Positions 1 through 64,000 of a stretch of 64,000 nucleotides of DNA are shown piece after piece. Positions within the stretch are counted from its first letter, which is position 1, and every line of letters begins with the position of its first letter. The stretch lies in assembly GCA_027449025.1 (NCBI GenBank), contig DAIDMK010000010.1, positions 1-64,000 of the forward strand. Direction: 5' to 3'. The notes under the pieces were generated by a model. It ran no database searches. It was not told the origin of the DNA and saw only the letters and a program-made list of their open reading frames with translations. Both the position numbers and the translations under genes were made by a program. Source of the stretch: Lutibacter sp. GTDB taxonomy: Bacteria; Bacteroidota; Bacteroidia; Flavobacteriales; Flavobacteriaceae.

Positions 1-84
1 AAAGTACTTTTTATAATAGCGCTAATTGTTTTGGCTTCTTGTAAAACAGAAACCAAAGAAGTTAAATCAAATGAAAAATTATGA
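1..84 (+). CDS. 3' part of a very small lipoprotein (…KVLFIIALIVLASCKTETKEVKSNEKL), truncated by the window edge
   Basis: Open frame from base 1 to TGA at 82-84; hydrophobic stretch followed by LASC lipobox; stop overlaps the next start (ATGA). Confidence 0.5.
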   Translation, partial: KVLFIIALIVLASCKTETKEVKSNEKL

Positions 85-1733
85 CTGCACATTTTGGATT
101 TTGGGATTATTTTGTTTTTATAGCCTATGCTGTATTAATTTTAGGAGTGGGTTTATGGGTGTCTAGGGATAAAAAAGGACATCAAAAAACTGCAGAAGAT
201 TATTTTTTGGCAAGTAAATCGTTGCCTTGGTGGGCCATTGGGGCTTCATTGATTGCTGCAAATATTTCGGCAGAGCAGTTTATTGGAATGTCGGGTTCCG
301 GTTTTGCTTTGGGATTGGCCATTGCTTCTTATGAATGGATGGCAGCCATTACCTTAATTATTGTGGGGAAATACTTCTTGCCTATTTTTATTGAAAAAGG
401 CTTATATACCATTCCCGAATTTGTTGAAAAACGATTTTCCACCAACTTAAAAACCATTTTGGCCGTATTCTGGATTTCGCTTTACGTGTTTGTGAATTTA
501 ACTTCGGTTTTATATTTAGGATCACTTGCTTTAGAAACCATTATGGGCATTCCTATGATTTACGGCGTTATTGGTTTGGCATTATTTGCAGCAGCTTATT
601 CTTTATATGGCGGACTTTCAGCAGTTGCTTGGACAGATGTGATTCAGGTAGTATTTTTAGTTTTAGGCGGGTTGGTTACAACATACTTGGCTTTAAATAT
701 GGTGTCTGATGGCCATGGCATGTGGGCTGGTTTGAAAACGGTTTATGAAGCGGCTCCTGAAAGATTTGTGATGATTTTTGATCAGTCGAGCACATATTAT
801 AAAATGTTGCCTGGTATTGGCGTATTGCTTGGCGGTATGTGGGTAGCAAATTTATACTACTGGGGTTTCAACCAATATATCATTCAAAGAACTTTGGCGG
901 CGAAATCATTAAGAGAAGCCCAAAAAGGAATTTTATTGGCTGCCGGTTTAAAATTGGTGATTCCTTTAATTGTGGTAGTTCCTGGTATAGCAGCTTATGT
1001 GATGGTAAATGATCCTGATATTATGGCGCGTTTGGGTATGATCGGACTTAAAAATTTACCAACATTAGAACAGGCGGATAAAGCGTATCCTTGGTTGTTA
1101 CAATTTTTACCAACCGGATTAAAAGGAGTGGCTTTTGCAGCGTTGGCAGCAGCCATTGTATCTTCCTTAGCTTCAATGTTGAATTCAACGTCAACCATTT
1201 TCACGATGGATATTTACAAACAATACATTAACAAAACGGCAAGCGATAAAAGCACTGTGAATATGGGAAGAATTTCTGCAGGTGTTGCTTTGGCAATTGC
1301 TGGTATTTTAGCACCTTTATTGGGAGGCATTGACCAGGCTTTTCAATTTATACAAGAATATACAGGCGTTGTGAGTCCGGGTATTTTAGCAATTTTTATT
1401 TTGGGCTTGTTCTGGAAAAAAACAACAAACAAAGGCGCAATTGTTGGGGCGTTGGTATCTATCCCAATTGCGATGTACTTCAAAGTAGCGCCTAAAGGAT
1501 GGTCCACAAGTTCTTTATTTGTCGATGTTCCTTTCTTAGACCAAATGGGATATACTGCAATACTAACTATGATTGTTATTGCCATTGTGAGCTGGACACA
1601 AAATAAAGGAAAAGATGATGAAAAAGGAATTCCAATTTCAAAAGAATTGTTCAAAACAGGTCCGGTATTTAATATTGGTGCCTTTGCCGTTATGATTATT
1701 TTAGTGGCACTTTATTCGTTTTTTTGGAAATAA
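81..1733 (+). CDS. Sodium:solute symporter (SSS/SGLT-like)
   Basis: 550 aa, multi-TM, typical SSS N-terminal segment (EDYFLASKSLPWWAIGASLIAANISAEQFIGMSGSGF). Confidence 0.9.
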   Translation: MTAHFGFWDYFVFIAYAVLILGVGLWVSRDKKGHQKTAEDYFLASKSLPWWAIGASLIAANISAEQFIGMSGSGFALGLAIASYEWMAAITLIIVGKYFLPIFIEKGLYTIPEFVEKRFSTNLKTILAVFWISLYVFVNLTSVLYLGSLALETIMGIPMIYGVIGLALFAAAYSLYGGLSAVAWTDVIQVVFLVLGGLVTTYLALNMVSDGHGMWAGLKTVYEAAPERFVMIFDQSSTYYKMLPGIGVLLGGMWVANLYYWGFNQYIIQRTLAAKSLREAQKGILLAAGLKLVIPLIVVVPGIAAYVMVNDPDIMARLGMIGLKNLPTLEQADKAYPWLLQFLPTGLKGVAFAALAAAIVSSLASMLNSTSTIFTMDIYKQYINKTASDKSTVNMGRISAGVALAIAGILAPLLGGIDQAFQFIQEYTGVVSPGILAIFILGLFWKKTTNKGAIVGALVSIPIAMYFKVAPKGWSTSSLFVDVPFLDQMGYTAILTMIVIAIVSWTQNKGKDDEKGIPISKELFKTGPVFNIGAFAVMIILVALYSFFWK

Positions 1734-1753
1734 AATTGTTTGTTTAAGTTTAG

Positions 1754-1787
1754 AAAAGGAATTGATTTTCATCAACTCCTTTTTTTC
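1754..1787 (+). terminator. Rho-independent terminator after the symporter
   Basis: AAAAGGAaTTGAttttcaTCAAcTCCTTTTTTT hairpin with T-tract. Confidence 0.7.
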
Positions 1788-2035
1788 ATGAATATTTTTA
1801 AAGTAAATTTAATATATGATGTGTTAGACAAACACCTTATTACCTGCTAAATATGCTGTTTTGTTGAGGTTATTCTAATAGAAATGGAGTGAAATTGACA
1901 CCTCATTTTAACAGATTGTGAATGTTTTTCGATTGTGCTAATTCAAATTTAATCATAAAATTTATGAAGTGTTGTTTACATGTTCTTTATTTCATGTTGG
2001 CTCGTACCAACCGCACTAACGCTTCGTTATTGACT

Positions 2036-2632
2036 TTAACCTTTTGCAAATTCGATTAGTGGATTAATATCTCCATTGTCTGCTTTTCTTAATGCTGCGA
2101 TATATTCTTTTCTTATATCATTCACTTTAACTATATTTGATTGATGCCAGGAAAAAAATTTTCCGCCAAATATGAATTCTATTATAATGTCGGCCATCAT
2201 TCTTGAATGTCTTCCATTTCCATTAGGAAAACAATGAATTGCTACAATTCTGTGCTTAAATCTAATAGCAATTTCTACAGGTGTATAAGTGTGGTTTTCA
2301 ATCCAATATTTTGTATCATCTATTAGGGATTTTAATGCAATACCTATTTGAGTATAATTAATGCCAATATTCTTATCGGATTTTCTATACGCTCCTGCCC
2401 AATTCCAAACATCACCATACATTTTTTTGTGTAAGTCTTTTATGAACTTTTCGGTCAATATTTTTTCGGGTTTCAAATTGGAGTGAATAGTCCATTCAAC
2501 TGCTTTTTCGATATTTAACTGTTCAAATTCATCCAATTCTCCTTGCATAGTTATTGCCTTTATTTTTAAACCTTCTTTTTCATCTTCATCTAAAGGTGTC
2601 TGTCCATTCGCATATTTTAAATTTAATCCCAT
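2036..2632 (-). CDS. Fic/DOC family protein, mobile mystery protein B type
   Basis: Fic core HCFPNGNGRHSR; overlaps an upstream HTH protein in the arrangement of mobile mystery protein A/B. Confidence 0.85.
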   Translation of the reverse strand: MGLNLKYANGQTPLDEDEKEGLKIKAITMQGELDEFEQLNIEKAVEWTIHSNLKPEKILTEKFIKDLHKKMYGDVWNWAGAYRKSDKNIGINYTQIGIALKSLIDDTKYWIENHTYTPVEIAIRFKHRIVAIHCFPNGNGRHSRMMADIIIEFIFGGKFFSWHQSNIVKVNDIRKEYIAALRKADNGDINPLIEFAKG

Positions 2633-3084
2633 AATGATTTTCTCATTTCCCTTTTTATTTCGTTTGCCAAGTCCATTATTGAATCATTTATTTTGTCGTC
2701 ACCGATTCCTTGATCCTCTAGTTTCATATTTTGATTGGTTCTTAAAACAATTTTTCGAGCCAATTTCTCAGCCTTTAAGTTAATTAGATTTTCTATGGTG
2801 CCATCTTTTGGAACAAACCCATAGACAAATTTCATATTCAATGCTTCGCCAACATCCTTTAGTTTGTTAATGGTAATTTGACCTATAGCCTCACGTTCCT
2901 CAATTTTTTGAATGGCTCCTTTTGTTAATCTAAGTTTGGTTCCTAATTGGTCCATTGTCATATTAAGCGTGGTTCTAATGGTATTGACCCAACCTTTTTG
3001 TGGAACCAGAACTCTTTCGGCATCTTTAAATACAGCAAGTTTTTGATCCAGTTGCGCTACAAGTAATTTTTTTTTATTTCTCAT
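2623..3084 (-). CDS. HTH protein, mobile mystery protein A type
   Basis: Central HTH (TLNMTMDQLGTKLRLTKGAIQKIEEREA); 10-nt overlap with the Fic gene. Confidence 0.8.
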   Translation of the reverse strand: MRNKKKLLVAQLDQKLAVFKDAERVLVPQKGWVNTIRTTLNMTMDQLGTKLRLTKGAIQKIEEREAIGQITINKLKDVGEALNMKFVYGFVPKDGTIENLINLKAEKLARKIVLRTNQNMKLEDQGIGDDKINDSIMDLANEIKREMRKSLWD

Positions 3085-3095
3085 TGTTGACGGTT

Positions 3096-3210
3096 TTTAT
3101 ACCTATAAGTATATAAATTAAGACAAAAGTATACATATAAGTATAAATAAACTAATAAAAGAATACATATTCGTATATTTTATTTTAAAAAAGTATAATT
3201 ATTATTATAC
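3096..3210 (-). promoter_or_regulatory. Candidate operator array upstream of mobile mystery protein A
   Basis: TATAAGTATA (3104), TATAAGTATA (3136), TATTCGTATA (3168), TATTATTATA (3200): exact 32-bp period; first copies read TATAC-N6-GTATA. Confidence 0.55.
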
Positions 3211-3382
3211 TTTTTGTGAGTAATGTTAGTTCTTTTCAAATTAAAACAACATATTTTATATTATGATTTTCGTGATGTATAAATCGAGGATTTTTCGGAG
3301 GCAGCAATTCTTTTGTCGGATGTTTGTCATTTATGTTAGTTCAAATCTAAACATAAATTTTATGAGGGTTGGCTGACGTTTA

Positions 3383-4585
3383 TTATTTGTTTAGCCACTT
3401 GTTAACTTGCTCAATTATAATATCATAATCATCATATTTTGATTCATAATAATTATAATCTCCTTTTAAGTTTTCTTTTATAACTTCTCCGTTTCCTATT
3501 GCATCTGAAAAGAACTTTTGTTGTTTATAAAATTCATCTATAAAATCATCATCTATATAATTAGGAATTCCCCACGCTTCATAATGGCTTTTTAAAGGTA
3601 AATAAAATACAAATCCTGTAAATATGTCTTGGTAGTTATAATTATGTTTTACATAAGGGAAAATATCAAAAAAATCATTTCCAAAAGGGCTATTTTTAAA
3701 GTCAAAACCTAAACTTTCTTTGTTTACAATTTCAAAGGATGCATCCCATTTCCCACTCTGAATAGGTTGCTGTACAGGGTCTTTATAAGCTTCGATTTTA
3801 TCTGATTCGATTACTTTTAAAGTTGGCGCTAATCCATTTAAATATACATTTGCTACTCTACTTTTATAAGTGTCAAATAATTTATGTCCAACATTTTTGT
3901 CATCGTTTTCAAAAAAAGATTTTGAGAAAGCATGTCTTGAATTCATAATTACTAAACTTTTTTTTCGTGAAGCGTTTAGTTTTATGCTATCATAAACATG
4001 AATAATGTTTTCTGCCATTACGCTATCTCTATGTTTGTAAATTCCATTAAAATAGGCTAAAAAATTTTCTTTACTGGAAAGATTTTCCTTGGAAGGGTCT
4101 TTAACGTCTGAAACAAATAAATTTATTTTTTGATCTGCTGGCAATGAAAAATTAAGCGTATTTATTTTGTCTATAAAATAATAGAAATTAGCAGCACTCC
4201 ATCCATTCCATTGAATTTTTCTATAAAGATTAAGAAGTTGTTTTTCTTTTTCTTTAGAATTTGTAAAATGATTTCTGGTAAAATCTAACACATCCTGTTG
4301 CTTACTAACCGAACCTATTTCTGTAAAAATATTCCCAACATTTTTTCTGAAATAATCGGAACTTACAACATCATATATCAAGTCATATTGCGTCATCTCG
4401 CCGTGATTTCTTTCGCATAAAATAACGATGTCGTATTTTTCCCATAAGTTAATTATATAGTCTTTTGCACTCGTGTTTTGTGTTTCTAAAAAAGAAACAT
4501 ATTTCACTAATTCAGGATTTGTATCTTGGCAAAAAGCAAAAGTATTTGTCAAAATTAAACTGCAAATTATTAAATGTTTTTTCAT
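3383..4585 (-). CDS. Secreted ChaN/TraB/erythromycin-esterase-like protein
   Basis: Signal peptide; motifs ILCERNHGEMTQYDLI, NIFTEIGS and a late MNSRHA segment. Confidence 0.5.
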   Translation of the reverse strand: MKKHLIICSLILTNTFAFCQDTNPELVKYVSFLETQNTSAKDYIINLWEKYDIVILCERNHGEMTQYDLIYDVVSSDYFRKNVGNIFTEIGSVSKQQDVLDFTRNHFTNSKEKEKQLLNLYRKIQWNGWSAANFYYFIDKINTLNFSLPADQKINLFVSDVKDPSKENLSSKENFLAYFNGIYKHRDSVMAENIIHVYDSIKLNASRKKSLVIMNSRHAFSKSFFENDDKNVGHKLFDTYKSRVANVYLNGLAPTLKVIESDKIEAYKDPVQQPIQSGKWDASFEIVNKESLGFDFKNSPFGNDFFDIFPYVKHNYNYQDIFTGFVFYLPLKSHYEAWGIPNYIDDDFIDEFYKQQKFFSDAIGNGEVIKENLKGDYNYYESKYDDYDIIIEQVNKWLNK

Positions 4586-4754
4586 ATTTCAATTTTTCTG
4601 ATTAAATGACAGCCAAGTGGTTATAACAAGGAAAACTGCGGGTTTGCAAACGCAATTTTCCAATATTAAAATTTAATTTTTTTTTATTTTAAAAACATGA
4701 TCATTAGTTGGATTGGGCAATTTTTATTTAGCAATTGTTGTACGTTTATGCATG

Positions 4755-5897
4755 TTATCTTGGAGCTTTCCAAAATATTTCCGGATTATTCGTTTTGTAG
4801 CTTATGATAGTAGTTCCACTATGGTCGTTTGTATTTTCTGTTTTGTCAGGTTTTTGTTTGGGATAATCAATTGGTAAAAGTTGTAAATAAGTCATTTCCT
4901 TACCTTCTTGTGTTGTTTCAAAATCATATTCACTATTTATGGGACTTTCAAAGCGATATAAATTTTTTGCCATGTAGTTATACAAATAGTATTCTTTTAT
5001 CGTAGAGGATTTAAAATTCCAATTGGCATCAGGATTTAGAATTAAAGGTTTGTCTGTAATTAATCTTTCTCTTACTTCTTCAATACTCAGTAATTCGCCT
5101 TTCTCATTCATAACAAACGCATCATTTGTTGGGTCTATCCATAACCATTTTTTCATATCATTTGAATAAACCATATTAATGACATGGCATTCGGTATCGT
5201 TTGGATCTTTAGGGAAACAAGTAATGATTCTTGATTTAATTCCTAGTGATAAATAACACTCATTTAGGACTGTGGCAAGTCCTCTGCAATTTAATCCTCG
5301 ATTGTCTTTCTTACAAACCGTTAATAAACTCATCGCATTTTTTATTTGAGGATTTTCAGAATTTCCATCATGTGGAACAACTCTGTGTATCCAATGTAAG
5401 ACGTTTAAAATTTTAGAAACCTCGTTACCGGTTCCTGCAACAGCATCTAAATTAAACCCTTTACGCAGTGCCATTAAATTTGGATTGTCTTTATCCTGAT
5501 AGGTAAATTCTGGAATTTCCCGATTGTCTAATAAATTGAATTCTTTCGCTCCTTTAAGTGTCTCTAAAAAAGATGGCGCATATTTTATTTGGGTGTAAGC
5601 TTTTAGTGAATCGTTTAATAAAATAATAAAATCGAATTTGGTATCTTGATTTATATTAACTGAAATTGAATCTATGTCGGTGTAAAAAGTCACCTTCTTG
5701 TTTTTTGATGAAGATGTGTAAATGTCGGGATTGATTGTTGGATTTATATACCAACCAGATTTTTTGAAAATGTCTCCATCTTTAATATTTACCACTATTG
5801 AATTTGCTCTAATTGTAGGTATTGGTATTATATTCTGTGCAACTAATAATTGTCCTAAAAGGATGAATATGACAACCAAATATATTTTTCTTTTCAT
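4755..5897 (-). CDS. Secreted transglutaminase-like domain protein
   Basis: Signal peptide; Cys-His-Asp-like triad segments GLNCRGLATVLNECYLSLG…ECHVINMVYSNDMKKWLWIDPTNDAFV. Confidence 0.7.
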   Translation of the reverse strand: MKRKIYLVVIFILLGQLLVAQNIIPIPTIRANSIVVNIKDGDIFKKSGWYINPTINPDIYTSSSKNKKVTFYTDIDSISVNINQDTKFDFIILLNDSLKAYTQIKYAPSFLETLKGAKEFNLLDNREIPEFTYQDKDNPNLMALRKGFNLDAVAGTGNEVSKILNVLHWIHRVVPHDGNSENPQIKNAMSLLTVCKKDNRGLNCRGLATVLNECYLSLGIKSRIITCFPKDPNDTECHVINMVYSNDMKKWLWIDPTNDAFVMNEKGELLSIEEVRERLITDKPLILNPDANWNFKSSTIKEYYLYNYMAKNLYRFESPINSEYDFETTQEGKEMTYLQLLPIDYPKQKPDKTENTNDHSGTTIISYKTNNPEIFWKAPR

Positions 5898-6081
5898 AGT
5901 TTTTCATTTTTTCAAGTATGATAATGAATTGTGCAACGTTGCTAATTTTATCTCTTCATGCAACAGGAAGCCAAAAGTATGGGTCAAAGAAAATTACAGA
6001 TTTGAAATCGCAATTTTCAATGATTAAATGTATTAAAAATAAGTTTTAGAATCATTCTATTTAGTTAGATTTAGAATTTTT

Positions 6082-7659
6082 TTAGCCATTATTTGAAGGT
6101 GTGATTATTTTTTCATCTACCTTGTTTCCATTTTTATCATAAATGAACAAATATATTTTTTGTCCTTTGTTGTATGGTAAATTATATTTTTGTCCTTTTT
6201 TTAAAATCGTTGTGTAATAAGGAGCTTTATTATGGTAATCATATAACTTGTCAATTTCATTTGCATAAAAAAGAGCTACTTGAACATCAAAGTCAGATTT
6301 GTTTTGATAAGGAAAAGTGCTATCCCAATTATTTTGAAAAATATTTTTATTGTTCAGTAATAAAAAGTCGACTGAATTTAATCTGTCATTTTTAAAATAT
6401 TTACTATCAATTAAACAATATTCACATTGAAATTGTTTTCTATATGCAATTAAATGAGTTTGACTGATTGTCAATGGGTCAATATTGTATTTTTCCTTAA
6501 AAACTGTTGCCATCCAGTTTTTTCCTCTTGATGTAGGCTTTTCTAAAATATGGTCAATTCCTGCTAAAACAACTACTTTCGCACTTGGATTTTTATTAAA
6601 AGTTTTATTAAACAAATTATCGGCTTGTTCAATTTCTCTGTCCTTAGAATTATCCATATTCTCATAAGCTACAAACTGAAATCCTAATGCTTTTGCTTCT
6701 CTTATTAAATTTGCATAATTCTGTTCGCTGGTATAAAACCCAGTTTCTAATGTAGGATAAGCATTTTTTAAATTTAACAAGCTGTCTTGTTTAACATCTA
6801 AAGTCTCTAAGGCTAAATATGAATATCCAATAGTTTTAAGTTTAGGCAATAATTCTGAAACCAATAATCTGTGATTGGGAAAGAAATGATTTTCATTAAT
6901 CATAATAATTTGATGATTTTTAGCCTCATCAATTATTTTTTCAATGGTTTCTGAATTATTTATAGACTCTTTTTTTATGATGTTTGTAATAGTATCATTT
7001 GGTTTAAAATTAGATTCAAGTTCATTCAAAAATTTTTCATAATAATCATTATTTCCCAAAAATGAAGAAAAAGTAAGTTCCATTTGAAGTTTCGTCCAAT
7101 CTTCTTGTTTGTCATAAGCTGGATATTCAAATATTTCATTTAGAGCGAAATAAAACTTATTTGAATTTTCATAACGATTCACAACTTCCATAACTGAACT
7201 AATCTCTTTTCTGTAGCCTTTCCCAACTTCAAGGCTTTGAAAGGTTCTTTGCAAATCAATTTTTAGGCTGTTGGTTCCTTCATTTTTATTAGGCTTGCCA
7301 AAAAAACTAAATTTTTCTTTTCCAATAATAGTGTCAAAAACTATATATTGTTTTGGGTTTTCAAAACTTAAGTTCTTTCCGACGGTTATAAAGTATTCAT
7401 AAATAGGTGGAATGTTGGTTTTTCCATAAACGAGCACATTGTTTTTGAAATGATAACTATTTTTTCGAAGTACTTTTTTTAATGCCTTTCGATTGGTTAC
7501 GAAATCAAAATCTCCTGCAGTTTTAAAATAGGTTTCTAATGAATCATTCATGATAAATGAATTATAATTATTTATATATCTGTTTTGTTCAAAATGTTCA
7601 CTAATTTTTGGAGAACATCCAGTTATTATTACTAATATTATTAGTCTAAAGTGTTTCAT
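6082..7659 (-). CDS. Lipoprotein with ChaN/TIKI-like domain; start corrected from 7794
   Basis: ATG at 7659 gives MKHFRLIILVIITGCSPK (lipobox); later IIMINENHFFPNHRLLVSELLPKL and VVVLAGIDHILEKP. Confidence 0.6.
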   Translation of the reverse strand: MKHFRLIILVIITGCSPKISEHFEQNRYINNYNSFIMNDSLETYFKTAGDFDFVTNRKALKKVLRKNSYHFKNNVLVYGKTNIPPIYEYFITVGKNLSFENPKQYIVFDTIIGKEKFSFFGKPNKNEGTNSLKIDLQRTFQSLEVGKGYRKEISSVMEVVNRYENSNKFYFALNEIFEYPAYDKQEDWTKLQMELTFSSFLGNNDYYEKFLNELESNFKPNDTITNIIKKESINNSETIEKIIDEAKNHQIIMINENHFFPNHRLLVSELLPKLKTIGYSYLALETLDVKQDSLLNLKNAYPTLETGFYTSEQNYANLIREAKALGFQFVAYENMDNSKDREIEQADNLFNKTFNKNPSAKVVVLAGIDHILEKPTSRGKNWMATVFKEKYNIDPLTISQTHLIAYRKQFQCEYCLIDSKYFKNDRLNSVDFLLLNNKNIFQNNWDSTFPYQNKSDFDVQVALFYANEIDKLYDYHNKAPYYTTILKKGQKYNLPYNKGQKIYLFIYDKNGNKVDEKIITPSNNG

Positions 7660-7806
7660 TTTTATAGCTATTAACGAGTTTGTATATCGTTTGTGCGACT
7701 GAAAAATCGGAGGTTTTTTTGCTTGTAGCAATTTGTTTGTTGGATTTAATTTTACTGATAGAATTTCTGGTTCGCTTCGCAAATAGCTCCTCAATCATTT
7801 TAAACT

Positions 7807-8059
7807 GGCATTGGTTCAGACGCTGTTCTAATCCTGATAAAACAACCTTTTGCAGACATTCCATTCATTTTTAAGTAATAAGTTTTTTCAGAGTCACTTG
7901 CTAAATTTAATTTTATAATATTTTCCCCATCTCTTTCTTCATGAATCACATCAAATAAACCTAACTTCATGAATATCATATCAAATAAACCTAAACAAGA
8001 TGGTGAGATATTATTTTTGAGGCGATCTTCTATTTTAAGGATAGCACCATAATAGTCAT
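7807..8059 (-). pseudogene. Degraded coding remnant of unknown family containing a tandem duplication
   Basis: Minus-strand open frame …DYYGAILKIEDRLKNNISPSCLGLFDMIFMKLGLFDVIHEERDGENIIKLNLASDSEKTYYLKMNGMSAKGCFIRIRTASEPMPV* with no plausible full-length start. Confidence 0.35.
7938..7994. repeat. Imperfect tandem duplication, 27-29 bp units
   Basis: ttcatgaatcacatcaaataaacctaa / ttcatgaatatcatatcaaataaacctaa. Confidence 0.8.
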
Positions 8060-8220
8060 TTTTTTAGCAATTTAATTTTAAAAGTCTGTTATACTAGGTT
8101 AAAAGTAATAAAAAACTAGAGTATTAGGCAGAAACATTAATTTTTATTAAAATGGACAAGATTGTTATTATAAGCTTTAAAATAACTAAAAATAAAATGT
8201 TTTTATAAAATTAAATTCGT

Positions 8221-8228
8221 TATATTTG
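8221..8228 (+). promoter_or_regulatory. Bacteroidota -7 element TATATTTG for a putative ncRNA
   Basis: Exact TANNTTTG match; no downstream ORF on the plus strand. Confidence 0.5.
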
Positions 8229-8233
8229 ATACT

Positions 8234-8387
8234 TAGGTCTTTAACATGTCCTAAAATTTTTAAGCTGCTACTTTTATTGGTGCAGCTTGAATAAGCTTTT
8301 AAAATTATTTTTCATAAAATTTTATGTGCAAGCTTATTTCATAGCAATTTTTCTAACCCACCATAGTCTATCTGTGGTGGGTTTTTT
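8234..8387 (+). ncRNA. Candidate structured ncRNA, orphan
   Basis: Stems AAGCTGC/GCAGCTT (8262/8282) and AATAAGCTT/AAGCTTATT (8290/8330), then terminator AACCCACCA…TGGTGGGTTTTTT (8355-8387). Confidence 0.5.
8355..8387 (+). terminator. Rho-independent terminator of the ncRNA candidate
   Basis: 9-bp stem AACCCACCA/TGGTGGGTT plus T6; U-tract overlaps the stop codon of the convergent MFS gene. Confidence 0.7.
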
Positions 8388-9531
8388 ATGTTAATTTTGT
8401 TTTCTGATGTTTAAAGAAAAGCTGTGACAAAGGAATAAACAGCAACCCTGCAAACACAAAAATATAAAAGGCATTCTTTAAACTAAGTGCATGCGCAACA
8501 TAACCTACTAATGGTGGGCCAATAAGCATCCCTACCGTAGCGTAGGTTGATATAATTGAAATTGCCATTCCTGGAGAATATTTTTTTGATGTCCCTGCAA
8601 GCATAAAAGTCATAGGAAAAATAGCTGCTGTTCCAAGCCCTACCAGGCAAAAGCCTATTAATGCGGGATAGAAATATGGGAATGTGATTGCCAATAAAAT
8701 GCCAATAGCAATTAATACAGCACTAAAAATATAAGTTTTTTCCAATCCAATTGCATCCATTAATCTATCAGAATAAAATCTGGAAAAAGCCATAGATGCC
8801 ATAAATAATAAATATCCGTAGGTAAAAATCGGTTCATTGATAACTTCTTTGAAATAGACACCACTCCAGTCGAACATTCCACCTTCACAAATTGCAGCAA
8901 AAAAGACCAGGAATCCTAAATAAAAAATAAAAGGATCAGGTTTGCCAAAAATTAATTTATTGCCAAAAGTTGATTTGTCTTTCTTAAGTGTATATGAGAA
9001 TACCAATAAGGAAATGATTGCTATAAATACAGCTACGATAGCTAAATGTATGTGTAAAGCGATGTTGTATTTTACCATAATGGTTGAAAAAACAACCCCT
9101 AATAATCCTCCAGTACTCCAAAGACCATGAAAAGAACCAACAATTTTTTTTGTATATTTTTTTTGAATGGTAATGGATTGGGTATTCATAGCAATATATA
9201 AAATACGCGAGCTAAAAGAAAAAAAACAAAGTGCTGCTACCAGTAAAAAGGGCGTATCCGCAAAACCAATGCAGGTTAGGGCTAGTGTTAAAAATAGTAT
9301 CGCCACAATCAATGGAAAACGACTGTCAAATTTTGATACAAGCCAACCTGAAATTGGCAATCCAATCAGTGAGCTAATAGGCATTGATAGTAACACAGTA
9401 CCTAATTCCGCCTCATTGAAATTGAAAAAATCCTTTATTGTTGGAATTCGTGAGGCCCATGTGGCAAAACATAAACCAGTTAAAAAGAAATAGGTACTTA
9501 AGGCAGCGCGTTGTTTTGTTTTTAATTGCAT
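8386..9531 (-). CDS. MFS transporter
   Basis: 381 aa, about 12 TM segments, MFS-like loops (GLPISGWLVSKFDSR). Confidence 0.85.
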   Translation of the reverse strand: MQLKTKQRAALSTYFFLTGLCFATWASRIPTIKDFFNFNEAELGTVLLSMPISSLIGLPISGWLVSKFDSRFPLIVAILFLTLALTCIGFADTPFLLVAALCFFSFSSRILYIAMNTQSITIQKKYTKKIVGSFHGLWSTGGLLGVVFSTIMVKYNIALHIHLAIVAVFIAIISLLVFSYTLKKDKSTFGNKLIFGKPDPFIFYLGFLVFFAAICEGGMFDWSGVYFKEVINEPIFTYGYLLFMASMAFSRFYSDRLMDAIGLEKTYIFSAVLIAIGILLAITFPYFYPALIGFCLVGLGTAAIFPMTFMLAGTSKKYSPGMAISIISTYATVGMLIGPPLVGYVAHALSLKNAFYIFVFAGLLFIPLSQLFFKHQKTKLT

Positions 9532-9754
9532 TTTAAAATAAAGAAATTGATTTCAAATAAATTCTCGGCAAAAATAACAAAGTAAACGCTATGAAACTTT
9601 TGAATTTAAAAGTTATTTAATCTCTACATAAGTACTGGATATTTTTTTATGTGTCCTCATTTTTTATTGGTTTTCGTGTTCGTGAATGTTTAATCTCAAA
9701 CACGTTTATCTTTTGATAATTCGTCAAAGCCAATGAAATTAAAAATTTACTCAC

Positions 9755-9996
9755 CTGATACGCCTTGAATACCTTCGTCTTTACGTGATCTATATATTTA
9801 TGATACTGGTATTTTCACTATTTCCTTTTACTTGGGATTTAGCAATGTCCCACGTATCAACTTCAATTTTTCGCTTTAAACTTATGTTTACGCCTTATTG
9901 ATTTACAGTTATTTGCGCAAAAAGTTCAGCTTCGTTATTTTTAGCACGCGATGCGTTAATCCAAATTAGCACAGAAAAGGTGGAAGATGTTCTCAT
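9755..9996 (-). pseudogene. Tyrosine recombinase/integrase N-terminal remnant
   Basis: MRTSSTFSVLIWINASRAKNNEAELFAQITVNQ*GVNISLKRKIEVDTWDIAKSQVKGNSENTSIINI then shifted frame IDHVKTKVFKAYQ: Bacteroidota integrase arm-binding region with an in-frame stop and a frameshift. Confidence 0.75.
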
Positions 9997-10353
9997 AGTT
10001 GTCGTCTTTTTAAGTTAAACTTTATTTAAGACGAAAGTCAAATCAACTATAATTTTGTTGAGGAGACGGAAAATGTTCAAATTTGTTGACCGATTTGTGG
10101 TCCAACTATTGAAATTTTACAACAGATTTAGAACGTATTTTTTGAAATCACAATTTGCAAAATCATTAATAATTACAGCCTCTCCCACGTTTTTTTTACT
10201 TTAACGATCAACAAAATTTGAGTTTGCATTTTGTTGACCGATTTGTGAACTTAATATATGATTTATTATCATATATTTTGATTGTCTCAAAAAAATAAAT
10301 CCCAGTAAAACATAGGGTTTACAAGGATTTAGCTTAATTTGATGATACTCTAG

Positions 10354-10427
10354 TGACCCCGGTAGGATTCAAACCTACAACCGCTGGAGCCGAAATCCAG
10401 TGCGCTATTCAGTTGCGCCACGAGGCC
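10354..10427 (-). tRNA. tRNA-Arg (anticodon TCG)
   Basis: ggcctcgtggcgcaactgaatagcgcactggatttcggctccagcggttgtaggtttgaatcctaccggggtca; anticodon stem CTGGA/TCCAG with loop TTTCGGC. Confidence 0.93.
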
Positions 10428-10433
10428 TTTTAT

Positions 10434-10883
10434 TTATCCCAATAATTGTTTTACAGCTGAAGAAATTGATTTTCCGTCGGTTTTTCCAGCCAATTGTTTT
10501 GAAGCTTGCGCCATCACATTTCCCATATCTTTCATAGAAGTTGCACCCACTGCTTTAATAATTTCAGCAACGGCTTTTTTCACATCCTCTTCACTCATTT
10601 GTACTGGTAAAAACTGAGAAATCACTTCAACTTGTGCCAATTCAGGTTCTGCCAAATCCTCTCTGCCTTGTTCTTTATATATGGCTGCACTATCTCTTCG
10701 CTGCTTTACCAATTTTTGAAGCAATTTTATTTCTTCATCCTCGGCCAATTCACCAGAAGCGGCGCTTTTAGTTTGAGCCAATAATATTTCAGATTTGATG
10801 GCTCTTAACGATTCTAAAGCAACTTTATCTTTAGTTTTCATCGCCTCTTTCATTTTATCCATAATCTTTTCCTGTAAACTCAT
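10434..10883 (-). CDS. GatB/YqeY domain protein
   Basis: 149 aa; ALESLRAIKSEILLAQT … FLPVQMSEEDVKKAV … MGNVMAQASKQLAGKTDGKSISSAVKQLL. Confidence 0.92.
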   Translation of the reverse strand: MSLQEKIMDKMKEAMKTKDKVALESLRAIKSEILLAQTKSAASGELAEDEEIKLLQKLVKQRRDSAAIYKEQGREDLAEPELAQVEVISQFLPVQMSEEDVKKAVAEIIKAVGATSMKDMGNVMAQASKQLAGKTDGKSISSAVKQLLG

Positions 10884-10902
10884 AACCTTAATATTTATTG
10901 GG

Positions 10903-10910
10903 CAAAGATA
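10903..10910 (-). promoter_or_regulatory. -7 promoter element TATCTTTG of the YqeY gene
   Basis: Minus strand TATCTTTG (TANNTTTG), 20 nt upstream of the ATG. Confidence 0.6.
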
Positions 10911-10959
10911 AAAAAAAAGAACTCGAAAATCTTTATTATTTTAATAAGATTTTCGAGTT
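10910..10959 (-). terminator. Terminator downstream of ftsZ
   Basis: 14-bp stem AACTCGAAAATCTT (10920-10933)/AAGATTTTCGAGTT (10946-10959) followed on the minus strand by C-T8. Confidence 0.75.
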
Positions 10960-11004
10960 AAAAACCTCGAAACAAAATTCAGGTTTTTGTCTTTGGGCTA
11001 CATT

Positions 11005-12903
11005 TTAATCTACATTGTCATGTAAAAAAGAGTTGTTTGAACGAAATTGAATTGTATCACTGTCATCAATTTCCAGTGTTGTTCTGGATTGATAAAATTC
11101 TGATGAGTGATTGGATTGGTCTAATTCAATTCCCATTCTTTTATAAGCTGGTTCTTTATCCATTTCATCAATATTTTTGCTTAGTTTATTGCTGAATTTA
11201 TAATTAAAGTTTTTCATTTTTTCTCTTCTGTCAGCAGCTCTTTGCTGCAATTCGGCGATGGTTAAATCTAAGGGAGATATCTCTTTATAATCAACCACTT
11301 CATAATCCTTTACATTTATTTCAGGTTTTGAGCTAAGCGTAAAGTTCATCTCATCATCATTTGATTTTTCTTCAATAATCACCGGTTTTGAAGCTTTTGC
11401 CAAATTATCTTCCAATTCTGTATAATCTTCCAATGTAAAGTAAATATCTTCATCTACCTTTTTAATGGCACTAAGCTTTCGGGGGTCTTTAACCTCAATA
11501 TCGTTGATATTCGCTTTAGCCTCTTCAACTTTGGGTTTGCCTTTAAATTCTGATATTGGCAAATCAAACGTAAATGAAGTTTGTTTCTCTTCTTCAACTG
11601 GGGGAATAGGTCCCTCCTTTTCTTGATTAAAAGAGGTAATTACGAAATCATTATCGGTTTGGTGGGAAATTTCTTCATAAACAACATTCATATTTTTGAT
11701 TAATTCAGTTGTTGAAATAATCTCAAAATCATTTTCAATTTCCTCACCTAAATCATATATAATTTTATCTTCAACAATAGGTGTTTCAATAGTTTTATTC
11801 TTAATTGGATTTGTAGAGGATTGTAAAATGTTGTTTTCAGAAAAATCATAAGTTGCCTCTTGCTCATCATTAAGCGTATGAATTATTTTTTTGGCTTCGG
11901 TATTTGAAATTTCATGTTGTTGGTCTTTATTAAAACCCGTGGCTACAATAGTTACCGAAATGGCATTCCCCAACGATTCATCTTCGCCAACTCCCATAAT
12001 AATATTTACGTTAGACTTGGCTTCTGCCTGAATATAGTCGTTGATTTCTCCTATTTCATCAATTGTTATTTCTTCAGATCCAGAAACGATTAACAACAGC
12101 ACATTTTTTGCGCCGGTAATTTTATTGTCGTTTAACAATGGAGAATCCAAAGCTTTAGAAATCGCAATTTCCGACCTATTTTCTCCAGAGGCACTTGCAG
12201 ACCCCATAATGGCCGTTCCACTATTTGAAAGCACCGTTTTTGCATCTCTTAAGTCGATGTTTTGTGTGTAGTGGTGGGTAATTACTTCCGCAATTCCTCG
12301 TGCTGCCGTGGACAAAACTTCATCGGCTTTAGAAAATCCGGCCTTAAAACCTAAATTTCCATACACTTCCCTAAGTTTGTTATTGTTGATTACCACTAAA
12401 GAATCTACATAACCACGTAACTTTTCAATACCTTTATAAGCTTGATCATTTCGCATTTTACCCTCAAAACTGAAAGGAATTGTTACAATACCAATGGTCA
12501 ACAAATCCAACTCTCTAGAAATTCTTGCAATTACTGGCGCGGCACCAGTTCCTGTTCCACCGCCCATTCCCACAGTGATAAACACCATTTTTGAATTAGA
12601 TGACAACATTTGCTTAATTTCCTGAATACTTTCCATGGCCGCCTGTTCACCAACATCAGGGTTTGCCCCAGCGCCCAATCCTTCAGTTAATGAAACGCCC
12701 AATTGAATTTTTGTAGGTATCGGGCTATTTTGCAATGCCTGGGCATCCGTATTACATATTACGAAATCAACGCCATCAATTCCTTGTAAATACATATGGT
12801 TTACGGCGTTGCTGCCCCCGCCGCCAACTCCAATAACTTTTATAACGTTGGACTGATTTTTTGGTAAATCAAATGAAATGTTGCTAAAGTCTGAACTGCT
12901 CAT
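11005..12903 (-). CDS. ftsZ: Cell division protein FtsZ
   Basis: GTPase signature GGGTGTGAAPVIA; IKVIGVGGGGSNAVNHM; long C-terminal linker. Confidence 0.98.
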   Translation of the reverse strand: MSSSDFSNISFDLPKNQSNVIKVIGVGGGGSNAVNHMYLQGIDGVDFVICNTDAQALQNSPIPTKIQLGVSLTEGLGAGANPDVGEQAAMESIQEIKQMLSSNSKMVFITVGMGGGTGTGAAPVIARISRELDLLTIGIVTIPFSFEGKMRNDQAYKGIEKLRGYVDSLVVINNNKLREVYGNLGFKAGFSKADEVLSTAARGIAEVITHHYTQNIDLRDAKTVLSNSGTAIMGSASASGENRSEIAISKALDSPLLNDNKITGAKNVLLLIVSGSEEITIDEIGEINDYIQAEAKSNVNIIMGVGEDESLGNAISVTIVATGFNKDQQHEISNTEAKKIIHTLNDEQEATYDFSENNILQSSTNPIKNKTIETPIVEDKIIYDLGEEIENDFEIISTTELIKNMNVVYEEISHQTDNDFVITSFNQEKEGPIPPVEEEKQTSFTFDLPISEFKGKPKVEEAKANINDIEVKDPRKLSAIKKVDEDIYFTLEDYTELEDNLAKASKPVIIEEKSNDDEMNFTLSSKPEINVKDYEVVDYKEISPLDLTIAELQQRAADRREKMKNFNYKFSNKLSKNIDEMDKEPAYKRMGIELDQSNHSSEFYQSRTTLEIDDSDTIQFRSNNSFLHDNVD

Positions 12904-12945
12904 AATATATTTTTATTGAATTATTGTACTATTAATTTTTTTCGA

Positions 12946-14286
12946 TTACTCGGCATTGTCTAAAAAGTCTCTAAATTTATCACCCCACTTTTCAAAAATG
13001 GATTTTTTAGGTTCTTTATATACATCTTCGATAGTTGTATCTGTTTTAGTATCTTCTTTAACCTCGTCGGTTTTAGGTTTTTCCTGAAGATGCTGTTGCG
13101 TCATTTTGGCTTTCTTCGCTTTCTCAATTTTATTCAACCCGTTCATTAAAAGTCCGACTGCTGTTGCATATTGCGGACTCGACAAACTTTCGTCTGAATC
13201 TCCGGCCAAATTTTCATTCGGATACCCAATTCTGGTATCCATTCCGGTCACATATTCAACCAATTGTTTTATGTGTTTTAATTCTGCGCCGCCACCTGTT
13301 AAAACAATTCCGGCAATTAGTTTTTTCTTTGATTCTTCATGTCCGTAGTTTTTAATTTCCAGGAACACTTGTTCAATAATTTCAATTACCCTTGCATTGA
13401 TAATTTTAGACAAATTTTTAAGGGTAATTTCTTTTGGGTCTCTACCGCGCAAACCAGGAATTGAAACAATTTCATTGTCCTTATTGTCTCCTGGCCAGGC
13501 CGAACCAAATTTTACTTTTAACAATTCTGCCTGCTTTTCAATAATAGAGCAGCCTTCTTTAATATCTTCGGTAATTACGTTTCCTCCAAAAGGAATTACG
13601 GCAGTATGTCGTATTATTCCGTTTTTAAAAATTGCCAAATCTGTGGTTCCGCCTCCTATGTCAATCAATGCCACACCGGCTTCCTTTTCCTCGGCGCTTA
13701 AAACAGCTTCTGCAGATGCCAAAGGCTCCAAGGTAATTCCTGCCAAATTCAATCCGGCACTTTTAATGCATCTTCCAACATTTCTGATGGAAGAAATTTG
13801 TCCTACAACCACATGGAAATTTGCTTCAAGCCTGCCGCCGTACATCCCAACTGGTTGTGTAATTTCACCCTGGCCGTCAACTTTAAATTCCTGAGGAAGC
13901 ACATGAATAATTTCTTCACCCGGAAGCATCACCAGTTTATACACCTGTTTTTCCAATTTTTCTAAATCCTCCTCGCTAATAACTTCTTCAGAATTTGGTC
14001 TAGTTATATAATCACTGTGTTGTAAACTTCTTATATGTTGCCCTGCAATTCCCACAACTGCATCATTAATTTGAATTCCTGAAACAGCAATAGCCTCATC
14101 CACAGCCTTTTGAATTGACTGTATCGTTTGTGTAATATTATTCACCACACCACGGTGCACGCCCAAACTTTTTGCTTGGCCAATCCCCAACAACTCTATT
14201 TTTCCATACTCATTTCTGCGACCGATCATAGCAACAATTTTTGTTGTTCCTATATCCAATCCTACCGAAATATCATCATTTTCCAT
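12946..14286 (-). CDS. ftsA: Cell division protein FtsA
   Basis: VGLDIGTTKIVAMIG, ALIDIGGGTTDLAIF, GIVLTGGGAELKHI. Confidence 0.97.
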   Translation of the reverse strand: MENDDISVGLDIGTTKIVAMIGRRNEYGKIELLGIGQAKSLGVHRGVVNNITQTIQSIQKAVDEAIAVSGIQINDAVVGIAGQHIRSLQHSDYITRPNSEEVISEEDLEKLEKQVYKLVMLPGEEIIHVLPQEFKVDGQGEITQPVGMYGGRLEANFHVVVGQISSIRNVGRCIKSAGLNLAGITLEPLASAEAVLSAEEKEAGVALIDIGGGTTDLAIFKNGIIRHTAVIPFGGNVITEDIKEGCSIIEKQAELLKVKFGSAWPGDNKDNEIVSIPGLRGRDPKEITLKNLSKIINARVIEIIEQVFLEIKNYGHEESKKKLIAGIVLTGGGAELKHIKQLVEYVTGMDTRIGYPNENLAGDSDESLSSPQYATAVGLLMNGLNKIEKAKKAKMTQQHLQEKPKTDEVKEDTKTDTTIEDVYKEPKKSIFEKWGDKFRDFLDNAE

Positions 14287-15013
14287 AATCTTCTTTATTT
14301 GTGCAAACTACTTGTTTGTTGTATTTTAAATTAATTGAATCGTACTTATAAATTGTACTATCGGCCATTGTTTTTATATAAAACGCACTCAGATTTTTAA
14401 ATTTCTGATCCAAATTTTCAATTCCTCCTAAAATTATTTTCTGATCACCAACTCTGGTATCCAAAACATATTCATTTTTCGGCGTTTTTTCAATGCCAAT
14501 AATCTGTCCTTTTAAAAATTCATCATTCAAAATTGCGGTTGCCAATTCCTGAATATCATCATTATTTTCTTCCTTCACACCCCCCAAAACCAACAAAACC
14601 CTGGCTGAAAAATTATCAGACAAAGGCATGGTTTTTGCCTGTCTGTCAATGTAATAACTTCTGTTATCATCCACCACTCTTGCAATAGGGGTTCTCTGTC
14701 TAATTTTAGTTTTAAGAAAACCATCAACCGTTAAATAAACCGAAGCACTTTCCACCATAGGGTGTGATTGTATTTTGGCTTCCAATTTATGTAAATCTAT
14801 AACAGATTTTCTTAGATTCTTAACTGTCTCGCCATTTTGTATTAACAATTTATTAACCATTTGGCGATCCATAAAAAGGTTATCTCCCTGCTCAAATTCA
14901 ATGGAAATATCCGTCACCTTTTGAGCGTTGTTTTTTATGTTTGAAAAACCGTACAGAAATACCACCAACGATACCAATAAAATGCCTACAATGTAATTCC
15001 AATTAATTTTCAT
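14276..15013 (-). CDS. ftsQ: Cell division protein FtsQ
   Basis: Single N-terminal TM, POTRA-like region, between murC and ftsA. Confidence 0.88.
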   Translation of the reverse strand: MKINWNYIVGILLVSLVVFLYGFSNIKNNAQKVTDISIEFEQGDNLFMDRQMVNKLLIQNGETVKNLRKSVIDLHKLEAKIQSHPMVESASVYLTVDGFLKTKIRQRTPIARVVDDNRSYYIDRQAKTMPLSDNFSARVLLVLGGVKEENNDDIQELATAILNDEFLKGQIIGIEKTPKNEYVLDTRVGDQKIILGGIENLDQKFKNLSAFYIKTMADSTIYKYDSINLKYNKQVVCTNKEDYGK

Positions 15014-16352
15014 GGTTCAATGCATTTTTAATTACAGTAACCAATTCGCCTATATCTCCAGCACCAATCATCACAATCACCTGTGATTCAAGATTTAATA
15101 TGTTTTTTACCAAATTTTTTTTTGAAGAAATTTGTTTCTCCTCTATGGTTATTTTATCCAACAGCCAAGCCGAAGTCACCCCTTCAATTGGCAGTTCCCT
15201 TGCCGGATAGATGTCTAACAAAATCAACTCATCAAAGCGCGATAAACTTGCCGCAAAATCATCTATAAAATCTCTAGTTCTGCTGTATAAATGCGGTTGA
15301 AAAATTCCCGCTATTTTTTTGGTAGGATACATTTCCCTAACAGAATCCACTACCGCATTAATTTCTGTCGGATGGTGCGCATAATCATCAATCAACACCA
15401 AATCTTCTGTTTTAATTTTGTAGGAAAAACGTCTTTCAATTCCTTTAAAAGTTAGTAAAGCTTCAGCAATGGCCTGGAGTGAAACCCCAAAAATATTTGC
15501 CATTGCTAAAGCCGCCACCGCATTTAGCACATTGTGTTTACCCGGTAGGTTAATCTTAATATTTTCAATTATTTCCGAAGGTGTTTTTACATCAAAAATG
15601 TAGGTGCCTTCCTTAATTTTTATATTTTTTACATCATAATCAGCACCTTCTTCGATGCCAAATGTTACGCCTTTTAATGGCAATCCTTTTCTAACAATCA
15701 ATGTTTCCGAAACTTTATCGGCAAAATCCATAAACGATTTTTCCAACTCAGCTTTTTCACCATAAATATCTAAGTGATCGGCATCCATAGAGGTGATACA
15801 GGCGATGTTTGGGGATAATTTTAAAAACGAACGGTCAAATTCATCGGCTTCCACCACAGAAATTTCACTTCCTCCCAAAATTAAATTTGACTTGTAATTT
15901 TCTGAGATTCCGCCTAGAAAAGCAGTGGCATTTATTCCAGCTTCTTTTAAAATATGGCCCAACATTGTGGACGTTGTTGTTTTTCCGTGGGTGCCAGCAA
16001 CTGCCAAACAAAATGTATTTCTTGTAATTGCACCCAATATTTCAGCACGTTTTAACACTGTAAAATGATTTTCCCACAAATAGTTTAATTCTAAATTATC
16101 CTTAGGAATTGCGGGTGTATAAACTACAATTGTGTTATGGCTGTCTTTAAATTCGGATGGTATTAAATCAACTGAATCTTTAAAATGAACAGCGATTCCC
16201 ATTTGCTTAAGCGCATCAGAATTTTTTGATGAAACCTTGTCGTATCCCGCAACATTTTTGCCATTGCTTTTAAAATAATTTGCAATAGCGCTCATTCCGA
16301 TACCACCGATACCAACAAAATAAACATTATGTATGCGTTCTAAATTCAGCAC
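15003..16352 (-). CDS. murC: UDP-N-acetylmuramate--L-alanine ligase
   Basis: VYFVGIGGIGMSAIANYF; AGTHGKTTTSTMLG. Confidence 0.97.
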   Translation of the reverse strand: MLNLERIHNVYFVGIGGIGMSAIANYFKSNGKNVAGYDKVSSKNSDALKQMGIAVHFKDSVDLIPSEFKDSHNTIVVYTPAIPKDNLELNYLWENHFTVLKRAEILGAITRNTFCLAVAGTHGKTTTSTMLGHILKEAGINATAFLGGISENYKSNLILGGSEISVVEADEFDRSFLKLSPNIACITSMDADHLDIYGEKAELEKSFMDFADKVSETLIVRKGLPLKGVTFGIEEGADYDVKNIKIKEGTYIFDVKTPSEIIENIKINLPGKHNVLNAVAALAMANIFGVSLQAIAEALLTFKGIERRFSYKIKTEDLVLIDDYAHHPTEINAVVDSVREMYPTKKIAGIFQPHLYSRTRDFIDDFAASLSRFDELILLDIYPARELPIEGVTSAWLLDKITIEEKQISSKKNLVKNILNLESQVIVMIGAGDIGELVTVIKNALNHEN

Positions 16353-16354
16353 AA

Positions 16355-17449
16355 TTACTTATTTATTAATTTTACAATCTCTTCAACAATATCTTTTGTG
16401 GCATTTGGCAATGCCAATTTTTTAATATTTTTACTTAAAACCTGCTGTAATTCTTCATTCTCCAGCAATTCTTTGACATTGGATTGAAATTCAGCCAATT
16501 CGGATTCTTTTAGCAACAAAGCAGCATTATTGTTCACAACTGCCATTGCATTTTTTGTTTGATGGTCCTCCGCAACATTTGGCGAAGGAATAAAAATGAC
16601 TGGTTTCCCCACGATGCACAATTCTGAAATCGAACCTGCGCCAGCACGGCTAATAATAAAATCGGCAGCCGAATAGGTTAAATCCATTCTGTTCAAAAAA
16701 GCATGTGTTTGAACACCTTCCAAACTGTCATATTTTTTAAATTCATCATAATACAATTTTCCAGTCTGCCATATCACTTGCAAATTTTTGGAAACCAACC
16801 AATCAATATGTTTTTCAATCAAATTATTCAGCGCTCTGGCACCTAAACTTCCACCAACAATCAGCAACGTTTTTTTATCACCATTCAGATTAAAATATTT
16901 TTTGGCTTCTTCACCTTTACTTGCTATTTCAATCAAATCCTGACGTACTGGATTTCCTGTTTTTACAATTTTGTTTGAAGGAAAAAAGCGTTCCAATCCG
17001 TCATAAGCCACACAAATTTTATCAACCCTTTTCGCCAATAATTTATTGGTGATTCCCGGAAAAGAATTTTGTTCCTGAATCAATGTTTTTATTTTTCTGC
17101 TGCTTGCCACGTATAATGTTGGCCCGCTTGCAAAACCGCCTGTGCCAATCACAATATCCGGTTTAAATTCTCTGATAATTCGGTAAGCTTTAGACAAGCT
17201 ACTCACCAATTTAAAAGGAAATGACAAATTTTTTAAAATATATTGTCGTTGAATTCCTGAAATCCACAATCCTTTTATATCATATCCCGCTTCCGGAATT
17301 TTTTCCATTTCCATTTTATCCTTTGCGCCAACAAACAAAAAATTGGCTTCTGGATATTTCGCCTTTAATTCATTGGCAATGGCAATTGCCGGGTAAATAT
17401 GCCCGCCTGTGCCTCCTCCACTTAATATGATGTTAACCGATTGCTTCAT
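16355..17449 (-). CDS. murG: UDP-GlcNAc--lipid I N-acetylglucosaminyltransferase
   Basis: [41 protein letters not shown]. Confidence 0.97.
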
Positions 17450-18623
17450 GTAATACTGTTAAAGGGTTATCTTCATTTGCTAAATCTGGGGTTATTTCTT
17501 TTTCAGCGGTAACGCTTAAAATAATTCCTATTGCAAAACAGGTCATCCAAATAGAAGTTCCGCCACTGCTTATCAACGGCAATGTTTGTCCGGTCACAGG
17601 AAATAAGTTAACGGCTACAGCCATATTTATAAGCGCCTGAAAAATAATAGGCAAACCAACACCAATAATAATGAGCGTGGCAAAAATACTTCTCGCTTTT
17701 TTTGCGGCAATCACAATGCGGAAAAGCAGTATAAAATATAGAAGAATTACCACTAAAGCACCTATCAATCCGTATTCTTCAATTATAATGGCGAAAATAA
17801 AATCGGAAGAAGATTGTGGTAAGAAGTTTTTTTGAATGCTTTTTCCAGGGCCTCTTCCTTGTAAACCGCCGCTTGCGATAGCAATCTTTGCTTTTTCTAC
17901 CTGATAGCCTTCTTCGGCACTCGGATTTGAAAAGTTTTCAACCCTGCTAATCCAAGTATCCACCCTGTTTGGAAAAACACCAGGAAGCGCTTTGGCTGTC
18001 AACACAAATAATCCAAGAAAAACCACACCAAATCCCACAACGCCCAATAAATATTTAACAGGATAACCTCCAATAAAGCATAGCATCAATATCATTGAAA
18101 AAGCGATAGCCGTAGTTGAAAAGTTTGCGGGTAAAATTAATGCCAAGGTAATTGCTATGGGTATCCATAACTGCACAACACTTTCCTTAAATTTGATTTG
18201 GCTCTCTTTTTTTCGCGCTAAATACCTTGATACATAAACCATTAGTATCAAAATAGCCAAGGTAGAAGTTTGAAAACCAACTCCAATAAACGGAATTTCA
18301 ATCCACCTGCTTGCGTTTGAACCGGCAATTGTAGTTCCTTGAGATAAGGTAAATATTAACAATAGGATAACAAGAGGCAACATAATAACGGAACCACCGC
18401 TAAAATATCTAAACGGAATTTTATGAACACCATAAATAATCAAAAAACCAAGGAACAATAATATCACATGCTTAAATAAATAATAGAAAGGTGTGCCCAC
18501 ATTAGTACCGTAAACCAAATTGGTACTTGCGCTATAAACAGGCAAAAAAGACAATATTGCCATAAAGGTTACTATGGCCCAAATCGCTTTATCTCCTTCT
18601 ATATTTTTAAGAATATTTTTCAT
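17433..18623 (-). CDS. ftsW: Lipid II polymerase FtsW (SEDS family)
   Basis: SEDS multi-TM protein; [16 protein letters not shown]. Confidence 0.95.
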
Positions 18624-18711
18624 CTGCTTACTTTTTATTTTTTAGTGGGAACAGATGCTGGTCGCCACTAATCATTCCTTTCTGTATTAAAATTTGTTAG
18701 GCTCGTGTCAT

Positions 18712-20082
18712 TTACAATCTGCGTACTGCTTCTTTAAATTTATTTCCTCTGTCCTCATAATTTTCAAATAAATCAAAACTTGCGCAAGCCGGAGACAACA
18801 ATACAGTATCTCCTTTTTCGGCAATTTTGTGAGCTACTTTTACAGCTTCTTCAGCACCTGCAGTTTCAATGATTAAGTCAACCACATTGCCAAAAGTTTG
18901 TATTATTTTTTGATTGTCCAATCCCAAACAAATAATGGCTTTTACTTTCTCTCTCACAAACGGCATTAAATCCAAATAATCATTTCCTTTATCCACACCG
19001 CCAACAATCCAAACCGTTGGCTTTTTTACGCTGTCCAATGCATAGAAAGTAGCGTTAACATTTGTTGCTTTAGAATCGTTGATATATTGCACGCCGTTAA
19101 CTTTTAGTACAAATTCCAATCGGTGTTCTGCGCCTTCAAAATCTTCCAGACTTTCACGAATAGTATCTTTTCTAACTTTCAGCAATGAGGTGGCCATAGA
19201 AGCACCCATTGCATTTTTTAAATTATGTTTTCCTTTTAAAGCTAAAGTTGAAATGTTCATTAGTGTATCTTCTGTTTTATATTTAATTATTATGTTGTCT
19301 TTTTTCAAAAAAACGCCTTGTTCCAATTCTTTTTCTATTGAAAAAGGCAATAAACAGGCCTTTGTTTTATTATTTTGTAACCATTTTGTAATTACCTCAT
19401 CATCCGCATCATAAATTAGAAAATCATTTTCGGTCTGATTTTCTGCAATTCGGAACTTTGAATGAATATAATTTTCAAACATATAGTCATATCTATCCAA
19501 ATGATCTGGCGTAATATTTGTGATGATGGCGATATGCGGTGCAAATTCCACAATCCCGTCCAATTGAAAACTGCTTAATTCCAGCACATGGATATCAAAC
19601 TTACTTTCAGCGACCTGTTGTGCAAAACTTTCACCAATATTTCCTCCCATTCCCACATTTAAATTTGCTTTCTTCAAAATATGGTTCACCAACATGGTTG
19701 TGGTGGTTTTTCCGTTTGAACCGGTGATGCCAACAATAAGACCGTCAGTAAATTTTGAAGCAAACTCTATTTCAGAAATAACTGGAATCCCATGGCTTTT
19801 CAACTGTTTTATCATGGCAGCTTTGTCTGGAATTCCAGGGCTTTTCATCACCAAATCGGCCGTCATTATTTTAGCTTCCGTATGGTTTCCTTCTTCAAAT
19901 AAAATATCATTACTTAAAAGAACTTTTTTATATTTTTCAGCAATTATTCCTTTATCAGAAACAAAAACTTTATAACCTTTTTGTTTCCCCAAAATAGCGG
20001 TTCCTACACCGCTTTCTCCTGCTCCTAGAACAACCAACTTGCGATTGACGATTGACGATTGATGATTTTTAATACCTTCCAT
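18712..20082 (-). CDS. murD: UDP-N-acetylmuramoylalanine--D-glutamate ligase
   Basis: KLVVLGAGESGVGTAIL; GITGSNGKTTTTMLV; unusual N-terminal extension MEGIKNHQSSIVNR. Confidence 0.95.
   Translation of the reverse strand: MEGIKNHQSSIVNRKLVVLGAGESGVGTAILGKQKGYKVFVSDKGIIAEKYKKVLLSNDILFEEGNHTEAKIMTADLVMKSPGIPDKAAMIKQLKSHGIPVISEIEFASKFTDGLIVGITGSNGKTTTTMLVNHILKKANLNVGMGGNIGESFAQQVAESKFDIHVLELSSFQLDGIVEFAPHIAIITNITPDHLDRYDYMFENYIHSKFRIAENQTENDFLIYDADDEVITKWLQNNKTKACLLPFSIEKELEQGVFLKKDNIIIKYKTEDTLMNISTLALKGKHNLKNAMGASMATSLLKVRKDTIRESLEDFEGAEHRLEFVLKVNGVQYINDSKATNVNATFYALDSVKKPTVWIVGGVDKGNDYLDLMPFVREKVKAIICLGLDNQKIIQTFGNVVDLIIETAGAEEAVKVAHKIAEKGDTVLLSPACASFDLFENYEDRGNKFKEAVRRL
20043..20067. repeat. 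7-bp microsatellite gattgac x3.5 inside the annotated murD start
   Basis: gattgacgattgacgattgatgatt. Confidence 0.8.
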
Positions 20083-20440
20083 TATCGCTGATCTTCTCTA
20101 TTTCTTAATGTTTTTATGGATGCTACCACAATTGACAATAATTCATTTGCTTCAGCATATAGTATTTCTATTTCATCCTGATGCCTATTATCCATTTCCT
20201 TCAAAATTTCCAAGAAATACATACTCTCATCTGTTTCTTCTTCAACTATTTTTAATTTATTTATAAAATGGCTGTAGATTTTGCCCTACAAGCTGCACGG
20301 TAATTAGCCCCGACAGAACTTGAACACCTTCTCAATTGCCTACAAAACGCATCATACTCTCTACCTTTACCGTATTTAGCACAAAGCCTCCAACATTCAA
20401 TTGCAAACTTTTTTGTTCTTTCCTTTAAAATTTCTTTCAT
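20082..20440 (-). pseudogene. Four-helix-bundle (23S rRNA intervening-sequence type) protein, frameshifted
   Basis: MKEILKERTKKFAIECWRLCAKYGKGREYDAFCRQLRRCSSSVGANYRAACRAKSTA then -1 shift near 20269/20270, then (D)FINKLKIVEEETDESMYFLEILKEMDNRHQDEIEILYAEANELLSIVVASIKTLRNREDQR*. Confidence 0.85.
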
Positions 20441-20486
20441 AGCATTTGTTAATTCTTAAATCATACATCGTAAATCTAAAATCCAT

Positions 20487-21713
20487 TTACCTTAGCTTTA
20501 ATGTTACAATGGCCAATACCGCTAACATGATTCCTACAATCCAGAATCTTGTCACAATTTTGCTTTCGTGATAACCTGATTTTTGATAATGATGGTGTAA
20601 TGGCGCCATTTTAAATATGCGTTTTCCTTCTCCAAATCTCTTTTTGGTATATTTAAAATAACTTACCTGCAGCACTACCGATAAATTCTCCACTAAAAAA
20701 ATGCCAGCCAAAATAGGAATAAGCAATTCCTTGCGTACGGCAATAGCCAAAACGGCAATTACGGCTCCTATGGTTAAACTTCCTGTATCGCCCATAAATA
20801 CTTGAGCCGGATATGTATTGTACCACAAAAACCCGATTAAGGCACCTACAAAAGCAGCGATAAAAATGGTCATTTCACCCGAATCAGGAATGTACATCAC
20901 ATCTAAATAATTTGCAAAAATGATGTTCCCGGAAACCCAGGCAAAAATACCCAATGTCAGTACCATGATGGCCGATGAGCCCGCTGCCAATCCGTCAATT
21001 CCATCCGTTAAATTGGCGCCGTTTGATACGGCGGTGATGATAAATATGACAATAAGAATAAAAATTATCCATGCATATTTTTTATATCCTGTCCCTAAAA
21101 ATGCCAAGATAGAAGCGTAATCAAATTCGTTGTTTTTTACAAATGGAATGGTTGTTTTTGTCGATTTTTTGGCATCAGCAAACAAAATTTGTGTTCCCGC
21201 TTCCGTAATATATTGATATTTTGTCGGCAATTTTTCTTTCATCGTAACACTAGGGTGAAAATATAGCATCGAACCCACAAAAATCCCCAAGGTAATTTGG
21301 CCTAAAATTTTGAAGCGACCTTTTAATCCTGCTTTATTTTGCTTAAATATTTTAATATAATCATCTAAAAAACCAATAGTTCCCATCCACAAGGTGGTTA
21401 CCAGCAACAAAACGATGTACACATTGTCTATTTGCGCAAGCAGTAATACAGGAATAAGGGTTGCTAAAATAATGATAACCCCTCCCATTGTTGGCGTGCC
21501 CGCTTTTTCAACTTGTCCTTCCAAACCCAAATCCCTAACCGATTCGCCCACTTGCTTAAATTGCAAATAATTGATGATTTTTTTTCCGTAAATCATAGAA
21601 AACAGTAAAGAGATAATGAATGCCATTGCTGAACGAAACGAAATATACTTAAATAACCCTGCGCCGGTTAAATCGTAATATTTATCTAGATATTCAAATA
21701 AATAATATAACAT
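20487..21713 (-). CDS. mraY: Phospho-N-acetylmuramoyl-pentapeptide transferase
   Basis: [36 protein letters not shown]. Confidence 0.97.
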
Positions 21714-21714
21714 A

Positions 21715-23181
21715 CTATTGATTTTCTATGAGGTTTAACTGTTGTGTAATTTGCTCATAATCATCGAAATGCGAACGGTTTCCGTTTATTTCTTGATATG
21801 TTTCGTGTCCCTTTCCTGCAATTAATATGATATCACCTTTTTTAGCAAGTTTTGACGCTGCTTTAATGGCTTGTGCCCTATCCAAAATGGACAGTGATTT
21901 TCCCAAATTTTGAGGTTCAATACCTGCTTCAATCTCTTCTATGATTGTTTGTGGATCTTCATTTCTCGGATTGTCGGATGTCACAACTACCTGTGTGCTT
22001 AATTGAGAGGCGATTCGTCCCATAACAGGACGTTTCGCTTTGTCTCGATTGCCACCGCATCCCACAACGGTAATTACTTGTTCGTTTCCGGTTCTTATTT
22101 CATTGATGGTTTCCAATACATTTTTTAAGGCATCCGGCGTATGTGCATAATCCACAATTGCGGTTATACCACCTTTAGAAATAAGATATTGAAACCTTCC
22201 TGTTACGTTTTCCAACTCGCTTAAATGGCGCAAGGCTTCGGCTGAATCCAATCCCAACAGAACAGAAGCTCCATAAACAGCCAGCAAATTATAGGCATTA
22301 AATCGGCCAATTAATTTGGTATAAACTTCATTGTTATTGATATTCAACACCAAACCCGAAAACTGGTTCTCTATTATTTTAGCCTTAAAATCGGCCATCG
22401 TTTTTAACGCATACGTCTGTCTTTTTGCTTCGGTGTTTTGAAACATCACGGATCCGTTTTTATCGTCGATATTTACCAAGGCAAAGGCTGTTTTTGGCAA
22501 ACAATCAAAAAATATCTTTTTTACGTCTCTATATTCCGCAAATGTTTTATGATAATCTAAGTGGTCATGAGTTAAATTGGTAAATACACCACCAGCAAAT
22601 TGTAGTCCTTCTGTTCTTTTTTGATGAATTCCATGAGAGCTCACTTCCATAAAACAATAATCTACACCCAACGCAACCATTTCATTTAAATAAGAATTTA
22701 TGGCCACAGAATTTGGCGTGGTATGCGTAGCTTCATATTGTTTGGTATCAACTAAAATTTTTACGGTCGATAACAGACCTGTTTTGTAACCGGCCATCTG
22801 AAATAATTTATAAAGCAAGGTGGCAACGGTGGTTTTACCGTTTGTTCCCGTAATTCCTATCAATTTTAATTTTGAGGAGGGATTGTCATAAAAGTTTGAA
22901 GCAATCAAAGCCAAAGCGCTGTTTGAATCTTCAACTTGAATATACGTTGTGTTTTTATTCAAATTCTCTGGCAATTTTTCGCAAAGAATTACGGTGGCAC
23001 CCAATTCTATGGCTTTATCAATAAATTGATGGCCATCAAACAGCAATCCTTTTTGTGCTGCGAACAGGCAATTTTTTTGCACATTTCTAGAGTCGAATAC
23101 AATGGCGTTCACCCTTATTTCGGTGTTGCCGTGAATTGCATTTACCACAACTTTATCTAATATGTCTTTGACTGATTTCAA
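21715..23181 (-). CDS. murE: UDP-N-acetylmuramoyl-tripeptide synthetase
   Basis: [26 protein letters not shown] (meso-DAP-type motif DNPR). Confidence 0.97.
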
Positions 23182-23186
23182 TAGAT

Positions 23187-25172
23187 TTAATTTAAAATTA
23201 TAGTTGATCCCTTGATTATTTTTTCACCGGCAATCAATGATTGCTGCGCAACTTTTCCTTTTCCATAATAGCTTACCTTTAATCCTAAATTTTCAAGAAT
23301 GGAAATTGCATCCATGCCTGCCATTCCCTTTACATTAGGAATTGTGTCAATTTCTTTATTGGCTATGGTAAAGTACGCGTTATAGTCATTTTCAATACTT
23401 TTGAATTTTGGTGTTTTATTCTCTATATTATTGATTTCAGATTTTGAAAGGTAAATTTTTTGGGCAATATCCTTAAAAACCGGACCGGAAACATCGGCAC
23501 CGTAATACCCTGTTTGCACTTTTGGTTTATGAATGACCACGATGCAGGAGTACTTCGGATTCTCGGCAGGAAAATATCCCGTAAAGGAGGAAATATAACG
23601 CCTGTTCGTTTCCCAATCTGATTCCCAATATTCGGTTCTTGCAGTTCCTGTTTTACCCGCCATAGAAAAATTTTCGGCATATAATTTTTTTCCAGTTCCG
23701 TGTTCCACTACATTTTTAAGCATTTCCTGCATTTTATCAATGGTTTCCTTTGAACAAATTGCCGGATTAAGCACTTCTTTATCAAAAGATTCCAAATGTT
23801 GTTTGTCCCATGAACGAATTTCTTTTACAAACCTTGGTTTCACCATTTCACCGTTGTTTGCAATGGCGTTGTAAAATGTTAAAATTTGTAATGGCGTAAG
23901 GCTAATATTATAACCATAAGCGATTGATGGCAGCGCATTTTTACTCCATTTTTTATCGCCTGGTCCTGGAATCTCTGGAGTACCTTCCCCTTTTATCGGT
24001 AGCCCAATCTTGTTATTTAAATGCATTGCCCTTAAAGAATTGATAAATTTTTCGGGGTTTTGACCGAAATTCTCATCTATCAATCTGGCAAATCCAATAT
24101 TGGAAGAAACCTCAAGCGCTCGAGCAGCAGATATTTTACCATAACCACCTCTTTTTGAATCATTTATTGCCCTGCCATGAATGATATACCTTCCGCTACC
24201 TGTATCAACCACAGTGCTTGTGTCAATCACTTTTGATTCCAACGCAACAACCATGGACATTACTTTAAAAGCAGAGCCGGGTTCATTAGATTCTCCAACG
24301 GCATAATTTAATCGCTCATAGTAAGTGCCGTTTGCATTTTTACCTAAATTGGAAATCGCTTTAATTTCACCAGTCTTTGTTTCCATTACCACCACACAGC
24401 CGTGATCAGCTTCATAAATTTCTAATTGTCTCAATAATGAATGGTGTGCGATATCTTGTATATTAATGTCGATGGTGGTAACAATATCCTTTCCATCAAC
24501 CGGTTCCTTTTCATTAGCGTCGTTAATTGGTTTCCATTGACCGTGGGCAATTTTTTGTTTCAAACGCCATCCAAATTTTCCATTTAAATAATCGCGATAA
24601 GCACCTTCAATACCTGGCGCACCTCTATAATCATCATAGCCAATGGTTCTTTCAGCAACTTTTCCAAGCGGATGAGCCCGAACAGTTGATTGCTCTGCGA
24701 TAAAACCACCCTTGTACATTCCCAATTTAAAAATTGGAAAACTTTTGATTTTTATGTAGTCAGTATATCCAAGTTTTCGGGTAATAAATAGGTACCTATT
24801 TTTATTTGTTCGTGCTTTTCTTATTTTACGTTCCCATTCTGAAGCTGGTTTTCCAAGCATTTTGGAAAGCCCTTTGGAAAGTCCTCTAATATTCGTTTCA
24901 AATTCCTCCGCATCAACAGTGTAGGCATCCATTCTAATTTCATATTGTGACATAGAAGTTGCCAACAAACTACCATCTGCCGAAAAAACATTTCCTCGGT
25001 TTGCGAAAATGGTATCATTTTTTAAAGTAAGATGTTCCGACATATCTCTGTACTTTTCACCATCGGCAAATTGAATATCGCTTAGCTTCAATATAATAGC
25101 CGCCAAAAAAAGTGTGATAAACACAAATACAACATAGAGTTTGTTTAATATGCCTTTTTTTGTTGCAGCCAA
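23187..25172 (-). CDS. ftsI: Penicillin-binding protein/peptidoglycan transpeptidase with one C-terminal PASTA domain
   Basis: EPGSAFKVM (SxxK), SSN, KTGTAR; C-terminal IPNVKGMAGMDAISILENLGLKVSYYGKGKV. Confidence 0.95.
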   Translation of the reverse strand: MAATKKGILNKLYVVFVFITLFLAAIILKLSDIQFADGEKYRDMSEHLTLKNDTIFANRGNVFSADGSLLATSMSQYEIRMDAYTVDAEEFETNIRGLSKGLSKMLGKPASEWERKIRKARTNKNRYLFITRKLGYTDYIKIKSFPIFKLGMYKGGFIAEQSTVRAHPLGKVAERTIGYDDYRGAPGIEGAYRDYLNGKFGWRLKQKIAHGQWKPINDANEKEPVDGKDIVTTIDINIQDIAHHSLLRQLEIYEADHGCVVVMETKTGEIKAISNLGKNANGTYYERLNYAVGESNEPGSAFKVMSMVVALESKVIDTSTVVDTGSGRYIIHGRAINDSKRGGYGKISAARALEVSSNIGFARLIDENFGQNPEKFINSLRAMHLNNKIGLPIKGEGTPEIPGPGDKKWSKNALPSIAYGYNISLTPLQILTFYNAIANNGEMVKPRFVKEIRSWDKQHLESFDKEVLNPAICSKETIDKMQEMLKNVVEHGTGKKLYAENFSMAGKTGTARTEYWESDWETNRRYISSFTGYFPAENPKYSCIVVIHKPKVQTGYYGADVSGPVFKDIAQKIYLSKSEINNIENKTPKFKSIENDYNAYFTIANKEIDTIPNVKGMAGMDAISILENLGLKVSYYGKGKVAQQSLIAGEKIIKGSTIILN

Positions 25173-25174
25173 TT

Positions 25175-25507
25175 TTAATTTGCTTTTTTTGAGATTACTT
25201 TTATTACTTGTGGTGGATTTTCACTTGGAATTAATCCATAATTCACCACCTTATTTCTTATGGTTGATTCTAATTTCATTTTCATAGAAATTGAACGAGT
25301 ATCAACAAACTCAGCTCTTAATTCTTTAATTTCTTTATTGAGCTTTGCAATTTCCATGACCTTTTTGTCGGAACTGTGTCCACTCGCAATCATCAACAGT
25401 ACCAATGCCACTATAAAAAAAATGAAACGCCAATTTTTAAAGGAATCCTCATCTATTAAAAATTTTCCTTTTAATAAATCGTAAACGCTATTTGTAATTT
25501 TGGCCAT
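25175..25507 (-). CDS. ftsL: FtsL-like cell division protein
   Basis: 110 aa, one TM plus coiled coil, between rsmH and ftsI. Confidence 0.8.
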   Translation of the reverse strand: MAKITNSVYDLLKGKFLIDEDSFKNWRFIFFIVALVLLMIASGHSSDKKVMEIAKLNKEIKELRAEFVDTRSISMKMKLESTIRNKVVNYGLIPSENPPQVIKVISKKAN

Positions 25508-26416
25508 TTATGCTAAAGTTGCGATTCTTAATTTTGCGCTTCTCGCCCTACTATTTTTCTTAATTTCCTGGAATGATGGCACCATCATTTGTCCGACTTT
25601 CTTTAAAGGAACTGTAACATTTCCATAATAATCCTTTACTGGCTCCCCTTCAAAAAGTCCACTTCTAATAAACCTTTTAACCAGCCTATCTTCCAAAGAA
25701 TGGTAAGAAAGCACACTCAATCTTCCATTTTCATTCAGCAATTCGGGCACTTGCAATAAAAACTCCTTTAAAGCCTCAATCTCTTGGTTTACCTCTATTC
25801 TAATTCCCTGAAAAATTTGGGCCAATACTTTATGTTCTTGTGATTTTGGCACAAATGCCGCCAACACCTCTTTTAACTGAAAACTTGTTTTAATTTTCTC
25901 TTCTGAACGCTTTTCTACAACTCTTCTGGCGATGTCTTTTGCATTGCGCAATTCGCTATAATTAAAGAGCACATTCGCTAACTTTTCCTCATCATATTTA
26001 TTGATGACCTCAAAAGCCGATAGCGCACCCGACTGGTTCATTCTCATATCCAAATCAGCATCGAATCTTGTGGAAAATCCGCGTTCAGCTTCATCAAATT
26101 GATGTGAAGACACACCTAAATCCGCCAAAATACCATCTACTTTTTTGATGCCGTAAAAACGCAAATACCTTTTTATAAATCTGAAATTCTGCGGTATCAA
26201 TGCAAATCTCGGATCATCAATAACATTGCGCTGCGCATCCTCATCCTGATCAAACGCAAAAAGTTTTCCGTGTTCATTTAACCTGCTCAATATTTCTCTT
26301 GAATGACCGCCGCCACCAAAGGTCACATCAACATACACACCGTCTGGCTTAATATTTAAACCATCAATGCTTTCTTTTAACAAAACCGGATTATGATATT
26401 CCATCTTCATTTCCAT
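25508..26416 (-). CDS. rsmH: 16S rRNA (cytosine(1402)-N4)-methyltransferase
   Basis: YHNPVLLKESIDGL, DVTFGGGGHSREIL, GILADLGVSSHQFD. Confidence 0.97.
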   Translation of the reverse strand: MEMKMEYHNPVLLKESIDGLNIKPDGVYVDVTFGGGGHSREILSRLNEHGKLFAFDQDEDAQRNVIDDPRFALIPQNFRFIKRYLRFYGIKKVDGILADLGVSSHQFDEAERGFSTRFDADLDMRMNQSGALSAFEVINKYDEEKLANVLFNYSELRNAKDIARRVVEKRSEEKIKTSFQLKEVLAAFVPKSQEHKVLAQIFQGIRIEVNQEIEALKEFLLQVPELLNENGRLSVLSYHSLEDRLVKRFIRSGLFEGEPVKDYYGNVTVPLKKVGQMMVPSFQEIKKNSRARSAKLRIATLA

Positions 26417-26867
26417 TTACGTTACCCATAACACTTTCAGCCAAATCAGCAAAATCTATCGTTGCGTCGTCAATCGCTTTTTCATACTTGTCTTTATCCC
26501 AAATTTCAACAATATTTACAGCAGAAGAGAGTACCACATTTTTGTTAATTTCTGCAAATACCTGCAAATCTTTTGGAATCAATAACCTTCCTAAACTGTC
26601 TAACTCAACAATTTTTACGCCTGCAGTGAACCGTCTGATGAAATCATTGTTCTTTTTTACAAACCTATTCAAGGTGTTCACCTTCGCCATCATTGCATTC
26701 CACTCAGACATCGGATATAACTCTAAACATGGCTGAAAAACGGATCGTTTTATCACAAAACCTTCCTGCAACATCGGCATAAGCTGTTTCTTTAATGCGT
26801 TGGAAAGCAGCAACCTCCCTTTCGCATCAGCCTTAGCTTCATATGTTCCAATTAAATTTATCATCAT
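26391..26867 (-). CDS. mraZ: Transcriptional regulator MraZ (start moved from 26915 to 26867)
   Basis: MMINLIGTYEAKADAKGRLLLS; the upstream ORF extension runs through the GTGG operator repeats. Confidence 0.92.
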   Translation of the reverse strand: MMINLIGTYEAKADAKGRLLLSNALKKQLMPMLQEGFVIKRSVFQPCLELYPMSEWNAMMAKVNTLNRFVKKNNDFIRRFTAGVKIVELDSLGRLLIPKDLQVFAEINKNVVLSSAVNIVEIWDKDKYEKAIDDATIDFADLAESVMGNVNGNEDGIS

Positions 26868-26901
26868 GAATTTGAGTGTATTCAAAAATATAAATTTTTT
26901 C

Positions 26902-26956
26902 CCACAATTTACCACATTTATCCACTTTGTTGATAACTTTTACCACTTCTTACCAT
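26902..26956 (-). promoter_or_regulatory. Candidate MraZ-binding repeats upstream of mraZ
   Basis: CCAC (GTGG on the coding strand) at 26902, 26912, 26922 with exact 10-bp period; another CCAC at 26943 and CCAT at 26953. Confidence 0.6.
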
Positions 26957-27039
26957 TTAAAGGGTATATTTTTAAATTTCAGACACTTACTATTTTAATT
27001 GCTGGGCTTTAAAATAACCTGTATTTTCGAAAAAAAAGT

Positions 27040-27047
27040 TACCTTTG
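27040..27047 (+). promoter_or_regulatory. -7 promoter element TACCTTTG
   Basis: TANNTTTG match 26 nt before the ATG at 27074. Confidence 0.5.
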
Positions 27048-27073
27048 CAATAAGGTATAAAAATGAATAATAA

Positions 27074-27838
27074 ATGAGCAGTAAACTTATTGAAGATGGC
27101 AAGTATAGTTATGTTGAAGCTGGTGAAGGACCAACTATAATTGTGCTTCACGGACTTATGGGAGCGTTAAGTAATTTTGATGGTGTTTTAAACTATTTTC
27201 CTAAAAATGGCTATCGTGTAATAATACCTGAACTACCAATTTATAAATTACCGCTGCTAAAAACAAATGTTAAAAACTTGTCTAAATTTTTAAAAGATTT
27301 TATGGCATATAAAAAGATTGACAAAGCCATATTGCTTGGCAACTCTTTGGGTGGTCATATCGCTTTGTATTTCACCAAATTAAATCCAATTAACGTTGCG
27401 GCACTTGTTTTGGCCGGAAGCTCTGGTTTGTATGAAAAATCTATGGGCGACACCTATCCGAAACGAGGAAATTACGAATACATTGAAACAAAAACACAAG
27501 AGGTTTTTTACGACCCTGAAATTGCTACAAAAGAAGTTGTTGATGAAATTTTCGCTTCAGTAAACGATCGGGTTAGGGTGATAAAAACCTTGGCCATCGC
27601 CAAAAGCGCCATACGTCATAATATGGCAAAAGATTTACCTTCAATGAATATACCTACCTGTATCATCTGGGGGAAAAACGATACAGTTACACCTCCTGAA
27701 GTTGCTGTAGATTTTCAGAAATTACTGCCAGATGCCAACTTATTTTGGATTGATAAATGCGGCCACGCACCCATGATGGAACACCCAGACGAGTTTAATA
27801 AAATTCTTGAAAACTGGTTAAAAGAAAGGAAACTATAA
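27074..27838 (+). CDS. Alpha/beta hydrolase
   Basis: IIVLHGLMG; LLGNSLGGHIAL; DKCGHAPMMEHP. Confidence 0.92.
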   Translation: MSSKLIEDGKYSYVEAGEGPTIIVLHGLMGALSNFDGVLNYFPKNGYRVIIPELPIYKLPLLKTNVKNLSKFLKDFMAYKKIDKAILLGNSLGGHIALYFTKLNPINVAALVLAGSSGLYEKSMGDTYPKRGNYEYIETKTQEVFYDPEIATKEVVDEIFASVNDRVRVIKTLAIAKSAIRHNMAKDLPSMNIPTCIIWGKNDTVTPPEVAVDFQKLLPDANLFWIDKCGHAPMMEHPDEFNKILENWLKERKL

Positions 27839-27841
27839 CCC

Positions 27842-28453
27842 ATGAAAATTAAATCTGCTGATTTTGTAACCAGCAATACCGACGTTTCAAAATGCCCAAA
27901 AGAGCAACTTCCCGAGTATGCTTTTATCGGGCGCTCAAATGTTGGGAAATCTTCGTTAATCAATATGATTACCGGAAGAAGCAAATTGGCAAAAACATCT
28001 GGAAAACCGGGTAAAACACAGCTAATTAACCACTTTAAAATTAACGAGGATTGGTTTTTGGTAGATTTGCCAGGATATGGCTATGCACAAGTTTCAAAAT
28101 CGAAACGACAAACATTTCAGGAGTTTATAAAAGATTATTTGCTGCTTCGCCAACAATTGATTTGCACTTTTGTGTTGATAGACTCGAGGCTAGAACCCCA
28201 AAAAATAGATTTGGAATTTATGGAGTTCCTAGGAGAAAACAATGTTCCTTTTTATATTGTTTTTACCAAAGCCGACAAATTAAAACTTTCTGAATTGAAC
28301 CGGAATATCAAGGTTTATAACAAGGTAATGACCAAATCCAATTGGGAAAGTATGCCGCCACATTTTGTGACTTCCTCAGTAGATACCACTGGAAAAGATG
28401 AATTGCTAAATTTTATAGACGAACTAAATCAGCAAGTAGCCACACAATCCTAA
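27842..28453 (+). CDS. engB: Ribosome biogenesis GTP-binding protein YihA/YsxC/EngB
   Basis: GRSNVGKSSLIN; GKTQLINHF; DLPGYGYA; TKADK. Confidence 0.96.
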   Translation: MKIKSADFVTSNTDVSKCPKEQLPEYAFIGRSNVGKSSLINMITGRSKLAKTSGKPGKTQLINHFKINEDWFLVDLPGYGYAQVSKSKRQTFQEFIKDYLLLRQQLICTFVLIDSRLEPQKIDLEFMEFLGENNVPFYIVFTKADKLKLSELNRNIKVYNKVMTKSNWESMPPHFVTSSVDTTGKDELLNFIDELNQQVATQS

Positions 28454-28455
28454 AA

Positions 28456-29154
28456 ATGGCTTCAACCAAAAATAACCTGCAAATTCTTTTTGAAGACAAT
28501 CACTTTATCATTGTCAACAAACGATCGGGCGATATTGTTCAAGGCGATAAAACTGGAGATGTGCCTTTAAATGATATTGTAAAATCCTTTATCAAGGAAA
28601 AATACAACAAACCTGGTGCTGTTTTTTTAGGTACGGTCCATCGACTAGACCGACCGACCACAGGCATTGTGGTTTTTGCCAAAACATCAAAAGCTTTGGA
28701 GCGTTTTAATAAAATGCTACGCGATAAAAAAGTGAACAAAACATATTGGGCTGTGGTTAAAAACAAACCTGCTAAAGATGCCGACACCTTGGTAAGTTAC
28801 TTAATCAAAAACCCAAAAAACAATAAATCCACTTCGTATAATACCGAAACTGAAGGCAGCAAAAAAGCAGTTCTTCATTATAAAGTATTGAAATCACTAG
28901 ATAATTACCACTTATTGGAGGTCGATTTGGAAACAGGTCGACACCACCAAATCAGATGCCAGCTGTCCGCCATTGGTTCGCCTATAAAAGGTGATCTAAA
29001 ATATGGTTTTGACCGAAGCAACAAAGATGCTAGCATTCATTTACACGCCCATAAAATTGAATTCCTCCACCCAGTTTCCAACGAGCTAATCTCCATTATT
29101 GCCCATCCTCCAAAAGATCCGATTTGGGATGCGTGTTTTTCGATTGACAATTAA
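28456..29154 (+). CDS. RluA-family RNA pseudouridine synthase
   Basis: HRLDRPTTGIVVFAKT; LETGRHHQIRCQL. Confidence 0.93.
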   Translation: MASTKNNLQILFEDNHFIIVNKRSGDIVQGDKTGDVPLNDIVKSFIKEKYNKPGAVFLGTVHRLDRPTTGIVVFAKTSKALERFNKMLRDKKVNKTYWAVVKNKPAKDADTLVSYLIKNPKNNKSTSYNTETEGSKKAVLHYKVLKSLDNYHLLEVDLETGRHHQIRCQLSAIGSPIKGDLKYGFDRSNKDASIHLHAHKIEFLHPVSNELISIIAHPPKDPIWDACFSIDN

Positions 29155-29312
29155 AAATTGAAGACGGGAGTTTACAATAAATCAAATTAATTATTAGAAA
29201 CTGGCTTTTTAACTCATTATCCAAATAAAAAATTAAGAAAATTTTATGGTTAAGGTAGGGTTTTTTCTGATTTTATTGTTTTTACTTTGATAAACTGAAT
29301 AATTTAAAAGAA

Positions 29313-29744
29313 ATGCATAAAATAGGTTTAGCCACGCTGTTATTTTTTTCAACACACATCATAAATGCTCAAGAATGGATTGCGGACATGGAAACTGCAA
29401 AAAATATTGCCGTTGAAAAAAACGAAAAAATAATATTGGTTTTCCAAGGTTCTGATTGGTGTGCACCTTGTATAAAGTTGAATAAGGAAATTTGGAGCAG
29501 TCCAGAATTTGTTACTTATGCTAAAAATCACTTTGTCATGCTTAAAGCAGATTTTCCAAGAAAAGGGAAAAACGAATTATCAGAATTCCAACAACAAGAA
29601 AACATAAAACTTATGGAAGAGTATAATAAAACAGGGTTTTTCCCTTATGTTGTTGTGCTAGATCAAAACGGCAAGGTTTTAGGAAATACAGGCTATAAAA
29701 ATATAGACCCAAGAACCTATATTGAGTTGCTTAACGCTTTTTAA
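29313..29744 (+). CDS. Secreted thioredoxin-family protein
   Basis: Signal peptide; VFQGSDWCAPCIKL (CxxC). Confidence 0.88.
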   Translation: MHKIGLATLLFFSTHIINAQEWIADMETAKNIAVEKNEKIILVFQGSDWCAPCIKLNKEIWSSPEFVTYAKNHFVMLKADFPRKGKNELSEFQQQENIKLMEEYNKTGFFPYVVVLDQNGKVLGNTGYKNIDPRTYIELLNAF

Positions 29745-29756
29745 TAATAAATTTAA

Positions 29757-30740
29757 ATGCTTAAAAATTTATTTTTTATTCTTTTAATTTTCTTCACAAC
29801 TTTTCTTCATAGCCAACAAGTTCATAAGAAAATAATCAAATTAATGGGGAGTCGTTTTGACATTTCCGTAGTGGCTGAAGACAGCATTCAGGCAAACATT
29901 GCCATTAATTTGGCCATTGATGAAATTTCAAGAATCGAAAAATTGATATCTGATTGGGATCCTAATTCTCAAACTTCTGAAATAACAAGGAATGCTGGCA
30001 CTAAACCTGTTAAAGTGGACAAAGAATTGTTTGATCTTATTGAAAGATCTATAGCGATTTCAAAATTAACCGATGGCGCATTTGACATAAGCTATGCTTC
30101 TATGGATAAAATCTGGAGATTTGACGGAAGCATGAAAGAAATCCCCAGCAATGAGGAAATTGTTGCAGCTATTTCAAAAATTGGCTATCAAAATATAATT
30201 CTCGACAAAGCAAATCTTACCGTATTTTTAAAACTAAAAGGAATGAAAATTGGATTTGGCGCAATTGGAAAAGGATATGCCGCAGATAAAGCCAAAAGCC
30301 TATTAATTTCAAAAGGGGTTAAAGCCGGAATCATAAATGCTTCTGGCGATATGAATACTTGGGGAAAACAACCAGACGGCGAAAACTGGAAAGTTGCTAT
30401 TACAAATCCACTCAACAAAAACACTGCATTCGGAATATTTCCAATTAGTGAAAGTGCCGTGGCAACCTCGGGTAATTATGAAAAATTCGTAACTTTTAAT
30501 GGCAAACGATTTTCACATATAATTGACCCAAGAACTGGCTACCCTGTAAGTGAAATTATCAGTGTTTCTGTTTTCGCCCCAAAAGCGGAATTGTCAGATG
30601 CATTGGCGACTTCAGTTTTTGTAATGGGAACAGAAACCGGATTAAATTTAATCAATCAATTAAAAGGTATTGAATGCATCATCATTGATTCCGAGGGGGA
30701 AATTCACACATCCACAAATATTAACATCAATAAAATATGA
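29757..30740 (+). CDS. apbE: FAD:protein FMN transferase (ApbE)
   Basis: KLMGSRFDISVV; GFGAIGKGYAADKA; NASGDMNTWGKQPDG; HIIDPRTGYPV. Confidence 0.95.
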   Translation: MLKNLFFILLIFFTTFLHSQQVHKKIIKLMGSRFDISVVAEDSIQANIAINLAIDEISRIEKLISDWDPNSQTSEITRNAGTKPVKVDKELFDLIERSIAISKLTDGAFDISYASMDKIWRFDGSMKEIPSNEEIVAAISKIGYQNIILDKANLTVFLKLKGMKIGFGAIGKGYAADKAKSLLISKGVKAGIINASGDMNTWGKQPDGENWKVAITNPLNKNTAFGIFPISESAVATSGNYEKFVTFNGKRFSHIIDPRTGYPVSEIISVSVFAPKAELSDALATSVFVMGTETGLNLINQLKGIECIIIDSEGEIHTSTNININKI

Positions 30741-30946
30741 TAAAAAAGCTCAGTTTACTTGTATTAATTAGCTCCTTAACCTCCTGTATGGCCGTTAAGG
30801 AATATGAAAAAGTATATATCAATGATCCTGATATGATCCTGACTTCAAAAAATGCTCATAAATTTGAAACGAGTTTTCAAGTTTATAGGGAAGGTTCTGC
30901 AGGAGCAAATGGCGGAAAATCGGGTGGTGGTTGTGGTTGTAATTAA
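30737..30946 (+). CDS. DUF4266-like small lipoprotein ending in GGGCGCN
   Basis: 69 aa; lipobox (TSC); C-terminus SFQVYREGSAGANGGKSGGGCGCN; overlaps apbE by 4 nt. Confidence 0.8.
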   Translation: MIKKLSLLVLISSLTSCMAVKEYEKVYINDPDMILTSKNAHKFETSFQVYREGSAGANGGKSGGGCGCN

Positions 30947-30955
30947 TAAAATATT

Positions 30956-32380
30956 ATGAAAAAAATAATTCTTATTGCAGTTTCTCTTTTCACCTCTATC
31001 GGCTATTCACAAGCAACCTCAGATTCGACAAAAATCAATAAAAAACGTGTTTTAGAAACAGCCGAAGTTGATATCATTTCAAGCTTTTATTCACAAGACG
31101 GCGATAATGCTGCCGTAACGGGCGGAATTGGAACTGAAAAACTTACAGATTTAGCCACAAGCATAACAATTTCCATCCCGTTAAATGAAGATGATGTGCT
31201 TACTCTTGACGGCACAATCTCTGCCTATTCCTCTGCATCTTCAAGCAACACAAATCCTTTTGATGTTGGTGGGGGGTCTGATAATTACTCATCTACAAAA
31301 AGCATTGGCAGTCCCTGGATTGAATCATCAGGTGCCTCAAAATCCGATGTTTGGATAAATGGTGATATTGGGTACAGCCACTCCTCAGATGACAGAAATT
31401 CTATAGTGGGCGCCAATATTAATTTCGCCAATGAGTATGACTATACTTCTTTTGGTTTAGGAGGAAGTTTTACAAAACTTTTTAATGAAAAGAACACTGA
31501 AATATCAGCGAAAGCAAATATTTATTTAGACAGTTGGCAACCCATTTATCCAAAAGAATTAAGCACTTATATAGAAGGAAATCATAACCTGAATTCCGGT
31601 ATTTTTAACGGCCTCAACATTTATGACCAAAACGGAACAGCCATCAACAAAAACGGATCAACGGTTTGGAGCCCGCTGAAATCATCTCTTATAGATACAA
31701 AATCTAGAAACACCTACACCATCTCCTTAGGTTTTTCACAAATATTAAGCAAAAGAGCCCAATTCTCAGTGTTTTTAGATCTTGTTCAGCAAGATGGCTG
31801 GCTGTCAAATCCCATGCAACGCGTTTATTTTGGAGACAGAGCGAATTATTATGTTGGAAACCCTGCAAGCATTTCAAATTACACATCAACCAATAATAAA
31901 GATGTTTTCCAATTAGCCGATGATATTGAAAGATTGCCACAAACACGATTTAAAGTGCCAGTAGGTCTTAGATTTAATTATTATATCAATGAATTTGTGA
32001 CTGTTAGGACTTATTACAGGTATTATTTAGATGACTGGGGCGTAACTTCTCATACGGCAAGTATTGAATTGCCTGTAAAAATTTCGGATAAGTTTACTTT
32101 ATATCCAACGTATCGGTATTATATTCAAACAGCGGCAGATTATTTTGCGCCTTATGAACAACTTTTTTCGACTGATGAATTTTATACTTCAGATTATGAT
32201 TTATCTAAATTTGATTCAAATCAATTCGGCTTTGGAGTTTCTTATACCGATATTTTTACAAAAGGAAAAATATGGAAATTAGGGTTGAAAAATGTGGATT
32301 TAAAATACAGCAATTACAAAAGAAATACAGGGTTGTCGGCAGGCATAATTTCTGTCGGATTTAAATTTATAATGGAATAA
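30956..32380 (+). CDS. DUF3570-like outer-membrane beta-barrel protein
   Basis: Signal peptide; AAVTGGIGTEKLTD near the N-terminus; amphipathic beta-strand pattern; directly follows the DUF4266 gene. Confidence 0.8.
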   Translation: MKKIILIAVSLFTSIGYSQATSDSTKINKKRVLETAEVDIISSFYSQDGDNAAVTGGIGTEKLTDLATSITISIPLNEDDVLTLDGTISAYSSASSSNTNPFDVGGGSDNYSSTKSIGSPWIESSGASKSDVWINGDIGYSHSSDDRNSIVGANINFANEYDYTSFGLGGSFTKLFNEKNTEISAKANIYLDSWQPIYPKELSTYIEGNHNLNSGIFNGLNIYDQNGTAINKNGSTVWSPLKSSLIDTKSRNTYTISLGFSQILSKRAQFSVFLDLVQQDGWLSNPMQRVYFGDRANYYVGNPASISNYTSTNNKDVFQLADDIERLPQTRFKVPVGLRFNYYINEFVTVRTYYRYYLDDWGVTSHTASIELPVKISDKFTLYPTYRYYIQTAADYFAPYEQLFSTDEFYTSDYDLSKFDSNQFGFGVSYTDIFTKGKIWKLGLKNVDLKYSNYKRNTGLSAGIISVGFKFIME

Positions 32381-32409
32381 AAAATACACATCATAAACCA
32401 GAAAAACAG

Positions 32410-33687
32410 TTAAGCTTTGCTTTTCTTGTTTACAATTTCATCCAAACATAAATTCCCTAAACTTCCTTTGTGAGTGTGTACCACTTTTTTATCGGGATTA
32501 AAAGTACCGTTGTCAATGTTTTTTCCAACAATTTTATAGGCGTCTCTAAAAGGTACGCCGCTTTGAACCAGTTTATTGACTTCCTCAACGCTAAATAAAT
32601 ACCGGTATTTTTCGTCGTCAATAATATTTGGTTTTACCTGAATGTTTTTTAAGGAATAGGCAAGCATTTCCAAGCACGATTTTAAGGTTGAAAACGAAGG
32701 AATCAATCCTTCTTTTAACAATTGTAAATCACGGTGATAACCGCTTGGCAAATTGTTGGTAATAAGGGTAAATTCGTAAGGCAAGGCTTGTAATTTGTTG
32801 CATTTTCCCCTGATCAATTCAAAAACATCTGGATTTTTTTTGTGCGGCATAATGCTCGATCCCGTTGTTAATTCATCAGGAAAAGAAATAAAACTAAAAT
32901 TTTGGCTCATATACAAACAAATGTCCATACTCATTTTTGATAAGGTTCCCGCCACAGAACTCAGCGCAAAAGCTGTCGATTTTTCCAATTTCCCCCTGCC
33001 CATTTGTGCAGCCACAGCATTGAATTTCAAGGTCTCAAAGCCTAATAATTCTGTGGTATAATCCCGATCTATTGGATAGGAACTTCCGTAGCCGGCTGCC
33101 GAACCAAGTGGATTTTGGTCAGCCACTTTGCCAGCTGCTTTCAAAAAATAAATATCATCTATCAAAGTTTCTGCATAGGCTGAAAACCACAATCCGAATG
33201 AGGAAGGCATGGCAATTTGTAAATGCGTATAGCCAGGCAGCAACACATTTTTATATTGATCTGCCAGCGAAATTAACAATTCAAAAAGCTCATCAACTCC
33301 TTCACTAATTTCTTGTAAAGCATCTTTTACATATAAATGGACATCCACTAAAACCTGATCATTTCTTGATCGTGCGGTATGAATTTTTTTTCCGGTATCA
33401 CCCAATTTTTCAGTCAGTAAAAATTCAATTTTAGAATGAACGTCTTCAAAAGAGTCTTCAATAATAAAATTTCCATCCTCAATAATTTTAAGGATGCCTT
33501 TCAGTTCCTTTTCTAATGAAGCAATTTCTTCATCGGTTAACAAGCCTATTTTATGCAACATCTTTGCATGGGCAATATTCCCAATCACATCGTATTTTGC
33601 CAGAATTAAATCGAGTTCCCTATCGTTTCCAACTGTGAACAAATCTATTTTTTTATCGGTTGAAAATCCTTTATCCCAAAGTTTCAT
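32410..33687 (-). CDS. argH: Argininosuccinate lyase (start corrected from 33792)
   Basis: MKLWDKGFSTDKKID; HTARSRNDQVLVD; GSSIMPHKKNPDVFE. Confidence 0.96.
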   Translation of the reverse strand: MKLWDKGFSTDKKIDLFTVGNDRELDLILAKYDVIGNIAHAKMLHKIGLLTDEEIASLEKELKGILKIIEDGNFIIEDSFEDVHSKIEFLLTEKLGDTGKKIHTARSRNDQVLVDVHLYVKDALQEISEGVDELFELLISLADQYKNVLLPGYTHLQIAMPSSFGLWFSAYAETLIDDIYFLKAAGKVADQNPLGSAAGYGSSYPIDRDYTTELLGFETLKFNAVAAQMGRGKLEKSTAFALSSVAGTLSKMSMDICLYMSQNFSFISFPDELTTGSSIMPHKKNPDVFELIRGKCNKLQALPYEFTLITNNLPSGYHRDLQLLKEGLIPSFSTLKSCLEMLAYSLKNIQVKPNIIDDEKYRYLFSVEEVNKLVQSGVPFRDAYKIVGKNIDNGTFNPDKKVVHTHKGSLGNLCLDEIVNKKSKA

Positions 33688-33856
33688 ATTATAATGTTTA
33701 AGCGTTGAATCGTTTATTTGTTTAATCGTAAAATTTAAAATTCTTAATTCAAAAAACACACCCCTAGCCCCTACTTTGGCTTCTCTCTGCACAAGTCTCC
33801 AGAGGGGAATTTAATGCTTTTGTATCGTTTATCGTGTAATCGTCTAACTATAAATC

Positions 33857-34043
33857 CCAACGCGCCATCTGTTATCCGCGCTTCATCTCGCCCATAGCTG
33901 TTGCTATGTCGCGCTAAAAATGTCCACTGGACATTTTAGCTCACTACACTTATTATTTTATAAATAGGTGTTCGTGAATCTTCGATTTTTTAACTGCCAA
34001 CGCGCCATCTGGCCCATCGCTAAAAATGTCCACTGGACATTTT
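33857..34043. repeat. Duplicated composite repeat: ccaacgcgccatctg plus palindrome aaaatgtccactggacatttt
   Basis: ccaacgcgccatctg at 33857-33871 and 33997-34011; aaaatgtcca-c-tggacatttt at 33917-33937 and 34023-34043. Confidence 0.85.
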
Positions 34044-34070
34044 TTTAACGCTCTGTCCCCCCTTCGGGGG

Positions 34071-35135
34071 TTAGGGGGCTAAAACTTCACCTAATATTTT
34101 AATATATAAATCAATCCCTACCTCAATTTCATTCACATAAATAAATTCATCGGCGGTATGCGAGCGAAAACTGTCGCCCGGACCTAATTTCAAGGACGGG
34201 CAACTTAAAACTGCTTGGTCTGACAGCGTAGGCGAACCATAGGTTTTTCTGCACAATTTAATACCTGCCTTCACTATGGGATGATCTTTTGGAATTGAGG
34301 ACGAATTTAACCTTAGCGACCTTGCATTTACTTCGCATTTTACCTTTGATTTAACAATCTCCAATACTTCATGATTGCTGTAAGCATCTGTAACCCTAAC
34401 ATCAACCACAAAATTACAGGTCGCCGGAATTACGTTGTGCTGGTTTCCGGCATTGATTTGTGTTACGGTCATTTTTACCTTTCCCAAAGTTTCAGATTGC
34501 TTTGGAAATTCAAAATTTTGAAACCAATGAATGTCCTCAATTGCTTTATAGATCGCATTGTCGCCAATGCCGTGCGCGGCGTGTCCCGAAGTTCCTTTCG
34601 CCTCACAATCCAACACCAACAATCCTTTTTCGGCGATGGCTAAATCCATCAATGTTGGCTCGCCAATAATGGCAAAATCTATGGGTGGAATAATTTGCAA
34701 CATACTGTTCAATCCGTTTAATCCCGAACTTTCTTCTTCGGCGGAAGCCACCATTACCAAATTATAATTTAAGTCGGTTCTATCATAAAAATAGGTAAAT
34801 GTTGCCAACAATGAAACTAAGCAACCACCGGCATCATTGCTTCCCAATCCGTATAGTTTTCCATCGAGAACCTCTGGATTAAAAGGGTTTTTTGTATAGC
34901 CTTTATTTGGTTTAACAGTATCGTGATGCGAATTGAGTAATATCGTTTTTTTAGAAGTATCGAAGTACTTATTTTTTGCCCAAACATTGTGTTTGTCGGT
35001 TTCAAATTTAATATCATAGCCGGAAAACCACTGCCCAATCAACAGTGCGGTTTCATTTTCCTCGCCTGAAAAAGATTGGGTTGCAATTAAATTTTTAAGT
35101 AACTCTATAGCTTCCTTTGTTAATTTATTAATCAT
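34071..35135 (-). CDS. argE: M20-family N-acyl-ornithine/citrulline deacylase (ArgE-type)
   Basis: LLNSHHDTVKPNKGY; GSNDAGGC; SAEEESSG; located in the arginine cluster. Confidence 0.88.
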   Translation of the reverse strand: MINKLTKEAIELLKNLIATQSFSGEENETALLIGQWFSGYDIKFETDKHNVWAKNKYFDTSKKTILLNSHHDTVKPNKGYTKNPFNPEVLDGKLYGLGSNDAGGCLVSLLATFTYFYDRTDLNYNLVMVASAEEESSGLNGLNSMLQIIPPIDFAIIGEPTLMDLAIAEKGLLVLDCEAKGTSGHAAHGIGDNAIYKAIEDIHWFQNFEFPKQSETLGKVKMTVTQINAGNQHNVIPATCNFVVDVRVTDAYSNHEVLEIVKSKVKCEVNARSLRLNSSSIPKDHPIVKAGIKLCRKTYGSPTLSDQAVLSCPSLKLGPGDSFRSHTADEFIYVNEIEVGIDLYIKILGEVLAP

Positions 35136-35298
35136 TTATTTTTCGTTTCTTATTTTTTAATACGCTTTAAAACAGTTGTTTATAATAGAATAGCACTTTT
35201 ATTTGAATCTTTTCATTTTGAAAATTCACAACATCAACGTTATACAAAGGTTCACAAAGCGCCACAGAGTTGCACAAAGAAAAATACACTTAAATTAT

Positions 35299-36093
35299 TC
35301 AACTGAAATTATCAATTGTTAATGAGGTGAACAGATTATTTGTGTTTTTAATGAGTGATGCATCACCAATGTTCACTTTCTGAACGCCCTTTTTTAGCGC
35401 ATTAAAACAATTATGAAGTTTTGGAACCATTCCTTCTGTAATAATGCCACTTTCAATTAATTGTTCATATTTCTCTAAATTAATATGTTGAATTACAGAG
35501 TTTTCATCTTTTATGTCTTCCAAAACACCTTTTAATTCAAAAATATAATTCAATACTACTTCATAAGAATTGCTCATTGCAATTGCAATTTCAGAAGCGA
35601 TGGTATCAGCATTCGTATTTAATAATTGTCCGTTTTTGTCATGTGTTATCGCGCAAAAAACAGGCGTTATATTATTTTGCAAAATCACCTGTATAAACTC
35701 GGAGTTAATCGTATCCACATCACCCGCAAATCCGTAATCAACCGCTGCAACTATTCTTTTGTGCGCCACAATGCAATTGGCATCAGCCCCAGATAAACCC
35801 AAAGCATAGCAGTTTAGTTTTTGCAATTGGGCTGTGATTTTTTTATTCAACAAACCTGCATACACCATTGTTACCACTTCCAGTGTTGCTTCATCAGTTA
35901 CCCTTCTTCCTGCAATCATTTTAGGTTTCAAACCCATTGCTTCAGCAATTTCAGTCGCCCTTTTTCCTCCGCCGTGAACCAATATTTTTGGGGAATCCAA
36001 TTCGGAAAAATCTTTTAAAAATGAAAATAAAGCACCTTCATCATTGATAATATTTCCGCCAATTTTTACGATATGCAATTGTTGTTTAACCAT
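35299..36093 (-). CDS. argB: N-acetylglutamate kinase
   Basis: VKIGGNII; VHGGGKRATEIAEAMG. Confidence 0.94.
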   Translation of the reverse strand: MVKQQLHIVKIGGNIINDEGALFSFLKDFSELDSPKILVHGGGKRATEIAEAMGLKPKMIAGRRVTDEATLEVVTMVYAGLLNKKITAQLQKLNCYALGLSGADANCIVAHKRIVAAVDYGFAGDVDTINSEFIQVILQNNITPVFCAITHDKNGQLLNTNADTIASEIAIAMSNSYEVVLNYIFELKGVLEDIKDENSVIQHINLEKYEQLIESGIITEGMVPKLHNCFNALKKGVQKVNIGDASLIKNTNNLFTSLTIDNFS

Positions 36094-37036
36094 GGCTTTC
36101 CAATATTTTCTTCAACACAATTTGTGCAGAAAAGGTACGGTTATTCGCCTGTTGAATCACTATGGAGTTTTCAGAATCCATCACGGCATCGGCAACAATC
36201 ACATTTCTTCTTACCGGTAAACAATGCATAAATTTGGCATTGTTAGTCAGTTTCATTTTTTCTGAAGTAATCATCCAAGAACTATCGGTATTCACCACTC
36301 TTCCATACTCTTTGAAGGAGCTCCAATTCTTAACATACACAAAATCAGCATTTTCAAATGCTTTTTCCTGATCATATTCTACGATTGAATTTTTGGTGAT
36401 TGTAGGGTCTAGTTCATAACCTTCAGGATGCGTAATCACAAAATCTGCGTCTTGTAATTGCATCATTTCTACAAAAGAATTTGCTACAGCCTGTGGCAAT
36501 GCTTTTGGATGCGGCGCCCAAGACAAGACCACTTTTGGTTTGTGCGCAATTTTAAATTCTTCCATCGTGATGGCATCAGCCAAAGCCTGCAAAGGATGTC
36601 CGGTAGCACTTTCCATATTTACAACCGGGATTCCAGCATATTTTTTAAAGCTGTTGATTACCATTTCAGCCTGATCTTTTTCTTTATCCGTAAGTGATGC
36701 AAAAGCCCTAATAGCCACAATATCGCAATATTGTGCAATTACTTTGGCTGCCTCTTTTACATGTTCTGATTTTGAGCCGTTCATAATCGCGCCTTCTTCA
36801 TATTCCAATTCCCATCCTTCACTTCCAAAATTCATCACAATAACATTCATCCCCAAATTTTGAGCAGCTTTTTGGGTGCTTAAACGCGTGCGCAAACTGT
36901 TGTTAAAAAACAACAGACAAATTGTTTTTCCTTCGCCAAGCGTTTTGTGTTGAAGGGGATTTTTTTTAATTTCAAGTGCTTCCTGAACCGCATTCTGCAA
37001 GTTTCCAAGATCATTTATATTTGTATAATCTCTCAT
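36086..37036 (-). CDS. argF': N-acyl-ornithine carbamoyltransferase (ArgF' family: N-succinyl- or N-acetyl-ornithine)
   Basis: FFNNSLRTRLSTQKAAQNLGMNVIVMNFGSEGWELE; FMHCLPVRRNVIV. Confidence 0.9.
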   Translation of the reverse strand: MRDYTNINDLGNLQNAVQEALEIKKNPLQHKTLGEGKTICLLFFNNSLRTRLSTQKAAQNLGMNVIVMNFGSEGWELEYEEGAIMNGSKSEHVKEAAKVIAQYCDIVAIRAFASLTDKEKDQAEMVINSFKKYAGIPVVNMESATGHPLQALADAITMEEFKIAHKPKVVLSWAPHPKALPQAVANSFVEMMQLQDADFVITHPEGYELDPTITKNSIVEYDQEKAFENADFVYVKNWSSFKEYGRVVNTDSSWMITSEKMKLTNNAKFMHCLPVRRNVIVADAVMDSENSIVIQQANNRTFSAQIVLKKILESHG

Positions 37037-37809
37037 TTTTGAGTTATTTTTGTGAAAACTGATTTGTTTTGCATGGCATCAAGCATAAAATTATCTGTTA
37101 ATCCATTAAGAATCCACGTTTCAATATTGGCATTTTGAGCAATTTCAGCGGCTTCGATTTTAGAAATCATTCCTCCAGTGCCTCCAGAAGAAATGGTTTT
37201 TTCAGCTTCGCTTTTCAGCGATTGAATGTCTCCTGTTTCTAAAATCGTTTTTTCGTGATGGTTTTGCATCGATTCTTTCGTATAAATGCCATTGGTATTT
37301 GTTGCGATTATCAACAAATCAACATTTAACAAAGCAGCGGTCAAGGCTGATAATTTGTCATTGTCACCAAACTTAATTTCGTCAGTAGCAACGGTATCAT
37401 TTTCATTGATAATAGGAATATAACTGTTTTCTACCAACACATTGATAGTGTTTACGATGTTAGTAATTGACTGTTCTTTTTCAAAATCGGAATAAGACAG
37501 CAAGCATTGAGAAGTTAACAGTCCCAACTCCCTGAAACATTCCTGATAAATTCGCATTAAATGCGGCTGGCCGATAGATGCCAAAGCTTGTTTTACGTTT
37601 ATTTTCTTTCCGTTGCTTTCCAATTTCACAAACTGTTTGGCAACGGCAATGGCACCTGAACTCACAATCACAAATTCATAATCATCTTTTAACCAAGCGA
37701 TTTGTTTTGCAATATCTTCAATTTTACCTCTAGAGATGTTGTCGGTCTCTTTGGTTAACACATTAGTGCCAATTTTTAACAATATTCTTTTTTTACCTGA
37801 TCTGCCCAT
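37033..37809 (-). CDS. proB: Glutamate 5-kinase, short form without PUA domain
   Basis: RILLKIGTNVLT; INENDTVATDEIKFGDND; 258 aa. Confidence 0.93.
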   Translation of the reverse strand: MGRSGKKRILLKIGTNVLTKETDNISRGKIEDIAKQIAWLKDDYEFVIVSSGAIAVAKQFVKLESNGKKINVKQALASIGQPHLMRIYQECFRELGLLTSQCLLSYSDFEKEQSITNIVNTINVLVENSYIPIINENDTVATDEIKFGDNDKLSALTAALLNVDLLIIATNTNGIYTKESMQNHHEKTILETGDIQSLKSEAEKTISSGGTGGMISKIEAAEIAQNANIETWILNGLTDNFMLDAMQNKSVFTKITQK

Positions 37810-38989
37810 TTCCTAGTATATACCACTTGTTTGTTACTAAATGTTGCATTCCCATCGGACCTCTGTGATGTAATTTATCTGTGCTAATCGCCAATTCTCC
37901 ACCCAATCCGAATTGGCCGCCATCGGTAAATCGTGTTGAAGCATTTTGGTAAACTGCCGCTGAATCAACCGATTCCATAAAATTTTGCGCTACCTTATCA
38001 TTTTTAGTAATAATCACCGAGGAATGTCCGCCACCATATTTATTAATTTTCTCTATGGCTTCTTCGGATGAATTTACACCTCCCAATACAATTTTATAGT
38101 CCAAAAATTCTTCGAACCACACGGATTCATCTTCAAAACTCGCTACATTTTCAAAAGCTGACAATTCATTATCGCCTAAGATTTCAACGTTGAATTTCAA
38201 TAATTCGGCAATCAATTTTTTAATAAATATTTCTTTATTTGGCAAATTTAAATTGATCAACACCTTGTCGGTTGCATTGCAGGCCGATATTTTAGTAGTT
38301 TTTGCGTTGAGAATTACTTTTAAGGCTATTTCCGTATCGGCTTCCTTACCCACATAAATAAAATTATTACCGCGTCCGCTCACAATTACCGGACAAGTGG
38401 CGTATTGCTTCACAAAAGCGATTAATTTTTCACCGCCTCGCGGCACGATTAAATCCACTTTTTGGGTGGGATTTTGCATAAAAATCTGAGTTTCAGCCCT
38501 ATTATAATTCAAATATTCTACCCAATTTTCTGCAATATTGTTTTCTGCCAGCGCTTTATGCCATAAATCCACAATCTTCAAATTTGAATTTATGGATTCC
38601 TTTCCTCCTTTCAATAAAATCTTGTTTCCCGATTTAAAAGCGATTCCCGCCGCTTCAACAGTAACATCAGGTCTGGATTCATAAATAATTAAGATTGTTC
38701 CAAAAGGGGCTGTTTTGTTGGTAATTTTTAATCCGCTTTCGTGGGTAAAATGATACAATTCTTTTCCTATTGGATCCACGTCAGCTACCAATTGCTCCAA
38801 GGACAAAATCATTTCCCTAATTTTATTTTCGTCCACTTTTAAACGCTCATGCATCGCCAAATCGTCGCCATGATAATTCTCTACATCTGTTTTATTGGCT
38901 GTCAGCAATGCCAATTTTTCAGCTGCAATCAATTTTGCCATAGAAAGCAAAACTGCATTTTTTTGTTGTGAGGTCAGTGCGTTGTTCAT
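37793..38989 (-). CDS. proA: Gamma-glutamyl phosphate reductase
   Basis: TAPFGTILIIYESRPDVTVEAA; LIVPRGGEKLI. Confidence 0.96.
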   Translation of the reverse strand: MNNALTSQQKNAVLLSMAKLIAAEKLALLTANKTDVENYHGDDLAMHERLKVDENKIREMILSLEQLVADVDPIGKELYHFTHESGLKITNKTAPFGTILIIYESRPDVTVEAAGIAFKSGNKILLKGGKESINSNLKIVDLWHKALAENNIAENWVEYLNYNRAETQIFMQNPTQKVDLIVPRGGEKLIAFVKQYATCPVIVSGRGNNFIYVGKEADTEIALKVILNAKTTKISACNATDKVLINLNLPNKEIFIKKLIAELLKFNVEILGDNELSAFENVASFEDESVWFEEFLDYKIVLGGVNSSEEAIEKINKYGGGHSSVIITKNDKVAQNFMESVDSAAVYQNASTRFTDGGQFGLGGELAISTDKLHHRGPMGMQHLVTNKWYILGNGQIR

Positions 38990-40113
38990 GTTAAAATTTC
39001 TCTCAAGGCGTTTATAAAAATATCAACGTGTTTCTTTTTTACACTTAAGGGTGGCAAAATCCTCAGCAAATTTTTGTTGTTTGAGCCACCGGTAAAAATA
39101 TGTTTGTCGAATATGAGTTTTTTTCGCAATTCGCCCACTTCAAAATCAAATTCCACACCCAACATCAATCCTTTTCCTTTTACTTTTTTAATTTTTGCGA
39201 CTGTAAAAATCTCCTGAAGAAAATAGGCATAGACTTCCTCTACATTTTCCATCAACTTTTCTTTTTCCATTACATCAAGTACCGAAATACCAGCAGCACA
39301 AGCCAAATGATTACCGCCAAACGTGGTTCCTAACCTGCCGTATTTCGCTTTAATTTTATCGGCAATCAACACGCCTCCAATTGGAAATCCGTTACCCATT
39401 CCTTTTGCCAGGGTAATCATATCAGGCTGAATGTTGTGGTGCTGAAAAGCGAAAAACTTTCCGCTTCTTCCATAACCCGACTGGATTTCATCTAAAATGA
39501 AAACAACATTATTTTCATTACATTCCTTTTGGACTTCCTTAAAAAATGCCGTAGTTCCTTCATCCAAACCGCCAACGCCTTGAATTCCTTCAATAATCAC
39601 AGCAGCCACATCTCCTTTTCCTATTTCATGAATCACCAATTCAAGGTCATTTAAAGGTAGAAAGGTCACTTCTTGCTGAAGGTTTATGGGCGCGTTTATC
39701 GATAAATTGTCGGTTACAGCAACTGCCGCAGAAGTTCTCCCGTGAAAAGCATTTTTAAAAGAAATGACCCTGCTTTTTCCTGTTTCAAACGAAGCCAATT
39801 TTAAGGCATTTTCATTCGCTTCGGCACCCGAATTGCACAAAAACAAGTTGTAATTTTCACATCCAGACAATTTTCCTAATTTTTTTGCCAATTCTTGTTG
39901 GAGGGGATTGACAATTGAATTGGAATAAAAGCCAATCTTAGTTAGTTGTTCACTCAAAGATTTCACGTAATCGGGATGTGAATGGCCAATTGAAATAACC
40001 CCGTGCCCGCCGTAAAAATCTAAATATCTTGTATCGTTTTCATCCCAAACATAAACGTCTTTTGCCTTTACGGGTGTTACGTTATAGAGCGGGTAAACAT
40101 CAAATAATTCCAT
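38986..40113 (-). CDS. argD: Acetylornithine/acyl-ornithine aminotransferase
   Basis: LCNSGAEANENALKLA; ILDEIQSGYGRSGKF; TLAKGMGNGFPIG. Confidence 0.94.
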   Translation of the reverse strand: MELFDVYPLYNVTPVKAKDVYVWDENDTRYLDFYGGHGVISIGHSHPDYVKSLSEQLTKIGFYSNSIVNPLQQELAKKLGKLSGCENYNLFLCNSGAEANENALKLASFETGKSRVISFKNAFHGRTSAAVAVTDNLSINAPINLQQEVTFLPLNDLELVIHEIGKGDVAAVIIEGIQGVGGLDEGTTAFFKEVQKECNENNVVFILDEIQSGYGRSGKFFAFQHHNIQPDMITLAKGMGNGFPIGGVLIADKIKAKYGRLGTTFGGNHLACAAGISVLDVMEKEKLMENVEEVYAYFLQEIFTVAKIKKVKGKGLMLGVEFDFEVGELRKKLIFDKHIFTGGSNNKNLLRILPPLSVKKKHVDIFINALREILT

Positions 40114-40123
40114 TTTTTATGTT

Positions 40124-40918
40124 TTAAATCTGATTTATTTTTTCAAATGAAGTAATTAAACCTTTTATTAAGGCAGCGCTTAATCCTTGATGCTCCATCT
40201 CGTTTAAACCTTCAATGGTACAGCCACTTGGCGTGGTCACTTTGTCAATTTCCTTTTCGGGATGATTTCCGGATTGGATCAATAAACTCGCCGCACCCAA
40301 ACAGGTATGCATTGCTAATTCTTGCGCTTCTTTTGCATCAAAGCCTAATTGAATGGCACCTTGTGAAGTTGCCCTAATCAATCGCATCCAAAAAGCAATA
40401 CCGCTCGCACAAATTACCGTTGCCGACTGCATCAATTTTTCTTCAATGCAAAGTGTTTTCCCTGATGAATTAAAAATAGTTTTAGCCAATTCAATATTAT
40501 CTGAACCTTTTTTATTCGCGCTCAAACAGGTCATCGATTTTCCCACTGAAATAGCCGTATTTGGCATACTTCTGATAATCGCCAAATCGTTACCCAAAAT
40601 ATTTTCTACCTCCTGAATTCTTCTGCCTGTCACTGTTGAAATGATGGTGTGCTTTTTTGGATTCACAACATCTTTTATTTCATCTAAAACCGTCTGTAAC
40701 TGTTTTGGCTGAACTGCAATAATAATAATATCCGAATAACGAACTGCCTTTTTGTTTTCGGTTGTAATTTTAACATTCGGCAGTTTTTCCCAAGAACTTA
40801 GAGAAGAAATATCTCTCTTGGTCAAATACAAATTTTTAACTTTAAAATCTTTTTGGGCTAAAATTCCGATGGCTATTGAATAACCTAGATTTCCTACGCC
40901 AATAATTGCTATTTTCAT
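40124..40918 (-). CDS. proC: Pyrroline-5-carboxylate reductase
   Basis: IGVGNLGYSIA; RSMPNTAISVGKS; TTPSGCTIEGLNEME. Confidence 0.95.
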   Translation of the reverse strand: MKIAIIGVGNLGYSIAIGILAQKDFKVKNLYLTKRDISSLSSWEKLPNVKITTENKKAVRYSDIIIIAVQPKQLQTVLDEIKDVVNPKKHTIISTVTGRRIQEVENILGNDLAIIRSMPNTAISVGKSMTCLSANKKGSDNIELAKTIFNSSGKTLCIEEKLMQSATVICASGIAFWMRLIRATSQGAIQLGFDAKEAQELAMHTCLGAASLLIQSGNHPEKEIDKVTTPSGCTIEGLNEMEHQGLSAALIKGLITSFEKINQI

Positions 40919-41017
40919 TTGTTCAGTTTTATTTGTTTAATTCGGTCAAATGTGTTCGCAAAGCATGATTCATCTTGGTAAAAAAATTATTCTTTGCTCG
41001 GTTCATTTCTCTATATT

Positions 41018-41995
41018 TTAAAATGCGGATGCTTTTAAGTTCAACCCTTCCGATTCATTCAATCCAAGCATTAAATTCATATTTTGAATGGCCTGTCCGG
41101 AAGCTCCTTTTACTAAATTATCGATTACCGAAGTAATTAACAAAGTATTTTTATGCTTTTCCAAATGAATAAAACAATTGTTGGTATTTACCACTTGTTT
41201 TAAATGAATAGGCGCTTTTGAAATATGGGTAAAAGGTGACTCTTTATAGAAATCTTCATACCATTCAAAAGCCTTTTCAATGGTACCATCAAACTTTAAA
41301 TATATGGAGGCAAAAATTCCCCTGCTGAAATTTCCCCTGTTTGGAATTAAAAATAATTCCTCAGAAAAATTTGGCTGTAATTTTATCAAGCATTCTCCAA
41401 TCTCACCCAAATGCTGGTGTGTAAAGGCTTTGTAAATCGAAAAATTATTGTCCCTCCAACTAAAATGTGTTGTTTCGCTAGGTGAAACTCCTGCCCCTGT
41501 TGAACCAGTTGTCGCATTGATATGAACAGAATTATTTACCATATTTTGCTTAGCCAAAGGCAGTAGTGCCAATTGAATGGCCGTTGCAAAACAGCCCGGA
41601 TTTGCAATATAATTGGCCGATTTAATCTTGTTCTTTTGAAGCTCTGGGAGTCCGTAAACAAATTCATATCCCTGAAACACAGCATCATTCTTCAGCCTAA
41701 AATCGTTGCTTAAATCGATAATTTTGGTGTATTTGGAAAATTTATACTGTTCCAAGAACTTTTTTGAATTTCCGTGACCCAAACATAAAAACAAGACATC
41801 AACATGCTGATTTACCTTATCCGTAAATTTCAAATCAATTTGCCCCAATAAATCTTGATGAACCGCATAAACTTCATTGCCAGCATTTGAAGTGCTGTAC
41901 ACAAAATCCAGTTCCACCTCGGAGTGGTTTATCAACAACCTAATCAGTTCCCCTGCAGTATAACCAGTGCCACCAACAATTCCTATTTTAATCAT
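41018..41995 (-). CDS. argC: N-acetyl-gamma-glutamyl-phosphate reductase
   Basis: GIVGGTGYTAGELIRLL; NPGCFATAIQLALLPL. Confidence 0.96.
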   Translation of the reverse strand: MIKIGIVGGTGYTAGELIRLLINHSEVELDFVYSTSNAGNEVYAVHQDLLGQIDLKFTDKVNQHVDVLFLCLGHGNSKKFLEQYKFSKYTKIIDLSNDFRLKNDAVFQGYEFVYGLPELQKNKIKSANYIANPGCFATAIQLALLPLAKQNMVNNSVHINATTGSTGAGVSPSETTHFSWRDNNFSIYKAFTHQHLGEIGECLIKLQPNFSEELFLIPNRGNFSRGIFASIYLKFDGTIEKAFEWYEDFYKESPFTHISKAPIHLKQVVNTNNCFIHLEKHKNTLLITSVIDNLVKGASGQAIQNMNLMLGLNESEGLNLKASAF

Positions 41996-43179
41996 AATTC
42001 TGAATTTACACTGTGATAAATTTTTGTAGCATTGCCCACTATTTTAATAAAGCCTTTTGCTTCATCCGCAGTCCAGTCTTTATTGGTTTCTCCATAAACC
42101 CCAAATTTCGATTTCATTAAATCATGTTTGGACTCAATACCATTGATATTGAAATGATAAGGTTTTAAAGTTACAAAAACTTCTCCAGAAACCGTTTGTT
42201 GTGAATCGGTTAAAAAAGCTTCTATATTTCGCATAACAGGATCAAAATATTGACCTTCATGCAACAACATTCCGTACCAATTACCCAATTGTTCTTTCCA
42301 ATATTGCTGCCATTTAGACAACACATGTTTTTCCAAGGTATGATGCGCTTTTATGGTGATTAAAGCAGCAGCGGCTTCAAAACCAACCCTTCCCTTAATT
42401 CCGATAATGGTATCACCTACGTGAATGTCCCGTCCAATGGCGTATTTTGAAGCGATGGCTTCTAATTTTAAAATGTTATTTACAGGCGAATCAAATTCAT
42501 TGTTAAATCCAACCAATTCTCCCTTTTCAAAATGAAGTATCACTTCACTAGGTTCCGTTTTTTCCAATTGGCTCGGGTAAGCACTCTCTGGCAATGCTTT
42601 GTGTGAAGTTAAAGTTTCAACACCGCCAACACTGGTTCCCCAAATTCCTTTATTGATGGAATACTTCGCCTTTTCCCAAGTATAATCAACGCCTTGATTT
42701 TTCAGGAATTCTATTTCTTCTTGTCGCGATAATTTTAAATCTCTTATAGGCGTAATAATTTCAATTTCAGGTGCCAAAATTTGAAAAATCATATCAAATC
42801 GCACCTGATCATTGCCCGCTCCTGTACTTCCGTGCGCCACATATTTCGCTCCAATCTGCTTTGCGTATTTCACCACTTCAATGGCCTGAAAAACCCTTTC
42901 AGCACTAACAGAAAGCGGATAGGTATTGTTTTTAAGAACATTTCCAAAAACCATATACTTGATGGCTTTTTCGTAAAATTCCTCCAGAATATTTTTATTG
43001 GCATGGGAAAACACACCCAATTCATATGCGCGTTTTTCGACGGATAACAACTCGTTTTCCGAAAATCCGCCTGTATTTACAAGTACGCTGTGCACTTCTA
43101 AATGCAATTCATTTTTTAAATATTTTACGCAAAAGGAAGTGTCTAAACCTCCGCTATATGCCAATACTACTTTTTCCAT
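41992..43179 (-). CDS. argG: Argininosuccinate synthase
   Basis: VVLAYSGGLDTSFCVKYL; AHGSTGAGNDQVRF. Confidence 0.97.
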   Translation of the reverse strand: MEKVVLAYSGGLDTSFCVKYLKNELHLEVHSVLVNTGGFSENELLSVEKRAYELGVFSHANKNILEEFYEKAIKYMVFGNVLKNNTYPLSVSAERVFQAIEVVKYAKQIGAKYVAHGSTGAGNDQVRFDMIFQILAPEIEIITPIRDLKLSRQEEIEFLKNQGVDYTWEKAKYSINKGIWGTSVGGVETLTSHKALPESAYPSQLEKTEPSEVILHFEKGELVGFNNEFDSPVNNILKLEAIASKYAIGRDIHVGDTIIGIKGRVGFEAAAALITIKAHHTLEKHVLSKWQQYWKEQLGNWYGMLLHEGQYFDPVMRNIEAFLTDSQQTVSGEVFVTLKPYHFNINGIESKHDLMKSKFGVYGETNKDWTADEAKGFIKIVGNATKIYHSVNSEL

Positions 43180-43322
43180 GATATTCTATTTTATTGTATT
43201 TGGTGTCTCGTGTTTTTAACTGTAATCCTATTCCCATCCCCTATCGCGGTAAGCAGGCTCTTTCAAAAGAAAGGGTTGAAATAAAAAGATGTCTAAAACA
43301 CAAAACTTTTAACTTTTGGAAC

Positions 43323-43342
43323 GGACAAGTCGCGACTTGTCC
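43323..43342. repeat. Perfect 20-bp palindrome GGACAAGTCGCGACTTGTCC, member of a dispersed repeat
   Basis: Related copies cggacaggtcgcgac at 46341 and 46367. Confidence 0.85.
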
Positions 43343-43504
43343 CTACTATTTTTTTAACATTTAACCTTTACGTCCTTATTTTGTCATTCCGAGGTACGAG
43401 GAATCATATCATGTTAAGCTATTTAATTTGATTCTTCCTTTGTCGGACACGAGCGATAGCGAACAGGCAAAGCAATGACAAATATCCCCTTAACCTTTTT
43501 AATT

Positions 43505-43527
43505 CCCCCTTCGGGGGTTAGGGGGCT
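43505..43527 (-). repeat. Stop-codon-adjacent repeat AGCCCCCTAACCCCCGAAGGGGG (GNAT copy)
   Basis: Plus strand cccccttcgggggttagggggct; directly follows the TAA at 43528-43530. Confidence 0.8.
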
Positions 43528-44142
43528 TTATATTTTTTTTTTTAGAAACAATGCTTGTTTAATTTTTTTTAATCTGCTTAACACTTTAGAATTATACTTA
43601 TGCTGTTTGATGTTTTTCTCATGATTTGGGTCATATAACATTCCGGTGCACAAGCACATTTTACGATTGGTTCTTGTTAGGATATCAAAATTCTTACAAG
43701 TTCTGCAGCCATTCCAAAAATCTTCATCTGTAGTTAATTCGGAAAATGTAACTGGCTGATAGCCCAATTCATAATTAATCTTCATCACGGCAAGTCCAGT
43801 GGTGATTCCAAAAATTTTCGCTTTTGGATACAATCCTTTCGAATGTTCTAAAATTCTTTTCTTAATTTCTTTTGCCAAGCCCTGATTTCTAAAATCTGGA
43901 TGAACAATGAGCCCTGAATTCACAACAAATTCATTATTACTCCATACTTCAATATAGCAAAAACCTGCAAATTCATTATTATGGGTAGCAATTACGGCGT
44001 GGCCCGTGCTGATTTTTTTGGTGATATATTCCGGAGTTCTCTCCGCAATACCGGTACCTCTGACTTTCGCGGATTCTTTGATGGTTTCACAAATTAATTC
44101 GGCATATTTAATATGCGATTCATTAGCGATGACAACTTTCAT
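43528..44142 (-). CDS. GNAT N-acetyltransferase, candidate N-acylglutamate synthase
   Basis: GNAT fold (LIVHPDFRNQGLAKEIKKRILE); first gene of the arginine supercluster; Cys-rich CRTCKNF…KMCLCTG. Confidence 0.8.
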   Translation of the reverse strand: MKVVIANESHIKYAELICETIKESAKVRGTGIAERTPEYITKKISTGHAVIATHNNEFAGFCYIEVWSNNEFVVNSGLIVHPDFRNQGLAKEIKKRILEHSKGLYPKAKIFGITTGLAVMKINYELGYQPVTFSELTTDEDFWNGCRTCKNFDILTRTNRKMCLCTGMLYDPNHEKNIKQHKYNSKVLSRLKKIKQALFLKKKI

Positions 44143-44221
44143 TGGCTTAATTGTTAAATTTAGGGTTGAAATATTCTGTTTTTCTAAAGGGGGAAAACGA
44201 ACGCATCATTTTCAAATAAAA

Positions 44222-44266
44222 TTATGCCCTCAAGGGGCGAATACGGGAAATAACACGAACTGGCAT
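44222..44266 (-). CDS. Putative Arg-rich leader peptide MPVRVISRIRPLRA
   Basis: Complete ORF with 4 Arg in 14 codons, about 80 nt upstream of the first gene of the arginine supercluster. Confidence 0.4.
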   Translation of the reverse strand: MPVRVISRIRPLRA

Positions 44267-44603
44267 TCTTTCTGAAAATGAAAAAATCAGGTTTAAAAAT
44301 GGTGTTATGTTAAAAAAGTTTTGCAAAATGTAACTAGGTAAATGAAAATTAATAACTGCTTTTTATAGATAGAATTAGCGCATACGGCGACGTAAGTCGG
44401 GATGGCGACTGGGAATTCTGGCAGTTATATTTGAATTGTATATTTTCATCGGTGCAATATTAAATAAAAAATGAACACAAACAGAAACTTGTTATATAAT
44501 TAACAAAAATTTAGAATGAACTGTTCAAATTTAACAAGTTGACAATTTTAAGCGGACTGTTTGTCTAAATAAACTAATGTTGTTTAATAAAAAGAATTTA
44601 TTT

Positions 44604-44709
44604 TTAACCGCAAAGGTCGCAAAGTGTTTTCGCTAGGAATACAGAGTGCTTCTTTATAAACCTTTGCATTTCGCGAGCATTGCGCCTACTTTTCGAGCTT
44701 TGCGGTTAA
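44604..44709. repeat. Element of about 106 bp bounded by 12-bp inverted repeats TTAACCGCAAAG/CTTTGCGGTTAA
   Basis: Ends at 44604 and 44709. Confidence 0.75.
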
Positions 44710-44739
44710 ATGATTTTTTGCTGGCATCAGCCAAATGAC

Positions 44740-46215
44740 TTAAATAATTTTGGTCATCGCGGTCATAGATTCACGCAAATCATAACCAACCAATTCAATT
44801 GGATGAAACCTGATGGCCTCATTGATTTCAATCAATTCCTTGTTGTCAACAGCATTGTCTTTTCCTTCGCCATATTTTTTACCAATCACGTCGGTATCAA
44901 TTTTCTTCATAAAATCGGCCAATAAAGGTTTGCAGGCATGGTCAAATAAATAGCAACCATATTCTGCCGTATCTGAAATAATTCTGTTCATTTCAAACAA
45001 TTTTTTGCGCGCAATGGTATTGGCAATTAAGGGGGTTTCATGAAGTGATTCGTAATAGGCAGAATCTTCTTTAATACCGGATTCTGTCATTGTCTCAAAG
45101 GCCAATTCAACACCCGATTTTACAAAAGCCACCATTAAAACGGCATTGTCAAAAAATTCCTGTTCTGCAATTTTCATAGAACCTGCAGCTGTTTTTTCAA
45201 AGGCAGTTTCACCTGTTGCCGCTCTCCAACTCAATAAGTTTTTATCATCATTTGCCCAATCTTCCATCATTGTTTTAGAAAATTCGCCGCTCATAATATC
45301 GTCCATATGTTTTTGGAACAAAGGGCGCATAATTTCTTTTAATTCTTCAGAAAGTTTAAACGCTTTAACTTTAGCTGGATTAGACAAGCGATCCATCATA
45401 TTGGTGATACCACCATATTTCAAAGCTTCGGTAATCACTTCCCAGCCGTATTGAATCAGTTTTGAAGCATAACTCGGTTCAATTCCTTTTTCTGTCATTT
45501 TATTAAAGGACAAAATAGAACCCGTTTGTAACAAACCACATAAAATAGTCTGTTCCCCCATTAAATCCGATTTTACCTCGGCAACAAATGAAGAATGCAA
45601 CACCCCTGCTTTATGTCCGCCCGTAGCCGCACAATACGCTTTTGCATATTCAAAACCATCTCCGTTTGGGTCATTTTCAGGATGCACCGCAATCAATGTT
45701 GGTACCCCAAATCCACGCTTATATTCTTCTCGAACTTCAGAACCTGGCGATTTTGGTGCCACCATAATTACCGTAATATCTTTACGGATTTGCATTCCTT
45801 CTTCCACAATATTGAATCCGTGGGAATAAGAAAGTATGGATCCTTTTTTCATTAAAGGCATGATTGCAGAAACCACGCTTGTATGCTGTTTGTCTGGTGT
45901 TAAGTTGATGACCAAATCGGCTGTAGGAATCATTTCTTGATAAGTTCCAACCTTAAATTTGTTCTCCACCGTATTTTTATAGGACTGACGTTGTTCTTTA
46001 ATTGCTTCTGGGCGCAAAGTATATGAAACATCCAATCCGGAATCTCTCATGTTCAATCCTTGGTTTAAGCCCTGAGCACCACAACCAACGATTACAATTT
46101 TTTTACCTTCCAGTTTTTTTACGCCATCTTCAAATTCTGAAGAATCCATAAATTCACAAATTCCCAGTTGTTGTAATTGTAAACGTAATGGTAATGTGTT
46201 AAAATAATTTGTCAT
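44740..46215 (-). CDS. ilvC: Ketol-acid reductoisomerase, long class II form
   Basis: [27 protein letters not shown]; 491 aa. Confidence 0.96.
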
Positions 46216-46340
46216 TGTTATCTTTTTTATTTTTTGAATTGTTTATTTGTGTGTATTAAATTTTGATTTATGGTTTGAAGAAAAACACACCCCAAACCCT
46301 CTTATGAGGGAAATTTCTTACAAACTTTTATCCTTTTAAA

Positions 46341-46390
46341 CGGACAGGTCGCGACATAATTATGAACGGACAGGTCGCGACCTCTCCCTA
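46341..46390. repeat. Two copies of the cggacaggtcgcgac repeat abutting the ilvN stop codon
   Basis: 46341-46355 and 46367-46381; ilvN TAG is at 46388-46390. Confidence 0.75.
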
Positions 46391-46918
46391 CGAGCCAGGG
46401 GCTATTTCTTCCAACACGTCTGATATTGCCATTCTAGGCCTTGAAATCGCGATACGCCCGGAACGAACAAATTGCAATAATTTATAAGGCTTTAATTTTT
46501 GATACATATTGTCTATATCTTCTTTCAAACCTGAAGCCTCAATTACAAAATAGCGCTCTGTAATTGCAATGACGTGCGCTCTTCTGAATTTTAATTTATT
46601 TTGAATATTTTCATCATATAAATATTCCGACGAAATTTTAAACAATGCCGTTTCGTGATAAATAATTTCGTCTTCCGTATGAAAAAAAGCACCAATCACT
46701 TCAATTTGCTTTTCCAACTGAAGCACAACTTTCTTAATCAGTATTTCTGGCACAATCACCACAAATGTAAATCTGTGTACATTCTCAATTTCCGATTCGG
46801 AAACGGCCATGCTTTCAATATTGATATGGCGTTTTAAAAATATTGCAGACAATCTATTCAATATTCCTATATTATTTTCGGTATAAACCGATACTGTAAA
46901 AACTTTTTTTTCTTCCAT
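46388..46918 (-). CDS. ilvN: Acetolactate synthase small subunit
   Basis: ACT domain VSVYTENNIGILNRLSAIFLKRHINIESMAV. Confidence 0.94.
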   Translation of the reverse strand: MEEKKVFTVSVYTENNIGILNRLSAIFLKRHINIESMAVSESEIENVHRFTFVVIVPEILIKKVVLQLEKQIEVIGAFFHTEDEIIYHETALFKISSEYLYDENIQNKLKFRRAHVIAITERYFVIEASGLKEDIDNMYQKLKPYKLLQFVRSGRIAISRPRMAISDVLEEIAPGS

Positions 46919-46920
46919 AA

Positions 46921-48654
46921 TTAAGTCAATCTAATATCTGAAACGCTTGCCCCTGAAGGTATCATAGGGAATACATTACTTTCCGGTTCAATAACAACTT
47001 CCAAAAAATAAGCCTCTTTTGAATCTGTCATTTTTTTGATGGCATCAGCCAAATCTTCACGTTTAGAAACCCTGTTTGATGCTATTCCGTATCCTTCGGA
47101 AATTTTTACAAAATCGGGGTTAGTCATCACTGTTGCAGCATAACGACGGTCGAAAAATAATTCTTGCCATTGTCTTACCATTCCTAAAAAGCTATTATTT
47201 AACACCACAATTTTAACTGCAACTTTGGTTTGAAGTATGGTTCCCAATTCCTGAATGGTCATTTGATAACCGCCATCGCCAATAATGGCAATAACTTCAC
47301 GATCTGGTGCTCCCATTTTTGCGCCTATAGCTGCAGGCAAGCCAAACCCCATAGTTCCCAATCCACCAGAGGTAACATTGCTTCTGGTTTTGTTGAATTT
47401 CGCATAACGCCAGGCAATCATTTGGTGCTGGCCAACATCGGACACAATTACTGCGTCGCCTTTGGTTTCTTTATTGATTTCTACTAAAACTTCACTCATT
47501 GTCAAGCCTTCTTTGGCAGGATTTAATTGATCGTTAATCACTATTTCCTTTTCAATTTCATACAATTTATGAAATTCTTTCATCCATTCCTGATGATTTC
47601 CTTTGTTCACAAATTGCATAATTTTGACCAAAGTTTCTTTTACAGTACCCAAAACGGCCACATCTGTTTTCACATTTTTATCAACTTCGGCAGGGTCAAT
47701 TTCAAAATGAATAATTTTTGCCTGTTTGGCATAGGAATTTAAATTTCCGGTAACGCGGTCATCAAAACGCATTCCAATGGCTATCAACACATCGCATTGG
47801 TTTGTCAGTACGTTAGGTGCATAATTCCCGTGCATCCCAACCATACCCACATGCAAAGGATGGTCTGTTTCCAAGGCCGACAAGCCCAAGCCTGTACAGG
47901 CTGAAGGAATTCCGGTTTTTTCAATAAAATTTCTAAATTCATTTTCCGCAGTACCAAGAATCACCCCTTGACCCCAAACAATCAATGGTTTTTTAGCTTG
48001 GTTTATTAAAGCTGCAGCTTCCTTTACTTTTTCTATTTCCAATGTTGGAATCGCCTTGTAGCTTCTTACCTTTTCGCATTTTTTATATGAAAATTCCAGC
48101 TCGCCAAATTGTGCATCTTTTGTAATGTCAATCAATACAGGTCCTGGGCGACCTGATTTTGCAATATAAAATGCTTTCGCAAAAACTTCGGGAATTTCAC
48201 TGGCCTTGGTAATTTGATAATTCCATTTTGTCACTGGCGTAGAAATTCCGATAATGTCGGTTTCCTGAAATGCATCGGAACCCAATAAATGAGAACCTAC
48301 TTGTCCTGTGATACAAACCAAAGGCGTTGAATCAATTTGTGCATCGGCAATTCCGGTCACCAAATTGGTTGCGCCAGGACCAGAAGTTGCAAAAACAACC
48401 CCAACTTTTCCTGAGACACGTGCAAAGCCTTGTGCCGAATGGATGGCGCCTTGTTCATGGCGCGACAGTACATGATGAAACTGCGCTCGGTATTTGTACA
48501 ATTCATCATAAACCGGCATAATGGCACCTCCAGGATAGCCATAAGCCAATGTTGAACCTTCTTCCAACAAGCATTTGATTACCGCTTCAGCACCTGTCAT
48601 CTTCACCGACTTCACCGCTGTTTTTTCTTGAACTTCTTTCTTTAATGTTTCCAT
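46921..48654 (-). CDS. ilvB: Acetolactate synthase large subunit
   Basis: YGYPGGAIMPVYDEL; RHEQGAIHSAQGFAR; ThPP site GDGGYQMT. Confidence 0.97.
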   Translation of the reverse strand: METLKKEVQEKTAVKSVKMTGAEAVIKCLLEEGSTLAYGYPGGAIMPVYDELYKYRAQFHHVLSRHEQGAIHSAQGFARVSGKVGVVFATSGPGATNLVTGIADAQIDSTPLVCITGQVGSHLLGSDAFQETDIIGISTPVTKWNYQITKASEIPEVFAKAFYIAKSGRPGPVLIDITKDAQFGELEFSYKKCEKVRSYKAIPTLEIEKVKEAAALINQAKKPLIVWGQGVILGTAENEFRNFIEKTGIPSACTGLGLSALETDHPLHVGMVGMHGNYAPNVLTNQCDVLIAIGMRFDDRVTGNLNSYAKQAKIIHFEIDPAEVDKNVKTDVAVLGTVKETLVKIMQFVNKGNHQEWMKEFHKLYEIEKEIVINDQLNPAKEGLTMSEVLVEINKETKGDAVIVSDVGQHQMIAWRYAKFNKTRSNVTSGGLGTMGFGLPAAIGAKMGAPDREVIAIIGDGGYQMTIQELGTILQTKVAVKIVVLNNSFLGMVRQWQELFFDRRYAATVMTNPDFVKISEGYGIASNRVSKREDLADAIKKMTDSKEAYFLEVVIEPESNVFPMIPSGASVSDIRLT

Positions 48655-48658
48655 TCCT

Positions 48659-50341
48659 TTAAAATTTATCCGTTACACAACCTTCAGAAGCCGTGGAAAC
48701 GCTTTTAGCATATTTGTACAATATTCCTTTTTTATGTTTTGGCTCAGGCGCTTTCCATACTGCTTTTCTAAAAATCAGTTCATCCTCAGTCAATTTTACA
48801 TTGATTGTTTTATTTTTAGCATCAATCACAATCACATCACCATCTCTTACTAATGCAATTACACCGCCCGATTGTGCTTCTGGGGTAATATGTCCCACCA
48901 CAAATCCGTGCGTACCGCCCGAAAAACGTCCGTCCGTTACCAATGCAACAGATTTTCCCAAACCTGCACCCATAATCATAGAAGTAGGTTTTAACATTTC
49001 AGGCATTCCCGGTCCGCCTCTTGGGCCAACATAGCGTATCACCACCACATCGCCTTTTGCAACTTTTCCTGAACCAATGCCTTCATTTGCCTCTTGTTCT
49101 CCATCAAAAACAACTGCCTTTCCTTCAAATAAATCTCCTTCATTTCCGCTTATTTTGGCAACAGATCCATCCGTGGCCAGATTTCCGTATAAAATTTGAA
49201 TGTTCCCTGTTGATTTCAAGGCTTTTTCAGTGGTATGAATTACGTGCTGGTCTTCTTCAAAACTTAATGCTGTTACATTTGCCAAATTTTCTGCCAAAGT
49301 TTTGCCAGTAACCGTCATACAATCGCCGTACAACAATCCTTTTTCCAATAAATATTTCATCACGGCAGGTGTTCCGCCAACGCCGTGAACATCTTCCATT
49401 AAGTACTCTCCACTGGGTTTTAAATCGGCAATAACCGGAGTTCTGTCGCTCACACGTTGAAAATCTTCCAAGGTAAAATCGATATCCGCCGCATGGGCAA
49501 TCGCCAAATAATGCAATACGGCATTGGTTGATCCGCCTAAAGCATTTACCAAAGCCACTGCATTTTCAAGTGATTTTTTGGTAATGATATCCATGGGTTT
49601 TAAATCGAGTTCCAGTAAATTTTTAATGGCCGAAGCAATTCTTTCAGTTTCTGTTTCTTTTTGTGGATTTTCCGCAGGAATCGAGGAATTGTAAGGCAAT
49701 GCAAAACCCAAAGCTTCTATGGAGGATGCCATCGTATTGGCCGTGTACATTCCACCGCAGGCACCTGCTCCCGGAATGGCATTTTTTATAATTTCCCTAA
49801 ATTCTTCTTCTGAAATCACACCGGCAATTTTTTGTCCGAGTGCCTCAAAGGCAGAAACGATATTCAATTTTTTTCCTTGGTATCTTCCCGAAGCAATCGT
49901 TCCTCCGTAAACCATTAATGATGGTCGGTTCAATCGCAACATCGCTATAATGGCACCGGGCATATTTTTATCGCAGCCAACAACAGTCACCAAAGCATCA
50001 TAACTTTGAGCATTCATCACCACCTCAATGGAATCGGCAATAATGTCGCGTGAAGGCAAGGAATAATTCATTCCAGATGTTCCCATAGAAATACCATCAC
50101 TTACGCCAATGGTGTTAAAAACAAGTCCGACCTGTTGTTTTTTATTGACTTCCGCTTTAATATTATGGGCCAAATTGTTCAGGTGCATATTGCACGGATT
50201 TCCGTCGAAACCTGTGCTTGCAATGCCCACTTGTGGTTTTTTCATGTCTTCGTCTGTCAAACCAACTCCATATAACATGGCTTGGGCAGCAGGCTGAGTT
50301 TCGTCCTGTGTGACTCTTTTACTGTACTTATTTAATTGCAT
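48659..50341 (-). CDS. ilvD: Dihydroxy-acid dehydratase
   Basis: [42 protein letters not shown]. Confidence 0.97.
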
Positions 50342-50549
50342 TTATTTAGTATTCTTTTTAATTCTGTTAAAATTTATCTATAAACCTCAGTTTTAATCAC
50401 TGGTTTTTAATGAAGGTCAAATTTAAACCAGGTATTTGTTTTGTGCCCTTGACATTTGCTTGTTTTACAGTATCCACTTGTTGTTAATTTTAGTTATATT
50501 ACTGTAGCTCATATAGTTAAGCCTTTTGTTTTTACAATGATTATCCCAT

Positions 50550-50585
50550 AAAAAAACCTTCCTAATCGCTATTAGGAAGGTTTTT
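50550..50585 (-). terminator. Terminator/attenuator hairpin upstream of ilvD
   Basis: AACCTTCCTAAT-(AGCG)-ATTAGGAAGGTT followed by a minus-strand T7 (50556-50550). Confidence 0.85.
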
Positions 50586-50616
50586 ATAATTTTTTTATGA
50601 AACTAAAACAACATCC

Positions 50617-50682
50617 CTAACCTCCTTGTGAAATAATCACAGAGACACGAATAACGAGGATATTTAGAATTACTCTTTTCAT
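50617..50682 (-). CDS. Branched-chain amino-acid leader peptide MKRVILNILVIRVSVIISQGG
   Basis: 21-aa ORF with 12 Ile/Leu/Val, ending 32 nt before the terminator hairpin, upstream of ilvDBNC. Confidence 0.8.
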   Translation of the reverse strand: MKRVILNILVIRVSVIISQGG

Positions 50683-50737
50683 TAGAGGCAAATATGGGAA
50701 TTAATTATTAAAACCCACATAAAATATGCGTTTTTTT

Positions 50738-52291
50738 TTATTTTATCAATTTTCCTGCCTTTTTTCTTATGATTTCTTCTACAGAAACATGCTGAATTTT
50801 ACTTTCCAGCCAAGACAAAATATCCAAATATAAGAACGCACGTTTTTCATAAGGGTGATCTTCATATTTAAGCAATTCCTCATGCAAATTAACAAATGCT
50901 TTGTGAAGTTCCTGCGGATAAATATATTTTAAGTTTTTTAGGAATTGAATCATTTTGCGCTGTACCTGATGCAAATCGTTCATTTTAATCAAAAACTGAT
51001 AGGTTGATACAATTAATTTATCAATATTATCATCCAATCCGGCATCATAATGGGTCACCAGATTTAACACGCGGGAAAAGCACAACAGATCTTCACGCAT
51101 TTTCAACTCTTTATTGTCGATAATTTTTTCTAGGTAAAAAATACATTCCTCATTTTTGCCGGCGCCAAAATACATACAGGCAATTTTATAATAAAAAACC
51201 ATAATATGATGTGCATCAATATTGTTTTCATATTTATGGATTTCCTTCAACAAACTTGACACAAAACTCAGTCCTTCCGTAAATTTTCCCTCTAAAAAGT
51301 AATAGTTTAATTTATTTTGATTGGAGTATAAAAAAGCCAAAGTCTTGGTGTTTTCATTCATTGTAATATTTTCATCTTTGATATCGGATGTTAAATGTTC
51401 AAGAACACTGATATATTTTGTTTTAAGTTTGATTAAATAAAGTGATTCCAATAAATAATTGACACCTTTTAAATAAAATACCGGATTCTGGATTTTCATA
51501 TCTGGATTTTCCTCAAATAAATCGACCCATTTTTGGGAATACCGATAACTCAACACAAAATCCTGCAAAATAAAGCTGCGCCACAAATAAGCCTGGTACA
51601 AAAACAATTTTTCCCTGAAACCCAATTCAGAAAACTTATATTTCGGCAACTGTTTTTCAAAATAGGTCGTCACCCTTTTCAATCCCTTATTGTCTTTTAC
51701 ATAACCTTCTTTCAAAAACAAGCTATACAATTGAAGCGAAAGATTTGACAATTTACTGATACGAACGTTTTTTAAGCTCAGTTCTTTTGCCTGAATGGCC
51801 AATTCATCGGCACGGTTGCTCATGCTTCGAGTAATATATTGAGATTCTATCACTTTTTCAAACTCAACAATTTCATAAGCCAAATTGTTTTCGCCATTGT
51901 TAAGTGCCAACTCTTTTGCCTTCTCCAAAATTTTTAAGCTTTGCTTGTACAAGCCTTTATTGTACAAAATTGCGGAGAAATCAAATTGCTCCCTAATATG
52001 TGCCCTCACATTTTGATGTACGGGATTAAAGCGCAAACTCACCAAAATTTGCTTGTACAAATGTGCTTTTGTGTTTGATATTTGTTGCTTTTTGATGTTG
52101 GTTTTGCTTAAAATCAATTCATCATCATAGGTTGTCACTTTATCCAATAAATTAAATAAACTCATGAAGTTTGCTTCTGCATTTCCGCCCAATCTGCCCG
52201 CATACAGTTTAAATTGTCTCTTTTCCGATTTAGAAAGGGACTTCACCAACATAAAAAGCGCATCTTTTTGATCAATAGCCATTGTAACCAA
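50738..52291 (-). CDS. Conserved helical hypothetical protein, possibly TPR-like
   Basis: 517 aa, long helical repeats, no catalytic motif seen. Confidence 0.6.
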   Translation of the reverse strand: MVTMAIDQKDALFMLVKSLSKSEKRQFKLYAGRLGGNAEANFMSLFNLLDKVTTYDDELILSKTNIKKQQISNTKAHLYKQILVSLRFNPVHQNVRAHIREQFDFSAILYNKGLYKQSLKILEKAKELALNNGENNLAYEIVEFEKVIESQYITRSMSNRADELAIQAKELSLKNVRISKLSNLSLQLYSLFLKEGYVKDNKGLKRVTTYFEKQLPKYKFSELGFREKLFLYQAYLWRSFILQDFVLSYRYSQKWVDLFEENPDMKIQNPVFYLKGVNYLLESLYLIKLKTKYISVLEHLTSDIKDENITMNENTKTLAFLYSNQNKLNYYFLEGKFTEGLSFVSSLLKEIHKYENNIDAHHIMVFYYKIACMYFGAGKNEECIFYLEKIIDNKELKMREDLLCFSRVLNLVTHYDAGLDDNIDKLIVSTYQFLIKMNDLHQVQRKMIQFLKNLKYIYPQELHKAFVNLHEELLKYEDHPYEKRAFLYLDILSWLESKIQHVSVEEIIRKKAGKLIK

Positions 52292-52433
52292 ATTATTTTT
52301 ATTGTATTGAACTACAGATATTTATCTATTCAGTTTTAGGGTTGAATATAGTAAACCATCCTATTTACAAAAGTATATAAAAAATTCATACCCCTATTTT
52401 TGAGCATCTATAATGTGATAAAATAAATTAATA

Positions 52434-53609
52434 ATGAGTATAAACAACGTTCAAATTTTTGACACAACCTTAAGAGATGGGGAGCAAGTGCCTGGCTGTA
52501 AGTTAAATACTGAACAAAAACTAATCATTGCAAACCGTCTTGACATTTTAGGCGTTGACGTGATTGAGGCAGGATTTCCAGTTTCTAGCCCGGGCGATTA
52601 TAATTCGGTTTTAGAAATTTCAAGAATAGTTAAAAATGCCACCGTTTGCGGACTTACACGAGCAAATCAAAAAGATATTGAAGTTGCAGCCGCAGCTTTA
52701 AAATATGCAAAACGTCCAAGAATTCATACAGGGATTGGAACTTCCGATTCACATATTCTATATAAATTCAACTCAACTCAGGACAAAATAATTGAACGCG
52801 CCATTCAGGCCGTTTCTTACGCAAAAAAATATGTTGAAGATGTTGAGTTTTATGCAGAAGATGCCGGAAGAACCGACAATGAATTTTTGGCTAAAATTTG
52901 CGAGCAGGTTATTAAAGCAGGTGCAACTGTTTTAAATATTCCCGATACCACAGGCTATTGTTTGCCCGATGAATATGGAGCAAAAATTAAATATTTGAAA
53001 GAAAATGTTAAAGGCATCCACAACGTAACGATTTCCTGTCATTGCCACAATGATTTAGGTTTGGCTACAGCCAACGCCATCGCTGGCGTTCAAAACGGCG
53101 CACGCCAAATTGAATGTACTATTAACGGAATTGGAGAGCGTGCTGGAAACACCGCCTTGGAAGAAGTCGTTATGATTTTAAAACAGCATCCATATTTGAA
53201 TTTAGACACCAATGTCAACACAAAATTATTGTACCAAACCAGTCAGTTAGTGCAGCAAAGTATGGGAATGATTGTGCAGCCAAACAAGGCTATTATTGGT
53301 GAAAATGCCTTTGCGCACAGTTCTGGAATCCATCAAGACGGCGTAATCAAAAACAGGGAAACCTACGAAATCATCAACCCGTCCGATGTTGGCGTAAACG
53401 AATCCTCTATTATATTAACTGCCCGAAGCGGAAGGGCTGCCTTGGCTTATCGCGCCAAAAACGTGGGTTACGACCTTACTAAAGTTGAATTGGACGATAT
53501 TTATCCTCAGTTTCTTCAATTTGCCGATCATCACAAAGAAGTGAACGATAACGACATTCACCATTTAATGGAGTTGAATCGAATCCATAAATCAAGTATT
53601 GCCATTTAA
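52434..53609 (+). CDS. leuA: 2-isopropylmalate synthase, short form lacking a C-terminal regulatory domain
   Basis: [55 protein letters not shown]; 391 aa. Confidence 0.92.
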
Positions 53610-53730
53610 TTTTTAAGCAAAAAAAGGAGAACAGCAATTGTTCTTAACAAAATAATCATTATTTTAACGGGATGATTCGTAAGGTCTTGGAATTAAATTA
53701 AGCAATGACCTTTAAAAAGAAATAAAATCC

Positions 53731-54846
53731 ATGAAATTAAAAATAGCTGTACTATCGGGTGATGGAATTGGTCCAGAGGTAACCCAACAAGCCATCAAAG
53801 TTTTAAATGCCATTGCAGAAAAATACCACCATGTCTTTAACTTTAAAAAAGCAATTGTGGGTGCAAAAGCAATTGAGGAAACAGGAAGTCCTTTACCAGA
53901 AGAAACGCTGAAAATTTGCGCTGATTCCGATGCTATTTTATTTGGAACCGTTGGTGATCCAAAATATGACAGTAACCCAAATGCAAAAGTTCGTCCTGAA
54001 CAAGGATTGATCAAACTCAGAAAAAGCTTGGGATTGTTTGCCAATATTCATCCGTTAATAACTTATAATTCCTTAATTCATCGATCAAATTTAAAGAAGG
54101 ATGTTGTTAAAGGAGCCGACTTTGTGATTTATCGTGAATTGACCAGTGGTATTTATTATGGGGAAAAAAATTTAAGTGAAGACGGGAATACCGCTTCCGA
54201 CAATTGCACCTATACCTCTGAAGAAATTGACAGAATCTCCCATTTGGCATTCAAAGCAGCGCATGTCAGAAGAAAAAAACTGACTTTGGTTGATAAAGCC
54301 AATGTGTTAGAAACATCACGTCTTTGGCGGAAAAGAGTGCTGGAAATCTCAAAAATTTACCCTGATGTAAAAGTGGAATTTTTATTTGTTGACCATGCTG
54401 CCACACAACTTATTTTGAACCCAAAACAATTTGATGTTATTTTAACTGAAAACATGTTTGGTGATATTTTGACTGATGAAGCCAGTGTTATATCAGGCTC
54501 AGTTGGCTTATTGGCTTCTGCTTCTGTGGGGCAATATCACGCATTATTTGAACCCGTTCACGGGTATTATCCGCAAAAAAAAGGTAAGAATATTGCCAAT
54601 CCGTTGGCTACAATTTTAGCTGTAGCTATGTTATTGGATCATTTTAAATTGTATGATGAAGCAGAAAATATTCGGGTTGCCGTTGAAAAATCTATAGATT
54701 TAAATATTTCAACACCCGATTTAAATACTACAAACCATTTCTCAACCACCAGTGTCGGTAATTTTATTAGCGATTTTATTTTGGATGATGAAAATACGTT
54801 TTACAACAAACACAATATAGATTTGGGGCAATCAACCATTATTTAG
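53731..54846 (+). CDS. leuB: 3-isopropylmalate dehydrogenase
   Basis: VLSGDGIGPEVTQQAIKVL; ILTENMFGDILTDEASVISGSVGLLASAS. Confidence 0.95.
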   Translation: MKLKIAVLSGDGIGPEVTQQAIKVLNAIAEKYHHVFNFKKAIVGAKAIEETGSPLPEETLKICADSDAILFGTVGDPKYDSNPNAKVRPEQGLIKLRKSLGLFANIHPLITYNSLIHRSNLKKDVVKGADFVIYRELTSGIYYGEKNLSEDGNTASDNCTYTSEEIDRISHLAFKAAHVRRKKLTLVDKANVLETSRLWRKRVLEISKIYPDVKVEFLFVDHAATQLILNPKQFDVILTENMFGDILTDEASVISGSVGLLASASVGQYHALFEPVHGYYPQKKGKNIANPLATILAVAMLLDHFKLYDEAENIRVAVEKSIDLNISTPDLNTTNHFSTTSVGNFISDFILDDENTFYNKHNIDLGQSTII

Positions 54847-54866
54847 CCCCCTAACCCTCGAAAGGG
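54844..54866 (+). repeat. Stop-codon-adjacent repeat (leuB copy), agccccctaaccctcgaaaggga
   Basis: The TAG stop of leuB (54844-54846) shares its AG with the repeat start. Confidence 0.75.
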
Positions 54867-55027
54867 ACAGTGTGTTAAAAAATGTGCGACATAGCAATCA
54901 TTGTGGGTGAGATGGGGTGCAAACACCAACTGGTGCGGTGGTATTAAAATTTTAGATTTCATAATAATTCATCTTTAATTATTAGTTCTTTGAGATTAGG
55001 GGACGTTTTATTGCTTAATTTTGCGCT

Positions 55028-55370
55028 ATGGAAAAACATGAAAACCCTATTGATGCACTAAACTATCATCAATCGGTAAGGGTTTATAATAATTCCAAGG
55101 AAATTGATTTTGAAATTTTGAAAAGGTGCATTCAGCAAACCACCTTAGCCAACAACAATATGCAGTTGTGGAAATTTCATTATATCGTTTCTAAAACACC
55201 TTATAAAAGAATTAACGATTGCCTGTTTGTATCAACCTGCGGCAACTACCACAAAACAAATGGTTGTGGTAGTGATTAGTATAACTATTTCCTACGGAAT
55301 CAGAAAACCAAGGGACATTTATAAAGAGCGATTTAGAATTCCTTTTGAAGAAATTTATAAACAATGGTAA
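55028..55370 (+). pseudogene. Nitroreductase-family remnant with internal deletion and frameshift
   Basis: MEKHENPIDALNYHQSVRVYNNSKEIDFEILKRCIQQTTLANNNMQLWKFHYIV… then another frame ATTKQMVVVVISITISYGIRKPRDIYKERFRIPFEEIYKQW*. Confidence 0.8.
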
Positions 55371-55401
55371 TTATTTTTAAAATAACACGTCAAATATACC
55401 T

Positions 55402-56190
55402 ATGACAACAGAAGAAATTATTCAGCAAATTATCTCAAACAAAAACAGGCCTCATTTAAATTTCAGTCTGAAACACAAGACCGAAAAATTCACGGACAAC
55501 CTGTTTTATACCTTATTTGATGCAGAAGCCTGTGTTCCAAAAAATATTGAAATACTAGAAATCGATTTCAAAGAAATCTATAAATTGGCTTGTTTGGTTC
55601 AAGATGGTTCTTGCAAAGAGATTTGGAACAGTTTCTTGACTAAATTGCCTATTATTTTAGAAAATTTAAATTTAGATGCACTGGAACTCTATGAAAATGA
55701 TCCTGCTTCAAATAATCTAGAAGAAATTTATTTGGCCTATCCCGGCTTTTATGCCATTGCGATTTATCGATTCAGCCACGAGCTTTTCTTGTTAAAAACG
55801 CCTCTAATCCCAAGATTGATGAGCGAATATGCCCACAGCAAAACTGGAACCGACATTCATCCGGGCGCAACCATTGGCAAGTCCTTTTTTATAGATCACG
55901 CCACGGGGACTGTTATTGGCGAAACTTGCGTGATTAAGAATCATGTGAAAATTTATCAGGGCGTTACCTTGGGCGCTTTACAGGTTGATAAAAATTTGAA
56001 AGACACAAAACGCCATCCAACAGTAGAAAACAACGTCACTATTTATGCCAACGCCACCATTTTGGGCGGAAACACGGTAATAGGCGAAAACAGTACCATT
56101 GGCGGTAACGTGTGGATTACGGAATCCGTACCAAAAAATTCCATTGTTTACCATACCCACGAAACGAAACTTAAACCAAAAAGAAGATGA
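55402..56190 (+). CDS. cysE: Serine O-acetyltransferase
   Basis: Hexapeptide repeats; TGTDIHPGATIGKSFFIDHATGTVIGETCVI. Confidence 0.93.
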   Translation: MTTEEIIQQIISNKNRPHLNFSLKHKTEKFTDNLFYTLFDAEACVPKNIEILEIDFKEIYKLACLVQDGSCKEIWNSFLTKLPIILENLNLDALELYENDPASNNLEEIYLAYPGFYAIAIYRFSHELFLLKTPLIPRLMSEYAHSKTGTDIHPGATIGKSFFIDHATGTVIGETCVIKNHVKIYQGVTLGALQVDKNLKDTKRHPTVENNVTIYANATILGGNTVIGENSTIGGNVWITESVPKNSIVYHTHETKLKPKRR

Positions 56191-57077
56191 TGAAAGATCA
56201 ATGTCTGTTAGATTTTATAGGAAATACTCCGCTCATTAAAGCGAGCAAAATACTTAAAAAAGAAGGCGTTTCTTTGTACCTTAAACTGGAAGGAAACAAT
56301 CCGGGAGGAAGTGTAAAGGATCGCCCTGCTTTTAATATGATTAGTGCTGCTTTTGAACGAAATGACGTCAAAAAAGGTGATTATTTAATTGAGGCCACTA
56401 GCGGAAATACCGGAATTGCCCTTGCGATGATTGCCCAGCAATTTGAAATAAATATCGAGTTGGTGATGCCCGAAAACTCCACCAAAGAACGCATACAAAC
56501 CATGGAAGCTTTTGGCGCAAAAGTAACCTTAACACCAGCTTCTGAAGGTATTGAAGGTTCAAGAATTTACGCCGAAAAACAGGTTGTTGAAAAAGGCTAT
56601 TATATGCTGGATCAGTTTGCAAATGCCGATAATTGGAAAGCCCATTATAAAACCACTGCTCCTGAAATTTGGCATGACACCCAAGGAAAAATTACCCATT
56701 TTGTATCGGCTATGGGAACAACCGGCACCATTATGGGTACATCCACCTTTTTAAAAGAAAAAAATGCAGCCATCCAAATTATAGGGGCACAACCCGATGA
56801 CAATTCGAAAATACCGGGTATCAGAAAATGGTCTCCAGCTTTTGTTCCAAAAATATTTGATACCAAAAAAGTGGATCAGGTGATTGAAGTTAGCGAGGTT
56901 GAAGCACGTGCTATGACCAAAAGATTGGCAAAAGAAGAAGGTGTTTTTGCAGGAATGAGTAGTGGTGGATCTGTATGTGCAGCGCTAAAATTGGCAAAAA
57001 CCCTTCAAAAAGGTGTTATTGTGGCTATTATCTGTGACCGCGGCGATCGCTATTTATCGTCAGATTTATTTGAATAA
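56187..57077 (+). CDS. cysM: Cysteine synthase, CysM-like
   Basis: EGNNPGGSVKDRPAFNM; EATSGNTGIALAMIA; overlaps cysE by 4 nt. Confidence 0.93.
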   Translation: MMKDQCLLDFIGNTPLIKASKILKKEGVSLYLKLEGNNPGGSVKDRPAFNMISAAFERNDVKKGDYLIEATSGNTGIALAMIAQQFEINIELVMPENSTKERIQTMEAFGAKVTLTPASEGIEGSRIYAEKQVVEKGYYMLDQFANADNWKAHYKTTAPEIWHDTQGKITHFVSAMGTTGTIMGTSTFLKEKNAAIQIIGAQPDDNSKIPGIRKWSPAFVPKIFDTKKVDQVIEVSEVEARAMTKRLAKEEGVFAGMSSGGSVCAALKLAKTLQKGVIVAIICDRGDRYLSSDLFE

Positions 57078-57103
57078 GCACCTTAAGTTATTCCTTTTTA
57101 TGA

Positions 57104-57134
57104 TTGTTTGTAAGTGCCTTTTATTGTATTTTTG
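57104..57134 (+). promoter_or_regulatory. Bacteroidota-type promoter TTG-N20-TATTTTTG
   Basis: TTG at 57104-57106, TATTTTTG at 57127-57134, 28 nt before the ATG at 57162. Confidence 0.6.
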
Positions 57135-57161
57135 CACCTCAGAAAATTATAATTTCTACGC

Positions 57162-58295
57162 ATGAAAAAAATTCAAATGGTTGACTTACAAAGTCAATAC
57201 GCAAATATTCAAGATCAAGTTGATTCAAAAATAGCAGGAGTTTTAAAATCCGCAGCTTTTATTAACGGACCCGAAGTGCATTCCTTTCAAAATGAACTGG
57301 AAAATTACTTGGGCGTAAAACATGTGATTCCTTGTGCCAATGGCACCGATGCGCTTCAAATAGCGATGATGGGATTGGATTTAAAGCCCGGTGATGAAGT
57401 TATTACTGCCGATTTTACCTTTGCGGCAACTGTTGAAGTTATCGCCTTACTTCAGTTAACGCCAGTATTAGTTGATGTAGATCCTGTGGATTTCAATATT
57501 TCAATAGATGCCATCAAAAAAGCAATCACGCCAAAAACGAAAGCCATTGTACCTGTCCATTTATTTGGAAAAGTGGCCAATATGGAAGCCATTATGGCAA
57601 TTGCCAAGGAACACAATTTATTTGTGATTGAAGACAATGCACAGGCGATAGGCGCTACTTACACCTTTAAAGATGGTAGTAAAAAGAAAGCGGGAACAAT
57701 TGGCCACGTGTCTTCAACCTCCTTTTTCCCTTCAAAAAATTTAGGCTGTTATGGCGATGGAGGGGCTATTTTTACCAATGATGATGATTTGGCCCATAAA
57801 ATTAGAGGCGTCGTGAACCACGGAATGTATGTGCGTTATCACCATGATGTAGTTGGCGTGAATTCTCGTTTAGACAGTATTCAGGCAGCTGTTTTAAATG
57901 TTAAACTCCCTCATTTGGACACCTACAATAAGGCACGTCAAGCAGCTGCAGAAAAATACAATGTGGCTTTTATCAATCAAAAAAACATCATTACACCCAT
58001 AGTTTCTGAAGATCGTGACTGTCACGTTTTTCATCAATATACCTTAAAGGTTTTAAATACAGACAGAGATGCTTTGGCAAATTATTTAAATGAAAATGGT
58101 ATTCCTTGTGGTGTTTATTATCCGATTCCGCTTCATTCGCAAAAAGCGTATGCAGACGAAAGATATGATGAAACTGATTTCCCAGTTACCAATCAATTGG
58201 TAAAAGAAGTGATTTCATTGCCAATGCATACCGAACTGGAGGATGAACAATTGGCATTTATTACTTCTAAAGTCATTGAATTTGTAAACAGATAA
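57162..58295 (+). CDS. DegT/DnrJ/EryC1/StrS aminotransferase
   Basis: PCANGTDALQIAMMGL; VIEDNAQAIGA; TSFFPSKNLGCYGDGGA. Confidence 0.94.
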   Translation: MKKIQMVDLQSQYANIQDQVDSKIAGVLKSAAFINGPEVHSFQNELENYLGVKHVIPCANGTDALQIAMMGLDLKPGDEVITADFTFAATVEVIALLQLTPVLVDVDPVDFNISIDAIKKAITPKTKAIVPVHLFGKVANMEAIMAIAKEHNLFVIEDNAQAIGATYTFKDGSKKKAGTIGHVSSTSFFPSKNLGCYGDGGAIFTNDDDLAHKIRGVVNHGMYVRYHHDVVGVNSRLDSIQAAVLNVKLPHLDTYNKARQAAAEKYNVAFINQKNIITPIVSEDRDCHVFHQYTLKVLNTDRDALANYLNENGIPCGVYYPIPLHSQKAYADERYDETDFPVTNQLVKEVISLPMHTELEDEQLAFITSKVIEFVNR

Positions 58296-58301
58296 AAAAC
58301 T

Positions 58302-59309
58302 ATGAAAATATTGGTTACTGGCGGATTGGGTTTTATAGGATCCCATACGGTTGTTGAACTACAGCAAGAAGGATTTGATGTGGTTATTATCGATAATTTA
58401 TCAAAATCCACCATTGATGTATTGGATAAAATAGCATCCATCAGCAACCGGAAACCAGACTATCACCACATCGATTTAAGAGATAAAATTGCTGTTAAAA
58501 CCTTTTTCTCCAGCAATGCCATTGATGGCGTCATACATTTTGCTGCTTCAAAAGCGGTAGGTGAAAGCGTGCAAATGCCTTTGGAATATTATGAAAACAA
58601 TATCAGTTCTCTGGTTTATGTTTTGCAGGAAATGAGCGCCAATAATGTGAGTAATTTTATTTTCAGTTCTTCATGTACTGTTTACGGACAAGCTGATGAA
58701 CTTCCAATTACGGAAAATGCCCCTATAAAACCTGCGGAATCCCCTTATGGAAACACCAAACAAATTGGAGAAGAAATCATCAAAGACGGCACTAAGATTT
58801 CCGATTTAAAAGCCATTGCCCTGCGTTATTTCAATCCGATTGGCGCTCATGAATCGGCTAAAATTGGCGAATTGCCAATTGGTGTTCCTCAAAATTTAAT
58901 TCCGTTTGTGACCCAAACCGCTGCTGGAATTCGGGAAGTATTGTCGATTTTCGGAAATGATTATCCGACCCCAGACGGTACTGCCGTGAGAGATTATATT
59001 CATGTGGTGGATTTGGCAAAAGCCCATATCGTAGCTTTAAAAAGATTGTTAACTAAGCAAAATAAGGCTTCATTTGAAGTATTTAACTTAGGAACGGGCA
59101 AAGGAAATTCAGTTTTAGAGGTGATTCAAACTTTTGAAAAAGTAAGCGGCAAAAACCTGAACTATAAATTTGTTGATAGACGCGCAGGTGATATTACTTC
59201 GGCTTATGCCGACACTACCATCGCCAATAAAGAACTTGGATGGAAAGCTGAGCTTTCTTTGGAAGACGCATTGCTTTCCGCATGGAAATGGCAGCTAACA
59301 CTAAAGTAG
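58302..59309 (+). CDS. galE: UDP-glucose 4-epimerase
   Basis: VTGGLGFIGSHTVVELQQEGFDVVIIDNLS; SSCTVYG; SPYGNTK. Confidence 0.94.
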   Translation: MKILVTGGLGFIGSHTVVELQQEGFDVVIIDNLSKSTIDVLDKIASISNRKPDYHHIDLRDKIAVKTFFSSNAIDGVIHFAASKAVGESVQMPLEYYENNISSLVYVLQEMSANNVSNFIFSSSCTVYGQADELPITENAPIKPAESPYGNTKQIGEEIIKDGTKISDLKAIALRYFNPIGAHESAKIGELPIGVPQNLIPFVTQTAAGIREVLSIFGNDYPTPDGTAVRDYIHVVDLAKAHIVALKRLLTKQNKASFEVFNLGTGKGNSVLEVIQTFEKVSGKNLNYKFVDRRAGDITSAYADTTIANKELGWKAELSLEDALLSAWKWQLTLK

Positions 59310-59343
59310 CTGGTAGTTTTCAGTCTTAGTTGGCAGTAATATA

Positions 59344-59385
59344 AAATCTCATTTTGAACTTAGGTTCAAAATGAGATTTATTTTT
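59344..59385. terminator. Bidirectional terminator between convergent galE and fabD
   Basis: 15-bp stem AAATCTCATTTTGAA-CTTAGG-TTCAAAATGAGATTT followed by A-T6. Confidence 0.85.
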
Positions 59386-59406
59386 TAAAAATACTGAAAA
59401 CTGTAA

Positions 59407-60285
59407 CTATTCTGCGCTTCTTGCAGCAACCGTTCTATCTATTTTTCTCACCAAGCCCTGCAATACTTTACCCGGACCAACTTCAATAAATTCTGTTGCG
59501 CCATCGGCAATCATTTGTTGGATGGTTTGTGTCCAGCGCACAGGCGCCGTTAATTGCAAAATTAGATTTTCTTTAATTTCAACGGAATCTTTAACTGCTT
59601 CTGCCAACACATTTTGGTAAACTGGACATGTAGGTTTGTGAAATATGGTGTTGTTGATGGCTTCGGCCAGTTCTTCTCTTGCAGGTTCCATTAATGGAGA
59701 ATGAAAAGCACCGCCAACAGGTAATTTTATAGCGCGCTTAGCCCCTTTTTCAATCATCGCTGTACAGGCTTTATCTATCGCCGAAATTTCTCCAGAAATA
59801 ACCAATTGTCCAGGACAATTATAATTTGCCGCGACCACAATACCATCAATACTTGCACATACTTCTTCAACAATAGCATCATCCAGTCCCAAAACAGCCG
59901 CCATGGTAGATTCTTGCATTTCGCAAGCTTTTTGCATAGCCAGCGCCCTTTTTGAAACCAATTTAAGTCCGTCCTCAAAAGACAAAACCCCATTTGCCAC
60001 CAAGGCCGAAAACTCTCCTAACGAATGACCGGCAACCACTTCAGGCTTAAAGCTATTTCCTAAAGTTTTTGCCAATATTACTGAATGCAAAAATATGGCA
60101 GGCTGTGTCACTTTCGTTTGCTGTAATTCTTCAGCAGTGCCTTCAAACATAATGTCGGTAATGCGAAATCCTAAAATTTCATTGGCTTCTTCAAACAGCT
60201 CTTTTGCCAATGGAGAATTGTTATACAAATCCAATCCCATTCCTGTAAATTGAGCACCTTGGCCCGGAAAAATATATGCTTTCAT
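59407..60285 (-). CDS. fabD: Malonyl-CoA:ACP transacylase
   Basis: FPGQGAQFTGMG; VAGHSLGEFSALVA. Confidence 0.96.
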   Translation of the reverse strand: MKAYIFPGQGAQFTGMGLDLYNNSPLAKELFEEANEILGFRITDIMFEGTAEELQQTKVTQPAIFLHSVILAKTLGNSFKPEVVAGHSLGEFSALVANGVLSFEDGLKLVSKRALAMQKACEMQESTMAAVLGLDDAIVEEVCASIDGIVVAANYNCPGQLVISGEISAIDKACTAMIEKGAKRAIKLPVGGAFHSPLMEPAREELAEAINNTIFHKPTCPVYQNVLAEAVKDSVEIKENLILQLTAPVRWTQTIQQMIADGATEFIEVGPGKVLQGLVRKIDRTVAARSAE

Positions 60286-60399
60286 TTGTGTTCTTTTATT
60301 ATTTTTTATTTGTCAAATGGAACGTTTAGTATCTTTTTATGTCTAATCGATTATTTAATAGCCAGCGGTTCATTTGATGTTATGATTTAGTTTGCGAAG

Positions 60400-60407
60400 C
60401 AAAAATA
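60400..60407 (-). promoter_or_regulatory. -7 promoter element TATTTTTG upstream of fabD
   Basis: Minus-strand TANNTTTG about 115 nt upstream of the start. Confidence 0.4.
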
Positions 60408-60494
60408 AACATATTTAGATAAATTCTTTAAAGTATATCGACAGGTTTGGATAGAACTTTTTACTTTCAGCTTTCAGCTTTGAGCTTTAAACTT

Positions 60495-61295
60495 TTAACC
60501 ACCAATTACAATCCCAACCTTATACCCTTCACTGTTTCTGACATTAAAAACTGTGTTGTCTTCAAACAATAAATACTGACCCTTTACCCCCATCAATCTC
60601 CCATTAAAAACAGGCGTATTATCCAGATTCAATGTTTTTATTTTAGTGGGATACTTAATGACAGGATATTCAATAGTCGTAATTTTGCCATTGTTCGGTA
60701 AAAAATAAGGTTCTGCTTCCTTGGGAATGTATTGTTTTAACTTTTCACGTTCTTCAATTAAATCTATCTCCCCTATTTCATTCTTCAACATTTTTTGCCA
60801 GCTGGTTTTATCGGCAACATGGTCTTTTAAGGCAACTTCCGTAATTCCGGCCAAATACCGGTTTGGGACTTCCACAATCTCAATCGCTTTTGATGCACCC
60901 TGATCTATCCAACGGGTTGGTATTTGGGTTTTTCGGGTAACGCCCACTTTTACGTTACTGGACAATGCCAGGTAAACTATATGAGGCTTCAATTGCACCT
61001 TTTCTTCATATGCTAAATCACGGTCTCCAATTCCCAAATGTGCCGTACTTAATTCTGGTTTCATAATCCAATCCCCTACGTGAGCACTTTCATAAAAACA
61101 TTCGTAACAAAATCCCTGTCTAAAAATTTTCTTTTCCATCCCGCAACACAAACATTGATATCCTTCAAAGCGTATTTCCATTTCACGTCCCAACAACTGA
61201 TTTAAATTCAGAAAATCATTTTCTACTTCCAAATAATAGTTCACGGTATCATTTAGTTCCGTCATCATTTTTTTTAAAACAGTATGGTATTGCAT
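60495..61295 (-). CDS. DUF2797-like zinc-ribbon protein
   Basis: CLCCGMEKKIFRQGFCYECFYESAHVGDW; THLGIGDRDLAYEE-like segment. Confidence 0.75.
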   Translation of the reverse strand: MQYHTVLKKMMTELNDTVNYYLEVENDFLNLNQLLGREMEIRFEGYQCLCCGMEKKIFRQGFCYECFYESAHVGDWIMKPELSTAHLGIGDRDLAYEEKVQLKPHIVYLALSSNVKVGVTRKTQIPTRWIDQGASKAIEIVEVPNRYLAGITEVALKDHVADKTSWQKMLKNEIGEIDLIEEREKLKQYIPKEAEPYFLPNNGKITTIEYPVIKYPTKIKTLNLDNTPVFNGRLMGVKGQYLLFEDNTVFNVRNSEGYKVGIVIGG

Positions 61296-61340
61296 CGTAA
61301 TTTTTTAGTAAATTTAGAGCCTAAAGATACTCAATATAAA

Positions 61341-62861
61341 ATGTCCTATCCAATAGTTAATTCAATAATTTCCTGGTTTTTGAAAAAGCGAAAGCATCAA
61401 ATGGAATTATTTTTAAAATATCCCATCGATGTTCAGGAAGAATTGTTGCATAAATTAGTAGAAAGAGCGCAGGACACGGAAATTGGTAAAAAATATGGTT
61501 TCTCTTCGATTAATTCTTATGAAGATTTTACCAGAAATGTTCCTATACAGCAATATGAATCTATTGAATCCCTTATTGAACGCACCCGAAAGGGAGAGCA
61601 GAATGTATTTTGGCCAACAACCATAAAATGGTTCGCAAAATCAAGCGGCACCACCAATTCAAAAAGCAAGTTTATTCCAGTAAGTGAAGAAGCCTTGGAA
61701 GACTGCCATTTTAAAGCAGGAAAAGACATGCTTTGTTTGTATTTTAACAACAACCCCGATGCCCAGCTCTTTGCAGGAAAAGGGTTGCGTTTGGGTGGAA
61801 GCAGTGCCGTTTTTGAAGATAACAACTCTTATTTTGGTGATTTATCGGCTATTATTATAGAAAATTTGCCCTTTTGGGCCGATTACAGCAGCGCGCCGAA
61901 GCAGGAAACCGCATTAATGGGGGAATGGGAAAGTAAAATGAAAGCCATTGCAGATGAAACCATTGGTGAAGACATTACGAGTTTGGTTGGTGTGCCTTCA
62001 TGGATGCTGGTACTGTTAAACTATGTTTTGGAAAGAACCGGAAAAACCAATATATTAGAAGTCTGGCCTAACCTTGAAGTCTATTTTCATGGAGGCGTGA
62101 ATTTTAACCCTTATCGGGAACAATTTAAAAAAATCATTCCAAAAGCAGATTTTAAATATTTCGAAACCTACAATGCCTCCGAAGGTTTTTTCGCCATACA
62201 GGATGTCAATAATTCCTTAGACTTACTTTTAATGCTCGATTACGGTATTTTTTATGAGTTTATTCCGATGAATAAATTTGATGGAGAAAATTCAGTTGCC
62301 ATACCGCTTTCTGAAGTAAAACTGCATACAAACTACGCGATGGTTATAACAACCAATGGCGGATTGTGGCGTTATTTAATTGGGGATACCGTAAAATTCA
62401 CTTCCCTAGAACCTTTCAGAATCAGGATTACGGGAAGAACCAAACATTTTATCAATGTTTTTGGAGAAGAATTGATTATTGAAAATGCAGAAACCGCCTT
62501 AAAAAAAGCCTGCCTAAAAACCAGAGCTGAAGTATGCGAATTTACTGTTGCACCTATTTTTATGAAAGATGAAAAAAGCGGTGGTCATGAATGGTTGATT
62601 GAATTTAAAACACCTCCTGAAAATCTTAATTATTTCACTGAATTGTTGGATAACGCCTTGAAATCCATCAACTCTGATTATGAAGCAAAACGCTATCACA
62701 ATATGGCGCTGGCAATGCCCATCATCAACTTGGGAAGAAAAGGATTGTTTTATGACTGGATGAAAGCACAGGGGAAATTGGGCGGACAGCATAAAGTGCC
62801 CCGATTGTCCAATTCAAGGAAACATTTGGAAGAGCTGTTGAAACTGGCCGAAGCCGATTAA
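61341..62861 (+). CDS. GH3-family (auxin-responsive promoter-like) acyl-adenylating protein; start corrected from 61284
   Basis: KWFAKSSGTTNSKSKFIPVS; YNASEGFFAIQD; YLIGDTVKFTSLEPFRIRITGRTKHFINVFGEEL. Confidence 0.9.
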   Translation: MSYPIVNSIISWFLKKRKHQMELFLKYPIDVQEELLHKLVERAQDTEIGKKYGFSSINSYEDFTRNVPIQQYESIESLIERTRKGEQNVFWPTTIKWFAKSSGTTNSKSKFIPVSEEALEDCHFKAGKDMLCLYFNNNPDAQLFAGKGLRLGGSSAVFEDNNSYFGDLSAIIIENLPFWADYSSAPKQETALMGEWESKMKAIADETIGEDITSLVGVPSWMLVLLNYVLERTGKTNILEVWPNLEVYFHGGVNFNPYREQFKKIIPKADFKYFETYNASEGFFAIQDVNNSLDLLLMLDYGIFYEFIPMNKFDGENSVAIPLSEVKLHTNYAMVITTNGGLWRYLIGDTVKFTSLEPFRIRITGRTKHFINVFGEELIIENAETALKKACLKTRAEVCEFTVAPIFMKDEKSGGHEWLIEFKTPPENLNYFTELLDNALKSINSDYEAKRYHNMALAMPIINLGRKGLFYDWMKAQGKLGGQHKVPRLSNSRKHLEELLKLAEAD

Positions 62862-63835
62862 ATTTTACGTTCAATAACGTAATTGACCATAGTCAATAGA
62901 GAATCTTTGTAAGGAGAATCTGGGTAAGTCTCCAAGAGTTCCAATGCTTTGACTTGGTATTCCATCATTTTTGCTGTAGCATATTCAATACCGCCTTTTT
63001 CTTTTACAAAAGCAATAATTTCTTTTACGCGTTTTTTATCGTTGTGGTACTTTTTTACCGATTTTATCAACCAATCGCGCTCCTCTTTGGTACAGGTATT
63101 CAACACATAAATAAGAGGCAAGGTCATTTTTTGTTCTTTAATGTCGATGCCTGTAGGTTTTCCAATTTTTGCATCGGTATAATCGAATAAGTCGTCCTTA
63201 ATTTGAAAAGCAATCCCAATACGTTCCCCAAACAAACGCATTTTCTCTATTTCTTCTGATGCACTTCCCACAGAAGCCGCACCAATCCCACAACAGGCAG
63301 CAATTAAAGTCGCCGTTTTTTGGCGGATTATTTCAAAATAAACAGCTTCTGTAATGTCGAGTCTGCGTGCTTTTTCAATTTGCAGCAGCTCCCCTTCACT
63401 CATTTCCCGAACAGCTACCGAAATTAATCTTAGAATATCGAAATCGTTGTTGTCAATAGAAAGCAAAAGTCCTTTGGACAATAAAAAATCACCGACAAGC
63501 ACCGCTATTTTATTCTTCCACAAGGCGTTAACAGAGAAAAAACCCCTGCGCTTGTTACTTTCATCCACCACGTCATCGTGTACCAAGGTAGCGGTATGAA
63601 TCAATTCGATAACAGAAGCACCGCGGTAAGTGCGTTCTTCAAACCTGCCTCCCGAAACCATTTTAGCCACCAAAAAAACAAACATCGGACGCATTTGTTT
63701 TCCTTTTCGCCTTACGATATATTGAGTGATTCTGTTCAACAACGGCACTTTTGTAGCCATGGATTCTTTGAACTTGCTTTCAAAGAGTTCCATTTCTTCA
63801 AGAATAGGCTGTTTTATTTGTTCTACAATTTTCAT
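62858..63835 (-). CDS. Polyprenyl (trans-isoprenyl) diphosphate synthase; start corrected from 63844
   Basis: LVHDDVVDESNKRRG (first DDxxD-like motif); FQIKDDLFDYTD (second). Confidence 0.93.
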   Translation of the reverse strand: MKIVEQIKQPILEEMELFESKFKESMATKVPLLNRITQYIVRRKGKQMRPMFVFLVAKMVSGGRFEERTYRGASVIELIHTATLVHDDVVDESNKRRGFFSVNALWKNKIAVLVGDFLLSKGLLLSIDNNDFDILRLISVAVREMSEGELLQIEKARRLDITEAVYFEIIRQKTATLIAACCGIGAASVGSASEEIEKMRLFGERIGIAFQIKDDLFDYTDAKIGKPTGIDIKEQKMTLPLIYVLNTCTKEERDWLIKSVKKYHNDKKRVKEIIAFVKEKGGIEYATAKMMEYQVKALELLETYPDSPYKDSLLTMVNYVIERKI

Positions 63836-63843
63836 GAGTTGCA

Positions 63844-63851
63844 CAAAAATA
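63844..63851 (-). promoter_or_regulatory. -7 promoter element TATTTTTG for the polyprenyl synthase
   Basis: Minus-strand TANNTTTG only 8 nt upstream of the ATG at 63835. Confidence 0.5.
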
Positions 63852-64000
63852 GCAGTTTATTTTTATCATTTTAGCCTTTATGGAAAAATTGTTAGAAAAA
63901 GGTAAAAATTCAACAAAATAAGCAATGGGAAAAAAGCGAATAGTATAAATGGCTCAATACACAATAAAATAGCAAGCTTATAAAATCCGCGCTTTTGGCA

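Follow-up and report, generated by a model that had tools for sequence, protein, structure and literature searches.

A predicted leader-peptide attenuator ahead of ilvDBNC in a Lutibacter-type genome, with serial relatives across the Flavobacteriaceae

Comparison of upstream sequences indicates that the ilvDBNC operon of a Lutibacter-type genome is very probably under classical ribosome-mediated transcription attenuation. This is a textbook mechanism, worked out in Proteobacteria and Actinobacteria. We studied a 64-kb stretch of DNA (the window), from a marine flavobacterium whose IlvD is 87–88% identical to that of named Lutibacter contigs. A preliminary description of this DNA had placed a leader peptide and attenuator ahead of ilvDBNC, and the short ORF, the terminator and the ilvD-first, same-strand operon were all found; its proposal that Ile/Leu/Val leader-peptide logic operates here was strongly supported by comparison, through a conserved frame, conserved helices and specificity for ilvD. 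The element and its operon are laid out as follows.

50689–50696, minus strand: probable sigma-A −7 box CATATTTG (Bacteroidota consensus TAnnTTTG)
50617–50682, minus strand: ORF of the putative leader peptide MKRVILNILVIRVSVIISQGG, with Ile/Val/Leu control codons; open in all 32 genus loci
50657–50664, minus strand: region 1 (AAUAUCCU, leader codons 7–9), predicted from the fold and congeners to pair with region 2 if no ribosome is present (protector helix 1:2)
50627–50641, minus strand: control-codon hairpin UGUGA-UUAUU-UCACA, enclosed by the 1:2 structure (from the fold and compensatory changes)
50610–50621, minus strand: region 2, antiterminator 5′ arm GUUAGGGA-U-GUU, including the leader stop UAG
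50571–50582, minus strand: region 3, terminator 5′ arm AACCUUCCUAAU, common to antiterminator and terminator
50555–50566, minus strand: region 4, terminator 3′ arm AUUAGGAAGGUU
50550–50554, minus strand: U-tract of the intrinsic terminator
50530–50544, minus strand: conserved post-terminator DNA element ATAATCATTGTAAAA, kept even in congeners without the terminator
50418–50425, minus strand: −7 box TAAATTTG of a probable second, attenuator-independent ilvD promoter
48659–50341, minus strand: ilvD, first gene of the controlled operon
48654–46921, minus strand: ilvB
46918–46388, minus strand: ilvN, with an ACT domain
46215–44740, minus strand: ilvC

The leader ORF runs for 21 codons from ATG to TAG and is rich in codons for the end products of the pathway. 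Ile, Leu and Val make up 11 of the 21 residues of its predicted peptide (5 I, 4 V, 2 L), so that the preliminary description was right about the character of the ORF and one too high in its count of 12; base shuffles of this ORF gave a lower share (p=0.006). Between this ORF and ilvD lies a perfect intrinsic terminator, AACCTTCCTAAT-AGCG-ATTAGGAAGGTT followed by a T-run, at exactly 50582–50550 on the minus strand as previously described, with a gap from the leader stop codon of 34 nt rather than the 32 nt first given. The terminator is 208 nt from ilvD (start at 50341, minus strand), and the leader stop is 275 nt from that start. Folding of the 133-nt leader region (50550–50682), a check that the preliminary description had proposed, gave −33.4 kcal/mol against −21.0 kcal/mol for dinucleotide shuffles (z −4.0, 0/200). 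The combination of an ILV-rich ORF, a terminator and complementarity between stop region and terminator arm was detected in the 64-kb window at the leader site and at one weak-looking site (1692, plus strand), where an ORF MIILVALYSFFWK precedes an AT-rich hairpin, probably by chance.

LeuA, encoded at 52434–53609 on the plus strand, is short (391 aa), with HMGL-like and HCS_D2 domains, and a domain search found no recognisable C-terminal leucine-binding regulatory domain in it. The missing allosteric domain had earlier been noted correctly and taken as a reason why regulation might lean more on transcription, an argument that has no bearing on ilvDBNC, because leuA is divergently transcribed (from 52434, plus strand) and does not lie behind the attenuator, and because IlvN keeps its ACT domain.

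Alignment of relatives for conserved ILV codons and alternative hairpins, proposed earlier as a check, revealed genus-wide conservation of the frame, the Ile/Val codons, the terminator and a competing helix that overlaps the stop codon, all specific to ilvD. We searched 37 congeners and used the 32 loci with enough sequence, the window among them; as the genus sequences are related, these species counts are not independent. An open, Ile/Val-rich leader frame and a terminator were present in 32/32 Lutibacter-type loci, the ORF having 19–26 codons and an ILV content of 33–61% (mean 50%), where the two alternative frames reached 34% and 11%. For leaders of 21 residues the consensus peptide, MK..I.NIISI.VSVIISQ, shows that Ile and Val dominate, with Leu minor. 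In the terminator, the 5′ arm motif CUUCCU (CTTCCT in DNA) was invariant (32/32) while the 3′ arm drifted through G–U changes, as expected for an arm that serves two helices. The leader stop codon lies in or beside UAGG, which was found at the stop in 31 of the 32 aligned sequences, counted by eye. The stem of the control-codon hairpin is kept through compensatory changes (UCUGUAA/UUACAGA, UUCUGUG/CACAGAA, CUUGUGA/UCACGAG and GUUGUGA/UCGCAAAC), for which Fisher p values are inflated by relatedness; it was assessed sequence by sequence, RNAalifold alone recovering the terminator only.

We then placed a simulated ribosome on the leader codon by codon, with a footprint extending 12 nt past its codon. 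For stalls up to about codon 15–16, region 2 paired with region 3 over about 4–10 bp at 32/32 loci, the pairing appearing at a few loci (for example, L095) once the first codons were masked, and with the ribosome at the stop codon it fell to zero at all 32. Shuffling the spacer cut the pairing from the observed 6.5 bp to 1.3 bp (p≤0.05 in 27/32). By these computations, an antiterminator controlled by ribosome position competes with the terminator. Its conserved register is (G)UUAGGRA(NGUU):(AACC)UUCCUAA(U), with UUAGGRA:UUCCUAA as the core helix and the stop codon inside the 5′ arm. In the window, with the ribosome upstream, region 2 was computed to pair with 50578–50571 and 50582–50580, the stalled-state fold joining GUUAGGGA-U-GUU to AAC-C-UUCCUAAU.

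That the leader end pairs with the terminator 5′ arm as an antiterminator had been proposed in the preliminary description and holds, but the register given there, GGAGGTT:AACCTTCC, is not the conserved one. It is physically possible in the window, where the isolated duplex reaches −7.5 kcal/mol versus −6.7 kcal/mol for the conserved core alone; GGAGG is nevertheless not conserved (GGAGGTT occurs in 9/32), and the stalled fold uses the UUAGGGA register together with GUU:AAC. Folded with no ribosome, most congeners favoured 1:2 over 2:3. In the full free leader of the window, 2:3 reached 8.7 bp versus 0.6 bp for 1:2, which is not clearly the stronger there; because 2:3 competes so well, the behaviour of this leader without translation is uncertain.

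The window −7 box carries C instead of T at −12. The motif AnnTTTG was found 4–16 nt before the leader ATG in 30/32 congeners, compared with 43/397 other ATGs in the same regions. A TAnnTTTG box at −12 to −5 comes from the Flavobacterium psychrophilum transcription start site map (PMC9723704), and applying its spacing predicts a start at about 50684, with a 2-nt 5′ untranslated region, so that the leader may be translated as a near-leaderless mRNA.

On the attenuation model, the transcript would begin about 2 nt ahead of the leader ATG, and its near-leaderless ORF would be loaded with a ribosome. Given ample charged Ile-, Val- (and Leu-) tRNA, this ribosome would reach UAG and cover region 2, leaving region 3 to pair with region 4, and RNA polymerase would stop at the U-tract. 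Were Ile and Val tRNAs short, the ribosome would halt at the control codons, where it would cover region 1 and open the codon hairpin; region 2 would then be free to engage region 3 ahead of region 4 synthesis, no terminator would form and ilvDBNC would be transcribed. Without a ribosome, 1:2 would tend to form, giving termination.

Across the family the attenuators fall into two classes, unrelated in sequence and with separate leader peptides and terminators; we built covariance models from the class 1 (R1) and class 2 (R2) alignments. R1 gave 53 matches at E≤0.001 in 151 whole Flavobacteriaceae genomes; 44, including all of the 41 strongest, lie upstream of ilvD on the same strand, 40 of them within 431 nt. 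The other four are about 1.2 kb from ilvD, and in both of two checked, ilvE (branched-chain aminotransferase by NCBIfam) lies between attenuator and ilvD; in genomes with ilvE ahead of ilvD, the attenuators come before ilvE. R2 gave 14 matches in 101 genomes, 13 of them upstream of ilvD. In the genome of the window, R1 matched strongly at the leader site alone (4.9e-18); the next distinct site (C6:108142) was considered as a second copy and proved to be an ordinary terminator between convergent genes. A rule-based detector was positive for 62/113 real upstream regions (30/33 from the genus, 32/80 from the family) versus 0/339 dinucleotide-shuffled ones, and for 5/113 reverse strands.

Three other readings of the element were weighed. 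The hairpin could be a constitutive terminator of the upstream gene (50738–52291, minus strand; a weak match, far under the cut-off, to NCBIfam NF058569, the BT_2802 family) and the ORF an AT-rich accident. In favour of this reading, gene and leader share a strand, about 56 nt separate the end of the gene from the leader ATG, and synteny holds in 30/32 congeners. We nevertheless rejected it as very unlikely, because leader and terminator remain whole at gene-to-leader distances that range up to about 550 nt, and because a promoter box sits directly before the leader; the conservation of the frame, the Ile/Val codons and the stop-overlapping antiterminator, and the family-wide specificity for ilvD (or ilvE–ilvD), also speak against it.

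It is extremely unlikely that a metabolite- or protein-sensing RNA, of riboswitch or T-box-like kind, drives the terminator and that the ORF is incidental. A terminator with an alternative helix is what such an RNA would show, but what is conserved upstream of it is a short ORF and not a large aptamer, and no Rfam family, including T-box and the ppGpp/ilvB motif, reached its gathering score on the window leader; a known riboswitch or T-box identity was rejected on this result. Exceedingly improbable, too, is an ORF that acts mainly through translation (by reinitiation or coupling to ilvD) or RNA stability rather than termination: the proposal of leader–gene reinitiation in bacteria, Bacteroidetes among them (PMC4833913), concerns spacings of about 10–15 bp, whereas here 275 nt and a strong terminator intervene.

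Attenuation may not be the sole control, as suggested by the probable second promoter, which lies in a conserved unstructured stretch and may bypass the attenuator from downstream. The 208 nt from 50342 to 50549 (minus strand) conserve ATAATCATTGTAAAA, a TAACTAT..AAA.CAG block, a second TGGATATTGTAAAA-like copy and TAAATTTG; TAnnTTTG occurred within −130 to −60 of ilvD in 30/33 congeners, against a background of 1.6% per 70 nt. Other genera carry TTGAACATCATAAAA in the equivalent place. As alifold found no conserved RNA fold between terminator and ilvD, we read this stretch as DNA, resembling a second promoter together with an operator array. L100, L105 and L115 lack the proximal hairpin and leader but retain, upstream of ilvD, a GGTTTTTTT...ATAATC(A/G)TTGTAAAA block, which suggests that the block has a role apart from termination.

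In 12 congeners, a second unit was found between the first terminator and ilvD, with a leader (for example, MNKKGTSIIILIQVIIICLIS) and a CCTGTATCA terminator. This class 2 unit follows the same logic as class 1, with UUGAUACAG at the UGA stop facing CUGUAUCAA in 12/12; the antiterminator arm UUGAUACA, which holds the UGA stop codon, matches UGUAUCAA beyond shuffles in 12/12. Tandem attenuators occur in 12 congeners and in at least 9 other genera, always in the order class 1 then class 2. Sorted by terminator motif, 80 family regions comprised 32 with class 1, 10 with class 2, 9 with both and 29 with neither. Tandem ILV leaders and terminators were also seen in the 700 nt upstream of ilvD matches in L024, L029 and L034 (an Ignavibacteriae MAG, Aquimarina and a Gaetbulibacter contig), so serial attenuators reach beyond Lutibacter. 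A search of the window for a second leader ORF and terminator in series found class 1 only.

The number of stages appears to have changed by both gain and loss. At L216:53-460, three leader-peptide attenuators precede ilvE in series, and the near-identity of the last two (MTTYTNSIIISIIIRSTE / MPTYTNSIIISIIIRSIE) indicates recent duplication of a whole attenuator. L100, L105 and L115 retain just the GGTTTTTTT end of the proximal terminator, which points to loss. Within the genus, the proximal terminator stem ends near −213 of ilvD regardless of class. Among tandem Lutibacter species, Leu codons were present in 12/12 class 2 leaders versus 4/12 class 1 leaders. On balance we favour a serial attenuator as ancestral for the branched-chain amino-acid operon of Flavobacteriaceae, with class 1 (CCUUCC) and then class 2 (CCUGUAUCA) passed successively by RNA polymerase, and with one, two or three stages arising through loss and duplication. 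The window would then be a derived single-stage form, plausibly produced by deletion between the two terminators at their identical AGGTTTTTTTAT ends; such a deletion would convert a tandem locus into the window arrangement. The two Lutibacter stages may sense different amino acids.

The mechanism is known; the element is undescribed in Rfam, and what is new is the two attenuator classes, often in series. The literature searched gave no direct report of ilv attenuation in Bacteroidetes and no description of the ilvD elements or their serial arrangement; a prior computational prediction is possible, for example in the survey of Lopatovskaya et al. (2010) or the supplement of PMC9723704. Comparison, including a test of specificity across whole genomes, here supports attenuation in a poorly studied phylum whose sigma factor differs and which lacks the Shine–Dalgarno sequence, at a leader ORF that seems almost leaderless. 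This makes coupling of the first ribosome to RNA polymerase directly testable in Bacteroidota. The natural one-, two- and three-stage series in relatives could show what a second terminator adds, be it dynamic range or multi-amino-acid logic, and the two covariance models could annotate an element so far without an Rfam entry.

In E. coli and Corynebacterium, ilv genes are known to be controlled by leader-peptide attenuation (PMC10272879). Escherichia coli ilvGMEDA and ilvB and Corynebacterium ilvBNC (the ilvB-II motif; PMC10272879) likewise carry a leader ORF rich in branched-chain codons and a terminator/antiterminator choice upstream of an ilv operon. The Lutibacter element differs in having no detectable Rfam sequence relation to these, a Bacteroidota promoter without Shine–Dalgarno sequence, an antiterminator arm that contains the stop codon, an ilvD-first operon and control codons that are mostly Ile and Val. 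Its near-leaderless start has a parallel in C. glutamicum, where leader peptide formation without a ribosome binding site is cited in PMC10272879. Within the same family, the F. psychrophilum study (PMC9723704) reports 'strong clues' for leader-peptide attenuation ahead of operons for amino-acid biosynthesis; its main text names pheA and hisG and has no mention of 'ilv'. Salmonella mgtCBR, in which two short ORFs in series likewise each control downstream transcription, has been described as a singular example of tandem attenuators (PMC3641672). That system senses ATP and proline, works without intrinsic terminators and serves no amino-acid operon (PMC3641672), whereas the Lutibacter relatives of the single-stage window have intrinsic terminators and Ile/Val/Leu codons at both stages.
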